From Nitrospira sp. (GTDB lineage Bacteria > Nitrospirota > Nitrospiria > Nitrospirales > Nitrospiraceae), in contig JADLEJ010000050.1 in the NCBI GenBank assembly GCA_020846195.1, positions 1-64,000 of the forward strand: a stretch of 64,000 bases of DNA. Reading direction: 5' to 3'. Shown one piece after another: positions 1 to 64,000 of the stretch (the first letter of the stretch is position 1; every line of letters begins with the position of its first letter). The position numbers and the translations under genes were made by a program. The notes below the pieces were generated by a model. That model worked only from the letters and a program-made list of their open reading frames with translations, did no database searches and was not told the DNA's origin.

Positions 1-189
1 ATCCCCCGCCCCTTCTCCTCAACATCCGCCTCCCCCACCAGGAGTCAGTCGATTCGGGCGCTAACGATAACCCTCTTGGAAGGCGCTACAGTGGTGGCAT
101 GCACCTGCCGATACTGATAGCGAGGCGAGACCAGAGCGATCGGGGATCGATCGCCCTGCAAAATTCAAAAACCCTGCTAGAATTTCTCT

Positions 190-621
190 ATGGCTACGTC
201 ATCGCAACAATCCACGATACAAACAACCGATCCGCTGCGCCGCACCTTGACCGATGTGCGTCATGGGCTGTTGGGGCTCCACAAAGCCCTGATTGTGGCG
301 GAGCAGCTCACGTTCGAGCGAATCTACGGCCGCGTGGATTCGACCGGGCAGTTGCTGCAACTCGTCATGAACGATCCCTGGTTCACCTGGCTGCATCCGC
401 TGTCCAATGTGGTAGTCCGCATCGATGAGATGCTGGATGAAGGATGCGCCCTGTCGCTGGAGGATGTCGCGCAGATCCTCACGGAAGTCCGCGGCATGAT
501 CCGCCCCTCAGAATTGGGCGATGGATTTGAGCGCAGCTACTATGAAGCGCTGCAGCGCGCCCCCGAAGTCGTCATGGCACACTGCGAGATGAAAAAACTC
601 CTGACCCTTCCTGCGGTCTAG
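190..621 (+). CDS. conserved hypothetical protein
   Basis: 143-aa ORF, globular composition, no recognised domain. Confidence 0.6.
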   Translation: MATSSQQSTIQTTDPLRRTLTDVRHGLLGLHKALIVAEQLTFERIYGRVDSTGQLLQLVMNDPWFTWLHPLSNVVVRIDEMLDEGCALSLEDVAQILTEVRGMIRPSELGDGFERSYYEALQRAPEVVMAHCEMKKLLTLPAV

Positions 622-673
622 ACCTTCCGCATTCGCATCCCTCTATCTTTCCCGGCCTTCCTCTAAATAAAAA

Positions 674-699
674 GCGGCCGGCTCTTTCGAACCGGCCGC
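674..699 (-). terminator. rho-independent terminator for the 738-1166 minus-strand gene
   Basis: GCGGCCGG...CCGGCCGC 8-bp perfect stem followed on the minus strand by CTTTTTATTT. Confidence 0.7.
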
Positions 700-737
700 C
701 GCGTCATTCTGCATTCCCGCCAAAGCAGGACACCCGA

Positions 738-1166
738 TTAGTGCTTGTCGCCGTCTTCGTGCTTGTCCGTCTCATCATGCTTGTCGCGATCGCCGTGCTT
801 CTCGCGGTCGCCATGCTTGCCGCGTCCCCGAGCATTGTCACGGCCGTGCTTCCCATGCTCACCGGCCGCTTCATCGGCCCGATCTAAGCCATGTTTCTTG
901 CCATGCCCTTTTCCGCGTTTCTTCCCCTTGCCCTTGCCTTTCCCCTCCTGCTCGTCTTCCCCCTCATGCCGGTCTTTCTTCTTCTCTCCTTCAACGGCCG
1001 GTGCCGAAGCCGGCGCAGAAGCCGGTTGCGTGGCTTGGGGAGCAGGAGCCGGGACTGGTGCAGGGGCAGGAACTGCCGCCGGATCAGTTGCCGGCGCCTG
1101 CGCGAACACCTGTGTATAGGCCGCAAACACGACCACAGCCATCACCATCGAGACGGTCTTCTTCAT
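738..1166 (-). CDS. secreted His/Lys/Asp/Gly-rich low-complexity protein
   Basis: Internal start MKKTVSMVMAVVVFAAYTQVFAQ gives a signal peptide, then a Pro/Ala linker and a KHGDREKHGDRDKH... tail. Confidence 0.65.
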   Translation of the reverse strand: MKKTVSMVMAVVVFAAYTQVFAQAPATDPAAVPAPAPVPAPAPQATQPASAPASAPAVEGEKKKDRHEGEDEQEGKGKGKGKKRGKGHGKKHGLDRADEAAGEHGKHGRDNARGRGKHGDREKHGDRDKHDETDKHEDGDKH

Positions 1167-1340
1167 GCCATCCTCCATCCAGAGATCATCTATCCGATAC
1201 GAAGGCCCATCCTTCTCGGACCCCACACCTAACCATACAGCGCTCTTGGCGCCAACAAGTTTTCAGATTTCTCCCACTCGAATTGTGGCTGAAATCGAAC
1301 GACAAATTATTGAAGAGTTATTGCCGCAACAAGGACTGTC

Positions 1341-1646
1341 TCAGACGATCTGCGTGCAAGGCCAGGCAAACACACGAATAGACGGCTTCTGCCAACCAGG
1401 ATGCCCCTCTGATTCCATGCACCAGGCTGTCACCGCCTCCGTAACACGTAGCCGACGGTCGTCATCGAGCGCGACGAGAATAACCGAATTGGTGCCGGGA
1501 TAGAACGCCAGCCCCTCTGCTGGACCGGTCTGACCGTAACCGACCGTCTCATTCACCTCTGTGAAGGCATTCACCTCGCACCGATGGAGCAACGCATGCA
1601 CCTGTTCCTTCAGCGAGGAGCGGAAGGCCAGCATCATCATCTGCAT
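1341..1646 (-). CDS. PII-like small protein (PG0541-type transporter-associated family)
   Basis: 101 aa; MMMLAFRSSLKEQVHALLHRCEVNAFTEV... resembles PII-like transporter-associated proteins. Confidence 0.5.
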   Translation of the reverse strand: MQMMMLAFRSSLKEQVHALLHRCEVNAFTEVNETVGYGQTGPAEGLAFYPGTNSVILVALDDDRRLRVTEAVTAWCMESEGHPGWQKPSIRVFAWPCTQIV

Positions 1647-1655
1647 AGGAATCTC

Positions 1656-2093
1656 CTACATGCGGCCTTCGTCGAGTTCGATCGCGTCGACCCACAGGGA
1701 AGCTGGCGGCAGCGAGCTGACTGGCACGCCGCGCTTCCTCGCAATTTCATCCAGACGCCCCTGGAGCCGTGCGCGCGTCGCATCATCCTTAGGGCCGGAA
1801 GAGAGCAACCCTTGCGACCACTGTGCAATCTCCTCATGCGAATGCGGCTTGCCGTTCACCACCACCCAGGCCAGCACTTGCTCATCTGTGCCGCCAGCCA
1901 GCACCTTCTGCTCGAAGGCCTTCGGATCGATCGCCAAAAAGTCGATCAGGTACTTGTCGAATCCAACCGTAATGTAGTTGTAATCCTGAATCTGGCCGGC
2001 ATGACGAAGCTTAACCTTGTCGATAAACCGCCCCAGATGGGCAATGCCACCGAGAAGCGCTTTGGGACTGCGGGGATATTGTTGTTGCGTCAT
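1656..2093 (-). CDS. DUF5069 domain-containing protein
   Basis: PRSPKALLGGIAHLGRFIDKVKLRHAGQI...YNYITVGFDKYLIDFL. Confidence 0.65.
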   Translation of the reverse strand: MTQQQYPRSPKALLGGIAHLGRFIDKVKLRHAGQIQDYNYITVGFDKYLIDFLAIDPKAFEQKVLAGGTDEQVLAWVVVNGKPHSHEEIAQWSQGLLSSGPKDDATRARLQGRLDEIARKRGVPVSSLPPASLWVDAIELDEGRM

Positions 2094-2108
2094 ATCTCCT
2101 GATTCCTC

Positions 2109-2504
2109 TCATGGGTGGATGACATTCAAACTGAGCACTTCTTCAAACGAATCGTAGTCACGGTCATTGTGCAGCAAGGCATGCCCCTCCAACAAACAAA
2201 ACGTCGCGATCAGAGAATCGATGGTCTTGCGCACGGTTCGCCCAGCGGCTCTCAAGCGCCGATAGTTAAGAGCCGCTTCGACAGCGACTTCAACCGTCCC
2301 CGTCTCAAAAACTGCAAACTTCATCAGCTCCGCTCGAACCGCCTCAAATTGCTTGTCTGTGGTGAGACCTTGTAACACTTCGCAGAGAATCAAATCGGTA
2401 AGGCCAATGCGCTCTCTTGCCAGCTGCGCATCGAGCCAGTCGGCATGGGAAGTGCGTGCTCCCCGAAAGTAATCTATCCACACCGTCGTATCGACAATGA
2501 TCAT
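2109..2504 (-). CDS. vapC: PIN-domain toxin, VapC family
   Basis: MIIVDTTVWIDYFRG...LCEVLQGL...TIDSLIATFCLLEGHALLHNDRDYD; overlaps upstream antitoxin by ATGA. Confidence 0.85.
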   Translation of the reverse strand: MIIVDTTVWIDYFRGARTSHADWLDAQLARERIGLTDLILCEVLQGLTTDKQFEAVRAELMKFAVFETGTVEVAVEAALNYRRLRAAGRTVRKTIDSLIATFCLLEGHALLHNDRDYDSFEEVLSLNVIHP

Positions 2505-2710
2505 GATGCCGCCTTGATACGCCCCTCCCGCATCGCGCCGAGATCTCCCTCCCACTCAATCTTGCCACGCAACTGGCGGATGCCTTCTTGCCTCTTCACC
2601 TTGATCAGCAATCGAAGCCCCTCTTCTACCACCGCTTTCTTCGTCGAAAGCCCGGTGGCCTTCATCGCCCGCTGCATCAAGCTATTGTCGATCACGATGT
2701 TGGTACGCAT
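2501..2710 (-). CDS. vapB: VapB-family antitoxin
   Basis: MRTNIVIDNSLMQRAMKATGLSTKKAVVEEGLRLLI, overlaps vapC. Confidence 0.8.
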   Translation of the reverse strand: MRTNIVIDNSLMQRAMKATGLSTKKAVVEEGLRLLIKVKRQEGIRQLRGKIEWEGDLGAMREGRIKAAS

Positions 2711-2859
2711 AGCACCTCCGACATGGAATGTGTACGAATAATAAAATACTACACACGCGGGCCAGGAGAAGCAAGCCGCAAGGAAACACGCCATTCGCTG
2801 ATAATGGAGCAGACCGGCTCAACGGCGCTGATTGTTCTAAGGCAGCGCACCTGCCGTCT

Positions 2860-3960
2860 CTAGGCCGAACCGATTCTTTTCCCGGTCGCCCGCTCGAAGA
2901 GATGAATGGATGCCCGGCGTACCGACACCGCAACGCTGTCGCCCACGTTTGGAATAAATCCGGCCTCCGTTAACCCGATGACTGTCATGGCTTGAGCATC
3001 CTGAAGGTCTACCGTGACCCACATTCCGGCTCCAGACGGCTCGACGAGTCGAACGATTCCCGATACAGCCCCCTCCCCTGTTGCCGCAACAGATGTAATG
3101 GCCACGACTTCCGGTCTGATTCCCATGATGAGAGGTTGATCCAGAAGATGCTGGGCTCCCGTCTCCGCTAACGGCAGCCGAATGGGCCCGGCTCGAAGCG
3201 TCTGGCCCTCACGATGCGCGTCGAGCAGATTCATCGGCGGATAACCCATGAATCCGGCGACAAACATGTTGGCAGGACGCGCATAGATCTCGTGCGGGTG
3301 GTCGATTTGCTGCACCTCGCCATGATTGAATACCGCTAATCGGTCGGCCAGCGTCATTGCCTCCGTCTGATCGTGCGTCACATAGATCGTGGTGATCTTC
3401 AGCTCTTCGTGCAATCGCCGCAGTTCCGCGCGCATCGACGCCCGCAGCTTCGCATCGAGATTCGACAGCGGCTCATCCATCAAAAAAACCCGCGGCTTTC
3501 TGATGAGCGCCCGGCCGAGCGCCACCCGTTGCCGCTGGCCACCCGACAACTCACGCGGCCGCCGGTCGAGCAACGGGATCAATCCAAGAAACCCAGCTAC
3601 TTTTTGCACTTCTTCTTCGATGCGGCGACGATCGAATCCATGCCGGCGCTTCGTTACTTGAAGGGGAAACGCCAGATTGCCGCGCACCGTCATATGCGGG
3701 TAGAGCGCATAACTCTGAAAGACGAGCGCGATGTCGCGCGCGCGCGGCTCCAGTTCTGTCACATCTTCTCCGTCGAACAAGATGCGGCCGGCTGTCGGTC
3801 GATCTAATCCGGCAAGGAGGTTCAACAGCGTCGATTTCCCGCATCCTGAGGGACCGACGACCGCAAACAGCTCTCCTTCGTTGATCGTCAGGGTCACGTC
3901 CGGAAGCACATTCGTCGCGCCATATCGTTTCGAGAGATGTTCCAATCGCACTTCCGCCAT
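2860..3960 (-). CDS. sugar ABC transporter ATP-binding protein (UgpC/MalK family)
   Basis: Walker A GPSGCGKST, LSGGQRQRVALGRAL signature, Walker B VFLMDEPLSNLDA. Confidence 0.9.
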   Translation of the reverse strand: MAEVRLEHLSKRYGATNVLPDVTLTINEGELFAVVGPSGCGKSTLLNLLAGLDRPTAGRILFDGEDVTELEPRARDIALVFQSYALYPHMTVRGNLAFPLQVTKRRHGFDRRRIEEEVQKVAGFLGLIPLLDRRPRELSGGQRQRVALGRALIRKPRVFLMDEPLSNLDAKLRASMRAELRRLHEELKITTIYVTHDQTEAMTLADRLAVFNHGEVQQIDHPHEIYARPANMFVAGFMGYPPMNLLDAHREGQTLRAGPIRLPLAETGAQHLLDQPLIMGIRPEVVAITSVAATGEGAVSGIVRLVEPSGAGMWVTVDLQDAQAMTVIGLTEAGFIPNVGDSVAVSVRRASIHLFERATGKRIGSA

Positions 3961-3966
3961 CGCGTC

Positions 3967-4827
3967 TTACCCCTTCACGCTCCCGGCCGTTAATCCGGCC
4001 ACGATGTGCCGTTGAAACAAAATAGCTAATGCTCCGACAGGAAGCGTCACCACAAGAGAGGCGGCCGCGATATCGCCCCACGGAATTTCATAGAGCCCTG
4101 GAAATAGCGCGACCGCGACCGGGGCGGTTCGCGTCGCATCGCTGGCGGTGAGGGTCAAGGCGAACATGAACTCGTTCCATGAATAAATGAATACCAACAA
4201 TGCCGCGACGGCAAGACCTGGGCGCGCCAATGGAAAAAATATCGTGAACAGCGCACGCAGCGGCGTGCAGCCATCGACACGCGCGGCATAGTACAGTTCC
4301 GCTGGCAATTGCCGGAAGAAACTCGTCAAGAGCCAGACGGCGAGGGGCAGCGAATACACCGCATGGGTAAGGCCCACGGCCAGCAGCGTATCCCGAAGAC
4401 CGAGCTCGCGCATCAATAAGTACAAGGGGCTGATCACCGCAATTGGCGGGAACATCGAGGTCGACAGAACCAATCCGAGAATGACCGGCTTACCAGCAAT
4501 CGGCAAACGCGCCAGCGCAAAGGCGCACAACGTCCCCACCACAATGGAGACCGTGGTGGCGCTAACCGCCACGATCAGACTGTTCGCCAGCGACTGGGCG
4601 ATCGGAGATTCGAATAAAACTCTCCCATAATGGGAGAGCGTCATCTGCTCCGGGAGGATCGGCGGCAGCCGCACGAGATCCTGATCGAGCTTGACCGACG
4701 TTACCGCCTGCCAGAGAATCGGCCCCAGGCAGAAGAGCCCCACAGACAGCATGAGGCATAGCTTCAGGCCAACCTGCCGAAGAGTTCTCACATTGCCGAG
4801 CGGTCGATCCTCCGTCATATCCGACAT
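3967..4827 (-). CDS. carbohydrate ABC transporter permease (MalG-like)
   Basis: EAA-type loop YYAARVDGCTPLRALFTIFFPLARPGL, operonic. Confidence 0.88.
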   Translation of the reverse strand: MSDMTEDRPLGNVRTLRQVGLKLCLMLSVGLFCLGPILWQAVTSVKLDQDLVRLPPILPEQMTLSHYGRVLFESPIAQSLANSLIVAVSATTVSIVVGTLCAFALARLPIAGKPVILGLVLSTSMFPPIAVISPLYLLMRELGLRDTLLAVGLTHAVYSLPLAVWLLTSFFRQLPAELYYAARVDGCTPLRALFTIFFPLARPGLAVAALLVFIYSWNEFMFALTLTASDATRTAPVAVALFPGLYEIPWGDIAAASLVVTLPVGALAILFQRHIVAGLTAGSVKG

Positions 4828-5765
4828 CAGGCACTCTCCTGAAAATGGCGCCGCAACAGCACGACATACAGCGCGGAAAGCCCCGCCACAAGGATGAACA
4901 TCGCTGTGGCCAGTGCGGAGCCATACCCAAATTGCAACGTCTGAAACAATGTTTTGTAGGCATAAATCGACAGCGTTTCAGTCGTGTTGCCCGGGCCGCC
5001 GCCCGTCAGCACAAACACCGCATCGAACACGCGCACCGCGTCCATCGTGCGAAACACGAGCACGATCACGACGATGGGCATCAACAGCGGAAGCGTGATC
5101 CGGCGAAACCGCTCCCACGGTCCCGCGCCATCGACTGTGGCCGCGGCATACAGATCTTGCGGCAAGGCTTTCAGGCCCGCCAACAACAACAAGGTCGCGA
5201 ACGGCGTCGTTTTCCAGACATCCATGACGACAGCCGCATGGATCGCCCAGTCCGGATCGGCGAGCCAATCGATCGGGGCGTCGATCAATCCAACCCGAAG
5301 AAGCAGGTAGTTGAGCAAGCCATAATCCGGTTGGTAGAGCCACTTCCAGATTTGAGCCGACACCACGGTGGGAACCGCCCAGGGCAAGAGAACCATCGCT
5401 TGCTCCCACGGCGAAGACCGCCCAGATCGGCTCGTGAGCCGATCCAGCAAGAGCGCCAGGCCAAATCCCACCACCAATTCGGCAGTGACCGAGAGTGTCG
5501 TAAAATACAGCGTGACGCGGCACGCGGCCCAAAACCGCTCGTCGCTCCATAGCTGGACGTAATTGGCCGCTCCGATAAATTCATCCAGGCCGAACACCGG
5601 CATGCGCCGATACAGACTCAGCCACAGGGCGGCTCCAATCGGAGCGAGCGCCACGAATCCCAGCAGCACAAACGCCGGAGCCGCCAGGAGATAGCCCCAA
5701 GCGCGCTCCGACAGACGGCTCACGCGCCTCACTCCTCCTGCTCCTGTCGAGTGCGGGCCTGTCAT
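4827..5765 (-). CDS. carbohydrate ABC transporter permease (MalF-like)
   Basis: EAA loop LYAAATVDGAGPWERFRRITLPLLMPIV. Confidence 0.88.
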   Translation of the reverse strand: MTGPHSTGAGGVRRVSRLSERAWGYLLAAPAFVLLGFVALAPIGAALWLSLYRRMPVFGLDEFIGAANYVQLWSDERFWAACRVTLYFTTLSVTAELVVGFGLALLLDRLTSRSGRSSPWEQAMVLLPWAVPTVVSAQIWKWLYQPDYGLLNYLLLRVGLIDAPIDWLADPDWAIHAAVVMDVWKTTPFATLLLLAGLKALPQDLYAAATVDGAGPWERFRRITLPLLMPIVVIVLVFRTMDAVRVFDAVFVLTGGGPGNTTETLSIYAYKTLFQTLQFGYGSALATAMFILVAGLSALYVVLLRRHFQESA

Positions 5766-7093
5766 TGCCGTGCTCCAGCAACTGAAGCGGCTCCGCCGCC
5801 CATGTACCGATCCGCCTGACGGCGAACCGCGTCCAACACCGCTCGCGGTGTTTTCCGCCCTACGACGAGGGCGCTGATTTCTGGCTGCGCAGCTTGAGAT
5901 AGCAGGATGTACGAGGGCGTCACCGGACGAGGTTGCGACTGAAGAAGCGTCGGATAGAGAGCCATCAGTTCCGGCCTGGCATCGAGCACCGATGCGTCCG
6001 AGTACAGCGCCCGGCGCGCCGGGTTATACCCAAGCTGGATGGCAATCGCACGCTGGATATCCGGTGAGGTCAAAAAGCGGACGAGCTCGCCAGCCGCTTC
6101 GCGCCGAGAAGACTGTTCCGCAACCGCCAGCAACCATCCACCCAAAACCGGCGCCCCGGCATGACCGGGCACGGATGGAAGAGGCGCCATGCCGATCTTT
6201 CCGCGAACAGGAGATCCCTGGCGCTGCAACAACGGCCAGGCATAGGGCCAATTGCGCATGAAAACCGCCTGGCCATCTCCGAAGAAGTGCCGAGTCGATT
6301 CCTCATCGGCCATGCTGGTCGATGGGGGACTCACCTTGTGCATTGCAATTGTATCGCGCAAAAATTGAAGGCCGCGCTCGGCCTGATCGAGATCGCCGGT
6401 CCACAAGTCCGCCCCATAACTTCTGAGCACATCGAGCGTCGTGCAGATCAATCCCTCATACTGCTTTCCCTGCCACACAAATCCCGATAACCGGCGATCC
6501 TGCTCCGCATCCACAATCACCGTTGCCGCATGGACCAAATCGTCCCAGGTCGAGGGAGGCATGAGGCCATAGCGGTCGAGCAAATCGCGCCGGTAGTACA
6601 ACATGCCCGCATCGATATACCAGGGCACGGCATAGAGCTGCCCTCCAAATGTGGCCGCCGCGACCGCACTGGGGAAGAAGGCCGCTCGTTCGCCCATCGG
6701 CACGATGTCGTCCAGTCGGCCGATCCAGCCTGCCTGGGCAAACTCCTGCACCCAGATGGTATCGATGGCCAGCACATCGAACGGCGCGCTTCCTCCATCT
6801 AAATTCATCGCATAATATTGATGCTGTCGGTCCGACGACGCAGGCAACAGCTCTTCGCGCACGATTAGGCCGGGATGGCGTTGTTCAAACTCGCGGAGCA
6901 GGCCCGGCAAAACGGTCGCGTCGCCGGATAATTTCCCGTGCTTGAAGATCAACACCGTAGCGGAAGAGGCAGGCTCCTCCCCGCCTTGCAGACAACCGAC
7001 AATCGCCACGGTCCAGAGGGACAGGACAACGCCAGCCAGTATTACCGGCAGGCGTCGACCGAGATGACGCCGAGATTTTGTGGCAACATCCAT
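5762..7093 (-). CDS. extracellular sugar-binding lipoprotein of ABC transporter
   Basis: Signal/lipobox VAIVGC, SBP family 1 features; operonic; start may be 7144. Confidence 0.85.
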   Translation of the reverse strand: MDVATKSRRHLGRRLPVILAGVVLSLWTVAIVGCLQGGEEPASSATVLIFKHGKLSGDATVLPGLLREFEQRHPGLIVREELLPASSDRQHQYYAMNLDGGSAPFDVLAIDTIWVQEFAQAGWIGRLDDIVPMGERAAFFPSAVAAATFGGQLYAVPWYIDAGMLYYRRDLLDRYGLMPPSTWDDLVHAATVIVDAEQDRRLSGFVWQGKQYEGLICTTLDVLRSYGADLWTGDLDQAERGLQFLRDTIAMHKVSPPSTSMADEESTRHFFGDGQAVFMRNWPYAWPLLQRQGSPVRGKIGMAPLPSVPGHAGAPVLGGWLLAVAEQSSRREAAGELVRFLTSPDIQRAIAIQLGYNPARRALYSDASVLDARPELMALYPTLLQSQPRPVTPSYILLSQAAQPEISALVVGRKTPRAVLDAVRRQADRYMGGGAASVAGARQ

Positions 7094-7231
7094 CACATCA
7101 TCATCCTCGTTTCGCGCGGCTGAGAAGCAGAACTTTCGCGACACGTGCCGAACGGGGGCCTTCTGAGGCCGCGCGTTCCGCGAGCACAGAGGATTAATCA
7201 GGTGGCAGGGAGATTTGAGAGAGAGAACGTT

Positions 7232-7351
7232 TTAGGAAGCCAGCTGCTTTACGGACTTCCCCGCTTGCAGATACTGATTGATCCCCACCGCCATTTTCCG
7301 CCCGCCGGTGATGGCCCAGATAATGAGCGAGGCGACGCGCTTGGAGTTGCG
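7232..7351 (-). pseudogene. divergent 3'-end remnant of gltD
   Basis: Minus strand reads RNSKRVASLIIWAITGGRKMAVGINQYLQAGKSVKQLAS*, matching intact GltD C-terminus GDTKRGASLIVWAITEGRRMAAGINQYLQAGKSAKKSVS*. Confidence 0.85.
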
Positions 7352-7369
7352 TCGAGCCTCTCCTGATCT

Positions 7370-8116
7370 TCACCGTCCCCAATTCTCTTTCAGGTGCGCG
7401 ACCGCCTGGCTCAGCGCGTCTTCTCCGGCCACCCAATGCAGGGTGGCGCGTTTCGCCGGGTCCTCGCGCGGCGGGAAGTAGCGCTGCGTGCGCCCCGCTT
7501 TCCGGATCGCCGGGTAGACGTTGGAAGCAAGTCCGCTATCGATCTCTTCGAGCGTGGCCCAGCCCCGCCCTTCGGCGTGCGCAAGCACCCGGCCGTCCTT
7601 CGTATCCAACAGCGCCAATTCCACCAGCGCATAATCGCTTGTCACCGAGCCAAGCACCGTCCCCATCGCCCCGCCGCCTTCATGGGAACCGTCTAGCAGC
7701 AGGCTGTCCTGGCTTCTGTTCTCGACGTGCGAAAGAATGGCGAGCAGGAGTATCTCGACGTCCTGTTCCCCGGCGGTCTGCTTCAAGGAAATTGTTTCTG
7801 TGCGGGCGAAGACGACGCGCACCGGCGCCTCTCGCACGACTTTGACAGGCAGGTCGCGCTCCACCAGGGCCCGGAAAAATTCCGGCACAGGCCGAAGCTC
7901 CTCGCCGGACAGCGGCGGCGCTGAATCCTTTCCCGTCGCATCGTTGATGACCACCAACGCCACGTCAAGCGGCATGGGCCTGGCTGCAAGTGCGCCCGCT
8001 TGCATTGTGGAAGATGGGACGTAGGTCTGGAGTCTAGGTTCCGGGAGAGTCCCGGCACAAGCGGACAAGAGGCAGACAATGACCCAGAGAAATAAAGACT
8101 TCGCTCGTCGCTCCAT
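7370..8116 (-). CDS. lipoprotein, hypothetical (GNA1162-like possible)
   Basis: Lipobox LLSAC; 248 aa. Confidence 0.65.
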   Translation of the reverse strand: MERRAKSLFLWVIVCLLSACAGTLPEPRLQTYVPSSTMQAGALAARPMPLDVALVVINDATGKDSAPPLSGEELRPVPEFFRALVERDLPVKVVREAPVRVVFARTETISLKQTAGEQDVEILLLAILSHVENRSQDSLLLDGSHEGGGAMGTVLGSVTSDYALVELALLDTKDGRVLAHAEGRGWATLEEIDSGLASNVYPAIRKAGRTQRYFPPREDPAKRATLHWVAGEDALSQAVAHLKENWGR

Positions 8117-8166
8117 CGCCTCCTCTATTCTCCAGCGAGAAAAGATCGGCTATCTGTCCGGCCGCG

Positions 8167-9603
8167 TTACGAGACTGACTTCTTCGCCGACTTCCCCGCT
8201 TGCAGGTACTGATTGATCCCCGCCGCCATCCGCCGCCCTTCGGTGATCGCCCAGACGATGAGAGACGCCCCGCGCTTGGTGTCGCCGCCGGCAAAGACGC
8301 CGTCGAGGCTGGTCATAAAGGTCTCGTCCACCGACACGGCCCCGCGCTGATCGTATTTCACGCCGAGGCTGTCGAGCAGGCCGTTTTTCACCGGGCCGGT
8401 GAAGCCCATGGCGAGCAGCACCAGATCCGCATCCATCTCGAAATCGCTGTTGGGGATGGAGACGAACTTCCCTGCATCAAACTTCACGCGACTCCCGTGC
8501 AACTTGGTGACATGGCCGTTGTGGCCGGTGAACTTGGTTGTCGAGATGCTCCACTGGCGGTCGCAGCCTTCTTCATGCGCATGCGACGTCCGCAACTGCA
8601 TCGGCCAGAGTGGCCAGGGAGTGGAGCTCGCGCGAGACGGCGGCGGCTCCGGCAATAACTCGAACTGATGGACTTCGGCGCAACCCTGGCGATGGGCCGT
8701 GCCGACACAATCGGAGCCGGTATCGCCGCCGCCGATGACGATGACCCGCTTGCCTTTGGCCGTGATCGGCTCATCCGCGATGGCGATGCCCGCTGTCCGC
8801 TTGTTCTGCTGCGTGAGGTATTCCATCGCCAGATGCACGCCCTTGAGATCGCGGCCGGGAATCGGCAGCTCGCGCGCCAACTCAGCGCCCATGGTCAATC
8901 CCACGGCATCAAACTGCTGGCGCAGCTGTTCGCCGGTGAGATCGTTCCCGATCGTGACGCCGGTCTTGAATTCGACGCCCTCGGCCTTCATCTGCTCCAG
9001 CCGCCGGTCGATGACCCATTTTTCCATTTTAAAATCGGGGATGCCGTAGCGGAGCAAGCCGCCGATACGGTCGGCTTTCTCGAACACCGTGACCATATGG
9101 CCGGCGCGCGCAAGCTGCTGCGCGGCGGCTAATCCAGAGGGGCCTGACCCGACAATGGCCACCGTCTTTCCGGTTTTGACTACCGGAAGGATCGGCTCGA
9201 CATAGCCTTCATTGAATCCACGGTCGATAATGTTCCATTCCAGCACGCGGATCGAGACCGGGTTTTCGTTGATCCCGAGAACGCAGGCGCCTTCGCAGGG
9301 CGCCGGGCAGAGCCGGCCGGTGAACTCAGGGAAATTGTTCGTGGTGTGCAGCGCCTTGAGCGCGTCTTTCCAGCGGCCGCGGTAGACGAGATCGTTCCAC
9401 TCGGGAATCAGGTTCACCACCGGGCAGCCGGTCGTGCCCTGGCAAAACGGCACGCCGCAATCCATGCAGCGGGCGCCCTGGGCCTTGAGCTTGTCCTCGG
9501 CGATGGGCTCGTACATTTCCTTCCAGTCGAGCACGCGCAGCTCGACCGGCTTCCGCTTGGGGCCCTCGCGGGCATATTTCATAAAACCTTTTGGATCGCC
9601 CAT
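8167..9603 (-). CDS. gltD: glutamate synthase small subunit
   Basis: MGDPKGFMKYAREGPKRKPVELR...RCMDCGVPFCQ...CPAPCEGACVLGIN...GSGPSGLAAAQQL. Confidence 0.95.
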   Translation of the reverse strand: MGDPKGFMKYAREGPKRKPVELRVLDWKEMYEPIAEDKLKAQGARCMDCGVPFCQGTTGCPVVNLIPEWNDLVYRGRWKDALKALHTTNNFPEFTGRLCPAPCEGACVLGINENPVSIRVLEWNIIDRGFNEGYVEPILPVVKTGKTVAIVGSGPSGLAAAQQLARAGHMVTVFEKADRIGGLLRYGIPDFKMEKWVIDRRLEQMKAEGVEFKTGVTIGNDLTGEQLRQQFDAVGLTMGAELARELPIPGRDLKGVHLAMEYLTQQNKRTAGIAIADEPITAKGKRVIVIGGGDTGSDCVGTAHRQGCAEVHQFELLPEPPPSRASSTPWPLWPMQLRTSHAHEEGCDRQWSISTTKFTGHNGHVTKLHGSRVKFDAGKFVSIPNSDFEMDADLVLLAMGFTGPVKNGLLDSLGVKYDQRGAVSVDETFMTSLDGVFAGGDTKRGASLIVWAITEGRRMAAGINQYLQAGKSAKKSVS

Positions 9604-9616
9604 CCCCTGTATCCTT

Positions 9617-12600
9617 CTACTTGCTCGCCGCCGCTTTTTTCTTTCGCTCTTCCAGCACGCGCTTGTAATCCACCGGCATGACCTTCGCGAACTTTGGCAG
9701 CATCGCGTCCCATGCATCGAGGATGCGCTTTGCGTTCCGGCTGCCGGTGCACATGAAGTGCGCCGCAATCATTTCGTGCAGCAGTTTCTTGTCTTCGGCG
9801 GCAGTGACTTTCTCCAGCTCGACCATGCCGGTATTGCACCGCGCCGGAAACTTGCCCAGTTCGTCCAATACAAACGCCACACCGCCCGACATCCCGGCGG
9901 CGAAATTCCGTCCGGTGCGCCCGAGCACCACGACGACGCCGCCGGTCATGTATTCGCACCCGTGGTCGCCAACGCCTTCCACGACCGCCCGCACGCCGCT
10001 GTTCCGCACGGCAAACCGCTCGCCCGCCATGCCGTAGAAATAGGCTTCGCCTTGTGTGCCGCCGTAGAGCGAGGTGTTCCCGACGAGAATCGTTTCCTCT
10101 GGCGTATAGATCGCGCTCTTCGGCGGGAAGACGATGATTTTTCCGCCGGACAACCCCTTGCCGATATAGTCGTTCGACTCGCCCTCCAGCGTCAGCGTGA
10201 TGCCGCGCGAAAGGAAGGCGCCGAACGACTGTCCGGCGGAGCCGTTGAACTTGATGGAGATGGTATCGGGCGGCAAGCCCTCCAACCCATGCTGTTTCGC
10301 AATGCGGCTCGACAACATCGTGCCGACCGTCCGGTTCACGTTGCGGATCGGCAGATCCAAGACTACTTTTTCGCCGTTGTCCAGCGCCGGCTTGCACAGC
10401 TCGATCAAGCGATTGTCCAGCGCAGCTGCCAGTCCGTGATCCTGCTTCTGCACGCAATAGCGCGGCACATCCGCGGCGACATCCGGCGCCGTCAGCAGCG
10501 GCGTGACATCGAGCCCCTTGGCCTTCCAATGGTCGATGGCCTTTTGCGCTTTGAGTTTATCGACACGGCCGACCATCTCATTGATCGTCCGGAATCCCAG
10601 TTTCGCCATGATCTGCCGAAGCTCTTCGGCGACGAAGAAGAAGAAATTGACGATGTGGTCCGGCTGGCCGTTGAACTTCTTGCGAAGCTCCGGATCTTGC
10701 GTCGCGATGCCCACCGGGCAAGTGTTGAGATGGCACTTCCGCATCATGATGCAGCCTTCGATAATCAACGGCGCCGTGGCGAAGCCATACTCTTCCGCCC
10801 CCAGCAGCGTCGCAATGGCAACATCCCGGCCGGTCTTCATCTGCCCATCGGTCTCCACGCGAATCCGCCCGCGCAGATTGTTCAGCACCAGCGTCTGATG
10901 CGTTTCCGCCAGCCCCAGCTCCCAGGGCCCGCCGGCATACTTGATCGAGGACAACGGCGAGGCGCCGGTCCCCCCGGAATCGCCGCTGATGAGCACCTTG
11001 TCGGCATGCGCCTTCGCGACACCCGCCGCGACCGTGCCGACCCCGACCTCCGACACCAGCTTCACAGAAACGGCTGCGTCGGGATTGGCGTTCTTGAGGT
11101 CGAAAATCAGCTGCGCCAGATCCTCGATGGAATAAATGTCGTGATGCGGCGGCGGCGAAATCAGCTGCACGCCCGGCGTCGCGTAGCGGAACTTGGCGAT
11201 GTTCTCATCGACCTTGTGGCCCGGCAGCTGCCCGCCTTCGCCCGGCTTCGCGCCCTGCGCCATCTTAATTTGCAGTTCTTTCGCGTTCACCAAATAGTGG
11301 CTGGTGACGCCGAATCGCGCCGAGGCCACCTGCTTGATGTAGCTGTTCTTGGAATCGCCGTTCGCCAGCGGTTTGAACCGTTCAGGATCTTCGCCGCCTT
11401 CGCCGGTATTGCTCTTCGCGCCAAGCCGGTTCATCGCGATCGCCAGCGTCTCGTGCGCTTCCCGGCTGATCGAACCGAACGACATGGCGCCGGTTGTAAA
11501 CCGCTTCACGATATCCTTAGCCGACTCTACTTCATCAATCGAGATCGGCTCCGGCAGAAACTTGAAGTCGAGCAGCCCGCGCAAGTTCGAACGCCGCTTG
11601 CTCTCATCGTTCACGAGCTGGGAGAACTCGGCGAACGTCTTGGGGTCATTGCTCCGCGTCGCATGCTGCAACTTGTAGATCGTGTCCGGATTCCAGTTGT
11701 GATGCTCGCCTTGGATTCGATAATGGATTTCCCCGCCGAAATCGAGCTGTCTGATCGGCGCGGGCTCATAGGCCAGCTTATGCCGCCGCAGCGTCTCTTC
11801 GCCGATCTCCCGAATGCCGATGCCTTCGACCCGGGACGGCGTCCCGGTGAAATAGCGGCCGATCACATCGCGGTTCAAGCCGATCGCTTCGAAAATCTGC
11901 GCGCCGCAATAGGACTGCACCGTGGAGATGCCCATCTTCGAAAAGACTTTCAGCAGGCCCTTATTGACCGCTTTGACGAATTTCCCCTCGGCGGTTTGGG
12001 CGTCGAGGCCTTCCGGCAGATAGCCGTCGCGCTCCATGTCCACCAGCGATTCGAACACGAGATAGGGATTCACGGTCCCGGCGCCATACCCGATGAGACT
12101 GGCAAAATGATGCACGTCGCGCGGCTCGCCGCTTTCAACGATCAGCCCGACTTCGGTTCTGGTGCATTCGCGCACGAGATGATGATGGACGGCGGCTACG
12201 CCGAGCAGGCTCGGGATCGGCGCCCACTCGTCATTCACGCCGCGGTCGCTGAGGATCAAGAAGGTGTACCCTTCCTTGATCGCCTGCGACGCCTGCCGGC
12301 AGAGATCGTCCACCGCCGCGCCCAATCCTTCCGGCCCCTCGGCGACACGGAAGAGCATCCGCAACGTCTTGCTCTTGAAATGGGGATCGGCGATCTCGCG
12401 GATCTTCTGCAAATCGGCGTTCGTCAGAATCGGCTGCTTCACGCGGATGCGCCGGCAGGATTCAGGATTCTCATCCATCAAGTTCGGCTTGGGCCCGATG
12501 CTGGTCGTGAGCGACATGACCAATTCCTCGCGGATCGGGTCGATCGGCGGGTTCGTGACCTGCGCAAAGAGCTGCTTGAAATACTTGAAGAGCAGCTGCG

Positions 12601-14134
12601 GACGGTCGGACAGCACCGCCAAGGGCGTATCCGTCCCCATCGAGGAAATGGCTTCTTCCCCGTTCACCACCATCGGCGTCAGGACCATCTTCAGCTCTTC
12701 GACCGTATAGCCGAAGGCCTGCTGCCGCTGGCGCGTGGTGGGATGATCCGGCTGCGGCACGTTCAACGGTTCCGGCAGTTCATCCAGCGAAATCCGGTAT
12801 TGCGTGACCCACGAGCGATAGGGCTTGCGGCTGACGATCTCGGCTTTCACTTCCTCGTCGTCGATGAAACGCCCCTGGACCGTGTCGATCAGGAACATGC
12901 GGCCCGGCATGAGCCGACCCTTCTGCCGAATCTTGTGCGGCTCCATCGGCAGCACTCCGGCTTCCGACGCGAGTACCACAACGCCATCGGTGGTCACCAG
13001 ATAGCGGCAGGGGCGCAGGCCGTTCCGATCCAGCGTGGCGCCGATCAGTTTGCCGTCCGTGAAACAGACCGCCGCGGGACCGTCCCACGGCTCCTGCATC
13101 GCGGCGTGATATTCATAGAACCCGCGGCGGTCCAGATCCATCTGCGGATTGGCGACCCAGGGCTCGGGAATAAGCATCATCATGACATGCGGCAATGACC
13201 GTCCGCCCATGGTCAAGAACTCAATGGCATTGTCCAGACAAGCCGAGTCGCTCTGTTGTTCGGACACGATCGGGTAGAGCTTTTCGAGGTCCTTGCCGAA
13301 CAGGTCGGAATTGAGCCGCCCCTGGCGGGCGCGCATCCAATTCACATTGCCCTTCAGCGTATTGATCTCGCCGTTGTGGCACATATAGCGGTAGGGATGG
13401 GCCAGCGGCCAGGTCGGGAAGGTATTGGTGCTGAACCGCGAATGAACCAGCGCTAATGCGCTCGTCAAACTCGCATCCTTGAGGTCTTGATAATAGGCCG
13501 ACATCTGATGGGGCAGCAGCAGCCCCTTGTAGACGATCGTATTCGCCGACAAACTGGGGATATAAAAATACTCGCGCCCCTGGATGGCCGACTGGCCCAC
13601 GGCGGTCTCGGCCCGCTTGCGGACCACATAGAGCTTCCGCTCGAACTGCGCTTCATTGAGCACATCGCGGGCGATAAAGACCTGCCGCATGAACGGCTCG
13701 GTGCTGCGCGCCACCGGCCCGATGGCATCGCTCTTCACCGGCACGTCGCGCCAGCCCAGCAGCCGCAGACCTTCTTCGGCAATCATGTTCGCAAACAACC
13801 GCTCGCACTGCTGCCGCCGGTCGGCCTGGGGCGGCAGAAACACCATGCCCACGCCATACTCGCCGGCATTCGGCAACGCGATCCCGATATCGCCGGCCGC
13901 GCGCTTCAAAAATTCATGCGGGACCTGAAGGAGAATACCCGCGCCGTCGCCGGTATGGGGGTCGCACCCCTGCGCGCCGCGATGGGTTAGATTTTCTAGA
14001 ATCTGCAGGCCCTGCTGCACGATCTGGTGGGACTTCTGGCCTTGGATATTGACGACAAACCCCACCCCGCAGGAATCCTTTTCCTGGTTGGGATCGTATA
14101 AGCCTTGCTTTGGTGGTAACCCTGGAATCGTCAT
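9617..14134 (-). CDS. gltB: glutamate synthase large subunit
   Basis: 1505 aa; [18 protein letters not shown]...; central GOGAT motifs; GXGXG domain. Confidence 0.97.
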
Positions 14135-14196
14135 CGCTTCTTCTCACCGTGGTACATCTGATAACCGGAATTCGTGGAGTCAGGACACAGAACTGA

Positions 14197-14307
14197 ATGG
14201 GACTTCTGGGTTTTCAAATTCAAAACAAACCCCACCCCGCAGGAATCCTTTTCCTGTTCAGGGTCATAGAGGCCTTGCTTCGGTGGAAGCCCGGGTATCC
14301 GCATCAT
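14197..14307 (-). pseudogene. divergent 5'-end remnant of gltB
   Basis: Minus strand reads [37 protein letters not shown], matching GltB N-terminus [36 protein letters not shown]. Confidence 0.88.
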
Positions 14308-14545
14308 GGCAATCTCTTGTTGCTAGAGAAATAAGGTGATGGCTTCGCGGTCAGCGGCCACTCGCACATAATAGAGGCAAGCACGCGATATCGTGTCGTT
14401 TTATCAGCGGTCTTTCTCTCATTCTTTTCTGCAATGCACCTTACTGGATGGGCTCCCGCCCTGTCAAGATTGCGCCGGTCGATCCAAGCCAAACTCGCTT
14501 GACCTTGCTTGACTTTGTTTACTCTACTGCCCTACCATCCGCGGC

Positions 14546-15550
14546 ATGTCGAACGGACCCAGCACCTCGACCATCAACAGCATGGCAGACGTCTGGGAAG
14601 CCTATCGCGCTGAACTGGACGGCGTCGAACATCAAGTCCGCCAGAACCTCGATTCCAGCGTCACCCTGGTCAACACAGTCGCCGCCCATATTCTGAGCAG
14701 CGGAGGCAAACGCGTCCGCCCACTGCTGCTGCTGCTCTCCGCCCGGCTCTGCGGCTATACCGGCCGCGAGCACCATCAGCTCGGCAGCCTGATCGAATTT
14801 ATTCATACCGCCACGCTGCTCCATGACGATGTGGTCGACGAAGCCGATATCCGCCGAAGCCGCAGCACCGCCAGAAAAGTCTGGGGCAACCAGATCAGCA
14901 TCCTCGTCGGCGACTACCTCTACTCCAAAGCCATGGCGCAAATCGTGGAGTTTCGCAGCCACGGCATGAATGAAGTCCTCGCCGAAGCCTGCACGAAGAT
15001 GGCGGAAGGGGAAGTTCTGCAGCTCTATTACAACGGCAACCCCTCAATGCCGGAATCCGACTACATTAAGATCGTCGAACACAAGACAGCAGGCCTGATC
15101 GCCGCCGCCTGCCGCATGGGCGCCATCCTCGCCGATGCTTCCGAAGAAAAGCAGGCAGCCCTGTTCCGCTTCGGCCAATATTTGGGCATTGCTTTCCAGG
15201 TAGCCGACGACACGCTCGATTACAATGCCGACGGCCAGCGGTTGGGCAAAACGCTCGGGCAAGACTTGCGGCAAGGAAAAGCGACGCTGCCCCTGCTCCA
15301 TCTGCTCGGCCATTGCAGCGAGTCGGACCGGAACATGATTAAGGATCGGATGGAGACCCGCACCCTGAGCCCTGCGGACCTGGAACGGATTCTGGGGTTG
15401 ATGCAGGATGCCGGATCGCTGGCCTACGCGATGGAACGGGCTAAAACCTACATCGCCGCGGCGCAGCACGAACTTGACGCATTTGAGGACTCGTCGGCGC
15501 GCCGGGCTCTGATCGTCGCCGCCGATTACATGATTACCCGCGACCGGTAA
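14546..15550 (+). CDS. polyprenyl diphosphate synthase (IspB-like)
   Basis: LLHDDVVDEADIRRS and DDTLDYNAD aspartate-rich motifs. Confidence 0.92.
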   Translation: MSNGPSTSTINSMADVWEAYRAELDGVEHQVRQNLDSSVTLVNTVAAHILSSGGKRVRPLLLLLSARLCGYTGREHHQLGSLIEFIHTATLLHDDVVDEADIRRSRSTARKVWGNQISILVGDYLYSKAMAQIVEFRSHGMNEVLAEACTKMAEGEVLQLYYNGNPSMPESDYIKIVEHKTAGLIAAACRMGAILADASEEKQAALFRFGQYLGIAFQVADDTLDYNADGQRLGKTLGQDLRQGKATLPLLHLLGHCSESDRNMIKDRMETRTLSPADLERILGLMQDAGSLAYAMERAKTYIAAAQHELDAFEDSSARRALIVAADYMITRDR

Positions 15551-15683
15551 CCTTTCCTCTCGCCGCTCGTTATTCCCACCATGATGTCGGCGAGAAGACC
15601 TGTAGCGAGCCGGACGTCAGGTACGCGCCTTTCTGATCGCACAGGTTCCCGCTGACCATTTTTCACAGGAGCACGAAATTATC

Positions 15684-17015
15684 ATGGCTCAGATTCTCCC
15701 TTTTCGTGGCGTGCGCTACGATGCCGCCGTTACCGGGGCGGCGCGCGATGTCGCCGCGCCTCCCTATGACATTATCGATGCGGCCGGCCAGAAAGCCCTC
15801 TACGAGAGAAACCCGCATAACGTCATTCGTCTGGAACTCGGCATGGACCAGCCCGGTGACGGCCCGGCCAATAACCGCTATACCAGAGCCGGCGCCACGC
15901 TGTCGCAATGGATGCAATCCGGCGCGTTGAAGCGGGATTCTCAGCCAACGATTTACTACCACACAATTGAGTACGTTCCGCCCGGCGCCGATCCCAACGG
16001 CCCGAGAAAAACGCTGCGCGGGTTTATTGCGGCGTTCAAGCTGGAAGAGTTCGGCACAGGAGCCATCTATCCGCATGAAAACACCCGCGCCGCCGCCAAG
16101 ACCGATCGTTTGAATCTCATGGAAGCCTGCCGTGCGAATTTCAGCCCGATCTGGTCGCTCTATTCCGATCCGCAAGACACGATCCTGTCGGCCCTGGCAC
16201 AGGCGGCAAAATCGATGGCGCCCGCGGTGGAATTTCGCGACGATGCCGGGTGTGAACAGCGCCTCTGGGCCATCTCCGATCCGGCCATTACCCAGAACAT
16301 TGTGGCAACCATGGCCAGCAAGCCCATCTTCATCGCCGATGGCCATCATCGGTACGAAACGGCGCTGAATTACCAAAAGCTGCGCCGCCAGCAGGCCGGC
16401 CAAACAGGAACCGTTCAGGGCTTGCAGCCCTATGACAGCGTTCTCATGCTCCTCACACCGATCGAAGATCCTGGCCTGACCGTGTTGCCTACCCACCGGG
16501 TGGCGACGACGCCGTTGCCGTCGTTCGATCAGGTGAAGGCGCTCTTCGCGGACACGTTCGATCTGCGGGAATATCCGTTTACCGCACAGACCCGCACCGC
16601 CGTGCGCACTCAGTTCATCGACGCCCTGCGCACACAAGGCCGGACAACTCCGATGTTCGGACTGGCCTTGAAGGGCCGCGAAACCTATCTGACCCTGGCG
16701 CTCAAAGCCGCGCATCGTCCACCCGCCAGCGCGTCGCCCCGCACGAAGCTCGACGTCTCGCTTCTGCAACAACTAGTCGTTGCCAAACTCTGTCCGACGC
16801 AACAGGAACAGGAAGCCATTCTCTATACGAAGGACGACCATGACGCCCTGGATTGGGCCGCGAACGGCACCGGGACGGGAGCGCTGCTCTTGAACGCCAC
16901 GAAGGTGAGCGAGGTCAAGGACGTGGCCACCGCAGGCGAGCGGATGCCGCACAAATCCACCTACTTTTTCCCCAAGCCATTGACAGGCCTCGTGATGAAC
17001 GTGATGGAGGGATGA
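15684..17015 (+). CDS. DUF1015 family protein
   Basis: FRGVRYDAA...VAAPPYDII...PIFIADGHHRYETAL. Confidence 0.88.
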   Translation: MAQILPFRGVRYDAAVTGAARDVAAPPYDIIDAAGQKALYERNPHNVIRLELGMDQPGDGPANNRYTRAGATLSQWMQSGALKRDSQPTIYYHTIEYVPPGADPNGPRKTLRGFIAAFKLEEFGTGAIYPHENTRAAAKTDRLNLMEACRANFSPIWSLYSDPQDTILSALAQAAKSMAPAVEFRDDAGCEQRLWAISDPAITQNIVATMASKPIFIADGHHRYETALNYQKLRRQQAGQTGTVQGLQPYDSVLMLLTPIEDPGLTVLPTHRVATTPLPSFDQVKALFADTFDLREYPFTAQTRTAVRTQFIDALRTQGRTTPMFGLALKGRETYLTLALKAAHRPPASASPRTKLDVSLLQQLVVAKLCPTQQEQEAILYTKDDHDALDWAANGTGTGALLLNATKVSEVKDVATAGERMPHKSTYFFPKPLTGLVMNVMEG

Positions 17016-17113
17016 GCACTCGGCATTCAGCCATCAGCGTTCAGCCGGAAGTGCCCCCACCGGCAGTTCTGCTCTACCGCTGACGGCTGAATATCCCCTG
17101 CGCATCAGGACCG

Positions 17114-18514
17114 ATGAAAGCCAAACTCCTCATCGTCGACGACGACGCGGATATCGTCACCGTACTGGAGGATCGGCTGCAAGCCTCGGGCTATGCCACG
17201 GTCATCGCCCGGGACGGACAACAGGCGCTGGATCAGATCGAGCAAGAATCCCCCAACCTGATCCTGCTCGATCTCGACCTTCCGAAACTGACCGGCATTC
17301 AAGTCCTCAAGCGGCTCGCGCAGATCAAACCCCTCGACGATCCGCCCGTTATTGTCATGACCGCGCACGGATCGGTCTCTGCCGCCGTCGAGGCCATGAA
17401 AGAAGGCGCCTACGACTTCCTCACGAAACCGCTCGATAAAGATCATCTCCTCATCGTCATCCGCAAGGCCCTTGAACGCGACTCGCTCATGCGGCAAGTC
17501 GCCTATCTGCGCTCGGAAGTCGACGGCCGCTATGCCAACATCATCGGCGCCAGCCCCGCCGTCCACACGGTCGTCGAAGCCGCGCAACGGGCCGCACGCT
17601 CCGACGCCGGCGTCTTGCTGCTCGGCGAAAGCGGCACGGGCAAAGAGCTCTTCGCCCGCTCCATTCATCAATGGAGCCTGCGGCACGCCATGCCGCTGGT
17701 GGTGATCAACTGCGTCGCGCTGACGGAAACCCTGCTGGAAAATGAGCTCTTCGGCCATGAGCGCGGCGCGTTCACCGGCGCCGACCGGCTGCAAAAGGGC
17801 AAACTGGAAATGGCGGACGGCGGGACCGTCTTTCTCGACGAGATTGGAGACATGTCGCTGCCGCTGCAAGCGAAACTCTTGCGCGTCTTGCAAGACCGGG
17901 AGTTTCAGCGCGTCGGGGGAATCAAAACCGTCTCGGTGAGTATCCGCATCATTGCCGCCACCAACAAGGACCTACGGCAAGCGGTCAAGGCCGGACAGTT
18001 CCGCGAAGACCTCTACTTCCGCCTCAACGTCATTACCCTCACCCTGCCGCCGTTGCGGGAGCGCCGCGGAGACATCCCCGCGCTGGCGCAGTTTTTTCTC
18101 GAACGGCATGCGCGGGAAGCCAAACGCCCGGCGGCAACGCTCAGCCCAGCCTCGCTGGAAACCCTGGCGCGGTACCCCTGGCCGGGAAACATTCGTGAAT
18201 TGGACAATGTCATTGCCCGGGCGGTCGTGCTCAGTCCGACCGATACGATTGAACCGGAGATGATTGCGTTGCTTCCAGAAGACGCCCATCTCCGCCGGGA
18301 AGAAGGGCCAGGGCTCTCGTACCTCGATCTGCCTTATCACGAGTCGATGGATGCGCACAGCCGCTACATCATCGCGCGAGCGATCGAGCAGGCCAACGGG
18401 AATCAGACCCGCGCGGCCGAACATCTCCAGTTGCAGCGCACCTATCTGGCCCGGCTAATCAAGCAACAACGCGACCGGCAGGATGGACGAGGGGAAAGCA
18501 GTGGAGAACTATAG
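17114..18514 (+). CDS. sigma-54-dependent response regulator (NtrC family)
   Basis: Receiver domain, GESGTGKELFARSIH, GAFTGA, C-terminal HTH. Confidence 0.93.
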   Translation: MKAKLLIVDDDADIVTVLEDRLQASGYATVIARDGQQALDQIEQESPNLILLDLDLPKLTGIQVLKRLAQIKPLDDPPVIVMTAHGSVSAAVEAMKEGAYDFLTKPLDKDHLLIVIRKALERDSLMRQVAYLRSEVDGRYANIIGASPAVHTVVEAAQRAARSDAGVLLLGESGTGKELFARSIHQWSLRHAMPLVVINCVALTETLLENELFGHERGAFTGADRLQKGKLEMADGGTVFLDEIGDMSLPLQAKLLRVLQDREFQRVGGIKTVSVSIRIIAATNKDLRQAVKAGQFREDLYFRLNVITLTLPPLRERRGDIPALAQFFLERHAREAKRPAATLSPASLETLARYPWPGNIRELDNVIARAVVLSPTDTIEPEMIALLPEDAHLRREEGPGLSYLDLPYHESMDAHSRYIIARAIEQANGNQTRAAEHLQLQRTYLARLIKQQRDRQDGRGESSGEL

Positions 18515-18587
18515 GGCAGCTAGCAGGCCGCGGGAAAACGCATTGCCCCCTGCGCAATCAACCCTTGGCAATAATACAAAACTTTTA

Positions 18588-18780
18588 CAGGATGCTCAAA
18601 ATGGCCGTCCAGCAAGGCCGCAGCGAGTGAAGGGCCGAGGAGGTACATACCAAGCTTCGCTTGAGCCGCTCGCTTCGATCATCTGCGAGCGGAGAAGTCC
18701 TTTGCCCCAAGTAATATTCTCCGTACGTTGAGGGTCTGAACGATGCGAGAACGCTGCTGGCGGACTTTTTCAGCATCCTG
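18588..18780. repeat. MITE/REP-like element with imperfect terminal inverted repeats
   Basis: CAGGATGCTCAAAATGGCCGTCCAGCAAGG versus reverse complement of right end CAGGATGCTGAAAAAGTCCGCCAGCAGCG. Confidence 0.6.
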
Positions 18781-19533
18781 TCAACTGGAGCGAAGCTGCC
18801 GGTCCTCCAGCCGCAGCAACCCGGCCTTCACATCCCGCTCGGCCTGCCCATAGCGTGCCGGCGTGCCGACATCGGACCAATATCCCTTCAAATCATAGCC
18901 CAACAGCGGTTCGCCCCGTTCAATCGCGGCCACATAGGGATCGATAATCGATGACGCCACTTCTTTCGGAACATCCCGCAACAACCTAGAGTGCAGAATG
19001 TGGATGCCGGCAAACATGCGCGGCAGCGTCGGCGCAGCCTGGTCCGCCAGTCCTTTCCCATTGATCCGAACAATGCGATCGCCCGCTCCGACTTCGACGA
19101 GTCCCCAGGCCGCCGCATCGGGATCTTCCCGCAGCACCAGCGTCGCCAGCGCCTTGCGCTCATAGTGGAAGGCCCACAACGCCGCGAGATCCAGATCGAA
19201 CAGCGTATCGCCGTTCAAAATCAACACCGGTTCATTGGAGAAATACCGCTCGGCCTGCTTAATCCCTCCGCCCGTCCCCAGAATGATGGGCTCGTGCGAA
19301 TAGAGCAGGCGCAACCCGAATTGCGCGCCGCTCCCCAGCGCCTGCTCGATCATCGGGCCCAGATGGTGCAGATTGATGACGACGTCGCGAAATCCGTGGC
19401 GCTTCAGCAGCAACAGATTCCACACAATCAGCGGCGTGCCGGCAACCGGAAGCAGGGGTTTGGGAATCGTGTTCGTCAGCGGCCTAAGGCGGGTTCCGAA
19501 ACCCGCCGCGAGAATCATGGCTTTCATGAACAA
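18781..19533 (-). CDS. sugar-phosphate nucleotidyltransferase (MurU-like)
   Basis: MKAMILAAGFGTRLRPLTNTIPKPLLPVAGTPLI; next to AmgK-like kinase; start may be slightly internal. Confidence 0.8.
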   Translation of the reverse strand: MFMKAMILAAGFGTRLRPLTNTIPKPLLPVAGTPLIVWNLLLLKRHGFRDVVINLHHLGPMIEQALGSGAQFGLRLLYSHEPIILGTGGGIKQAERYFSNEPVLILNGDTLFDLDLAALWAFHYERKALATLVLREDPDAAAWGLVEVGAGDRIVRINGKGLADQAAPTLPRMFAGIHILHSRLLRDVPKEVASSIIDPYVAAIERGEPLLGYDLKGYWSDVGTPARYGQAERDVKAGLLRLEDRQLRSS

Positions 19534-19619
19534 GTCCTACGCGCTGAACGATTAGGTGCTGAGTAATGGAAGGACCGAAGTGTCTGGCTCAACGCTCAGC
19601 ACTTTGAGGCCGGCACTGC

Positions 19620-20723
19620 TCACTGCAATTCAGGCACATAGGGCGTGAGATGCTTGCGGAGCGGCGCGAGCTCCGGATAGTGCTGGAGATTCCGTTTGAC
19701 ATAGCCCAGCACGCGCGGAATATCCGCCAGGAATTTGGGGTTCCCCTTTACCCGGTCGATGTACACAAACCGTCCGGCCGCTTTCATATTCCGCTGGATG
19801 CTCGTGAGATCGAACAACCGCCGGAAGGCGTCGCGGTTGGTCCAGACCTGCCGGTGCTCGGCCAGCTGATCGAGATAATAATTCACCAACCGGTCCACCA
19901 GCGGCTCATCGAGGGCGATATAGGCATCGCGCAGCAGCGACGCCAGATCGTAGGTCGCAGGGCCCATCAACGCGTCTTGAAAATCGATGACGCCCAAGCG
20001 CAGTCCATCGACCATCAGATTGCGCGAATGATAGTCGCGATGGGTGAACACCCGCGGCTGGCCCGCCAGATGCTCGGAGATCTTCTCGAACTCTCCGCGA
20101 ATGGCCGTCCAATCCTCCGAGCACATCGGCTTGCCCTGGCGCGCCACGATGCCGTATTCCAGAAAGTGATCGAACTCCCACATCAGCAGCGGCACATCGA
20201 AGCTCCGGTGAAACGCCAGACAGCCGGGATCGGCCGGCGACGTCGCCTTCACCTGCATTTGCACCAGCACCTTGACCGCCTGCTTGTAGCGCGCCTCCAG
20301 GCTCGGCGCATCGGCTCCACGCACCGCTTCGGCCAGCGTCAGATCGCCGAAATCTTCGAGATACAGCAACCCCGCAGCCTGATCGTAATGATGCAGCGCT
20401 GGAACCGACACCCCGGCCTTTCCGAGATGCGACAGGATATTCAGAAACGGCAGCTCAGTGATTTGATGCAACGCGCCGCTAACCGCTTCTTCCGATTGCT
20501 TAAACCCCTCCGGCTCCGCCAATTGCATGAGAATCACCGACTGAGGAGGCCCGCCGGCCAGGACCGCGCGGAAGTACCGCCGATTCGAGGCGTCTCCGGG
20601 CAGCGGCTGAAGCTCACGCAAAACCAGCCCGGGACTCAGTCGCGATTCGATGGTGCGAGCGACGAGGGCTCGATCAGGCGGTGCGAGCGGCGCTTTGGGT
20701 GGAGCTGGATTCGCAGTAGTCAT
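19620..20723 (-). CDS. aminoglycoside phosphotransferase-family kinase (AmgK-like)
   Basis: VFTHRDYHSRNLMVDG and GVIDFQDALMGPATYDLASLLRDAY kinase motifs. Confidence 0.8.
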   Translation of the reverse strand: MTTANPAPPKAPLAPPDRALVARTIESRLSPGLVLRELQPLPGDASNRRYFRAVLAGGPPQSVILMQLAEPEGFKQSEEAVSGALHQITELPFLNILSHLGKAGVSVPALHHYDQAAGLLYLEDFGDLTLAEAVRGADAPSLEARYKQAVKVLVQMQVKATSPADPGCLAFHRSFDVPLLMWEFDHFLEYGIVARQGKPMCSEDWTAIRGEFEKISEHLAGQPRVFTHRDYHSRNLMVDGLRLGVIDFQDALMGPATYDLASLLRDAYIALDEPLVDRLVNYYLDQLAEHRQVWTNRDAFRRLFDLTSIQRNMKAAGRFVYIDRVKGNPKFLADIPRVLGYVKRNLQHYPELAPLRKHLTPYVPELQ

Positions 20724-20780
20724 ACGCGGCGGATTATACAGAGCGATCTCACGATTTGTCACGAACACCGCACGAATCTG

Positions 20781-21215
20781 TCAACGCAGACGGACTGCGG
20801 AAAGAACGCGCGTGGGCCAGCTCATTCCATACCACCGGCGAGCCGCCACCGCCCCCAGCACTGAGCCCGTCGCGTCCGCGAGCCAATCCTGCCAGCCGGC
20901 TTCGCGGAACGGCACGAACATTTGGTGCACTTCGTCGGTCACCCCATACAGCGACGCCGCCACAATCGCGAAGAGCGCCGCGCGAGCCGCCACCGCCTCC
21001 GTCGCGCCCCAACGAAACGCCCGATAGCACAACCCGCCAAGCCCCGCATACTCCAGCGCATGCAGCACTTTGTCGTTCACCTCACCGAACAATGACGGCA
21101 GATCGTCGTCCGGATGCGATTGCGCCGACAGATAAAAGATCAATCCCGCGTAGACGGCCACTGGCCCCCAATAAACGACCGCGCGCCGCCATCCCGTTTC
21201 TCCGGCCCGATCCAT
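20781..21215 (-). CDS. VanZ family membrane protein
   Basis: FYLSAQSHPDDDLPSLFGEVNDKVLHALEYAGLG...YGVTDEVHQMFVPFREAGWQDWLADATG. Confidence 0.85.
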   Translation of the reverse strand: MDRAGETGWRRAVVYWGPVAVYAGLIFYLSAQSHPDDDLPSLFGEVNDKVLHALEYAGLGGLCYRAFRWGATEAVAARAALFAIVAASLYGVTDEVHQMFVPFREAGWQDWLADATGSVLGAVAARRWYGMSWPTRVLSAVRLR

Positions 21216-21294
21216 CACGATACAAACTCCTCTGTTCGTTGCGCCTCTCGCACCCCTGTGCCATACTTCAAAAAACGAGAGATTGCACGCTCCA

Positions 21295-23502
21295 ATGAAA
21301 AACGCCCACGTCTGCTTCGTCTGGCACATGCACCAGCCCTACTACACCGACCCGATTACGGGAACGGCGAGTATGCCCTGGGTGCGCCTCCATGCTACCA
21401 AAGCCTATTTCGATATGGCCTATCTGCTGGAGAAATTCCCAGCGGTCAAGGCCACGTTTAACTTCACGCCATCGTTACTACTCCAGCTTCAGGAAATCGG
21501 CAACGGTACCGTGCGCGATCTCTTCCTCGAACGAGCCCAGCGGCCCGCCGCGGAATTGACGCCGGAGGAACAAGCCTTCCTGATCCGGCACTTCTTCTCG
21601 GCCAACTGGGCCACGATGGTGCGCCCCTTCGCGCGCTACCACGAACTGCTGGTGAAACGCGGCCCCGATGTCTCGGGGCCGGATCTCGCCAAGGTCGCCC
21701 GCCAGTTTTCAACGCAGGATTTTCTGGACTTGCAAGTCTGGCACAACCTGGCTTGGTTCGGGTACGGGCCGCTCCAGCGCTATCCGCGCCTGGCGGCGCT
21801 CCGCAGCAAAAACCGCAGCTTCACCGAAGACGACAAACACGAAGTGCTCGCCCTGCAGCGCGTCGCGATTCAAGAGATCGTCCCGCTCTACCGCCAGCTG
21901 CTCGACCGGGGGCAGATCGAATTGACCACCACCCCGTTTTTCCACCCGATCCTGCCGCTCGTCATCGATACGGATATCAACCGCCGGGCGCGTCCCGACC
22001 TGCCATTGCCCTCCCGGTTTCGCGCGCCCGAAGATGCGGACATACAGCTTCAGCGAGCCGTCGATTTTCACCGCAAGACCTTCGGCCAGCCGCCGGTCGG
22101 GCTCTGGCCGTCGGAAGGATCTGTCTGCCCCGAACTGCTTCCGCTGGCTCACCAAGCCGGACTCCGCTGGCTGGCGACCGACGAGGGCATCCTCGCCCGT
22201 TCGTTCGAATTGAGCAACCGCCCCTGGTACCGGCACACGGATCTCTATCAAGCCTACCGCGCGGGAGAGTCCGGCCGAAACATGACAATGGTCTTTCGCG
22301 ACCGCGATATTTCCGATGCCTTCGGGTTTGTGTACCACAAAACCAACCCGGACTCGGCCGCGGACGATGTGCTCCGCCGCCTCCGAAACATTATCCATAA
22401 CGCGCCTCAGGATCAGATCCTCATCCCCATCATTCTCGATGGCGAAAACCCCTGGGAGCATTACCACGACGGCGGCGAGCAGTTCCTCTCGCGCCTCTAT
22501 CGCGCGTTCACCGCCCATGAATTAGATCAAGAATATGCCGTCCAGCTGACCGCCTCCACCATGTCGGAAGGCCTCGCCGCGGCGCCACCCACCCAGCACC
22601 TGCCCGCCCTCCACTCAGGCTCCTGGATCAATCAGGACTATAAAATCTGGATCGGGCATCAGGAAGACAACCGCGGCTGGGACCTCCTCGGCCATACCCG
22701 CACCCGCCTCGTGGAAGTCGCCCCAACCTTGCCGGCGGACCGCGCAGAGTCGGCCTGGCAAGAACTCTATGCCGCCGAAGGCAGCGACTGGTTCTGGTGG
22801 TACGGCGACGATTTCGACACCGACTACAAGCAGGAGTTCGACCGGCTCTTCCGCACCCATTTGCGCAACGTCTGGCTCTTCATGGGCCTCACGCCTCCCG
22901 ATCGATTGAACCAGCCGATCTGCATGCTGACCCAGCAAGCCGCGGCGGCAGACCGCGTCACGCAGCCGGTCACCATCCTCACCCCCACGATCGACGGCCT
23001 GGTGACGGATTTTTTCGAATGGCGCGGAGCCGGAACGATTGCGACGCAGCCGCCGCTAGGAGCCATGTGGAAAGCCGAAGGGTTGTTCACCGCGATCTAC
23101 TTCGGCTGGAGCCACGACCATCTGCTCTTGCGGCTCGACCCGGATGACGCCGCGCAGCCGCGCCTTAACGGATTGGGAATGGAAATCACACTCCACGGAC
23201 CTCAGCACAGCTTTCGCGCATCTTGTTCGCTGGCCCCGTCCGGACCTGAGTTCTTCACCCTCTTCCAACAAGGCGAGTCGGACAGCTGGCAGGAGATTGG
23301 GCCCTATCGCTCGATTTGCCGCCGCAGCATTTTAGAGCTGGCCGTCCCGATCAAAGACCTCCATCTCGAAGCGGGACAAGAGGTGGGCCTGAGCCTCGTG
23401 ATCCTCGAACATGGGTTGGAAGCAGCCCGCTACCCGCACCATGCGCCGGCTATCGTAGCCGTGCCGGGACCGGAGTTTGAAGCGGGCCTGTGGCGAGTGT
23501 GA
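21295..23502 (+). CDS. glycoside hydrolase family 57 protein
   Basis: VCFVWHMHQPYYTDP, GLWPSEGSVCPEL, GENPWEHY. Confidence 0.92.
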   Translation: MKNAHVCFVWHMHQPYYTDPITGTASMPWVRLHATKAYFDMAYLLEKFPAVKATFNFTPSLLLQLQEIGNGTVRDLFLERAQRPAAELTPEEQAFLIRHFFSANWATMVRPFARYHELLVKRGPDVSGPDLAKVARQFSTQDFLDLQVWHNLAWFGYGPLQRYPRLAALRSKNRSFTEDDKHEVLALQRVAIQEIVPLYRQLLDRGQIELTTTPFFHPILPLVIDTDINRRARPDLPLPSRFRAPEDADIQLQRAVDFHRKTFGQPPVGLWPSEGSVCPELLPLAHQAGLRWLATDEGILARSFELSNRPWYRHTDLYQAYRAGESGRNMTMVFRDRDISDAFGFVYHKTNPDSAADDVLRRLRNIIHNAPQDQILIPIILDGENPWEHYHDGGEQFLSRLYRAFTAHELDQEYAVQLTASTMSEGLAAAPPTQHLPALHSGSWINQDYKIWIGHQEDNRGWDLLGHTRTRLVEVAPTLPADRAESAWQELYAAEGSDWFWWYGDDFDTDYKQEFDRLFRTHLRNVWLFMGLTPPDRLNQPICMLTQQAAAADRVTQPVTILTPTIDGLVTDFFEWRGAGTIATQPPLGAMWKAEGLFTAIYFGWSHDHLLLRLDPDDAAQPRLNGLGMEITLHGPQHSFRASCSLAPSGPEFFTLFQQGESDSWQEIGPYRSICRRSILELAVPIKDLHLEAGQEVGLSLVILEHGLEAARYPHHAPAIVAVPGPEFEAGLWRV

Positions 23503-23610
23503 GCGAAAGAATGTGCGCGTTGGGTGCGGCGTTTTGAGTTATGACTGTCTGAGCTGCCCGAGACACTGAGAACTCGGCACTCGGAACTTCTTCCATACTT
23601 CGGAGTACCT

Positions 23611-24615
23611 ATGCCTGATTTACGACGCGATCCTATTGTCGGCCGCTGGGTGATCATTTCGACCGAGCGGAACGGCCGGCCGCACGATTTTGCGCAACTG
23701 CAACCGGCCAAACCGATCTCCACCGCAATCTGCCCGTTCTGCCCCGGCCAGGAACGGCTCACGCCGAAAGAAATCATGGCCTATCGGCCGCAACCCGGCG
23801 AACCGAACTCGCCGAACTGGACCGTCCGCGTCATCCCGAATAAATTTCCCGCCTTGCAGGTCGAAGGCGACATGGGCCGCGAGGGCATCGGGTTGTACGA
23901 CCGGATGAACGGCGTGGGCGCGCATGAAGTCATCATCGAATCGCCCGTTCACAAGGACGGCCTGGCCGACCTGCCCACCAAGAAAATCGAAGACGTGCTC
24001 TGGGCCTATCGCGACCGCATGATCGATCTCAGGAAAGACCCGCGCTTCCGCTACATCTTGATCTTCAAGAACCACGGCGCGTCGGCCGGCGCCACGCTGG
24101 AACACAGCCACTCGCAACTCATCGCCTTGCCGATTATTCCGACCAGCGTCGCGGAAGAACTCGAAGGGTGCCGCGCCCACTACGAGCAAAAGGAACGCTG
24201 CATCTACTGCGACATTCTCCGGCAAGATCTGTCCGATGGCACCCGCATCGTGGCGGAGAATCCTGAGTTCCTCTGCATCACGCCCTATGCGCCACGCTTC
24301 CCGTTCGAAATGTGGATCCTTCCAAAGCGCCATGCCGCCTACTTCGAAGAGAGCCAGAAATCGCAATTCGAATTCCTGGCGCCGATCCTTTCCGAAGCCC
24401 TCCGCCGCATGGACAAGGCGCTCGGACGCCCCTCCTACAACTTCATGCTCCACAGCTCCCCGCTGCACGAAAAGACCGGCGACTTCTACCACTGGCACCT
24501 AGAGATCATCCCGAAACTCACCCAGGTGGCCGGCTTCGAATGGGGCACCGGCTTCTATATCAATCCCGTCGCGCCCGAAGAATCGACTAAGTTCTTGAGG
24601 GCCGCGGAGTTGTAA
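23611..24615 (+). CDS. galT: galactose-1-phosphate uridylyltransferase
   Basis: RRDPIVGRWVIIS, CPFCPGQE, HEVIIESPVH, ATLEHSHSQLIALP. Confidence 0.93.
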   Translation: MPDLRRDPIVGRWVIISTERNGRPHDFAQLQPAKPISTAICPFCPGQERLTPKEIMAYRPQPGEPNSPNWTVRVIPNKFPALQVEGDMGREGIGLYDRMNGVGAHEVIIESPVHKDGLADLPTKKIEDVLWAYRDRMIDLRKDPRFRYILIFKNHGASAGATLEHSHSQLIALPIIPTSVAEELEGCRAHYEQKERCIYCDILRQDLSDGTRIVAENPEFLCITPYAPRFPFEMWILPKRHAAYFEESQKSQFEFLAPILSEALRRMDKALGRPSYNFMLHSSPLHEKTGDFYHWHLEIIPKLTQVAGFEWGTGFYINPVAPEESTKFLRAAEL

Positions 24616-24734
24616 CTCGACTATTTCACGAAGCGGTCAGGCGGGATGCCACAAAATGCAGGCCTTCTCTCTTTCACGACCCGCCTTATCTCCAAAGTCG
24701 GCGATGAAGCCGCAGTCATAAAATCGTTGGGATC

Positions 24735-24902
24735 GATGCGATGGGAAACGTCACAAGCGCCCTCGATCCGTAGGGCAATCCGACGCTCTTCGAATACGAG
24801 CCCACGTACAATCGGCTGACGAAGAGCACCGATGCGCTGAACCAGAGCACCCGCTTCACCTACGACCCGGCGAACGGCAGGTCAGTGACCCTTAACTCGG
24901 TG
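24735..24902 (+). pseudogene. RHS/YD-repeat protein fragment with in-frame TAG (24771-24773)
   Basis: DAMGNVTSALDP*GNPTLFEYEPTYNRLTKSTDALNQSTRFTYDPANGR. Confidence 0.8.
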
Positions 24903-24913
24903 TCCACGAAACC

Positions 24914-25062
24914 CGGGGCAGCTCAACTTTAGGTTCGAGGGACGCCCGCGCCGGCGCAACGTGGATTCCAGTCCCAGCGTGGCCGCGAGTCGTGGTTGCC
25001 ACTCGGACGCGCCAAGCGGCTGTTGGCGGTTAACGCATAAGTCAATACGCATGCCTGACCCC
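24914..25062. repeat. transposase-derived relic, copy 1
   Basis: ~149 bp near-identical to 28193-28347; minus strand reads MRIDLCVNRQQPLGASEWQPRLAATLGLESTLRRRGRP, resembling a REP-associated (IS200-like) transposase C-terminus. Confidence 0.75.
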
Positions 25063-25119
25063 ACTTACGTTGCCAATATGGTGCAATTCCTACCTCGCTG
25101 GCTAGAAGAAAAGGGTTGA
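25063..25119 (+). pseudogene. short toxin-C-terminus-like tail
   Basis: In-frame reading ...PTYVANMVQFLPRWLEEKG* ends 7 nt before the next ORF; begins at the relic boundary. Confidence 0.35.
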
Positions 25120-25126
25120 TCAACTA

Positions 25127-25747
25127 ATGAGCGAAAAGCCAAAAGGCATGCACCATCGGATTTATCTGATGGATGCAAAACGGGACGCACGCGAAGAAGG
25201 CATTTATGTGTTGGTTTCTATAGCGATTGCCACTATCGCCTGGTTGTTAGAGTACCGCAGTATTTCATATCTATTTCTCGTAGGTGGTGGATACTTTCTC
25301 CTCCAGGTTGTCGGGGACCTTCTAGCTATTCGCCGACATAAGCACGCTATGGAGCTTGGCGCATCAAGTGAATTAGGGGAGGAGGGTGTAGACCCAGAAG
25401 AGGTCGTTCGCACCATAAGCTTTGGAACGTCTCATCCTGATATTCGAGTCACTTTCAGTCAGGCTCTTGAGAAAACGCATGCTGAGGGCATCCAACGTTT
25501 TCTCGACGCTATTGAGGGTAACAAGAGTGAGTTTCTTAATCGGTTTGAAACGTTCAAACAACTCCAGTGTAAGCACTATCCCCGCTACTCTGAATTTATC
25601 CCAGATCTCGAGATAAAGAGGATGCTCTTGCTTCCTGGAGATAGATCTGGAGAATGCCGCGCAATGATCTGGTTTTCAGGGGAGTTGGATGATGTATGGC
25701 AGGCGGATTATGAGGACGGAAGCTTTTCGGAACTCTACAGCGGGTAG
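25127..25747 (+). CDS. orphan membrane protein, possible immunity protein
   Basis: 206 aa, two N-terminal hydrophobic segments, lower GC than flanks, tightly coupled to preceding tail. Confidence 0.6.
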   Translation: MSEKPKGMHHRIYLMDAKRDAREEGIYVLVSIAIATIAWLLEYRSISYLFLVGGGYFLLQVVGDLLAIRRHKHAMELGASSELGEEGVDPEEVVRTISFGTSHPDIRVTFSQALEKTHAEGIQRFLDAIEGNKSEFLNRFETFKQLQCKHYPRYSEFIPDLEIKRMLLLPGDRSGECRAMIWFSGELDDVWQADYEDGSFSELYSG

Positions 25748-25992
25748 GGTGTCCCGTCTGCGTGTCCGCGATGGGGGGCATCGACCGTTGGGGGAGTTTT
25801 TCGACAAATGAGCAAGCGGAAGCAGCATCATGACGGGTTTTCTGAGCGCTGAAATGTCTCGACATGACATGATGATGACGGGTTTTTCTTCAAAAACACG
25901 CATGTCAATACGCATGCCTGGGCGATTGTGTTGATCTTGACACTCACTATATCAGTAGCTACACTCATGCCCTCTCAACAGGGGGGTGAGAC

Positions 25993-26568
25993 ATGCTTGC
26001 TTTGCTATGGGAGTATTGGGGGACGGGGCTTTTCTGGCTCATCGCAGCAGGGTTTTCTGTGAGCGATATTCACAACCAGACGCTTCAGTTTATTTTTTGG
26101 GGGCTAGGTCTAATATTCATTATTCCTCCGCTCTGGAAGGGACTTGAGAAAATCAGCGTAATACCTGGTCACTTGAACCCATCTCCAGCTAGAACATCTT
26201 TTGATAAGAATGCTAAAAAGGTTTTCATCGCTACGGTTATGGTTCTGCTAGCATCTTGGTTTGGCTTTTTGTACTACGTCACGCGCCCCATCCCGCACCC
26301 ATTACAGACCACACCTCTTCGCAATGTGCACAATGTTACATTCACTAAAGAGGTTGTAAAAGTTGATGGAAATGCATTCTTTGACTGCACCTTCAATGAC
26401 GTTATTTTTCTATACAACGGGACAACGCATTTTCAGATAGAGAGGCCCACGATTAAGGGGAAGGTTACAATTTCAACTTCAAATTTCGAGACCAGTCATG
26501 TAATGCAATTTCTCGGATCGCTAGGTGCTTTAAAAAATGGCTTCGTAACGCAAGGGCCAGAGAACTGA
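25993..26568 (+). CDS. orphan membrane protein, possible immunity protein
   Basis: 191 aa, multiple hydrophobic segments, low GC; preceded by tail ...THYISSYTHALSTGG* ending 3 nt upstream. Confidence 0.6.
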   Translation: MLALLWEYWGTGLFWLIAAGFSVSDIHNQTLQFIFWGLGLIFIIPPLWKGLEKISVIPGHLNPSPARTSFDKNAKKVFIATVMVLLASWFGFLYYVTRPIPHPLQTTPLRNVHNVTFTKEVVKVDGNAFFDCTFNDVIFLYNGTTHFQIERPTIKGKVTISTSNFETSHVMQFLGSLGALKNGFVTQGPEN

Positions 26569-26574
26569 ATAGGC

Positions 26575-26700
26575 TTACTGTTTCTTCTTCGTTTTTACTT
26601 TAGCGATTTTTACGAGAGGCTCTTCGTTGGTCGCAATGAGTAACTTAATAGCCTCCTCAAAGTTCAACGGATGAAGTGAAACTGGTTTGGCTTTGGGCAT
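26575..26700 (-). CDS. 41-aa Lys-rich ORF downstream of the IS1595 transposase
   Basis: Minus strand MPKAKPVSLHPLNFEEAIKLLIATNEEPLVKIAKVKTKKKQ*, with GGAGGT upstream of ATG. Confidence 0.55.
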   Translation of the reverse strand: MPKAKPVSLHPLNFEEAIKLLIATNEEPLVKIAKVKTKKKQ

Positions 26701-26752
26701 GAGACCTCCAATGGCAAGCGCATTTGCACATTCTTTGACTGATACCGCATCT

Positions 26753-26778
26753 GAGCACGCGATGTTGGCGGCGTGCTC
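26753..26778. other. hairpin between transposase and 41-aa ORF
   Basis: GAGCACGC-N10-GCGTGCTC perfect inverted repeat. Confidence 0.6.
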
Positions 26779-27667
26779 AGCATCCTGCTACGAGCAAGCT
26801 GAAGATATCGGCATTCTTCCGATTGTTATGCCGGAACGAGAACTCGGCCAGGTACAACGGCAAATAGGCCTTGCTGACTTTGTGGAACGTGCCAATCACG
26901 CCCCGTTTCAACAAGCTCCAAAAGCTGTCCAGGTTCGCCGTATGGACGTTGCCACGCACGTACTCATGCTTCTGATGTTGCACTACTTCGTGCGGGTATT
27001 CTCGTTTCAATCGGCCATAGCCTGGATGCTCATCGGTTGCAATCAGAGAAACCTTGTCTCCGACCGTGTTTCTCACGAATTGGCTAAGCGTGAGCCGGTC
27101 CGTATTCTCGATCACCCGGCACACGACATTGCCCTTTCTGGCAATTGCCCCAATGACCGCAATCTTTCCACTCCCACCCTTCACATGCTTCAGCTTGTTC
27201 CAATGCCGGTTCTTATCCTTCCCGCCGATGTACGTTTCATCGACTTCGACTTCGCCCATGAGCTTCGTGAATCCGCCATCCTTCATGGCGGCGCGGATGC
27301 GATGGCACATATACCAGGCCGTCCGGTAGTCGCCGCTGCCGATCTGCCGGTGAATCTGCAAGGCGCTGATCCCCTTCTTGCTCTGCGTCATCAAGTAAAT
27401 GACTTGGAACCAGGTCCGAAGCGGATAGTTGGTATTCTCAAAGACGGTCTTCGAGATCACCGAGAAGCGATAGCCATTGCGACCGCCGCAGTCTTGGCCT
27501 TTGCAGACCCAGTGAAACGGCTTGCTCTTGAGTGCATAGACTTTCTGATTCTGGCAACGAGGGCACTGCACGCCGTTCGGCCAGCGTTTCTCAGTGAGGA
27601 ATTGCTTGCATGCTTCCTCCGTCGAGAACTTGTCCATCAGCGTTGTGAGTGTCATTGGCTTGCTCAT
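26777..27667 (-). mobile_element. IS1595-family transposase
   Basis: N-terminal zinc ribbon CPRCQNQKVYAL...W...C, GEVEVDETYIGGK, HTANLDSFWSLLKRGVIGTFHKVS. Confidence 0.9.
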
Positions 27668-27670
27668 GAA

Positions 27671-27690
27671 TCCCTCCGTTGTTGGAGGGA
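27671..27690 (-). promoter_or_regulatory. 5'UTR hairpin covering the transposase ribosome-binding site
   Basis: TCCCTCC-GTTGTT-GGAGGGA; GGAGGG is the apparent Shine-Dalgarno. Confidence 0.55.
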
Positions 27691-27719
27691 CTATAGCAAG
27701 GTTCATGGGGTGGTGTCAA
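27690..27719 (-). promoter_or_regulatory. sigma-70-type promoter of the transposase
   Basis: Minus strand TTGACA-N18-TATAGT. Confidence 0.6.
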
Positions 27720-27750
27720 GTGCAACATAATCGCCCATGCCTGACCCCAA

Positions 27751-27873
27751 TTAAGAATCGAGCGCATCAAAGAGAGCCGTGAGTACGGCACGAAAGACCG
27801 GGTATCCTTCTAAGGCATAGATGAAGATGTTGGTATCGAGATAGACCGGGCCGGAGAGCGCTAGCTGGGCCAT
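27751..27873 (-). pseudogene. truncated PIN-domain toxin
   Basis: MAQLALSGPVYLDTNIFIYALEGYPVFRAVLTALFDALDS* stops beside the catgcctgacccc junction. Confidence 0.7.
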
Positions 27874-28091
27874 GCATCGCGCTCTCGTCGGATGAACGCG
27901 TCGGCGTCGGCCGGTGAGGCAAATCCACCGGGGGCGCTGCCAATGGCGTTCACCAATTTGGGAGACGGCATGGCTGTGGGATCGGGAATGATAATAATTT
28001 CAGCGAGAGAGCCTGGCACGAGATCCGCCGATTGGATCTGTATCACGCCGCCTGGTTGGACGGTGACGGTTTGTTTGATGGCCGCAATCAT
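27861..28091 (-). CDS. antitoxin-like protein upstream of truncated PIN gene
   Basis: MIAAIKQTVTVQPGGVIQIQSADLVPGSLAEIIIIPD; overlaps the PIN ORF. Confidence 0.6.
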   Translation of the reverse strand: MIAAIKQTVTVQPGGVIQIQSADLVPGSLAEIIIIPDPTAMPSPKLVNAIGSAPGGFASPADADAFIRRERDAWPS

Positions 28092-28192
28092 TGGACGACT
28101 CCTGGTCTGGAGACCCGTATGGCAATTGATTGTATCGCATATGGATGAGTGTTGCGCAAGCATCCGTGATGAAACGAATAAGGGGAAGAAAT

Positions 28193-28347
28193 CGGGGGCA
28201 GCTCAGGCTACTGTATGTTCAGGGGACGCCCGCGTCGGCGCAACGTGGATTCCAGTCCCAGCGGCGCGGCGAGCCGGTGGTTGCCACTCGGACGCACCAA
28301 ACGGCTGTTGGCGGTTAACGCATAAGTCAATACGCATGCCTGACCCC
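28193..28347. repeat. transposase-derived relic, copy 2
   Basis: Direct repeat of 24914-25062. Confidence 0.75.
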
Positions 28348-28622
28348 AATTATTCCCGCCCAATTATTCCCACATACATGACGGCTGGATTGTTTTTTCT
28401 GATGTTGAAGAAGTAGCCCTAGAGCCACCAGATATCTTACCGAATGATTCAATTAATGAAATCAATGCTGAAGCGGACCCCGATTCTACTGGGCGATATC
28501 GCATTGAGATTTCAATGGGCGCTGTTGACCATTTAGGGAATTACCGAGAGGTAACTCTTCGTGCCAAGTCAGCGACTGCTCATATCGAGGATTCCGCAAG
28601 AAAAATCGTTCAAGTGTCATGA
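28344..28622 (+). pseudogene. 5'-truncated ORF fused to relic copy 2
   Basis: Open frame ...HIHDGWIVFSDVEEVALEPPDILPNDSINEINAEADPDSTGRYRIEISMGAVDHLGNYREVTLRAKSATAHIEDSARKIVQVS* without an upstream start. Confidence 0.45.
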
Positions 28623-28720
28623 GGAGAAGAAAGACGGAGGCAGTTCTTGAGCGTGCACCTTGCGCGAGGACGGCGAGATGGAGCGGTGATGAAGAAACGG
28701 CGAAATGTAGGAGTTTAATT

Positions 28721-28906
28721 ATGCTTACCGTTCAAATACGCGATGCTGCGAAAGCGCTTGCTGGTATGGCCGAAGTAGAAATTTTGTGCGATGCGGATGG
28801 CCTAGCATTGTTAATTCAACAAGTAGAGCCACTAAAGAAGGGTTCGCCCATGTGCATATGATGACGCCAGCGTGGGGGCAATGAGCTGAGTGAAGTTGCC
28901 TTTTAA
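28721..28906 (+). pseudogene. frameshifted immunity-like protein (Imm32-like)
   Basis: MLTVQIRDAAKALAGMAEVEILCDADGLALLIQQVEPLKKG / FAHVHMMTPAW / GGNELSEVAF* across three frames. Confidence 0.45.
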
Positions 28907-28916
28907 GTAGGTGATT

Positions 28917-29229
28917 ATGAAGGCTGATCCCTTAGAAGCAGTTAATAGGCCAACGCATCATTAAAGTTGAAACGGTACATGATTATCTCCATCTCGTATT
29001 TTCTGGGGGTGAGATTCTGAGTATCTTCAACAACCACGAGTACGTTGAGGGTTCGGCATTATCAATTCAAGGCGACCAATTGGTTGCTGTTGATGAATTG
29101 GCCGATAAGGTCTCTCTCAAGTTTCAAAAAGGGGGAATCTTAGTAGTTGGCATCGACGCCGCTGACTATAACGGGCCAGAAGCAATGATCCTCAAACGGA
29201 AAGATGGGCCATCCGTCATTTGGAATTAG
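28917..29229 (+). pseudogene. single-nucleotide frameshifted immunity-like protein
   Basis: MKADPLEAVNR / QRIIKVETVHDYLHLVFSGGEILSIFNNHEYVEGSALSIQGDQLVAVDELADKVSLKFQKGGILVVGIDAADYNGPEAMILKRKDGPSVIWN*. Confidence 0.55.
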
Positions 29230-29334
29230 GGAAAGAAAACGGGGGCAGGCTACTTAAATTATGTTCAGTGGCGTCAGTGACGAAGCCTGAAGTTTGGCGA
29301 GGATGATGGCTCAGAAACTGGCGAGTAAGAATCT

Positions 29335-29715
29335 GTGATGCGGATGCGTGCAATGACACATATGTTGATCAGTCTCCTATGGGCGACACAGCTGTTGTTT
29401 AGTGCGGCGCCAGCACTAGCCGACCAGGCGACGTACATCTACGACGACCTGGGCCGGCTGTCGCAGGTGATCGATGGGCAGGGGCATGTCGCGACGTATA
29501 GTTACGATGCGGTCGGCAATCTGCTCTCCATCGCTCGCAATACTGGCGGTGTCGGCGCGCCAACCATCACTGGCCTGACACCGAATAGCGGCGCGGCAGG
29601 ATCGACCGTGGTTGTGACGCTCACCGGCACGAATCTCACTGGCGCGGCGCTGGCGACGGACAATCCCGGCATTCAGGTCCAGCATGTGGTCACGACACCT
29701 CTTGCCGCAACCTGA
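29335..29715 (+). pseudogene. N-terminal fragment of secreted RHS/YD-repeat protein with IPT/TIG-like domain
   Basis: Signal peptide, TYIYDDLGRLSQVIDGQGHVATYSYDAVGNLLSI, PTITGLTPNSGAAGSTVVVTLTGTNLTGA; truncated. Confidence 0.75.
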
Positions 29716-31210
29716 CGACAGTGAGTTCGGTACGGATCGCGTCTTTTTATCGCTCTTGTCCACTCCCCCTCCACTGGCCTATCATCCCACCAGCTCAATC
29801 ATTTTCTCCTTAGACGTGGAGCCTCGATTGCCCGTTCGCTTCCGCATTGAAGACCCCGCGCTCGCGGCGCCTCTCCGCCAGATCGAACGGCTGATTCGCC
29901 AGGCCGGCGGCAGGCTCTGGCTCGTCGGTGGATGTGTGCGCGATCTGATTCTCGAACGGCAGCCCCGCGATCTGGATCTCGAAGTCTCCGGCATTCCCGC
30001 CGGCCAGCTGCACAGTCTTCTCTCTGAACATTTCTCCATCCAGTTTGTCGGCCGGGCCTTCGGCGTGTTTAAGCTCACCGGCCTGCCGATCGACATCTCG
30101 CTGCCCATGCGGCGCCCGCTGGAGGAGCCATCGATTCCCGGCCTGCTCCAGCAGGCCGATCCCGGAATGGAGATCGACGAAGCCCTGTCGCGCCGCGACT
30201 TCACGATGAACGCGATGGCCTGGGACCCCGACACGCTGGACTTCCACGATCCCTTTCATGGCCGCGACGATCTCAAGGCCGTCACCCTGCGCCACGTCTC
30301 TGCGCGCTTCGCCGAAGACCCCCTGCGCGTGCTGCGCGGGATGCAACTGGCCGCGCGCTACGACCTGACGGCGGCACCGGAGACGCTCGCGCTCTGCCAG
30401 TCGCTCACGCAAGACCAGCTCCCGAGCGAACGGATCTGGGAGGAATGGAAGAAACTCCTGCTCCAAGGCGTCATCCTCTCGAAGGGGCTCCAGTGGCTCA
30501 ACGATTGCGGCTGGCTCCGGTTCTATCCGGAACTCGCCGCCTTGCGCGGGTGTCAACAAGATCCGGTATGGCACCCGGAAGGCGATGTCTGGATTCACAC
30601 GCTCCACTGCCTGGACTGGTTTGCCAAAGAACGCACCGGACAGCCAGAAGACGATCTGACTGTCGGCCTTGGCGTGCTCTGTCACGACTTCGGCAAACCC
30701 GCCGCAACGAAGGAGGAGTTCGGGCGCATCACCGCGCGCGGCCATGAATCGGAAGGAGAGGCTCCAGCCAGACAATTTCTGGCCAGGCTCACCAATCAAA
30801 CCGGCCTAGCCGACGAGGTTGCAGTCCTTGTGCTCTGTCATTTGCGCCCCGGTGCGCTCTACGGAGGACAGGCCTCGGACAGCGCGGTTCGCCGTCTCGC
30901 CCGGCAAGTGGGCCGCATCGACCGTCTCGTGCGCGTAGCCCGCGCCGATCATGCTGGACGGCCGCCAAAACCGTTCGACGATTTTCCAGCCGGCGAGTGG
31001 CTGCTCAGGAAAGCGCGTGAGTTGGATGTCGACAGGCAAGGCCCTGTTCCAATCGTGATGGGCCGCCATCTGCTCGCGATGGGGATTGCGCCAGGCCCAG
31101 AAATGGGCCAATGCCTCGATGACTGCTACGAAGCTCAGCTGGATGGTTTGTTCACCACGCTTGACGAAGGCCTGGCCTACGCCCGCCGGATACTCGCGTC
31201 TTCTTTGTAA
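29684..31210 (+). CDS. CCA-adding enzyme / tRNA nucleotidyltransferase with HD domain (true start downstream of 29684)
   Basis: LWLVGGCVRDLILERQPRDLDLEVSG, RRDFTMNAMAWDP, CHDFGKP. Confidence 0.85.
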   Translation: MWSRHLLPQPDDSEFGTDRVFLSLLSTPPPLAYHPTSSIIFSLDVEPRLPVRFRIEDPALAAPLRQIERLIRQAGGRLWLVGGCVRDLILERQPRDLDLEVSGIPAGQLHSLLSEHFSIQFVGRAFGVFKLTGLPIDISLPMRRPLEEPSIPGLLQQADPGMEIDEALSRRDFTMNAMAWDPDTLDFHDPFHGRDDLKAVTLRHVSARFAEDPLRVLRGMQLAARYDLTAAPETLALCQSLTQDQLPSERIWEEWKKLLLQGVILSKGLQWLNDCGWLRFYPELAALRGCQQDPVWHPEGDVWIHTLHCLDWFAKERTGQPEDDLTVGLGVLCHDFGKPAATKEEFGRITARGHESEGEAPARQFLARLTNQTGLADEVAVLVLCHLRPGALYGGQASDSAVRRLARQVGRIDRLVRVARADHAGRPPKPFDDFPAGEWLLRKARELDVDRQGPVPIVMGRHLLAMGIAPGPEMGQCLDDCYEAQLDGLFTTLDEGLAYARRILASSL

Positions 31211-31296
31211 CTCCCATCTCCGCACCCGTTTTCCATCATGCCATTGTGTCTTCCCGCCTCTTGCTCCCTCACGCATCGGCGTCATATGATCGCCTT

Positions 31297-31491
31297 ATGC
31301 AGGTACAACTCAGCCATCCGTCCAGAACGGTCGAGGTCAAAGGCCCAAAGAAGGCCAAGGATCTTTTGAAAGAACTGAGCCTTGTCGTGGAAGCGCATCT
31401 AGTCATCCGCGGCGATGAGCTTGTCACCGAAGACGAGATGCTCTACGACCAAGACCAGATCGAAATCCGTCCGGTGATTTCCGGCGGATAA
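31297..31491 (+). CDS. MoaD/ThiS/TtuB-like sulfur carrier protein
   Basis: MQVQLSHPSRTVEVKGPKKAKDLLKELSL...DQIEIRPVISGG with C-terminal GG. Confidence 0.75.
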   Translation: MQVQLSHPSRTVEVKGPKKAKDLLKELSLVVEAHLVIRGDELVTEDEMLYDQDQIEIRPVISGG

Positions 31492-31892
31492 TACTTACTC
31501 TTGATCGCTAAGAAGTCCTACGGTCAGCGAATGACTGCCCCCTGCAATCCACCGAACATAGCGACTGCGGCCTAACACCCCTACACCTCCTCCAACGACA
31601 CGCAATAATTGCACGGGGCTTCATTGCGCAAGATCGCTGTTGCGCACGAAACCGTTCCTTCTCGCTCTCTGAACAGCATAGGCCATCTTCCCAAGAGTCA
31701 GATTCTTCGCAGACTGTGCTCAAAGAAAGAGTCATGGCGCGATTTTCATAACGAATGGTCCTGCTGCCGAGAACCGAGTCTTCGCATGACGCGAGACCTC
31801 CTCCGCTACACACCCAGAACCCAGCCCGGTGTACAGCGATACCCCACCATGGTAGCATCACGCCACATTGTGCAAATGAGGCCGCATTCACT

Positions 31893-33287
31893 ATGTTCCG
31901 CCCTTCCCCCCAAACCAGCCTCTTTCAAGATCTTCCCATCCGTCTCATTAGCACCGTACTTCTGATTCTGGCACTAGTGGTCTCTGTGCTGCTGTTATTC
32001 GGCCTTGAACACGAAAAAGTCATTGTCCAGGGGCTCTCGGAGGGGAAAGATCTTCCCACCGGGTTCCTGTCGGGACTGTGGCAATCCCGTTACGATATGC
32101 TTTCGATGACGCTGTTGCTCTTCCTGCTCGGCAGCATCGGGATCGCCGCCGTCATTACCTTCCAGCATTACAGCAGCACGCGACGGACACTTGAAGAAGT
32201 CAAAGGCCTTGCCCGAAACATCCTCGAAAGCATTCCCACCGGCGTCGTGACGGTCGACCGCAACGGCCAAATCACAGCCGTGAATCCCTCGGCGACGGTT
32301 ACACTCCAACGCTCAACGGACACCCTTCTCGGACAATCTTACGAAGATGTGTTTGTCGAAGGAGAGACAATTCGTCTGGTGCTCGACGGCGTCCTGCAAA
32401 GCCACCGCCATGTGGATCATCATGATATGCCTTACGACACCACCGGCCAGCCTCGCACAATCCGCGTCACGACGGCAGACCTGGCCGGAGACGACGGCCG
32501 GTCGGCCGGCGCCATTGTGCTGCTGAAGGACGTCACGGAGCTGCTGAATTTGGAGCGGCGCGTACGAGTCGCGGACAAACTGACCGGCCTGCATACCCTC
32601 TCAGCGGGCGTGGCCCACGAGTTGCGCAATCCCTTGAGCGCAGTGGACCTGAACCTCCATCTACTCGAAGAAGAATTGAAAGAGCAGGGCGCCCTGGGAA
32701 AGCAATCGATCCATTACATCCACGTACTGAACGCCGAATGCCGCCGGCTGTCTGTGATTCTCGATAACTTCATGAAATTCGCACGATCCGGCTCTATGGG
32801 AATGCATGAAGTCCATGTGCTCGCCGCCATCGAGCATATTATGGCGCTGATGCAGTTCGACGCGGAAGAACGAAAGATTCTCTTCACGCACACAGTCGAA
32901 ACAGCCCTGCCTCCCGTCCTCGGCGATGAGACGCAAATCGGCCAGGTCTTATTGAACATCGTGGTCAACGCGTTCCATGCCATGCCGGACGGCGGACAGT
33001 GCCACATCACCGCTGAGACACGAACCACGGACGGCAAACACTGGGTGGAGATTTCGGTGAAAGACACAGGCCTCGGCATTCAGCAAGAAGCCTTGCCCCG
33101 CTTATTCGAGCCCTTCTATACGACCAACCCCAACGGAACCGGACTTGGGCTCGCGATTGCCTACCGGATCATGCAGGATCACGAGGGAACGATTACGGTA
33201 TCGAGCGCTCCAGGTCACGGCACGACCGTGACGATAGGATTCCCTGCCGGAGTCGGCCGACTTCAGGCCATCGGAACAGCGTCATGA
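31893..33287 (+). CDS. membrane PAS-domain sensor histidine kinase
   Basis: Two TM segments, PAS, HisKA AHELRNPLSAV, HATPase DTGLGI...GTGLGLAI. Confidence 0.9.
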   Translation: MFRPSPQTSLFQDLPIRLISTVLLILALVVSVLLLFGLEHEKVIVQGLSEGKDLPTGFLSGLWQSRYDMLSMTLLLFLLGSIGIAAVITFQHYSSTRRTLEEVKGLARNILESIPTGVVTVDRNGQITAVNPSATVTLQRSTDTLLGQSYEDVFVEGETIRLVLDGVLQSHRHVDHHDMPYDTTGQPRTIRVTTADLAGDDGRSAGAIVLLKDVTELLNLERRVRVADKLTGLHTLSAGVAHELRNPLSAVDLNLHLLEEELKEQGALGKQSIHYIHVLNAECRRLSVILDNFMKFARSGSMGMHEVHVLAAIEHIMALMQFDAEERKILFTHTVETALPPVLGDETQIGQVLLNIVVNAFHAMPDGGQCHITAETRTTDGKHWVEISVKDTGLGIQQEALPRLFEPFYTTNPNGTGLGLAIAYRIMQDHEGTITVSSAPGHGTTVTIGFPAGVGRLQAIGTAS

Positions 33288-34642
33288 CGACACCGGCCCG
33301 CATCCTCATCGTGGACGACGAAGTAAACATTCGCGGCGCCTTGATGACCCTCCTTGAGAAGAAGGGGTACCAGGTGCGCGGAGCGGGAACGGGAGAGGAT
33401 GCGCTTGAACAACTCGCCGCCGCCGCCGCAGATTTGGTATTGACCGATCTCAAAATGCCGGGCATCGGCGGCATAGAATTCATCCGCCGCCTCAAAGCGA
33501 AATGGCCGGATACGGAAGTCGTGGTCATGACGGCGTATGGCTCGATCGATACCGCAGTCGACGCCATGCGCCACGGCGCCTACGACTACCTCGCCAAACC
33601 CCTCGATCGCGAACGTTTTCCCGTCGTGGTCGAGAAAGCCCTTGAACGACGCGTCCTCGTCACGGAAAACAGACACCTGCGGGACCGCCTCGAAACCAGA
33701 GCGCGCTTCGATCAAATGGTCGGCGCCAGCGAACCCCTGCAGCGGGTCTACAGCCTGGTGGACATGGTCGCCGACAGCGCGGTCACCGTCCTGCTGACAG
33801 GAGAAAGCGGCACCGGAAAAGAACTTGTCGCCCGGGCCATCCACCACCGAAGCGCGAGAGCCAATGGGCCGTTTGTGACCGTGAATTGCGGCGCCCTGCC
33901 GGAGAGCCTCTTCGAAAGCGAGCTGTTCGGATACGAAAAAGGCGCCTTCACCAGCGCGATGGCGACCAAGGCCGGCCGGTTCGAGCTGGCTGACAGCGGC
34001 ACGCTGCTGCTGGACGAAGTCGGTGAATTATCGCTGAAATCCCAAGTCGACTTTCTGCGCGTCCTGGAAACCAAAGAGTTCCGGCGCCTGGGCGGAACGA
34101 AGCTGATCACGGTCGATGCCCGGATCATCGCGGCGACCAACCGCAACCTGGAGGAGGCGGTCAAACAGGGCGCGTTTCGAGAAGATCTGTACTACCGGCT
34201 CAATGTGGTGCCGATCCGCCTGCCGCCCCTTCGTGAGCGAGGCGACGATATCCCTCTGCTGGTAGACCGATTTCTCATGGAGTGCGCGACCCAGCATCAC
34301 CGTGAACCGAAAGACGTGTCGCGGGAAGCCATGCGACTGTTTCGGTTATATGGATGGCCGGGAAACATCCGCCAACTACGCAACCTGATGGAACGCCTCG
34401 TCGTCACGGTGCGGGATAAAACGATTCAGCCTGAGCACTTGCCCGAAGAGATCCAGGCCAGCAAGGAAAACGCGCATACATTACTCGTCACTCTGGGAAC
34501 CTCTTTAGAGCAGATCGAACGAGATGTCATCCAGCGAACATTAGCTGAAGTCACCAATCACCGGGAACATGCCGCCAAGCTCTTAGGCATCAGCCTCCGA
34601 ACGCTTCAGTACAAAATCAAGGAATACGGCATCCGGGCCTGA
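33284..34642 (+). CDS. sigma-54-dependent response regulator (NtrC family)
   Basis: Receiver ILIVDDE, GESGTGKELVARAIH, GAFTSA, C-terminal HTH; ATGA overlap with kinase. Confidence 0.94.
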   Translation: MTTPARILIVDDEVNIRGALMTLLEKKGYQVRGAGTGEDALEQLAAAAADLVLTDLKMPGIGGIEFIRRLKAKWPDTEVVVMTAYGSIDTAVDAMRHGAYDYLAKPLDRERFPVVVEKALERRVLVTENRHLRDRLETRARFDQMVGASEPLQRVYSLVDMVADSAVTVLLTGESGTGKELVARAIHHRSARANGPFVTVNCGALPESLFESELFGYEKGAFTSAMATKAGRFELADSGTLLLDEVGELSLKSQVDFLRVLETKEFRRLGGTKLITVDARIIAATNRNLEEAVKQGAFREDLYYRLNVVPIRLPPLRERGDDIPLLVDRFLMECATQHHREPKDVSREAMRLFRLYGWPGNIRQLRNLMERLVVTVRDKTIQPEHLPEEIQASKENAHTLLVTLGTSLEQIERDVIQRTLAEVTNHREHAAKLLGISLRTLQYKIKEYGIRA

Positions 34643-34690
34643 CCGCCATCTCGTGGCGGCTCCCCACCCACAGCCGGATCAAACGCCGCG

Positions 34691-34705
34691 CTGCAATATT
34701 TGCAG
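34691..34705. promoter_or_regulatory. candidate activator-binding palindrome 1
   Basis: CTGCAA-TAT-TTGCAG. Confidence 0.6.
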
Positions 34706-34732
34706 GACTCTACCGGCGTCGATTCAGGATCA

Positions 34733-34749
34733 CCTGCAAGTCTTGCAGG
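34733..34749. promoter_or_regulatory. candidate activator-binding palindrome 2
   Basis: CCTGCAAG-T-CTTGCAGG, same half-site as palindrome 1, 43 bp centre to centre. Confidence 0.65.
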
Positions 34750-34854
34750 CCGCGATGACGCCGTTCCTCTACAATTCGCAATGGGAACCCCCCTTTTCCT
34801 GTAAGTGCGCCATTTCTTTCACGCCATCCCGACATACTCGCATAACAAGACCGC

Positions 34855-34870
34855 GGGCATCTTCCCTGCA
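34855..34870 (+). promoter_or_regulatory. candidate sigma-54 (-24/-12) promoter
   Basis: GGGCATCTTCCCTGCA: GG-N10-GC spacing, GGCAT and TGCA elements. Confidence 0.5.
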
Positions 34871-34877
34871 TTGCCCT

Positions 34878-34900
34878 ATGACATATTTTGCGTATGTCAT
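34878..34900. promoter_or_regulatory. perfect inverted repeat at the predicted transcription start
   Basis: ATGACATA-N7-TATGTCAT. Confidence 0.55.
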
Positions 34901-34994
34901 GAACCGATGAACTGGCCACTCGCTGACGACCTTGAGTGGACGGTTGAAGGTCATCGTTTTATCTTCCCCCTAAACAAAGTGAGCACGGCCTCCA

Positions 34995-35234
34995 ATGTCG
35001 AATGAGCCTTGGATCGCGCGCCTGGCTGAATTGCAGAAGCTTTTGACAGTCTGCCCCGCGGATCTCCTTGCACGGTGCGAGTTGGCGCTCTTACTCGAAA
35101 AGCTGGACCAGTACGAAGAGGCTCATTTCAACTGGAAGGCGGTCCTGGATTCTGACCCGAACAATCTCAAAGCCCGCGAAGGCATGGCTCGCTGCCGAAG
35201 GCGAACCGGCCGGCCGCTGCAATCTCGGATGTGA
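34995..35234 (+). CDS. small TPR-like protein, first gene of putative Ehr operon
   Basis: 79 aa; CELALLLEKLDQYEEAHFNWKAVLDSDPNNLKAREGMARC is one to two TPR-like helices pairs. Confidence 0.65.
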   Translation: MSNEPWIARLAELQKLLTVCPADLLARCELALLLEKLDQYEEAHFNWKAVLDSDPNNLKAREGMARCRRRTGRPLQSRM

Positions 35235-35300
35235 CTCAGCAAACGACGGCCTAGCCCTGCGGAAGGGGAACTGTACTATTTATACTGATGGTCCAACCGT

Positions 35301-37325
35301 ATGCTGAATGTACTGTGGGTCCTTCTCATAGGATATGCAGCCGGCATGGTTCTCCCGCTCTATCCGCGGCAGCCAGATACACAACGCCTCGCGGCCAGTA
35401 TCTGCGCCAGCGTCGCGGCCGGCGCAGGCATCGCGTTGGGACTCCTTGGACTCACTGCGCCTGAACCGGTTGCCTTCTCCATTTCTTCGACTGCCCCACT
35501 GCTCGTTTTCGCAATCCGCATTGATCCCCTGTCGGCGTTTTTCGTCTTAACGATCTCGCTGGTCGGCCTCGCCGCCGCAATCTATGCCGTCGGGTATGTC
35601 CGGCATTTCCAGGGAGGCACCTCTATCGCGGCGCTGGGGTCGCTCGCCAACGGATTTCTTCTCTCCATGACTCTCGTCGTGCTTGCCGACAACGGACTTT
35701 TCTTTTTGATGGTCTGGGAACTGATGTCCCTTGCTTCCTACTTTCTGGTCGTCACAGAACATGAGAAAACGGACGTGCGTTACGCCGGCTTCTTCTATCT
35801 GGCTATGACGCACATCGGCACCGCATTTATCGCTCTCGCGTATTTGATCCTGTTCCAATCGGCCGGATCGTTCTCATTCGAAGCCTTTCGCCATCCGGAG
35901 CGGGCCGTACCGGAAGAGATCCGAACTCTGATCTTTCTCGCTGCCTTGATCGGCTTCGGCACAAAGGCCGGGATCGTGCCCCTGCATGTCTGGCTGCCCT
36001 ATGCCCACCCGGCCGCGCCGTCGCATATCTCCGCGCTCATGTCCGGCGTCATGATCAAGACCGCCATCTATGCGCTCATCCGGATCTACTTCGATTTCCT
36101 CGGAGGACAGTTTCCCTGGTGGTGGGGATTCCTGGTGCTGCTCGCCGGAGCTCTGTCCGCAATCCTAGGCGTGATGTATGCGCTCATGGAACACGACCTC
36201 AAGCGTCTCCTGGCATTTCATAGCGTGGAAAACATCGGCATTATTTTGCTGAGCATCGGCGCCGGCATGATTTTTCAAACCTACGGGCTCAAAGAGTTTG
36301 CCGCGCTGGGCCTGTTGGCCGGGCTCTACCACACCATCAATCATGCCATGTTCAAAACCCTGCTCTTTCTGGGAGCAGGCTCTCTCCTCTACGCGGCGCA
36401 TACGAGGAACATGGAGGAATATGGCGGGCTGCTCCGGCGCATGCCCTGGACCGGTCTGTTTTTCCTCATCGGCGCGGTATCGATCTCGGCCCTTCCCCCG
36501 ACCAACGGATTCGTGAGCGAATGGTTGATCTTTCAAACGCTCTTCCTGAGCGTTCAGCTCCCGGATCTGCTCCTCAAGTTAATGCTTCCGATTGCCGCGG
36601 CCATCCTGGCCTTGACCGGCGTATTGGCCCTGGCCTGTTTCGCCAAAGCCTTCGGCATTTCGTTTCTAGCGCTCCCGCGAAGCGCTCACGCGCGCCATGC
36701 CGAAGAAGTCCCGGCCGCCATGAAAATCGGGATGGGCATCCCGGCCCTGCTGTGCATCGGACTTGGCCTGGCTCCCATGGCCGCGATCCCGCTCCTCGAC
36801 CGGATTACCGAGCCGCTGACCGGCGTTTCCATCGCCGGCAAGGTGCTGGCGCTCGATGGCTGGGCCTTGGCGCCGGTGAATATGGAGTTCTCCAGCTTGT
36901 CGCCCTCCATGCTGGCAGCCATGCTGATTCTGACCGGGCTCCTCGGCCTGGCCTTGGCCTTTCTCTTTGGCGGCCGTCTGGCAAAGCGCTATTACAAGAC
37001 CTGGGGGTGCGGGATGAATCTCTCTCCGCGGATGGAATACACGGCCACGGGATTTGTCCAACCGATTAAGCGGGTCTTCAGCACCATTTACCAGCCGACG
37101 GTCAAGCTCGAAACCGAGTTTCTGCAAGAGTCCCGCTACTTCGCCAAACAACGGAAGTTTGAACTTCACATCGAACCGGTCTTTGAGAAGCATCTTTACG
37201 ATCCAGCCGTTCGTGTCTTTCTGAAAATCGCTGACCGTCTGCGCCTGCTCCAGGCAGGCAGCCTCCACCTGTATCTGGCCTATATTTTCGTAACGCTGGC
37301 CGTCTTATTGCTGTTCGCTGTCTAG
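35301..37325 (+). CDS. hyfB: hydrogenase-4 component B-like proton-pumping subunit (EhrA-like)
   Basis: Antiporter-type membrane subunit; KAGIVPLHVWLPYAHPAAPSHISALMSGVMIK. Confidence 0.88.
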   Translation: MLNVLWVLLIGYAAGMVLPLYPRQPDTQRLAASICASVAAGAGIALGLLGLTAPEPVAFSISSTAPLLVFAIRIDPLSAFFVLTISLVGLAAAIYAVGYVRHFQGGTSIAALGSLANGFLLSMTLVVLADNGLFFLMVWELMSLASYFLVVTEHEKTDVRYAGFFYLAMTHIGTAFIALAYLILFQSAGSFSFEAFRHPERAVPEEIRTLIFLAALIGFGTKAGIVPLHVWLPYAHPAAPSHISALMSGVMIKTAIYALIRIYFDFLGGQFPWWWGFLVLLAGALSAILGVMYALMEHDLKRLLAFHSVENIGIILLSIGAGMIFQTYGLKEFAALGLLAGLYHTINHAMFKTLLFLGAGSLLYAAHTRNMEEYGGLLRRMPWTGLFFLIGAVSISALPPTNGFVSEWLIFQTLFLSVQLPDLLLKLMLPIAAAILALTGVLALACFAKAFGISFLALPRSAHARHAEEVPAAMKIGMGIPALLCIGLGLAPMAAIPLLDRITEPLTGVSIAGKVLALDGWALAPVNMEFSSLSPSMLAAMLILTGLLGLALAFLFGGRLAKRYYKTWGCGMNLSPRMEYTATGFVQPIKRVFSTIYQPTVKLETEFLQESRYFAKQRKFELHIEPVFEKHLYDPAVRVFLKIADRLRLLQAGSLHLYLAYIFVTLAVLLLFAV

Positions 37326-37339
37326 GAGACGCGCGAAGG

Positions 37340-38299
37340 ATGCCCCCCATCGTCCAATCCTTGTTGCTCGTAACGGCGCAAGTCATCGTCTTGCTCGCAG
37401 TCTCGCCCTTCCTCGTGGGACTCATCCGCAAGGTAAAGGCACGATTCCAATGCCGGCAAGGCGCCGGTGTCTTCCAGCCTTATGCCGATCTCGCCAAGCT
37501 GTTCCATAAACAGCCGGTGCTTTCAACGACTACCTCATGGATCTTTACCGCCACGCCGTATATCCTCTTCGCCTCCACACTCTCTGCCGGCCTGTTGGTC
37601 CCCACGCTCAGCTCCCAGGCTCCACTGAACTTTGCGGGAAACATCATTGCGCTCGTGTATCTCCTGGCGCTGGGAACGTTTTTTCTCATTCTTGCGGGAC
37701 TCGACGCCGGATCGGCGTTCGGCGGAATGGGCGGCAGCCGGGAAGCGATCGTGGCATCGTTGACGGAGCCGACCATGATCCTTTCCGTTTTTACCATTGC
37801 GCTGACCGCCGGCTCCACCAATCTCAGCACGATTGTCCATAAGACCGCGTTGTTGGAAGGGATCGTGACCGATCCGTCCCCGCATCTGATGGCGCTGGCC
37901 GCCCTGTTCATCGTGACACTTGCCGAGACCGGCCGGGTGCCGGTCGACAATCCGGCCACGCATCTCGAACTGACCATGATTCATGAAGCGATGGTCCTGG
38001 AATACTCGGGCCGCTACCTCGCCTTAGTCGAATGGGCGGCCGGCCTGAAGCTGGCGGTGTTTCTCTCGCTGATCGCCAATGTCTTCGCGCCTTGGGGCAT
38101 TGCGACGACATTAACGCCGGCCGCATTGGCGATCGGGCTCGTGGCCTACGCGGTAAAGATTGCAGGGCTGGCGGTGTCGATCGGCGTCCTCGAATGCATG
38201 TTTGCAAAGTTGAGGCTGTTCCGCGTGACGGATCTCCTGGGCGTCGCCTTTATCCTGGCGCTGCTCGGGTTGCTGTTCTTTTACATCCTTCGGAGCTGA
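37340..38299 (+). CDS. hyfC: hydrogenase-4 component C / NuoH-like subunit (EhrB-like)
   Basis: GVFQPYADLAKLFHKQPV..., ETGRVPVDNPATHLELTMIHEAMVLEYSG. Confidence 0.9.
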   Translation: MPPIVQSLLLVTAQVIVLLAVSPFLVGLIRKVKARFQCRQGAGVFQPYADLAKLFHKQPVLSTTTSWIFTATPYILFASTLSAGLLVPTLSSQAPLNFAGNIIALVYLLALGTFFLILAGLDAGSAFGGMGGSREAIVASLTEPTMILSVFTIALTAGSTNLSTIVHKTALLEGIVTDPSPHLMALAALFIVTLAETGRVPVDNPATHLELTMIHEAMVLEYSGRYLALVEWAAGLKLAVFLSLIANVFAPWGIATTLTPAALAIGLVAYAVKIAGLAVSIGVLECMFAKLRLFRVTDLLGVAFILALLGLLFFYILRS

Positions 38300-38303
38300 A
38301 CCG

Positions 38304-38969
38304 ATGCCGCTTTCCTCCCACATCGGATCCCAACTCGTTGACTTGTGCTCGGCCTTGCTGTTGCTCACCTGCTTCGCCATCGTGGCGCAGCGGCGGCTCT
38401 CCGCCTGCGTCGACCTGTTCGCACTGCAGTCGGCCTTTCTCGCTCTGACGGCGGCGCTGGTGGCCTTCCTGACCGGACACCATCACATCTATATCGCGGC
38501 GGCACTGACCGGCGCGATCAAAGTGATCGCCATTCCGAGGGTGCTCAAGAAGGTCATCGAGCGCCTCAATGTCAAACGGGAACTGGTGATGAACGTCAAT
38601 GTGCCGGCCGGCCTGCTGATCTGCGGCGCCCTGGTCATGCTGGCCTTCTTCATCACGCAACCCATCATCCCGCTGGGCTTTCTGCTGACCCGCGACTCTC
38701 TGGCTATCGCGCTCGCGATCGTGCTCATCGGGTTTTTCACGATGATCGCCAGGCAAAAAGCCGTGACGCAGTTGGTGGGCTTTCTGGTCATGGAGAACGG
38801 CTTGTTCTTGGGGGCCACGGCCGCCACTTACGGGATGCCGTTGATCGTGGAGCTGGGAGTGTTCTTCGACGTGCTCATCGCGGCATTGATCGCGGGGATC
38901 TATACGAATCGCCTGCAAGACGCGTTCGATAGCGTGGATACGACTCATCTGACAGTCCTGAAAGAATAA
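38304..38969 (+). CDS. hyfE: hydrogenase-4 component E-like subunit (EhrC-like)
   Basis: Hydrophobic 221 aa, NuoK-like LVMENGLFLGATAATYGMPLIVELGVFFDVLIAALI. Confidence 0.82.
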   Translation: MPLSSHIGSQLVDLCSALLLLTCFAIVAQRRLSACVDLFALQSAFLALTAALVAFLTGHHHIYIAAALTGAIKVIAIPRVLKKVIERLNVKRELVMNVNVPAGLLICGALVMLAFFITQPIIPLGFLLTRDSLAIALAIVLIGFFTMIARQKAVTQLVGFLVMENGLFLGATAATYGMPLIVELGVFFDVLIAALIAGIYTNRLQDAFDSVDTTHLTVLKE

Positions 38970-38981
38970 GCAAAGGATCCG

Positions 38982-40520
38982 TTGATGATCGAAGTCTTTG
39001 TCTTGTTGATTGCCCCGTTTCTCGCGGGAGGCCTGAGCCTGATCGTGCATCGGTCCGCGCTGCTGCATGCCATCAACCTCACCAGCATGAGCCTGCTCGT
39101 GGGAGCGGAAATCATGATCACCGGGACCGTGTTGAAGGATGGCCCGTTCACGGCGCTGGGGCAGTTGGTCTATTTCGATGCCTTATCGGCCTTCATTCTC
39201 TTCATCATCGGAGCGGTCGGACTGGCCTGTTCGTTCTACATGCGCTCCTATATGGACGATCAGGTGGCGCGCGGGGTGATCGCGCCCACGCGGCTCAATC
39301 TGTTCTTTTTCCTCTTTCACATGTTTCTCCTGGCCATGGTGCTTGCAACCGTCGCCAACAGCGTTGGGGTCCAATGGGTCGCCATTGAGGCGACAACGCT
39401 AGCCACGACGTTTCTGATTGCCTTCTGGCGGCGGCGAGAATCCTTGGAGGCGGGGTGGAAGTATCTCATCCTCTGCTCGGTCGGGATCTCCCTTGCGCTC
39501 TTCGGCGTAGTGCTCACCTATTACTCATCGCAGCATGTGCTGGGCGATGTGAGCGAAGCCTTGAACGTGACGCAGTTGCTGCCGGTGGCCAGCCAGCTAA
39601 ATCCGCATGTGCTGAAGCTGGCCTTCATATTCATCCTGGTGGGCTATGGGACCAAGGTAGGGCTGGTGCCCATGCACAGCTGGCTTCCGGACGCCTATAC
39701 TGAAGCCCCGGCTCCCGTGGCGGCGATGCTGGCGGGCGTCCTGGAAATTGTCGCGGTCTATGCAATCCTTCGCATCAAGACCATTGTCGATCACGCCGTG
39801 TCTCCGGCCTTCAGCGGCGGGCTGCTGGTCTTGCTCGGGTTTGCCTCGTTTGCGACGGCCGCGCTGTTCATCCTCATTCAGCATAACTATAAACGGCTGT
39901 TCGCCTATTCCAGTATCGAGCATATGGGGATCGCCATGATCGGCTTCGGAGTCGGAGGTCCGCTGGGAACCTTCGGCGGACTGTTTCATTTGCTGAATCA
40001 TGCGTTCGCCAAGTCGATGGCGTTTTTTTCCGCGGGCAACATTCATCGTCGCTTTCACACGGTAGAGATCGGTCAGGTGCAGGGGCTGGCCATCGCCCAG
40101 CCTTGGACCGCCATAGCCTTAATGGTCGCGGGACTGGCCCTTTCGGCGCTGCCCCCGTTCGCCTCATTTGTCAGTGAAATGCAAATCGTTACGGCTCTGG
40201 CCGCGCAAGGGGTTCCGGGACAATGGCTGGGCAATGGCGGCGGCATGGTGACCGTTGCTTTCTCGGACCGATTCGCCAGCCTGGGCTTCACCGGATTGTT
40301 TTTGCTCTGCTCGCTCCTTGCCTTCAGCGGCATGCTCTACCGCATTGCCGGAATGGTCTGGGGCACTCCGCCGGAGGGAATTGCCCGGGGAGAATGCTGG
40401 ACTCTAGGGCATCTGCCGATCATGGCGCTCGCCGCGGCGTTGGTGGGATTCAGCTTCTTCATCCCTCAGCCCATGCGGCAACTATTGGAAGAGGCGACAA
40501 GAATAATCCTGGTTCACTAG
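38982..40520 (+). CDS. hyfF: hydrogenase-4 component F-like proton-pumping subunit (EhrD-like)
   Basis: GYGTKVGLVPMHSWLPDAYTEAPAPVAAMLAG, LFAYSSIEHMGIA. Confidence 0.9.
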   Translation: MMIEVFVLLIAPFLAGGLSLIVHRSALLHAINLTSMSLLVGAEIMITGTVLKDGPFTALGQLVYFDALSAFILFIIGAVGLACSFYMRSYMDDQVARGVIAPTRLNLFFFLFHMFLLAMVLATVANSVGVQWVAIEATTLATTFLIAFWRRRESLEAGWKYLILCSVGISLALFGVVLTYYSSQHVLGDVSEALNVTQLLPVASQLNPHVLKLAFIFILVGYGTKVGLVPMHSWLPDAYTEAPAPVAAMLAGVLEIVAVYAILRIKTIVDHAVSPAFSGGLLVLLGFASFATAALFILIQHNYKRLFAYSSIEHMGIAMIGFGVGGPLGTFGGLFHLLNHAFAKSMAFFSAGNIHRRFHTVEIGQVQGLAIAQPWTAIALMVAGLALSALPPFASFVSEMQIVTALAAQGVPGQWLGNGGGMVTVAFSDRFASLGFTGLFLLCSLLAFSGMLYRIAGMVWGTPPEGIARGECWTLGHLPIMALAAALVGFSFFIPQPMRQLLEEATRIILVH

Positions 40521-40524
40521 GGGA

Positions 40525-42126
40525 ATGCCTGCCATGGCGGAGACAAAATCCTGCGATACAGAACTCAAAACCGCTTTCCCGTCTATCGTGCAGCGCGACA
40601 CAACGCAGAGAGAATTCTCTCACTTTTTCGTCGCCAAGGACCTCCTGCCGACGATCGCCCGTCACCTCCATACCCAACCGGGCTTACATGGCAGATTGGC
40701 GCTCTTATGGGCTGTCGACAATCGCCCCGCGCGCAACACCTACGAATTGCACTACCTGTTCACCCTGGAGCCCTCTCACCGCTGGGTACTGTTATCCACG
40801 GAGCTTGCGAAAGATGATCGGGTATTCCCCTCCATCACACCGCACATTCATGCCGCACAGTGGTACGAACGGGAAATCCGCGACATGTTCGGCTTGATTC
40901 CACAAGGGCATCCGGACCTGCGGCGTTTGGTTCGGCACGAACATTGGCCTCAAGGGGCCCACCCTCTCAAAAAGGACTTCCCGTGGGACCGGGCGCTGGG
41001 TCGGCAGCAGGGTGAACATCGCTTCCACCGCATTGAGGGGGAGGGGGTCTTTGAAGTGCCGGTGGGGCCGATCCATGCCGGGATCATCGAGCCTGGTCAT
41101 TTTCGATTTTCCGTGGCAGGTGAGCCCATCATGCAGCTCGAACTGCATCATTTCTGGACACATCGCGGCGTTGAGAAGCTGTTCGAGCAACAACCATTGG
41201 CCGCAGCAGTTCCATTGGCCGAACGAGTATCCGGCGATACAACATTCGGCCATAGCCTTGCCTATTGCCAGGCAGTTGAATCGCTGCGCCATCTAGACGT
41301 GCCACGCCGTGGGCGATATCTACGCAGCCTGTTTCTCGAACTGGAGCGGCTCCACAACCATCTCGGCGACGTAGGCGCCATCTGTAACGATACGGCCTAT
41401 GCCCTCCCCCATGCCCATTGCAGCCGGATGAAAGAGCAGATCATGCAGCTCAACGACCGGCTGACCGGCTCACGATTTCTCCGTGGCCTCAACCGGGTGG
41501 GTGGAGTCGCACTCGATCTCACGGCGGCGCAATTGGCCGAGATTGCAGCTGAAATAGACCGCATGGAACAAGACTTCTCGGAACTGGAATCGATCATCGC
41601 CCACAACGCCTCCCTCATAGACCGATTGGAGGCCACCGGTGTCCTGACCGAACGCACGGCCTGGGATCATGCCGTAGTGGGAGTCGTCGGACGGGCGTCG
41701 GGCCTCGATCAAGACCTCCGGCGCGACCGGCCATTTGCCGCTTACGACGAACTTTCCGTCAAAGTAGTGCACTATCGCTATGGCGATGTGCGGGCACGGA
41801 TGCGGGTTCGCATGGATGAAATCCATGAGTCCATGCGGCTGATCAGAGAGATTCGCTTGCGGATTCCACAGGGGCCGGTCGCCGTCGAATCCAGTCCCAG
41901 GGCACAAGCCGGTGAATGGGCCTTGTCCGCCGTCGAAGGCTGGCGCGGTGAAATTCTGTACATGGTGATGGCAGGGGACAACGAAACGATTCAACGCTGT
42001 AAAGTCCGCGACCCGTCCTTTGTGAATTGGCCCGCGATTCAGTGGGCCGTCATCGGAAATATCATCCCAGACTTTCCGCTGATCAACAAAAGCTTCAATC
42101 TCTCCTATGCCGGAAATGATCTTTAG
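40525..42126 (+). CDS. hyfG: hydrogenase large-subunit homologue lacking NiFe-ligand cysteines (EhrL-like)
   Basis: N-terminal NuoC-like region fused to NuoD/HycE-like domain; L1 site reads ERVSGDTTFGHS, L2 site reads RDPSFVNW. Confidence 0.88.
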   Translation: MPAMAETKSCDTELKTAFPSIVQRDTTQREFSHFFVAKDLLPTIARHLHTQPGLHGRLALLWAVDNRPARNTYELHYLFTLEPSHRWVLLSTELAKDDRVFPSITPHIHAAQWYEREIRDMFGLIPQGHPDLRRLVRHEHWPQGAHPLKKDFPWDRALGRQQGEHRFHRIEGEGVFEVPVGPIHAGIIEPGHFRFSVAGEPIMQLELHHFWTHRGVEKLFEQQPLAAAVPLAERVSGDTTFGHSLAYCQAVESLRHLDVPRRGRYLRSLFLELERLHNHLGDVGAICNDTAYALPHAHCSRMKEQIMQLNDRLTGSRFLRGLNRVGGVALDLTAAQLAEIAAEIDRMEQDFSELESIIAHNASLIDRLEATGVLTERTAWDHAVVGVVGRASGLDQDLRRDRPFAAYDELSVKVVHYRYGDVRARMRVRMDEIHESMRLIREIRLRIPQGPVAVESSPRAQAGEWALSAVEGWRGEILYMVMAGDNETIQRCKVRDPSFVNWPAIQWAVIGNIIPDFPLINKSFNLSYAGNDL

Positions 42127-42134
42127 CGAGGAGG

Positions 42135-42647
42135 TTGCACATGTTTCGTATTCTGAAAAAAAGCCTCAAGACCGGAGTGGCGACGGGCCGGCACCCTCAA
42201 GCCACCCAGTCCTCCGAACCACTCACGCCGGAGGCGCATAAGAAAGCCTCGGCGTTCAATCGATCGCTGGCCATCCGCGAAGTCGACACCGGGTCCTGCA
42301 ATGCCTGCGAGGTGGAGATGAACGCCTTGACCAATCCTGTCTATGATGCCGAGCGGTTCGGCATCCACATCGCGGCCTCGCCGCGCCATGCCGACGCCCT
42401 GGTCGTCACAGGGCCGGTCACCGTTAACATGGCGCGCGCCTTGAAGGATGTCTATAAACAGACGCCCGATCCGAAACTGGTGATTGCGCTGGGCGATTGC
42501 GCCATCGACTGCGGCGCCTTCAAAGGGAGCTATGCGGTGACCGGGCCGGTCGACCGGCATATTCCGGTCGATGTCCGCATTCCCGGCTGCCCGCCGCGGC
42601 CAGCGGATATCCTGAAGGCACTGACCGATATCCAGGAAAGACCGTGA
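42135..42647 (+). CDS. hyfI: NuoB/HyfI-like FeS subunit (EhrS-like)
   Basis: DTGSCNACEVEMNAL...ALGDCAIDCGAF...RIPGCPPRPADIL: N2-type cysteine ligands retained. Confidence 0.88.
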   Translation: MHMFRILKKSLKTGVATGRHPQATQSSEPLTPEAHKKASAFNRSLAIREVDTGSCNACEVEMNALTNPVYDAERFGIHIAASPRHADALVVTGPVTVNMARALKDVYKQTPDPKLVIALGDCAIDCGAFKGSYAVTGPVDRHIPVDVRIPGCPPRPADILKALTDIQERP

Positions 42648-42840
42648 CCGGCTAAAGCACAGCCCTGTCCGCCTTTCAAAGAAATCGGCGAACTGCCCAG
42701 GGGAAATATAGAGAGGCTCTCGGCAGAGTGCGATTTGCAATCGGCACGCAGCCAGCCGTATCATCGGCTTCCATGCAGATCTCGGCACAGCATCACGTAA
42801 GAACTGTCCCCATCACGTCCTCCATAAGATCGAGCCAGCC

Positions 42841-43779
42841 ATGAACTGCACAAAATGCAAAACCCGCGCGGTGATCGATCTGCCACGGCATAATGCCGCC
42901 CTCTGTAAAGGTTGCTTCAACCACTACGTGCATGACCAGGTCGGCCGGGCCATCAAATCAGAAAAGATGTTCGGGAAAGACGACCGCATTCTCGTTGCCG
43001 TATCGGGCGGCAAGGACAGTCTGGCGCTCTGGGATGTGCTCCTCAAGATGGGCTACAAGGCCGATGCGCTCTACGTCAATCTCGGCATCGGCGGCTATTC
43101 AGAAGTATCTCATGCGAAAGTGGTCAAGTTTTCAGAAACCGTGGCCGCCCCGCATGGCGCAATGCTGCATGTGCATACCGTCGAGCAGGAAGCCGGGGCC
43201 GGCATCAAGGAACTGGCCATGCTGCTTCACCGCCCGACCTGTTCCACCTGCGGCACGATCAAGCGCTACCAGTTCAATCGCGTGGCGCTGGAACAGAAAT
43301 ACGATGTCATGGCGACAGGCCACAATCTCGACGATGAAGCCGCCCGCCTGCTGGGCAACGTGCTCCGCTGGCAGGAGGAATATTTAGACAAGCAATCCCC
43401 CAACTTGCCGGCCTCCCTCGACGGGTTCGCCAAGAAAGTGAAGCCGCTCTTTCGCCTGTCCGAACGCGAACTGGCCGCCTACTCGGTGTTGAATCGAATC
43501 GATTACATCGTCGAAGAATGCCCGATGGCGAAAGGCGCCCGAACGCTGCTCTACAAGGAAGTGTTGAACCGGCTCGAAACGGAATCGCCCGGCACCAAGC
43601 AGGCCTTCTATTGCGGCTTTCTCGATAAGCAACGCAAGCCGGACGCGGCCCCGACTACGATAGCCGAGAAGGACCAGGCCCTGCTGCATCCCTGCACCGC
43701 CTGCGGCCAGCCGACCATCGCCGAAGTCTGCTCCTATTGCAAGATGATGGCGCGAGCCAAAGCCCATTCTGCCTCATAA
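42841..43779 (+). CDS. ttuA: TtuA/TtcA-family tRNA thiolation enzyme
   Basis: N- and C-terminal zinc fingers (CTKC...CKGC; CTAC...CSYC), PP-loop SGGKDS, CSTCG. Confidence 0.85.
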   Translation: MNCTKCKTRAVIDLPRHNAALCKGCFNHYVHDQVGRAIKSEKMFGKDDRILVAVSGGKDSLALWDVLLKMGYKADALYVNLGIGGYSEVSHAKVVKFSETVAAPHGAMLHVHTVEQEAGAGIKELAMLLHRPTCSTCGTIKRYQFNRVALEQKYDVMATGHNLDDEAARLLGNVLRWQEEYLDKQSPNLPASLDGFAKKVKPLFRLSERELAAYSVLNRIDYIVEECPMAKGARTLLYKEVLNRLETESPGTKQAFYCGFLDKQRKPDAAPTTIAEKDQALLHPCTACGQPTIAEVCSYCKMMARAKAHSAS

Positions 43780-43801
43780 ACTCTGTACGATTTATATTCA
43801 C

Positions 43802-44425
43802 ATGACTCAACGATCTTCTCTACGCCACGCCTTCAGCCTTGCTCTGCCACTGGTCCTCGCCCTGCACCTGCTGCCTTTCTCAGCCACTGCATCCGAGGAG
43901 CCCGCACCAACGCCGATCGGCACCCACACCATAGGGTTCACAGCCGGGCCATTCTTTCCTCTGCGTGTGGGAACCCGCCAATCGTCAAAGCTCTTTGGGG
44001 AAGCCATCATGCCTTCGTGGATGGTGACCGTCACGGAACCGCTCGGCTCAGGCTGGTACCAAGGTCAACTGGCTTTCGGCGCAGAGCTCGCCGCCTTCCA
44101 TACGCATAGCCCAGTAACCGCCTATGGGGTTGGATTGACTCCGAAAATAGTCTACACGTCCACAGCGTTTGGGCGAGTGCGCCCGTTTATCGAAGGCGGC
44201 GGCGGGCCGGTGTGGACCGATCTGGGCGGCCGGACGCCCGAGCAGCCAGGGCAGTTCAACTTTCTCGTGTGGGGCGGCGCCGGCTGCGCGTACGCCTTCA
44301 CGCCCAACTGGGCCGTCCAAGCCGGTTATCGCATCATGCACATCTCCAACGCCGGCACGCGCTCACCCAATTCAGGGCTCAATTTCGGCCTGCCGTTCCT
44401 CGGCCTCACCTATCAGAACTTCTGA
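43802..44425 (+). CDS. PagL-like acyloxyacyl hydrolase / lipid A deacylase family protein
   Basis: Signal peptide, outer-membrane beta pattern, HISNAGTRSPNSGLN motif. Confidence 0.7.
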   Translation: MTQRSSLRHAFSLALPLVLALHLLPFSATASEEPAPTPIGTHTIGFTAGPFFPLRVGTRQSSKLFGEAIMPSWMVTVTEPLGSGWYQGQLAFGAELAAFHTHSPVTAYGVGLTPKIVYTSTAFGRVRPFIEGGGGPVWTDLGGRTPEQPGQFNFLVWGGAGCAYAFTPNWAVQAGYRIMHISNAGTRSPNSGLNFGLPFLGLTYQNF

Positions 44426-44647
44426 CTCCCTCCTCAACTCACTCCTCCACACATTTTTACAACTATCTGAATTCACACAATACTATTCTCTATAAAATTG
44501 AACACTTATAGAAAGGGAACCATAGAGACTCTACAAGCCCCCTCTTTTGGTGTGTGGTAACGGCTCGGGCACTATCAATATGATGCTACCGGCTCCACCA
44601 GCCACAGCGCTGGCATGGCCCTCTGAAACCGCGAGGCATGTCTGGTT

Positions 44648-45778
44648 ATGTTCGACCGCGTCCTATATGTGGTGAACCTCAACCCTTCCAGGAAATATGG
44701 GTCGTTAGAGGAACAGATCTTCCTGACAAGCCAAGCCATTGCGAAGGAGGGAGGAATATTCATCCCTGTTTTTTCAGCCGCGATGCCGGAAAAAGAAATG
44801 CAGCGGTACGAATCTGCAGGACTAACGGCGACGTCTCTCACGCTCGCGCGATTCAACATCCTCACATTAGGTAAGTTGGTGACCCTCATCAACAGCCACC
44901 GCATTGGCGTGGTCCACTGGAATCTCTACCATCCCCTCAATGGATATGCGGTAGCCTTGCGCATCATACGGCCCAGGTTGCGGCATTATCTCACCGATCA
45001 CAATTCAAGGCCGAAGGCCTATAGTGGCTCTCCCCGCCCCCTCACAACCGCGTACAAGAAACTGATGCTGGGAGGCTACTCAAAAGTTCTTGCCGTCAGC
45101 GACTATGTCTTAAAGGAGTTAGAGCGACAAGCCATTTGGTCTAACCTTGGCAGATATCACCACTTCGTCAATACGGGCCGCTTCCAACCCGACACATCCA
45201 CACGTTCACAAATACGGTGCTCCCAAGGAGTTGAGAAAGTGTTTGTCGTCCTGATCGTGGCACACCTCATCCGGGAAAAAGGTGCGCATATTGCCATCCA
45301 GGCCCTCAAGGAACTTCCTGCCAATATTGTTCTCTGGATTGTCGGAGATGGACCGGAACGACTGCCCCTTGAGCGCACCGCCGAATCCCTCGGCATCCGC
45401 GAGCGAGTCAAATTCTGCGGTCTGCAGGCTGAAGTAAGCCCATTTATGCAGGCCGCTGACTGTTTCGTGTGCCCATCGTTATGGAAAGAAGCGGCGGGCC
45501 TGGTTATTCTTGAAGCGATGGCCTGCGGCCTGCCGGTGATTGGGAGCGCTGTCGGAGGCATCCCTGAATTTATTCAGCCTGGCCAAACCGGGTCACTGGT
45601 TCCCGCAGGGGACCCTGCGGCCCTCGCAGCCCATATTAATCAGCTCTATTCATCAGAGACGGAACGGGAAAAGATGCGCGCGAAAGCCAGAGCCCTGGCG
45701 GTCTCGCAATTCTCCCATGAATCGCGGGTTTCCGACGCAGTCGCTATTTACAACACAACCTGCCTTGAGGTGCGGTGA
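44648..45778 (+). CDS. glycosyltransferase family 4
   Basis: FVVLIVAHLIREKGAHIAIQAL..., CPSLWKEAAGLVILEAMACGLPVIGSAVGGIPEFI. Confidence 0.9.
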   Translation: MFDRVLYVVNLNPSRKYGSLEEQIFLTSQAIAKEGGIFIPVFSAAMPEKEMQRYESAGLTATSLTLARFNILTLGKLVTLINSHRIGVVHWNLYHPLNGYAVALRIIRPRLRHYLTDHNSRPKAYSGSPRPLTTAYKKLMLGGYSKVLAVSDYVLKELERQAIWSNLGRYHHFVNTGRFQPDTSTRSQIRCSQGVEKVFVVLIVAHLIREKGAHIAIQALKELPANIVLWIVGDGPERLPLERTAESLGIRERVKFCGLQAEVSPFMQAADCFVCPSLWKEAAGLVILEAMACGLPVIGSAVGGIPEFIQPGQTGSLVPAGDPAALAAHINQLYSSETEREKMRAKARALAVSQFSHESRVSDAVAIYNTTCLEVR

Positions 45779-46674
45779 TGGCGCATGATCTCACGAACCA
45801 GCTTGACCGTGACGGCATTGTACTCCTCCCGGGATTTGTCTCAGGCTCTCAACTACTGGGAATGCAACAAGCCTTTGAAGCTCGTTTGCGGCATATGGCC
45901 TGGAACGACACGTTAGGGTATGAACGTACCGAGATGTATCGCCACATGATCCAGGATGTGCTGACCCTGGACCAAGGCTTCCTGGATGTCGCACTGCATC
46001 CCCTTGCCCTTCAAGTGCTCAGGGAATATATCGGGCCTCAGTTCCAGCTTGTCGAAGCAAAAGGGTGGCTATCTCTCCCGACCAAGAAAAATTTCCACGG
46101 GTGGCATGGCGATGCCTGGTACGATCAGAACACGGTGCCTACGATTCCCAGAGAAGTGAAGCTTGCTATCTACCTGACCGATGTCCGCTCAGGGGCATTC
46201 ACCTACATCAAGGGCAGCCATCGCAAACAACACCCCCGACTTGTACCAAGCCGCGAGCTGTCCGACATTTCCAAGGACCGCATCATAGAAGTGCCAGGGA
46301 CTGCGGGTTCAGCGGTCCTGTTCGACACCTCTGGAATCCATCGGCAGGCCACACCCGTCTTAGAGCCTCGACAAGCGGTCTTCCTGAATTATCACGACCC
46401 CAGCGTCCCGCTCCAGCAAGAGGACATCGAGTATTATCGGTACCATCCGCTTCTCCTCAACGCGGCTTTTCTGGGAAACCTCACGCCGGAGGGACAACGA
46501 GTCCTGGGATTTGGCGACAAAAGAACCTATCAGCACGGCTTCGAACGCCGGCGACGCCATGCACTCTTAGAGGGGATCAGCCGATCCCTTCTAGAATCCT
46601 CCCTACAGATAAACCAAGCCCTCTATTACCCTCGAAGAGCGCTGGCCAAGGCCAGAAGTATTTTACGGCACTAG
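45778..46674 (+). CDS. phytanoyl-CoA dioxygenase family protein
   Basis: WHGDAWYDQ...GAFTYIKGSHRK...FDTSGIHRQ: Fe(II)/2OG HxD...H pattern. Confidence 0.82.
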   Translation: MAHDLTNQLDRDGIVLLPGFVSGSQLLGMQQAFEARLRHMAWNDTLGYERTEMYRHMIQDVLTLDQGFLDVALHPLALQVLREYIGPQFQLVEAKGWLSLPTKKNFHGWHGDAWYDQNTVPTIPREVKLAIYLTDVRSGAFTYIKGSHRKQHPRLVPSRELSDISKDRIIEVPGTAGSAVLFDTSGIHRQATPVLEPRQAVFLNYHDPSVPLQQEDIEYYRYHPLLLNAAFLGNLTPEGQRVLGFGDKRTYQHGFERRRRHALLEGISRSLLESSLQINQALYYPRRALAKARSILRH

Positions 46675-46781
46675 GAGAACTGCCGAATATCACACTGTAG
46701 CCTAGGCACTCTGAATCTGAACCGTATAGGATGCGTCGTCGGGCAAAGACCGCGCCCTTCACGCACATGTGAAAGGTCTCA

Positions 46782-47870
46782 ATGCGCGCCAGACGGATAT
46801 TTCTAATAACTTGTTTTTCAGGTCTTCTCCTCGCCGTCACCGCGATAGCTTCTGAACTTGCCTTGAGAGCTTCAGGCCACATCTCTACCGCCAGTATCCA
46901 CGCCATTTCAAACGCGGACTTCGTGCGTATGCCGGGCATGTTCGAACCGAACCAATCCGTGGAGGAAACACCCCACCCCAAACTGCATTACCGTGCGACC
47001 ATCAACTCGCTCGGCTATCGCGGGCCTGAATTTCAACGCATCAAGCCCCCTCACGTTGTTCGAATTCTCTGCCTTGGGGATTCTGGAACCTTCGGTCAGT
47101 TTGTGAACGATGAAGAAACGCTCTCCGCAAATCTGGAGCAACGACTGCATCAAGAAGGGATTTCCGTCGAAGTCATCAATGGCGGAGTACCCGGCACAAC
47201 CATCGTGGACCAAGTAGAGATCCTTCAGCGGAGCCTTACCCTCGCGCCGGACATCGTCATTCTCACATTTAGCGAAAACGACATTACCGACCTGGACGCA
47301 GAACCCTCTCAATTCGCGGCGCTGGCGGAAAACCGGCGCGTCAAAGGGCAGCCAGGACTGAAAACCGTCTATGAACTTGTTCGAGACACCGCCCTCTTCA
47401 ACTATCTTTTGAAAATCAGAGCGACTTGGAAAACCTACTCAGCGCCCCCGGTAGCCACCAGTGAAGCCCATGCAAGTCATGAAGACTCGGAAACCCGGCA
47501 TGAACAACTCTGGGCAACGTACTCCCACCACCTCGAAACAATGCTCCAGGCTTTATCCAGTAAAAGTATCCCCTTGATCTTCAACGGGTATCCAACGCAT
47601 CAACGGATCGGAGCCGACACATTTACGGACGACCGAAGCCGCATTCAACTCAGCCGGGCGGAAACCTTGGCGAGAAATATGGGAATCCCCACGGTTTCAC
47701 TCCTCCCTTCTTTCCGGGAAACCGGGCTGACCAAGGAAGAGCTCTATCATTTGCCATATGACGGACATGCCAATAAGATGGGGTACCTGGTTCAAGCTCA
47801 AGCGCTCCTTCCCGCCATACGTGAGGCAATCCAAAAAATTCGCAATACCCCTCCAGCCTTTCGGCCCTAG
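46782..47870 (+). CDS. SGNH/GDSL hydrolase family protein
   Basis: ILCLGDSGTFGQFV, INGGVPGTT, FSENDITD, DGHANKMGY. Confidence 0.85.
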   Translation: MRARRIFLITCFSGLLLAVTAIASELALRASGHISTASIHAISNADFVRMPGMFEPNQSVEETPHPKLHYRATINSLGYRGPEFQRIKPPHVVRILCLGDSGTFGQFVNDEETLSANLEQRLHQEGISVEVINGGVPGTTIVDQVEILQRSLTLAPDIVILTFSENDITDLDAEPSQFAALAENRRVKGQPGLKTVYELVRDTALFNYLLKIRATWKTYSAPPVATSEAHASHEDSETRHEQLWATYSHHLETMLQALSSKSIPLIFNGYPTHQRIGADTFTDDRSRIQLSRAETLARNMGIPTVSLLPSFRETGLTKEELYHLPYDGHANKMGYLVQAQALLPAIREAIQKIRNTPPAFRP

Positions 47871-47890
47871 AACCGAAAGAGCCCACGAAA

Positions 47891-48904
47891 GTGACAACGC
47901 CACGACAGACCTCATCGCTTGATAAGACCTATGTCCGGGAACCCGATCCAGCAAAAAACCTGCTCCTTCTGTTTTCTGTTGTCTTTTTACTCTTACTCCT
48001 TACAGCACTCGCCCCGTTCACTCCATCCGCATACGCGGACGAATCCGACTTCATTGGCCATTGGAACCTCACTCTGCTCGACGTGAATGGCTACGCTTCC
48101 GCCTGGTTGGAAATTACGCCTGCCGTGAGTACGAACACGAGCGGTCGGTTGGTATGGATCTTCGGCGGAGCTGAGCCTCTGGAAGACATTTCAATTGCAG
48201 AAGACGTCCTGACATTCTCGCACCCATTCATGGGGAAACGGCTGCGCTTCACCGCACAATATGCCAACGGCGCGCTATCTGGAACGGCAACAGATCACGA
48301 TTCAACCATCCGATGGATTGGGGCTCGCGCTCCGGATTTGCGAGCACCGGCCTTGCTGCGACAAGAAAACCCTGTGGCCCTTTTCACCGGTCACACGCTC
48401 TCAGGATGGACCTTGCGCAACGGGTCTCCCCCCTCTTGCTGGCATGCCGAAGCGGGTATCTTATTCAACGACCGATCCTGCGCCGATTTGAAATCGAACG
48501 GCGACTTCATGAATTTTCGCCTCGCACTAGAATTCAGGCTGGATGACGAAGGCGGAAGCGGAGTGTACCTTCGCGGACGATACGAGGTCCAAATCGCCAA
48601 CGATGAGAACCGGCAACCTAGCACTCGCTCGACTGGAGCCATCTTTGGCCACCTCGCTCCGAATGTGTCGGCGGGAAAGAAACCAGGCGAGTGGCAAACG
48701 CTTGAGATCACGCTCATTGGAAGAGCGGTGACGGTATGGCTGAACCACCGCCTGGTGATCGTCAGCGAACAAATTCCTGGCCCCACCGGTGCGGCTCTCG
48801 ATAGCGATGAGGAACGGCCTGGCCCCATCATGCTGCAGGGGGATCATGGCCGTGTATCCTTCCGCAACATTGTCATCACTCCCTTGCTTGAGGATGCCCC
48901 GTAG
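47891..48904 (+). CDS. DUF1080 (3-keto-disaccharide hydrolase-like) protein
   Basis: FTGHTLSGWTLRNG...FRLALEFRLDDEGGSGVYLRGRYEVQI. Confidence 0.8.
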   Translation: MTTPRQTSSLDKTYVREPDPAKNLLLLFSVVFLLLLLTALAPFTPSAYADESDFIGHWNLTLLDVNGYASAWLEITPAVSTNTSGRLVWIFGGAEPLEDISIAEDVLTFSHPFMGKRLRFTAQYANGALSGTATDHDSTIRWIGARAPDLRAPALLRQENPVALFTGHTLSGWTLRNGSPPSCWHAEAGILFNDRSCADLKSNGDFMNFRLALEFRLDDEGGSGVYLRGRYEVQIANDENRQPSTRSTGAIFGHLAPNVSAGKKPGEWQTLEITLIGRAVTVWLNHRLVIVSEQIPGPTGAALDSDEERPGPIMLQGDHGRVSFRNIVITPLLEDAP

Positions 48905-49022
48905 CGCATCGCTCCAGGCCCAGCCGGCACCGGGCGGCGCCTCGCTTGCAAAGAGGGGATTGACCTCGTAAGCTGCGGCCTTATCTTCTTCCCACGATCA
49001 CCTAACTCGAAAGCACAACAGC

Positions 49023-50051
49023 ATGGCAACTTCTGAGCGCGACTACTACCAGACTCTCGGCATCTCTCGCACGGCTTCGGCCGATGAGATCAAAAAGGCT
49101 TATCGCCGCCTTGCCCGCCAATTCCATCCCGACATGCACAGCGGCGCCAAGAAGGCCGAGATGGAAAAGAAGTTCAAAGAGATGAACGAGGCCCATGAGG
49201 TCCTGTCCGACCCCGACAAACGCAAAAAATACGATCAGCACGGCGCCCAATGGGAACAGGCCGAGGCGTACGAACGCGCCCGCCAGGCCGCGGGGGCTCA
49301 AGCCCAGAGCCAGGGCCAGGCCCACTCATTCAGCGGCGAGGGATTTTCCGACATCTTTGAAAATCTCTTCGGGGGCCGGGGACGATCGGCTGGCCAGCAG
49401 GGATATTCATCCTCCGGAGAGGATCTGGAAACGGAAGTCGATCTGTCGCTCCGGGAGGTGCTGAACGGCGTCACTAAACGGATCAATCTCATGGAACCCA
49501 CTCCCTGTTCCACCTGTCGCGGGAGCGGGACCGTGAAAAACCGGCCCTGTCCAGCCTGCCTGGGATCGGGGCACCGGATGGAATCCCATTCTATCGAAGT
49601 CAAAATTCCCGCGGGCGTTCAGAACGGAACCAGAGTCCGCGTGCCGGGAAAAGGCCAGCTCGGCATCAACGGCGGCCGGCGCGGCGACCTCTATTTGCAC
49701 GTCACGCTCATGACGGACAAGGTCTTTCGGCAGCAGGGCAGCGATCTGCACGCCACGCTGCCGGTCTGGCCCTGGGAAGCCGCACTAGGCGCCGACGTGA
49801 TGGCACCCACCTTGGCCGAACCCGTCCGCGTGAAAATTCCAGCCGGCAGCCGGGCCGACAGCAAACTCCGATTGAAGGGGAAAGGGCTCCCGACGGCGGC
49901 CGGAAGCCATGGCGACCTGTTCCTCACTCTGCACATTGTCTTGCCCTCCCCTTTGACTGAAGAGGAGCAAAAGCTGTACGAACAACTACGACACTTGCGG
50001 ACAGGCGATCCACGCGCGGAGCTACTGGCCGCCGCCGCCCGGCAAGGCTGA
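49023..50051 (+). CDS. DnaJ-family chaperone with reduced zinc finger
   Basis: J domain RDYYQTLGI...HPD; only CSTCRGSG and CPACLGSG; C-terminal domains. Confidence 0.9.
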
Positions 50052-50082
50052 TCTCCTCCATTCTCCCGATACAGGTCTCTGC

Positions 50083-50718
50083 ATGTCGCTCACCGAATAT
50101 GCGTTGCTGGCCTTCAGTTCTCTCTTTGTGATTGTCGATCCTATTGCGACGGTCCCGGCGTTTCTCGCCATGACCCCGCGCGACACCATACAACAACGCC
50201 TGCGCATGGCCCGCGTCGCCTGCCTGGTGATGGTCGGGGTGCTGGCCGGCTTCGCGCTGGTCGGCCAATCGCTCTTTCATTTCCTGGGCATTACACTGCC
50301 TGCCGTGCAGGTCGCTGGCGCACTGGTTCTGCTCCTGGTCGCCTTGGACATGCTTCGCGCGCAGCGGTCTCCGGTGATGGAAACCGCCGCGGAAACCGCC
50401 GCCGCCAGCGAAAAAGACGATATTGCGGTGACTCCTCTGGCCATCCCCATGCTGGCGGGGCCTGCGGCTATTTCAACCGTCATCTTGCTGGACGCCCAGG
50501 CAGCCGGATGGGCCCAGCGAGCCATTTTGCTCGCTTGCCTTGCGGTAGTCGGTCTGGCAAGCTACATTATCCTGGCGCTCGGGGCGAAAGGAGCCAAATG
50601 GCTGACCCCGATGGCAGAAAAAATTATGACGCGCCTCATGGGACTGCTGCTGGCCGCCCTCGCCGTTCAATTCTTGTTTAACGGACTCAGGGGAGACGGA
50701 GGCCTGTTGCATCCCTAG
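50083..50718 (+). CDS. MarC family membrane protein
   Basis: FVIVDPIATVPAFLAMTP..., PLAIPMLAGPAAIST. Confidence 0.9.
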   Translation: MSLTEYALLAFSSLFVIVDPIATVPAFLAMTPRDTIQQRLRMARVACLVMVGVLAGFALVGQSLFHFLGITLPAVQVAGALVLLLVALDMLRAQRSPVMETAAETAAASEKDDIAVTPLAIPMLAGPAAISTVILLDAQAAGWAQRAILLACLAVVGLASYIILALGAKGAKWLTPMAEKIMTRLMGLLLAALAVQFLFNGLRGDGGLLHP

Positions 50719-50764
50719 CGCCATCTGTATCATCAACCGCGCGAGTTTAACCGAAGGAGGACTC

Positions 50765-51388
50765 ATGCAACGATCCCGTACAGCAATTAGAACCTTGGTG
50801 ATCGCAGCCGCCGTGAGCCTGACGCTGGGCACATCGGGAGCCTGGGCCGACGGGTACGGCAAAGAAGGGCATGCCGGCGGCGGACACAGCGCCATGGGCG
50901 GGCACGGCATGGGCGGCATGATGCACAGCAGCACCGGCCATCTCATCCGGCATCTCCTCAAGCACGAAAAAGACATCGGCCTCTCCGCCGATCAGGTCGC
51001 CAAACTGAAAGACATCCAGCTCAACCTGGATAAGACCCGGATCAAGGCGGAAGCGGACATCCAGGTTGCGGAGCGCGAGCTGAAGGCATTGACCGACGAT
51101 GAGAAGTCCGACATCGGCGCCATTGAAGCCAAGCTGAAGCAGAGCGAAGATATGCAAGTGGGCCTGCGAATGACCTCCATTACAACCAAGCGCGAGGTCT
51201 TGGGCCTCCTGACGCCGGAGCAGCGCGCCAAGGAAAAGGCCGAGCATGACAAGGTGATGAAAGAACACAAAGCCGGCAGCGGACATGGCAACCCCCATGG
51301 CGGCAGCGGAGCCAATCCACACGGCGGAGCCAACCCCCACAAAGGCGCCGGCACCCCGGCAGCCCCTGGCAATATGTCCGCGCAATAA
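50765..51388 (+). CDS. periplasmic Spy/CpxP-like protein with His-rich ends
   Basis: Signal peptide, HAGGGHSAMGGHGMGGMMH, LTPEQRAK motif, HGNPHGGSGANPHGGANPH. Confidence 0.75.
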   Translation: MQRSRTAIRTLVIAAAVSLTLGTSGAWADGYGKEGHAGGGHSAMGGHGMGGMMHSSTGHLIRHLLKHEKDIGLSADQVAKLKDIQLNLDKTRIKAEADIQVAERELKALTDDEKSDIGAIEAKLKQSEDMQVGLRMTSITTKREVLGLLTPEQRAKEKAEHDKVMKEHKAGSGHGNPHGGSGANPHGGANPHKGAGTPAAPGNMSAQ

Positions 51389-51412
51389 CCGGTTTCTTGA
51401 AGGAGTCGGCCG

Positions 51413-51766
51413 ATGAAATCGCTCACCCTCGTCCTGACTCTCGCAGTTGGAACAGTGCTGGCTCTCGGAACGCCAGCCTGGAGCGAGAAGAAGAAGTGCG
51501 AAGACGGCGATATCGCCGCACTGGCTAAAGAAGCCACGGTCACCATCGAGCAGGCAGTGAAAACCGCCGTGGAGAAAGTGCCTGGGACGGTCGTTGAAGC
51601 GGAGCTTGAAAAGAAGCACGGGAAACCCACCTGGGAGGTGGACGTGCTCGGCGCGGATGGCATGGTGACGGAAGTCTGCATCGATGCCGTGACCGGAGCC
51701 GTGCTCGGGACGGAAGCCAAAGACAAGCAGGACGAGAAGAAGAAAGAAGGGAAGAAAGGAAAGTAA
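51413..51766 (+). CDS. PepSY domain protein
   Basis: [56 protein letters not shown]. Confidence 0.8.
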
Positions 51767-51773
51767 CCCTACC

Positions 51774-53447
51774 ATGCCCAAGGAATTGAAGCTGAAGAGT
51801 CACGATCTCCTCGTCGGTCCAGGCCGGGCTCCGGCACGGGCCATGCTCAAAGCAGTCGGATTCACGGACGATGATCTGTCCAAGCCGATTGTCGGGGTGG
51901 CCAATACCTGGATCGAAGTGATGCCCTGTAACTTCCACCTGCGGCGGTTGTCGGAGCGGGTGAAAGCCGGCATCCGCGCCGCTGGCGGGACGCCGATCGA
52001 ATACAACACGATTGCCGTATCCGACGGCATTTCGATGGGCACCGAGGGGATGAAAGCCTCGCTGATCAGCCGCGAGGTCATCGCGGACTCGATTGAGCTG
52101 GTGGCGCGTGGCCACTTGTTCGACGCGGTCGTCGCCCTATCAGGATGCGACAAGACCATTCCAGGCACGGTGATGGCGCTCGCCCGACTGAACGTCCCGT
52201 CACTGATGCTCTACGGCGGGTCGATCATGCCGGGCCATTTCCAAGGGCATGATGTGACGATTCAGGATGTGTTCGAGGCCGTCGGCAAGCATGCATCGGG
52301 CAAGATGACGAACGACGAGCTGAAGGATCTCGAAGATCACGCTTGTCCGGGGCCTGGCGCCTGCGGCGGCCAGTTCACCGCGAACACGATGGCCATCGCG
52401 TTCGAGTTCCTGGGCATGTCGGCCATGGGCCGCAACGGGGTCCCCGCCATGGATCAGCACAAAGACGATGTCGCCTTCGAGAGCGGCAGGATGGTGATGG
52501 AGCTTCTCAAGAAAGATCTGCGCCCCAAGCAGATCATCACGCGCAAATCGCTGGAAAATGCGATCGCCGCGGTCGCGACGACGGGCGGCTCGACCAATGC
52601 CGTCCTCCATTTGCTGGCAATCGCGCGCGAGATCGGCGTGAAGTTGACCATCGACGATTTCGACAAGTTGAACCGGAAAGTTCCGCTGCTGGCGGACCTG
52701 AAGCCGGGCGGCCGGTTCACCGCGGCGGATCTCTTTGCCGCGGGCGGCACGACCCTCGTGGCCAAACGGCTGATCGACGCCGGCATTTTGCATCCGAATC
52801 AGCCGACCGTATCCGGGCGGACGATCGGCGAGGAGGCCGCAGGCGCGAAGGAAGCGGCGGGACAACAGGTCTTGCGCCCGCTCTCGAATCCCATCAAGCC
52901 GACTGGCGGCCTGGTGATCCTGAAAGGGAATCTGGCGCCGGAAGGCTGTGTCATCAAAGTGGCCGGCCATTCGATCATGAAATTCCAAGGGCCGGCAAAA
53001 GTGTTCGAGCGGGAAGAAGACGCCTTCAACGCCGTCAAAGCAGGAAAAATTAAAGCCGGCGATGTGGTGGTGATCCGCTATGAAGGCCCGTCAGGCGGAC
53101 CGGGAATGCGCGAAATGCTGGGCGTGACGGCGGCCATTGTAGGAGCTGGGCTCGGAGACTCCGTCGCGCTGCTCACCGACGGGCGGTTCTCCGGCGCGAC
53201 GCACGGCCTGATGGCCGGCCATGTGTCGCCGGAAGCGATCAAGGGCGGCCCCATCGGCGCGGTCAAGAATGGCGATACGATCACCTTCGATATCGCCAAG
53301 CGGCGGCTGGATGTGGCGCTCACGGACAAAGAAATCAAGGCGCGCCTCAAGAAAGTGAAACATCCCAAGCCGCGTTACACCACCGGCGTCATGGGCAAAT
53401 ACTCGCGGCACGTTTCATCGGCTTCAGAGGGAGCCGTGACAAGCTAG
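51774..53447 (+). CDS. ilvD: dihydroxy-acid dehydratase
   Basis: [50 protein letters not shown]. Confidence 0.96.
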
Positions 53448-53470
53448 CCACACGACCATTCTGTGCGGGC

Positions 53471-53511
53471 GATCGGGGAGAGCGCATCCTGCGCTTCTCC
53501 CCGATTTTTTT
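53471..53511 (+). terminator. rho-independent terminator of ilvD
   Basis: ATCGGGGAGA...TCTCCCCGAT stem then TTTTTTT. Confidence 0.85.
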
Positions 53512-54346
53512 AGTAGTAGGTAATCTGGCGTTCCCGGCCGATCACGGTTTCCACGAGCGCGAGATCGCCGTGTTTCTCGATCCACCGCTGAATCGTTTCC
53601 TTCGTCCAATTCCCCATGGGATCGAACTCATCCGTCACGACGGACTTGCGGAAATGCGCGCTCCGGAAGAACTCACTCTGTTGTTCGACCCGCTGACCGG
53701 CAGCGTCGTACCGGTACAGATCCCTGCGCATCAAGGCTCCATCCCCTGAATAGAACCGGCCTTCCTTCAACCGGCCCAACGCCCCATAATGAAAGGTCGC
53801 CTCCAGGACGAGCTTCCCCTGAAAATATCGGGCGAGATAGACCGCTCTCCCTCCGATGTCGTAGAGGGATTTCTCGATCACCCCATTTCCCGTCATCGCG
53901 AGATCTTCCGTGAGGGCTCCGCGCTCGTCGTACAGCGAGAATTCGGCGTACGCGAGCTGACCGGCGTCGGTGGCTGCAATCTCGGCGACTTGCCGGCCAT
54001 GCTCATCGAACCCATAGCGGTAGATCTTCTTGTATAAGGCATGGCCGTCCGGCTTGATCGTCTGCTCTTCCGCCACTCGGCCGGCGTCATCGTAGGACAA
54101 GCGATACTGCACTGAATCGGTTTCTTGTGTGGGAACTAATTCGATCTTTGTCAGGCGCCCGTTACGATCGAAGTGATGGATGGTGCGGAGTTGCGCATGA
54201 CGAGTCTCCGCCGTCTTCACCGGCCCTGTCAGCTCTTGTTTGGAGAGGTCGCTCGCTGTTGCGCCCAATACCGAACCCGCGGCGGGACACAGGAGCACCC
54301 CGACGACGAGCAGAGCGTGAACGAGCGATGACTGATCCATCTGCAT
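53510..54346 (-). CDS. secreted YD-repeat-like hypothetical protein
   Basis: Signal peptide; repeated FDRNGRLTKIE / YDDAGRVAEEQ / FDEHGRQVAE / YDERGALTED units. Confidence 0.65.
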   Translation of the reverse strand: MQMDQSSLVHALLVVGVLLCPAAGSVLGATASDLSKQELTGPVKTAETRHAQLRTIHHFDRNGRLTKIELVPTQETDSVQYRLSYDDAGRVAEEQTIKPDGHALYKKIYRYGFDEHGRQVAEIAATDAGQLAYAEFSLYDERGALTEDLAMTGNGVIEKSLYDIGGRAVYLARYFQGKLVLEATFHYGALGRLKEGRFYSGDGALMRRDLYRYDAAGQRVEQQSEFFRSAHFRKSVVTDEFDPMGNWTKETIQRWIEKHGDLALVETVIGRERQITYY

Positions 54347-54406
54347 GCAGGTGGCGCATCATACACCGCTTGTTTAGATGAAAACACTCCTGAGTCAGGC
54401 AGGCGC

Positions 54407-55432
54407 CTACCGCTCCTTCATGCGGCCGCGCATCTCGGAAATCATTCCATCCAGATCGGCCTCGGCCTTGCTTCGCTCGCTGACCAGTTCATCTAAGTTG
54501 TAGGCACGCGGCGCGGGAAGAGTGCGAAGCGGATGAACGGGCATTGCCTGGCTTTCTGGACGAGCTGTCTTAGGTGTCGGAGCCTGGTTGGGGGCGACTG
54601 GGCGAGGAGTCGGAATAGGCTGCTGCGCCGGGGCAGGAATCACGAAAGTTTCCGCTGCCGCACGAGTTGGGGCCACCATGGAAGACGCAGGCATCTCCTC
54701 ACTAGCCACATTCTGTTCGCGCAGCCACTGCCTGGCGACCGTCGACTTCAATGAAAAACTGATGCTGGCGATCGGCATGCCGTCAGACGCCACACGAGCG
54801 ATTGCCGTGTTGACTCCGATCATATGCCCGCCGCTATCGATGAGCGGGCCGCCGGAATTCCCCCGGTTCAACCCGGCTTCTGTTTGGAACACATGCTTCC
54901 CTTTCACGCCGTTGAAATTGTCTACTTCCGCGCTGACCACTCCTGTCGTCAGAGTCCACAACCCTCCCTGCTCCGGATGACCGATTGCGATCACGCGGTC
55001 GCCGATCTGTGTTCGATCCGAATCGCTTAGATCGATGACCGGAAGTGGAGCAGCAACGCCTTCAAGTTTGAGCACGGCAAGATCCAGCGGAACAGAATAG
55101 GCCACCAGCTGAGCGCGCACCATGCGAGCCAGATCGGCCTTGGTATCGCCGCTCACACGAGCCGGCTTCAAGAATACAGACAGCCTCGGATAGGGCTTTC
55201 CCGTTTTCTCTTCGAGAACCACATGTGCGTTCGTCAGTACGACGCCGTCGGCTTGGATGATCGAGCCCGTCCCTCCAGTGCCGCCTTTTCCACTGTCGGG
55301 ATGTCCCATCACCATCACGACTGCCGGAGACGTCATCTCGTAAATCTCGCGCGGCGAAAGCTCCTTCGCGTCAACACCCATTTGTCCCTGGCTAATCAGA
55401 GCCGCAAGGAGGATCAATATATATTTCATCAC
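54407..55432 (-). CDS. trypsin-like serine protease (S1C-type)
   Basis: GTGSIIQADGVVLTNAHVV, DLAVLKLEG, GLNRGNSGGPLID. Confidence 0.88.
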   Translation of the reverse strand: MMKYILILLAALISQGQMGVDAKELSPREIYEMTSPAVVMVMGHPDSGKGGTGGTGSIIQADGVVLTNAHVVLEEKTGKPYPRLSVFLKPARVSGDTKADLARMVRAQLVAYSVPLDLAVLKLEGVAAPLPVIDLSDSDRTQIGDRVIAIGHPEQGGLWTLTTGVVSAEVDNFNGVKGKHVFQTEAGLNRGNSGGPLIDSGGHMIGVNTAIARVASDGMPIASISFSLKSTVARQWLREQNVASEEMPASSMVAPTRAAAETFVIPAPAQQPIPTPRPVAPNQAPTPKTARPESQAMPVHPLRTLPAPRAYNLDELVSERSKAEADLDGMISEMRGRMKER

Positions 55433-55600
55433 AGTCTCCTATCTTCTCTTAGTGGCGTCTTGGAGTGAAGATGCGCCCCTTGCCTGCTGCAGCTGCAACA
55501 GACTCTCATTGCCTCATCATACATGACTCAACTGGCAGAGACGCCAGGCGTTGGCCAGCCTGACAAAACAGCGGCGAGCGGAAACCCTGGGGGGAGCGGC

Positions 55601-56719
55601 CTATTGGCGCTTGAAGAAGTCGGCAACCATCTCGACCACGTAGGTCAATTGGGCGTCGCTGAGTTCAGCATAGATGGGAAGAGACATGACTTCTTCGGCA
55701 GCCTGTTCGGATACGGGAAAGGCTCCCTTGCGATAGCCAAGGTCCTGATAGCAATTCTGCAAATGCATGGGCAGCGGATAGTAGATCTCGGTCCCGACAC
55801 CCTTTTCTTTCAGATGGGCTCGAAGTTCATCTCGTTTCGAGACTCGCACGGTGTACTGGTTGTAGACATGAAAATTGCCCGCCGTCGTCGAGGGCAATGT
55901 CACGCGATCCAGCACACCCGCCTCTCGAAACAACTGATCGTACCGAGCGGCATTGCGGCGGCGGCCCTCGGCCCATTGATCGAGATACTTAAGCTTGATA
56001 TCGAGCACAACGGCTTGCAACGCATCCAGCCGGCTGTTAATTCCAATCGCCTCGTGAAGATAACGCACCCGGCTGCCATGCACGCGAAGCATGGACATGG
56101 AGTCCGCAAGAGCCTGGTCGTTCGTCGTAATCATCCCGCCGTCGCCGAACCCGCCAAGATTCTTCGAGGGGAAAAAGCTAAAACAGGCCGTATCGCCCAG
56201 CACTCCCGCGCGCTTCCCACCCTGCCCAGCTCCGATAGCTTGGCAAGCATCTTCGATGACAGGCAGCCCCTTTGCCTTGGCAATCCGATTGATGGCCGGC
56301 ATGTCGGCACATTGGCCGAACAGATGGACTGGGATAATCGCCTTGGTGCGAGCGGTCACAGCCTGTTCTAGCTGGGCAGGATCGAGATTGAACGTATCCG
56401 GCTGAACGTCGATGAAGACCGGCTTTGCACCCAATCGGGACACGGCGCCGGCTGTGGCGAAAAATGTAAAGGGGACCGTGATCACTTCGTCGCCGTGCCC
56501 CACTCCCATCGCCATCAACGAGAGCAGCAACGCGTCGCTGCCCGAGGCACAGCCGATAGCGTAGCGAGCGCCGACATACCGAGCTAACGATTCCTCAAAG
56601 GCCACCACGCGCGGACCAAGGATAAACCCCTGTTCGTCGCAAACCGTTTGGACCGCCGCCATGATCTCGGCACGCAGCGGCTGAAATTGGGCTTTAAGGT
56701 CGAGGAGAGGAATATTCAT
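55601..56719 (-). CDS. DegT/DnrJ/EryC1/StrS aminotransferase
   Basis: MNIPLLDLKAQFQPLR...EDACQAIGAGQGGKRAGVLGDTACFSFFPSKNLGGFGDGG. Confidence 0.93.
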   Translation of the reverse strand: MNIPLLDLKAQFQPLRAEIMAAVQTVCDEQGFILGPRVVAFEESLARYVGARYAIGCASGSDALLLSLMAMGVGHGDEVITVPFTFFATAGAVSRLGAKPVFIDVQPDTFNLDPAQLEQAVTARTKAIIPVHLFGQCADMPAINRIAKAKGLPVIEDACQAIGAGQGGKRAGVLGDTACFSFFPSKNLGGFGDGGMITTNDQALADSMSMLRVHGSRVRYLHEAIGINSRLDALQAVVLDIKLKYLDQWAEGRRRNAARYDQLFREAGVLDRVTLPSTTAGNFHVYNQYTVRVSKRDELRAHLKEKGVGTEIYYPLPMHLQNCYQDLGYRKGAFPVSEQAAEEVMSLPIYAELSDAQLTYVVEMVADFFKRQ

Positions 56720-56837
56720 GAATTCAACTTGTCTCGAAACACCATGCATTGACCATCGCTATGCATGCTAGATGCGCTCCATCAATACCTTGGACGCATT
56801 GTCTTTGCAAGCAGAGAATAGCGCTGGCAGACGAAAA

Positions 56838-57599
56838 CTAGCGAAAATCTCGACGCTGGAAGATAAGACTCGCGGACATCAGCAGAAATGCAACATAGGT
56901 CAAGCCATACGCCACAATGAGCCCAAGATCCGTACCGGATACCTCGATATGATGAATAACATTCCCCTTGAGATTAAACCGTTCTAAATTCGGCAGGAGG
57001 TAATAGAGTCCGGTGACGACCGCGCGCATTCCTTCATCCATCTTCTCCCCGAAGGTCTTGAGATCGGCCGTGAGATGGCCAATCACATAAGTGGCCAGCG
57101 TAAAGATGGCGCTCAGCGTGGCACTGGTGAAAGTGGAGCACAGCAGCGCCACCGCCGTCACCACCATACATTCAAGAAGAATCAACCCAATCGCCTTGAA
57201 CAACACCGCTTCCACAGGCACATCTTGCACCGCCAAGACAACCAGCAAGCTCGCTGCCATAATGGCAATGTTGACCAACAGGGTGATGGTCAGCCCTGCG
57301 AATTTCCCCAAGAGAAACTCATACCGTGCAACCGGCTTGGACACGATCGTATAAATCGTTTTCTTTTCGATTTCTTTGTTTACCAGGCCGATCCCCACAA
57401 AGATCGCAATCAAGACGCTGAATATATTGATACTCCCCAACCCCACGTCTAACAGCAATCGGTGAAACTCCCCCAACGTCAGCCGCATCAGCAGCAACGA
57501 GCTTCCGATCATGAGCAACGCAAACACCAACAAGTTATAGAGCAACTTGTCTCGCAGATTTTCACGGAATGTATTCAGCGCGATCGATAGAATCTTCAT
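56838..57599 (-). CDS. ABC-2-type transporter permease
   Basis: Polytopic; EKKTIYTIVSKPVARYEFLLGKFAGL. Confidence 0.85.
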   Translation of the reverse strand: MKILSIALNTFRENLRDKLLYNLLVFALLMIGSSLLLMRLTLGEFHRLLLDVGLGSINIFSVLIAIFVGIGLVNKEIEKKTIYTIVSKPVARYEFLLGKFAGLTITLLVNIAIMAASLLVVLAVQDVPVEAVLFKAIGLILLECMVVTAVALLCSTFTSATLSAIFTLATYVIGHLTADLKTFGEKMDEGMRAVVTGLYYLLPNLERFNLKGNVIHHIEVSGTDLGLIVAYGLTYVAFLLMSASLIFQRRDFR

Positions 57600-58561
57600 A
57601 CCCGCGCCTCCACAGGTAACTGCAGGCCTTTGGCTTCACGGATAAACAAATCTTCCAGCGACGCCTTGTGAGGGGTCAGCGAGACCAGCTTGGCATGGGC
57701 CACCCGAATAACTTCAAGAGACTCATCGACCTGACGCTGGCTACTCAAGACCACCATGACTCGCTCCCCGCTCAATACCACTTTCGTTGCCAAGACACGC
57801 AAATGCTCCAACCCTTCCGGCGAGAGCCGATCGATAACCATCTCCACTTCTTGCGTAGTTCCTTGCTGAATTAGCTCCGATACCTGCCCACAAGCCACCA
57901 ATCGGCCTTTCATGATCATAGCAACTCGATCGCAGAGCAGCTCCGCATCATGCAAAATGTGCGAACTGAACATGACCGTTTTGCCGGATTCCTTGAGCCT
58001 AAAAATAAGGTCGCGCACTTCCTTCCGTCCGATCGGATCAAGCCCAGACATCGGTTCGTCCAACACAACCAGCTCAGGATCGTTGATCAAGGCCTGCGCA
58101 ATTCCTACCCGCTGCAGCATGCCTTTGGAAAACTTGCGGAGCTGAAGATCTCTCGCATGGGTCATCCCCACCAGCTCAAGCAACTCATCCACGCGCTTAT
58201 TCAAAGCGGCGCCCCACAGACCGAATAGGTGGCCGTAGAAATTGAGGAACTCACGGCTAGTCAGATAATCATAGAAATAGGGAGACTCAGGAAGAAACCC
58301 AAGCTTGGCTTTCGCAGCCGGATCGCCCACCGGATGGCCAAAAATCGTGGCCTGCCCGCTGGTGGGATAGATCAGCCCCATCAGCATCTTGATCGTGGTG
58401 GTTTTTCCTGCCCCATTGGGTCCAAGAAAGCCGAAGACTTCTCCGCGTCGAACGTCCAATGACAACTGATCGACCGCCGTGACGCGCCGGCCCAAGAATC
58501 CGACACGGAACACTTTGCATATGGCCTTAATTTGAACAACGTGGTCAGTGCCAGGAAGCAT
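57596..58561 (-). CDS. ABC transporter ATP-binding protein (CcmA-like)
   Basis: GPNGAGKTTTIKMLMGL, FSKGMLQRVGIAQALINDPELVVLDEPMSGLDP. Confidence 0.93.
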   Translation of the reverse strand: MLPGTDHVVQIKAICKVFRVGFLGRRVTAVDQLSLDVRRGEVFGFLGPNGAGKTTTIKMLMGLIYPTSGQATIFGHPVGDPAAKAKLGFLPESPYFYDYLTSREFLNFYGHLFGLWGAALNKRVDELLELVGMTHARDLQLRKFSKGMLQRVGIAQALINDPELVVLDEPMSGLDPIGRKEVRDLIFRLKESGKTVMFSSHILHDAELLCDRVAMIMKGRLVACGQVSELIQQGTTQEVEMVIDRLSPEGLEHLRVLATKVVLSGERVMVVLSSQRQVDESLEVIRVAHAKLVSLTPHKASLEDLFIREAKGLQLPVEARV

Positions 58562-58571
58562 ATTGGGCCTC

Positions 58572-59498
58572 TTATCCCTTATCCGGCCTGAATACTTTAA
58601 GTCGTTTGGGATGGCTGCTGCTTGAGACCTCTCCCGTCTGAGCGTCTATGTTGTATGCTCCGCCGAACGGCTCATCCGGAATTGCTTGCAGTATGCCGGA
58701 CACGACCAAGTCAGACAACGTTTTTGGGGATTTTCTTTCTGCTTGATGATAGCGCTGAATCGCCTCTTCAAGGTATCTGAGATCCCGCTCGATCATGATT
58801 TCTTTTGCCCGCACCTCCAACTTCTCTCGTGCGGCAATGTCCGGGTTCTCTCTCCACATTGCCTCAAGAAATTGCAGCGCTACATCGGGATTCTTCGATT
58901 CTGCATACATCCGGGTCGCCAATCCTGGGAGAAATCCAGGACCGCCAGGAATCTTTGCCGCGCGACTAATGTAATCGGCACCCTTCGCCGGCTTGCTTAA
59001 AACGAAGTAGTGGTTGTACCCAAGCAGAAATGGCAAATTCCATTCGTTTGGATTCGCAGCGTGGCCTTTCTCCAGCAGCTGGTTGCTCAAATCAACTCGC
59101 CCTGCCAAATCAGTCAGAACCACTCCTCCCACATAATAGACATAAGCATAGAGAGGATCGAGAGTGGTAATTACATCCATCGCATGATAGAGCCACACGT
59201 GCTCGTCCACAGAGTTTTTCTTCTTGCCCAGAACCTGAAGCGTGTTGAGCCAAAGAATATCTGCCCCAAGATGATGATAGCCCAGCAAGGCCGGCCGCAG
59301 AATCTCACCGCGCGGGAGTTGCGCTAATCCTTCAATTTTTCCTGCCGCGCGGTCAGAACGGCGATCCATATCCTGCTGGAGATATGTCATAAACCAGACA
59401 AGGATGGCCATCCCAATAAGAAGCGCCAAGTACATAAGCTTTGCGTAAATACGGGCGGAGAATTGTGTCGATGAGAGGAGAAAAGAGCCAAAACGCAT
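58572..59498 (-). CDS. TPR-like membrane-anchored hypothetical protein
   Basis: N-terminal TM, helical repeat region. Confidence 0.6.
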   Translation of the reverse strand: MRFGSFLLSSTQFSARIYAKLMYLALLIGMAILVWFMTYLQQDMDRRSDRAAGKIEGLAQLPRGEILRPALLGYHHLGADILWLNTLQVLGKKKNSVDEHVWLYHAMDVITTLDPLYAYVYYVGGVVLTDLAGRVDLSNQLLEKGHAANPNEWNLPFLLGYNHYFVLSKPAKGADYISRAAKIPGGPGFLPGLATRMYAESKNPDVALQFLEAMWRENPDIAAREKLEVRAKEIMIERDLRYLEEAIQRYHQAERKSPKTLSDLVVSGILQAIPDEPFGGAYNIDAQTGEVSSSSHPKRLKVFRPDKG

Positions 59499-59527
59499 GA
59501 GAAACTGCCACCTCTTTAATAAACAAG

Positions 59528-59557
59528 GTCCCGCCGACTCTCACAAGCCGACGGGAC
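59528..59557 (-). terminator. terminator hairpin downstream of pilin gene
   Basis: GTCCCGTCGGCT-N6-AGTCGGCGGGAC, 12 pairs including two G-U, followed by CTTGTTTATT. Confidence 0.6.
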
Positions 59558-59589
59558 ACTTGATTCACGCAGAACCTAGGAGGCCGACG

Positions 59590-60216
59590 TTAGAACACGC
59601 CGGTCGTGCAATCCTGGGCCCCAGTCCCGTCAGCCGATGCCCACACAGACAGGGTAGCATCGCCGTCAAGGTTGGACGAAGCCGTTGCCCGGAATCCACC
59701 CGCAACCGTACCCGCATCAACGGCTCCAGATTCATGGGTGATATTAGCCGCAGGGGTCAACACTGGTCCAAGACAGGAGGTGTGCGCAGCGGCGTAACTC
59801 CCTGCTGCATAGTTGTACAGCACATTACCCGTTGGCTGAAAACCAAGGTCGGCAAATGTTCCCGTCGTCACACCGGCACCAGCAGCTCCCACACACCATC
59901 CAGTAGCACCAGCAGCCGTCACAAGAGGCCCAGCCCCCCCAGGAAACCACGACGAAGGAGAAGATTTTGTAGCAGCCACGGGAACAGCAGCCACCGGCCA
60001 ACGGGCCACCGTGAGATAGCATCCCCGCTCACCCTGCCAAGACACTTCTGAGGTCTTGATAGCACCCAGATTGGTCTTGGCCTCGGACTGCCGAGACTTC
60101 ATCTGATACTGCAGGAAGTTCGGAATGGCGATGGCCGCCAAAATGCCGATGATCGCCACAACGATCATCAACTCGATGAGGGTAAAACCCTCTTGTTTAC
60201 GCAATGCCTTAAACAT
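59590..60216 (-). CDS. type IV pilin (PilA-like)
   Basis: MFKALRKQEGFTLIELMIVVAIIGILAAIAIPNFLQYQMKSRQSEAKTNL; C-terminal Cys pair. Confidence 0.9.
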   Translation of the reverse strand: MFKALRKQEGFTLIELMIVVAIIGILAAIAIPNFLQYQMKSRQSEAKTNLGAIKTSEVSWQGERGCYLTVARWPVAAVPVAATKSSPSSWFPGGAGPLVTAAGATGWCVGAAGAGVTTGTFADLGFQPTGNVLYNYAAGSYAAAHTSCLGPVLTPAANITHESGAVDAGTVAGGFRATASSNLDGDATLSVWASADGTGAQDCTTGVF

Positions 60217-60715
60217 CGTACTGCCTCCTGGTTGATGGTTCACTGACCGCCCACTCTCACACGCTGCTTCTTCTTGCTACCCGAGGCGCTCTTGTTGGCG
60301 CCTACCAGTGCTCTAGCAGGTTTGATGCCGGTCAGCGTTAAAAACGAACGTACCATCACCTCTCTGAAAATCAACAAGTTAGAAGAAATCAGCGACTGGT
60401 ACATTCCTAGCCCATCGCTGCCTTCCCTTCCGCAATCCGCCCAAAGATGCCGATAATTGGCATCTCTACCACTTCGACTGAGCGGAAAACGGACGCAGGC
60501 CTTCGCATCAGCGCCCCCAATCGGAGATCTGCCCACTTCAATACGGCGAAATCTCCATCAACTTCTTAAGGAATTATGCTCTTGAAATTATTAAGGATAT
60601 CTAACATCTACTAGCAATAACAGGCACAGCAAACTAGCCAGGCGGGTTACTACTTTTTATTGAGTCAATGAGACGAGTGCCTATCGTTCTTGCTATACGA
60701 GCGAAGCAGATACGA

Positions 60716-62518
60716 TTACTGAGCAGATTGCTTAGGCTGTATCTTCTCCGATACGCGTCGTTTGGCTTGTTGGATACGATCCTCATCGGAAGGATCGCCA
60801 AAACCCTGCTCACGGAACCGCTGAAACAGCTTTTCGTTCGAAGGATCAAGTTCCAATGAGTGGAGCCAGGCTTCCTTTGCCTCAGACAGCTTTTGCTGCT
60901 TCGCATAAATTTCGCCGAGATGCTCATAGATCACTGGATCGTCACCCACTAGCGCAGCCGCGCGCTTGATCTCAGTCAGCGCCTCATTGAATTTCCCTAA
61001 CTTATAGAAGGCCCAGCCAAGACTATCGACGTAATATCCATTGTCCGGTTTAAGCGCTACAGCTTGCTTGGTCAACGACAGGGCCTGTTCCATCTTAATG
61101 CCGCGTTCCGCATAGCTATAACCAAGATAATTCAGGGCATCGGCGTGGTGCGGATCCAAGGCTAAGGCCATCTCCATCGATTTCACCACATCGTCGAAAC
61201 GATTGAGCTTATCGTAGGCCGTTCCAAGATTGAAATGCAGATCTGCGTTCTTCGGATGCTGGCGAATCCCCTCTTCGAACGCGCCTGAAGATTTTTCAAA
61301 CTGCTCCGTTTGAAGATACGCCAGTCCCAGCACAATAAACGTCTCTGGCTGCTTGGGATTGATCCGCGTCGCCTCAGTCAAATGCGCGATCGCAGCGAGA
61401 TAGGCTTTGAGACGATATTGCAAGACACCAAGATGCATGTGGCTATCCGCATACGAAGGATCGAGCTGAATATTAAACTGATAGGTCTCCGCCGCCTTAG
61501 GAAAGTCCTTGGTTTCTTCATAGAGATACCCAAGATAGTCCCGCACTTTGAGCTCGGCGGGCCGCGCTTTGAGCACCGCCTGAAGAAGCTCAATGGCCTT
61601 AGGGAATTCCTTTTTCTCTCCGTAGATCAAGGCCATCCGCAGCTGCGCATCAAGATCGCCAGGCTCCTCGGCCAGCATCTTCTCGAGTTCTGCGAGCCCT
61701 CCCGCATAATCCTTCGTATTGACGTAGAGCTGAATCAGATGCTGGCGAATGTCTTTATTATTGGGATTTACCCGTTCAAGATACCGCTTGAGCACCGCAA
61801 TCGCCTTTTCTCGCTCCTGTCGGATTTCATACAGCGACGCTTGCGCGAGATACGCTGGTTCAAACGCCGCATTGACCGCGATGGCCCGCTCGAAACTTGC
61901 CAAGGCCTCGTCCTGCTTGCCCGATTCGAGAAAAATTCTACCGAGGTAGTAGTGGCCAATCGGCGACTCTGGGGAAACTTTCAATCCTTGTTTCGCAGCC
62001 TGCTCGGCCTCTGCCAGCCGCTTCTGATTGACGAGGATAATCGCTTTGGGGAAATAGGCGTCGCCCTGCCCTGGATCGCGCTCAATCGCCAGGTCCAACA
62101 GGCGAAGCGCTCGATCCGGCTTGCCAGCGCTGGCGAGAATACCAGCCATCTGCGTCAATTGCTGCGCGTCCTGCCCACTCCCTTCTCCGACTTCTTCCGC
62201 ATAGCGGGCGGCATTGGCCAAGTCGCCTAAGCTGAAATAAATCCCAGCCAATCGCGCCTTGACAGAGCGCGAGTTCGGATCGGTCTTCAGTACCGCACGA
62301 TATTCCTGAATCGCCCGGTCATGGTCTTGCGCGAGTTCGGCTTGGTATCCCAGCATGAAATGATACGACGCTGACGCATCCGCCACTGAAGCCACAGCTG
62401 GCTTTTTCGGTGTTGCACTAGCTGGCGCGGATTCCTGTGGATGCGGTGCAGCCGCACAAGCCACCACCACGAGAGGAATGAGGCCCGCCAAAAATCCACG
62501 CCCTGCGCACAGCGGCAT
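60716..62518 (-). CDS. TPR-repeat lipoprotein-like protein
   Basis: Many TPR units; N-terminal LIPLVVVACAAAP lipobox from an internal start. Confidence 0.88.
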   Translation of the reverse strand: MPLCAGRGFLAGLIPLVVVACAAAPHPQESAPASATPKKPAVASVADASASYHFMLGYQAELAQDHDRAIQEYRAVLKTDPNSRSVKARLAGIYFSLGDLANAARYAEEVGEGSGQDAQQLTQMAGILASAGKPDRALRLLDLAIERDPGQGDAYFPKAIILVNQKRLAEAEQAAKQGLKVSPESPIGHYYLGRIFLESGKQDEALASFERAIAVNAAFEPAYLAQASLYEIRQEREKAIAVLKRYLERVNPNNKDIRQHLIQLYVNTKDYAGGLAELEKMLAEEPGDLDAQLRMALIYGEKKEFPKAIELLQAVLKARPAELKVRDYLGYLYEETKDFPKAAETYQFNIQLDPSYADSHMHLGVLQYRLKAYLAAIAHLTEATRINPKQPETFIVLGLAYLQTEQFEKSSGAFEEGIRQHPKNADLHFNLGTAYDKLNRFDDVVKSMEMALALDPHHADALNYLGYSYAERGIKMEQALSLTKQAVALKPDNGYYVDSLGWAFYKLGKFNEALTEIKRAAALVGDDPVIYEHLGEIYAKQQKLSEAKEAWLHSLELDPSNEKLFQRFREQGFGDPSDEDRIQQAKRRVSEKIQPKQSAQ

Positions 62519-62656
62519 GCGATCAGAGAATGACCATGAGGAAGCGACTGAAAACCAGCGTCGTGTATTCACAATAGCCTTGGGGGAAAAGGACTCGGAG
62601 TGCGTTACTAACTGGAAGGAATTATACCGACTGAGGAAAAGACCCGTCAAACGACT

Positions 62657-64000
62657 TCAAGATTCACGATTGTCGAGACTTTCAAACGTCGCAAACCGAT
62701 CGTGAAAAAGAAGATCTCGTTTCCCGATCGGTCCATTTCGATGCTTGCTGACGATAATATCGGCAATGCCTTTTCGCTCAGAATTCTGGTCGTAGACTTC
62801 TTCGCGATAAATAAACATGACCACATCGGCGTCCTGTTCGATCGCGCCGGATTCACGCAAGTCGGCCAGCATGGGAATCGGCGGTTTTCTCGCTTCGACC
62901 GCCCGGCTGAGCTGCGAGAGCGCCACGACCGGCACATTCAGCTCTTTCGCCAAGGCCTTGAGCGACCGGGAGATGTCGGAGATCTCCTGCTGGCGCGACT
63001 CTGAATCGCTCCGTCCTTGCATGAGCTGCAGGTAGTCGACAATCAGAAGATCCAGCCCCTTTTCCGCTTTGAGCCGGCGGGCTTTCCCGCGCATCTGCTG
63101 CACGGTAATTCCGCCGGTGTCGTCGATGTAGATTGAGGCCTGCTCCAGCCGCCCCGCCGCTTCGGCCAGTCTCCACCAATCTTCCTTTTGCAGTTTTCCC
63201 GTCCGGAGTCCGTGCGAATCGACGCGCGCTTCCGAGCTCAACATACGCAGCACGATTTGCGGCTTGGACATTTCGAGGCTGAAAATACCGACCACCGCCT
63301 TAGCCTGAATCGCGGCATGTGTCGCAAATCCTAAAGCCAGACTGGTCTTTCCCATACTGGGGCGGGCCGCGACGATCACTAAGTCGGAGGGCTGGAGACC
63401 TGCGGTCAGGTCGTCGAGATCGTAGTACCCTGTCGGGACTCCCGTGACATGCTCTTTCCGCTTCGACAGTTTATCGACAAGATCAAGACTCTCCTTGATG
63501 ATGTCGTTGATCGGCGTGAACGCTCGTTCCAGTTTCCCCTGGGCAATACTGAACACCGAGCGCTCAGCAAAATCGAGCAGATCGTCGATGGACGTCGTTC
63601 CTTCATACCCCTTCGTCAGCACTTCCGTCGAGGTATGGATCAGCTCCCGCGCGACCGCTTTGTCGCGCACAATCTTGCAGTGATAGCGAATGTTCGCGGA
63701 GCTGGACACCGACTGAACCAACTCGGCAAGAAAGGCCGCGCCGCCGATCGCTTCCAGCTCCCCTTTTGATTTTAATCGTTCAGTCAGGGTGATCTGGTCG
63801 ATGACTTCACCGACATCCGACAGATCGAGCATGGCGCGAAACACTTTGCGATGGGCCGTCCGATAGAAATTCTCTTCAACGAGCAATTCCATCGCCTTCG
63901 GCATGGCCAGATTATCCAGCAGAATGGCGCCTAACACGGACTGTTCCGCTTCAAGATTCTGCGGCGGCAATTTCGGCTGAGACAGATCGACGGTCGCAAA
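62657..64000 (-). CDS. dnaB: replicative DNA helicase DnaB (5' end runs past window edge)
   Basis: LPPQNLEAEQSVLGAILLDN, ARPSMGKTSLAL, DYLQLM, DLRESGAIEQDADVVMFIYR. Confidence 0.96.
   Translation of the reverse strand, partial: FATVDLSQPKLPPQNLEAEQSVLGAILLDNLAMPKAMELLVEENFYRTAHRKVFRAMLDLSDVGEVIDQITLTERLKSKGELEAIGGAAFLAELVQSVSSSANIRYHCKIVRDKAVARELIHTSTEVLTKGYEGTTSIDDLLDFAERSVFSIAQGKLERAFTPINDIIKESLDLVDKLSKRKEHVTGVPTGYYDLDDLTAGLQPSDLVIVAARPSMGKTSLALGFATHAAIQAKAVVGIFSLEMSKPQIVLRMLSSEARVDSHGLRTGKLQKEDWWRLAEAAGRLEQASIYIDDTGGITVQQMRGKARRLKAEKGLDLLIVDYLQLMQGRSDSESRQQEISDISRSLKALAKELNVPVVALSQLSRAVEARKPPIPMLADLRESGAIEQDADVVMFIYREEVYDQNSERKGIADIIVSKHRNGPIGKRDLLFHDRFATFESLDNRES

Follow-up and report, generated by a model that had tools for sequence, protein, structure and literature searches.

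What switches on the Ehr complex of Nitrospira is a question that a single intergenic gap brings into focus. A group 4 hydrogenase-like complex encoded by hyf genes, with its cofactor motif missing, has been noted in several Nitrospira genomes (PMC12542776), and a passage of that paper that cites earlier work reports no expression of the hydrogenase-like complex during growth on hydrogen. In the open-licence papers that we searched we found no account of its regulation. The locus considered here lies in a stretch of 64,000 nucleotides from a Nitrospira genome (the window), for which an earlier reading of the letters alone, hereafter the sequence-only reading, had proposed that a kinase and regulator encoded just upstream switch on the Ehr complex through paired palindromes and a -24/-12 promoter. 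We have compared this gap with its counterparts in related genomes, and ask which parts of that proposal survive and which gene the switch would serve in the first instance.

The locus and its genes

The features of the locus are collected in Table 1. The Ehr genes run in the order B, C, E, F, G, I, and Hyf/Nuo-like antiporter, NuoH, NuoCD and NuoB subunits are all found together. The 533 residues of the large subunit include five scattered cysteines and no CxxC motif. Ehr is defined by the loss of the Ni/Fe ligands (PMC6349859) and, because the Ni-ligand CxxC motifs are missing, we assign the complex to Ehr and not to the hydrogenases; the loss also agrees with what has been noted in other Nitrospira (PMC12542776). 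Upstream of the gap, the Pfam domains of both genes bear out the claim of a sigma-54 activator paired with a PAS kinase, and synteny places the kinase orthologues of relatives directly upstream of the regulator. The genome holds one copy of the sigma-54 gene (PF04552, E 8.7e-58). The block of kinase, regulator, TPR and Ehr genes is itself flanked by a ThiS-family (TtuB-like) gene at 31246-31491 and a TtuA-like gene at 42841-43779, likely a tRNA 2-thiolation pair split around the block.

Table 1. Genes and predicted control elements of the kinase-regulator-TPR-Ehr locus (positions in the window).
Feature	Position	Strand	Basis or remark
Sensor histidine kinase: membrane segment, PAS, HisKA, HATPase_c	31755..33287	+	Pfam; NCBIfam
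NtrC-type response regulator	33284..34642	+	receiver PF00072, sigma-54 interaction AAA+ PF00158, Fis-type HTH PF02954
Upstream activator site 1 (predicted): palindrome CTGCAATATTTGCAG	34691..34705	.	centre 34698, about -183
Upstream activator site 2 (predicted): palindrome CCTGCAAGTCTTGCAGG	34733..34749	.	centre 34741, about -140
Third conserved stretch around TAAGTGCGCCATTTCTTTCA (TAAGTNCGCNATTTCTTTCA)	34801..34822	.	alignment island between sites and promoter, about -70
-24/-12 (sigma-54) promoter element GGGCATCTTCCCTGCA	34855..34870	+	motif match, conserved in relatives
79-aa TPR gene, first behind promoter	34995..35234	+	co-occurs with regulator
HyfB-like antiporter subunit of Ehr	35301..37325	+	Pfam; NCBIfam
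HyfC/NuoH-like subunit	37340..38299	+	Pfam; NCBIfam
HyfE-like membrane subunit	38304..38969	+	NCBIfam
HyfF-like antiporter subunit	38982..40520	+	Pfam; NCBIfam
HyfG/NuoCD-like large subunit, without CxxC	40525..42126	+	Pfam; motif scan
HyfI/NuoB-like small subunit, 4Fe-4S cluster Cys kept	42135..42647	+	Pfam; motif scan

Elements of the gap

Inspection of the sequence confirms the two palindromes with CTGCAA/TTGCAG half-sites at the positions first described. Palindrome 1 is CTGCAA-TAT-TTGCAG and palindrome 2 is CCTGCAA-GTC-TTGCAGG, the arms of the latter reaching 8 bp when its centre is counted as 1 nt; the spacing between them is 43 bp, or four helical turns. The GG-N10-GC element is likewise present as claimed, with GG at 34856-57, GC at 34868-69 and 10 bp between. 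As a -24/-12 match it is weak, with three mismatches, and taken alone it is not above chance: TGGCAC-N5-TTGCA with three mismatches or fewer occurs 152 times in the window against 181.5 expected from shuffles. Better promoters are found in many relatives, for instance TGGCACTCTCCCTGCA in L179. Transcription is predicted to start near 34881, which would give the TPR gene a leader of about 114 nt in the window. A scan of 34600-35000 revealed neither a terminator nor a sigma-70-like promoter.

Two further features of the gap were considered. The third conserved stretch is possibly the site of an architectural protein that bends the DNA, a role suggested by position alone; its position fits that of an IHF site, while by eye its sequence does not match the IHF consensus. 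A perfect inverted repeat, ATGACATA-N7-TATGTCAT, lies over the predicted start at 34878-34900, and was dropped as an element because it is absent from the gaps of relatives and the window contains 30 such repeats, a frequency that does not exceed chance.

Conservation among relatives

The sequence-only reading had named conservation in relatives as a check on the palindromes. Our sample comprised 148 genomes of the same family, 52 with an orthologue of the regulator and 74 with HyfB; the loci of relatives were fetched and oriented, and 55 regions downstream of the regulator, that of the window included, were compared. In 39 of these 55 regions a palindrome is followed, 116-121 bp further on, by a -24/-12 element, where dinucleotide shuffles lead us to expect 0.07, and the check thus comes out in favour of the palindromes and of a fixed spacing. 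Among the 39, a non-redundant set of 32 loci shares less than 80% identity, pairwise, between the sites and the promoter. GGCA and TGCA of the promoter are invariant throughout this set (32/32); GG and GC were forced by our filter, yet C3, A4, T12 and A15 were not, and are the same in all 32. In 22 of the non-redundant loci the palindrome is preceded by a second one at a distance of 40-44 bp, and in 11 there are additional palindromes at 99-106 bp; of the two sites, site 2 is the better conserved. In the alignment the palindromes, the stretch at 34801-34822 and the promoter stand out as conserved islands amid diverged sequence, and the sequence 3' of the promoter is unconserved. The remaining 16 of the 55 gaps depart from this arrangement through insertions, a decayed -24 or another spacing, and L198 likewise departs from it.

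The arrangement also depends on the regulator. It was found near hyfB in none of the 26 Ehr operons taken from genomes that lack a full-length regulator orthologue, the single loose match among them (L050) lying 2.7 kb upstream of hyfB, and it is absent from the three distant regulator homologues that we examined (L200, L221 and L235; 45-48% identity). These results bear on the most sceptical view of the gap, that the palindromes are repeats with no regulatory role and the -24/-12 element a chance match. The weakness of the element in the window lends itself to that view, but chance would have to account for an arrangement kept by diverged relatives far beyond expectation and missing from Ehr loci without the regulator, and we find it scarcely credible.

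Uniqueness in the genome

A genome-wide scan for CTGCAA-N3-TTGCAG, also suggested at the outset, returned five exact copies in 3.3 Mb. Three lie off the locus, inside penicillin-binding-protein-like, aminotransferase-like and secY-like coding sequences, and the two palindromes of the window are therefore the only intergenic exact copies in the genome. Combining a palindrome half with the promoter (TTGCA-N(104-124)-GGCAY-N5-YTGCA) left one match in the whole genome, at the gap itself. We also considered a wider regulon, in this genome and in the 148 genomes of the family, sorting matches into on- and off-locus by comparison with the coordinates of the regulator and TPR genes. The strict pattern gave 25 matches at the locus and 7 elsewhere; a reversed control pattern gave 25, and since the off-locus matches do not exceed this number, a regulon elsewhere was rejected. 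With no sign of further targets, the confinement of palindrome plus promoter to this gap indicates what appears to be a dedicated, one-target switch.

The gene behind the promoter

Where the sequence-only reading placed the promoter upstream of the Ehr operon, it was correct in that Ehr follows, in the window and in most relatives, but the small TPR gene, and not hyfB, comes first behind the promoter. This gene and the regulator correspond almost one-to-one (53 and 52 of 148 genomes), and the mismatches can mostly be put down to poor assembly or to contigs that break off. The regulator stands without the TPR gene in G133 and G140 alone, and in G133 the contig runs for 278 bp past the regulator and stops; G114, G126 and G135 have the TPR gene without a full-length regulator, and in the last two a partial regulator sits at the contig end. 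The TPR gene comes first after the promoter in 23 of 35 scorable loci, and in some relatives that place is taken by a lipoprotein, small membrane protein or CODH/ACS-epsilon-like gene. Three loci (L171, at 252-5169 after the regulator, L160 and L149) carry CODH/ACS-epsilon-like (PF02552), PFOR domain II-like, lipoprotein and cupredoxin-like genes between the promoter and hyfB, where 'cupredoxin-like' is our own reading and the Pfam match is only to a CarboxypepD_reg-type domain. In one genome (G124, locus L181) fragments of hyfB and hyfI, and no close HyfG, lie 3' of an intact kinase-regulator-TPR unit, and we read these remnants as a decayed Ehr operon. Because the TPR gene tracks the regulator more closely than Ehr does, and both persist where the Ehr operon has decayed, the conserved direct output would seem to be the TPR gene, with Ehr usually, and in the window, next in line.

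The same observations can be pressed further, to a switch that is real but serves the TPR gene alone, as a partner of the kinase and regulator or a feedback component, with Ehr a mere neighbour under its own promoter. Such a reading would accommodate the near one-to-one tracking, the survival of regulator and TPR gene where Ehr is missing or fragmentary, and the 30 genomes that have Ehr without a full-length regulator, as well as distances from TPR gene to hyfB that exceed 1.5 kb in some relatives, with other genes between. We nevertheless think it unlikely, given that in the window hyfB follows the TPR gene on the same strand after 66 bp, and that the order promoter-TPR-(others)-hyfB is conserved. 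The scan that found neither terminator nor sigma-70-like promoter also speaks against it, although the interval scanned lies upstream of the 66-bp gap. The regulator and Ehr are, moreover, strongly associated across the 148 genomes (both in 44, regulator only in 8, Ehr only in 30, neither in 66; Fisher P 5e-10, a value that ignores shared ancestry).

The promoter might otherwise drive a small regulatory RNA within 34881-34995 instead of the operon, and there is a precedent in Desulfovibrio, where a published table lists sigma-54 regulators that drive an ncRNA beside their own gene (PMC4641369). This is very improbable here: relatives do not conserve the sequence 3' of the promoter, the scan found no terminator, and in L164 and L170 the TPR gene starts just 26-30 nt after the -12 box.

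A probable dedicated switch and its possible mechanism

What we observe directly is a set of elements that relatives keep at fixed spacing, that goes with the presence of the regulator and that as a set occurs nowhere else in the genome, together with the order of the genes. Taken as a whole, these features of the sequence make it probable that a dedicated two-component/sigma-54 switch controls the TPR gene and Ehr from this gap. On the other side weigh the weak -24/-12 match, the 16 gaps that depart from the arrangement, the leader of about 114 nt and the genes that in relatives separate the promoter from hyfB. The original proposal, that the kinase and regulator switch on the Ehr complex, keeps its core, being supported by conserved and unique elements that are absent without the regulator, but has to be amended in that the direct target is the TPR gene and Ehr stands behind it as a frequent, not an obligatory, companion.

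In outlining how the switch would work we infer phosphorylation, binding, looping, the start site and a single transcript spanning the TPR gene and Ehr. On receipt of a signal, the membrane-bound PAS kinase would phosphorylate the NtrC-type regulator, whose Fis-type HTH would bind the two TGCAA-N3-TTGCA palindromes. Looping of the DNA would then bring the AAA+ ring into contact with sigma-54 polymerase, which would sit on the -24/-12 element some 120 bp further downstream. Transcription would begin near the predicted start, and the transcript would carry the TPR gene first and then hyfB-C-E-F-G-I.

One feature of the regulator is peculiar to this genome. Its sigma-54 contact loop reads GAFTSA (about 33941-33958), against GAFTGA in all 55 of the other orthologues examined. 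In NorR the same change from glycine to serine gives a protein that is active without its signal and still partly regulated (PMC2941729) and, because that serine change is partly signal-independent, GAFTSA may leave the switch partly on at all times in the window's genome. The substitution could also impair the contact with sigma-54, which would count against our preferred explanation, or it may be an error in the draft sequence of this one genome.

A broader view would take kinase, regulator, control region and TPR partner as the conserved unit, with a redox cargo that varies by lineage (Ehr, CODH/ACS-epsilon-like, PFOR-like, cupredoxin-like) and, in this genome, the partial signal independence conferred by GAFTSA; we offer it tentatively, as a possibility somewhat on the doubtful side. 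As a gene switch the arrangement is of an ordinary kind, yet it provides a concrete handle on when the cell calls on an energy complex that is poorly understood. If the switch is indeed dedicated to a single target, learning which signal the kinase answers to would show at what times Ehr is used and, by that route, probably to what end. The TPR gene gives the switch another unexplained partner, one that is open to testing.

Comparison with known systems

The NCBIfam models nearest to the kinase and regulator are those of AtoS-AtoC from E. coli, and both matches fall below cut-off (293 against 646 bits for AtoS; 477.5 against 714 for the AtoC equivalog NF008469). AtoC acts at atoDAEB through two palindromic TGCA...TTGCA sites at about -184 to -144 (PMC3118216), much as the sites of the window fall at about -183 and -140. 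The details differ, however: the TGCA half-sites of AtoC are 6 nt apart and those of the window 5 nt; the two 20-bp sites at atoDAEB adjoin, whereas those of the window are 43 bp apart; and AtoC targets fatty-acid genes, where the target here would be TPR-Ehr.

The regulator shares with the NtrB-NtrC, ZraS-ZraR and NtrX-type systems its order of receiver, AAA+ and Fis HTH domains, a PAS kinase, and enhancer sites upstream of a -24/-12 promoter, and the solved structures closest to it belong to the NtrC family (4l4u, 1ny5). It is set apart from these systems by a palindrome of its own, a single genomic target, and a fixed position beside its own gene. A sigma-54 activator that governs a hyf-type gene set is familiar from FhlA, which controls formate hydrogenlyase and hydrogenase-4. 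FhlA lacks a receiver domain and responds to formate, whereas the regulator of the window belongs to a two-component pair and its complex is without the Ni-ligand motifs. In its general design the switch would be a standard NtrC/sigma-54 arrangement, and what appears to be new is its use for an Ehr operon.
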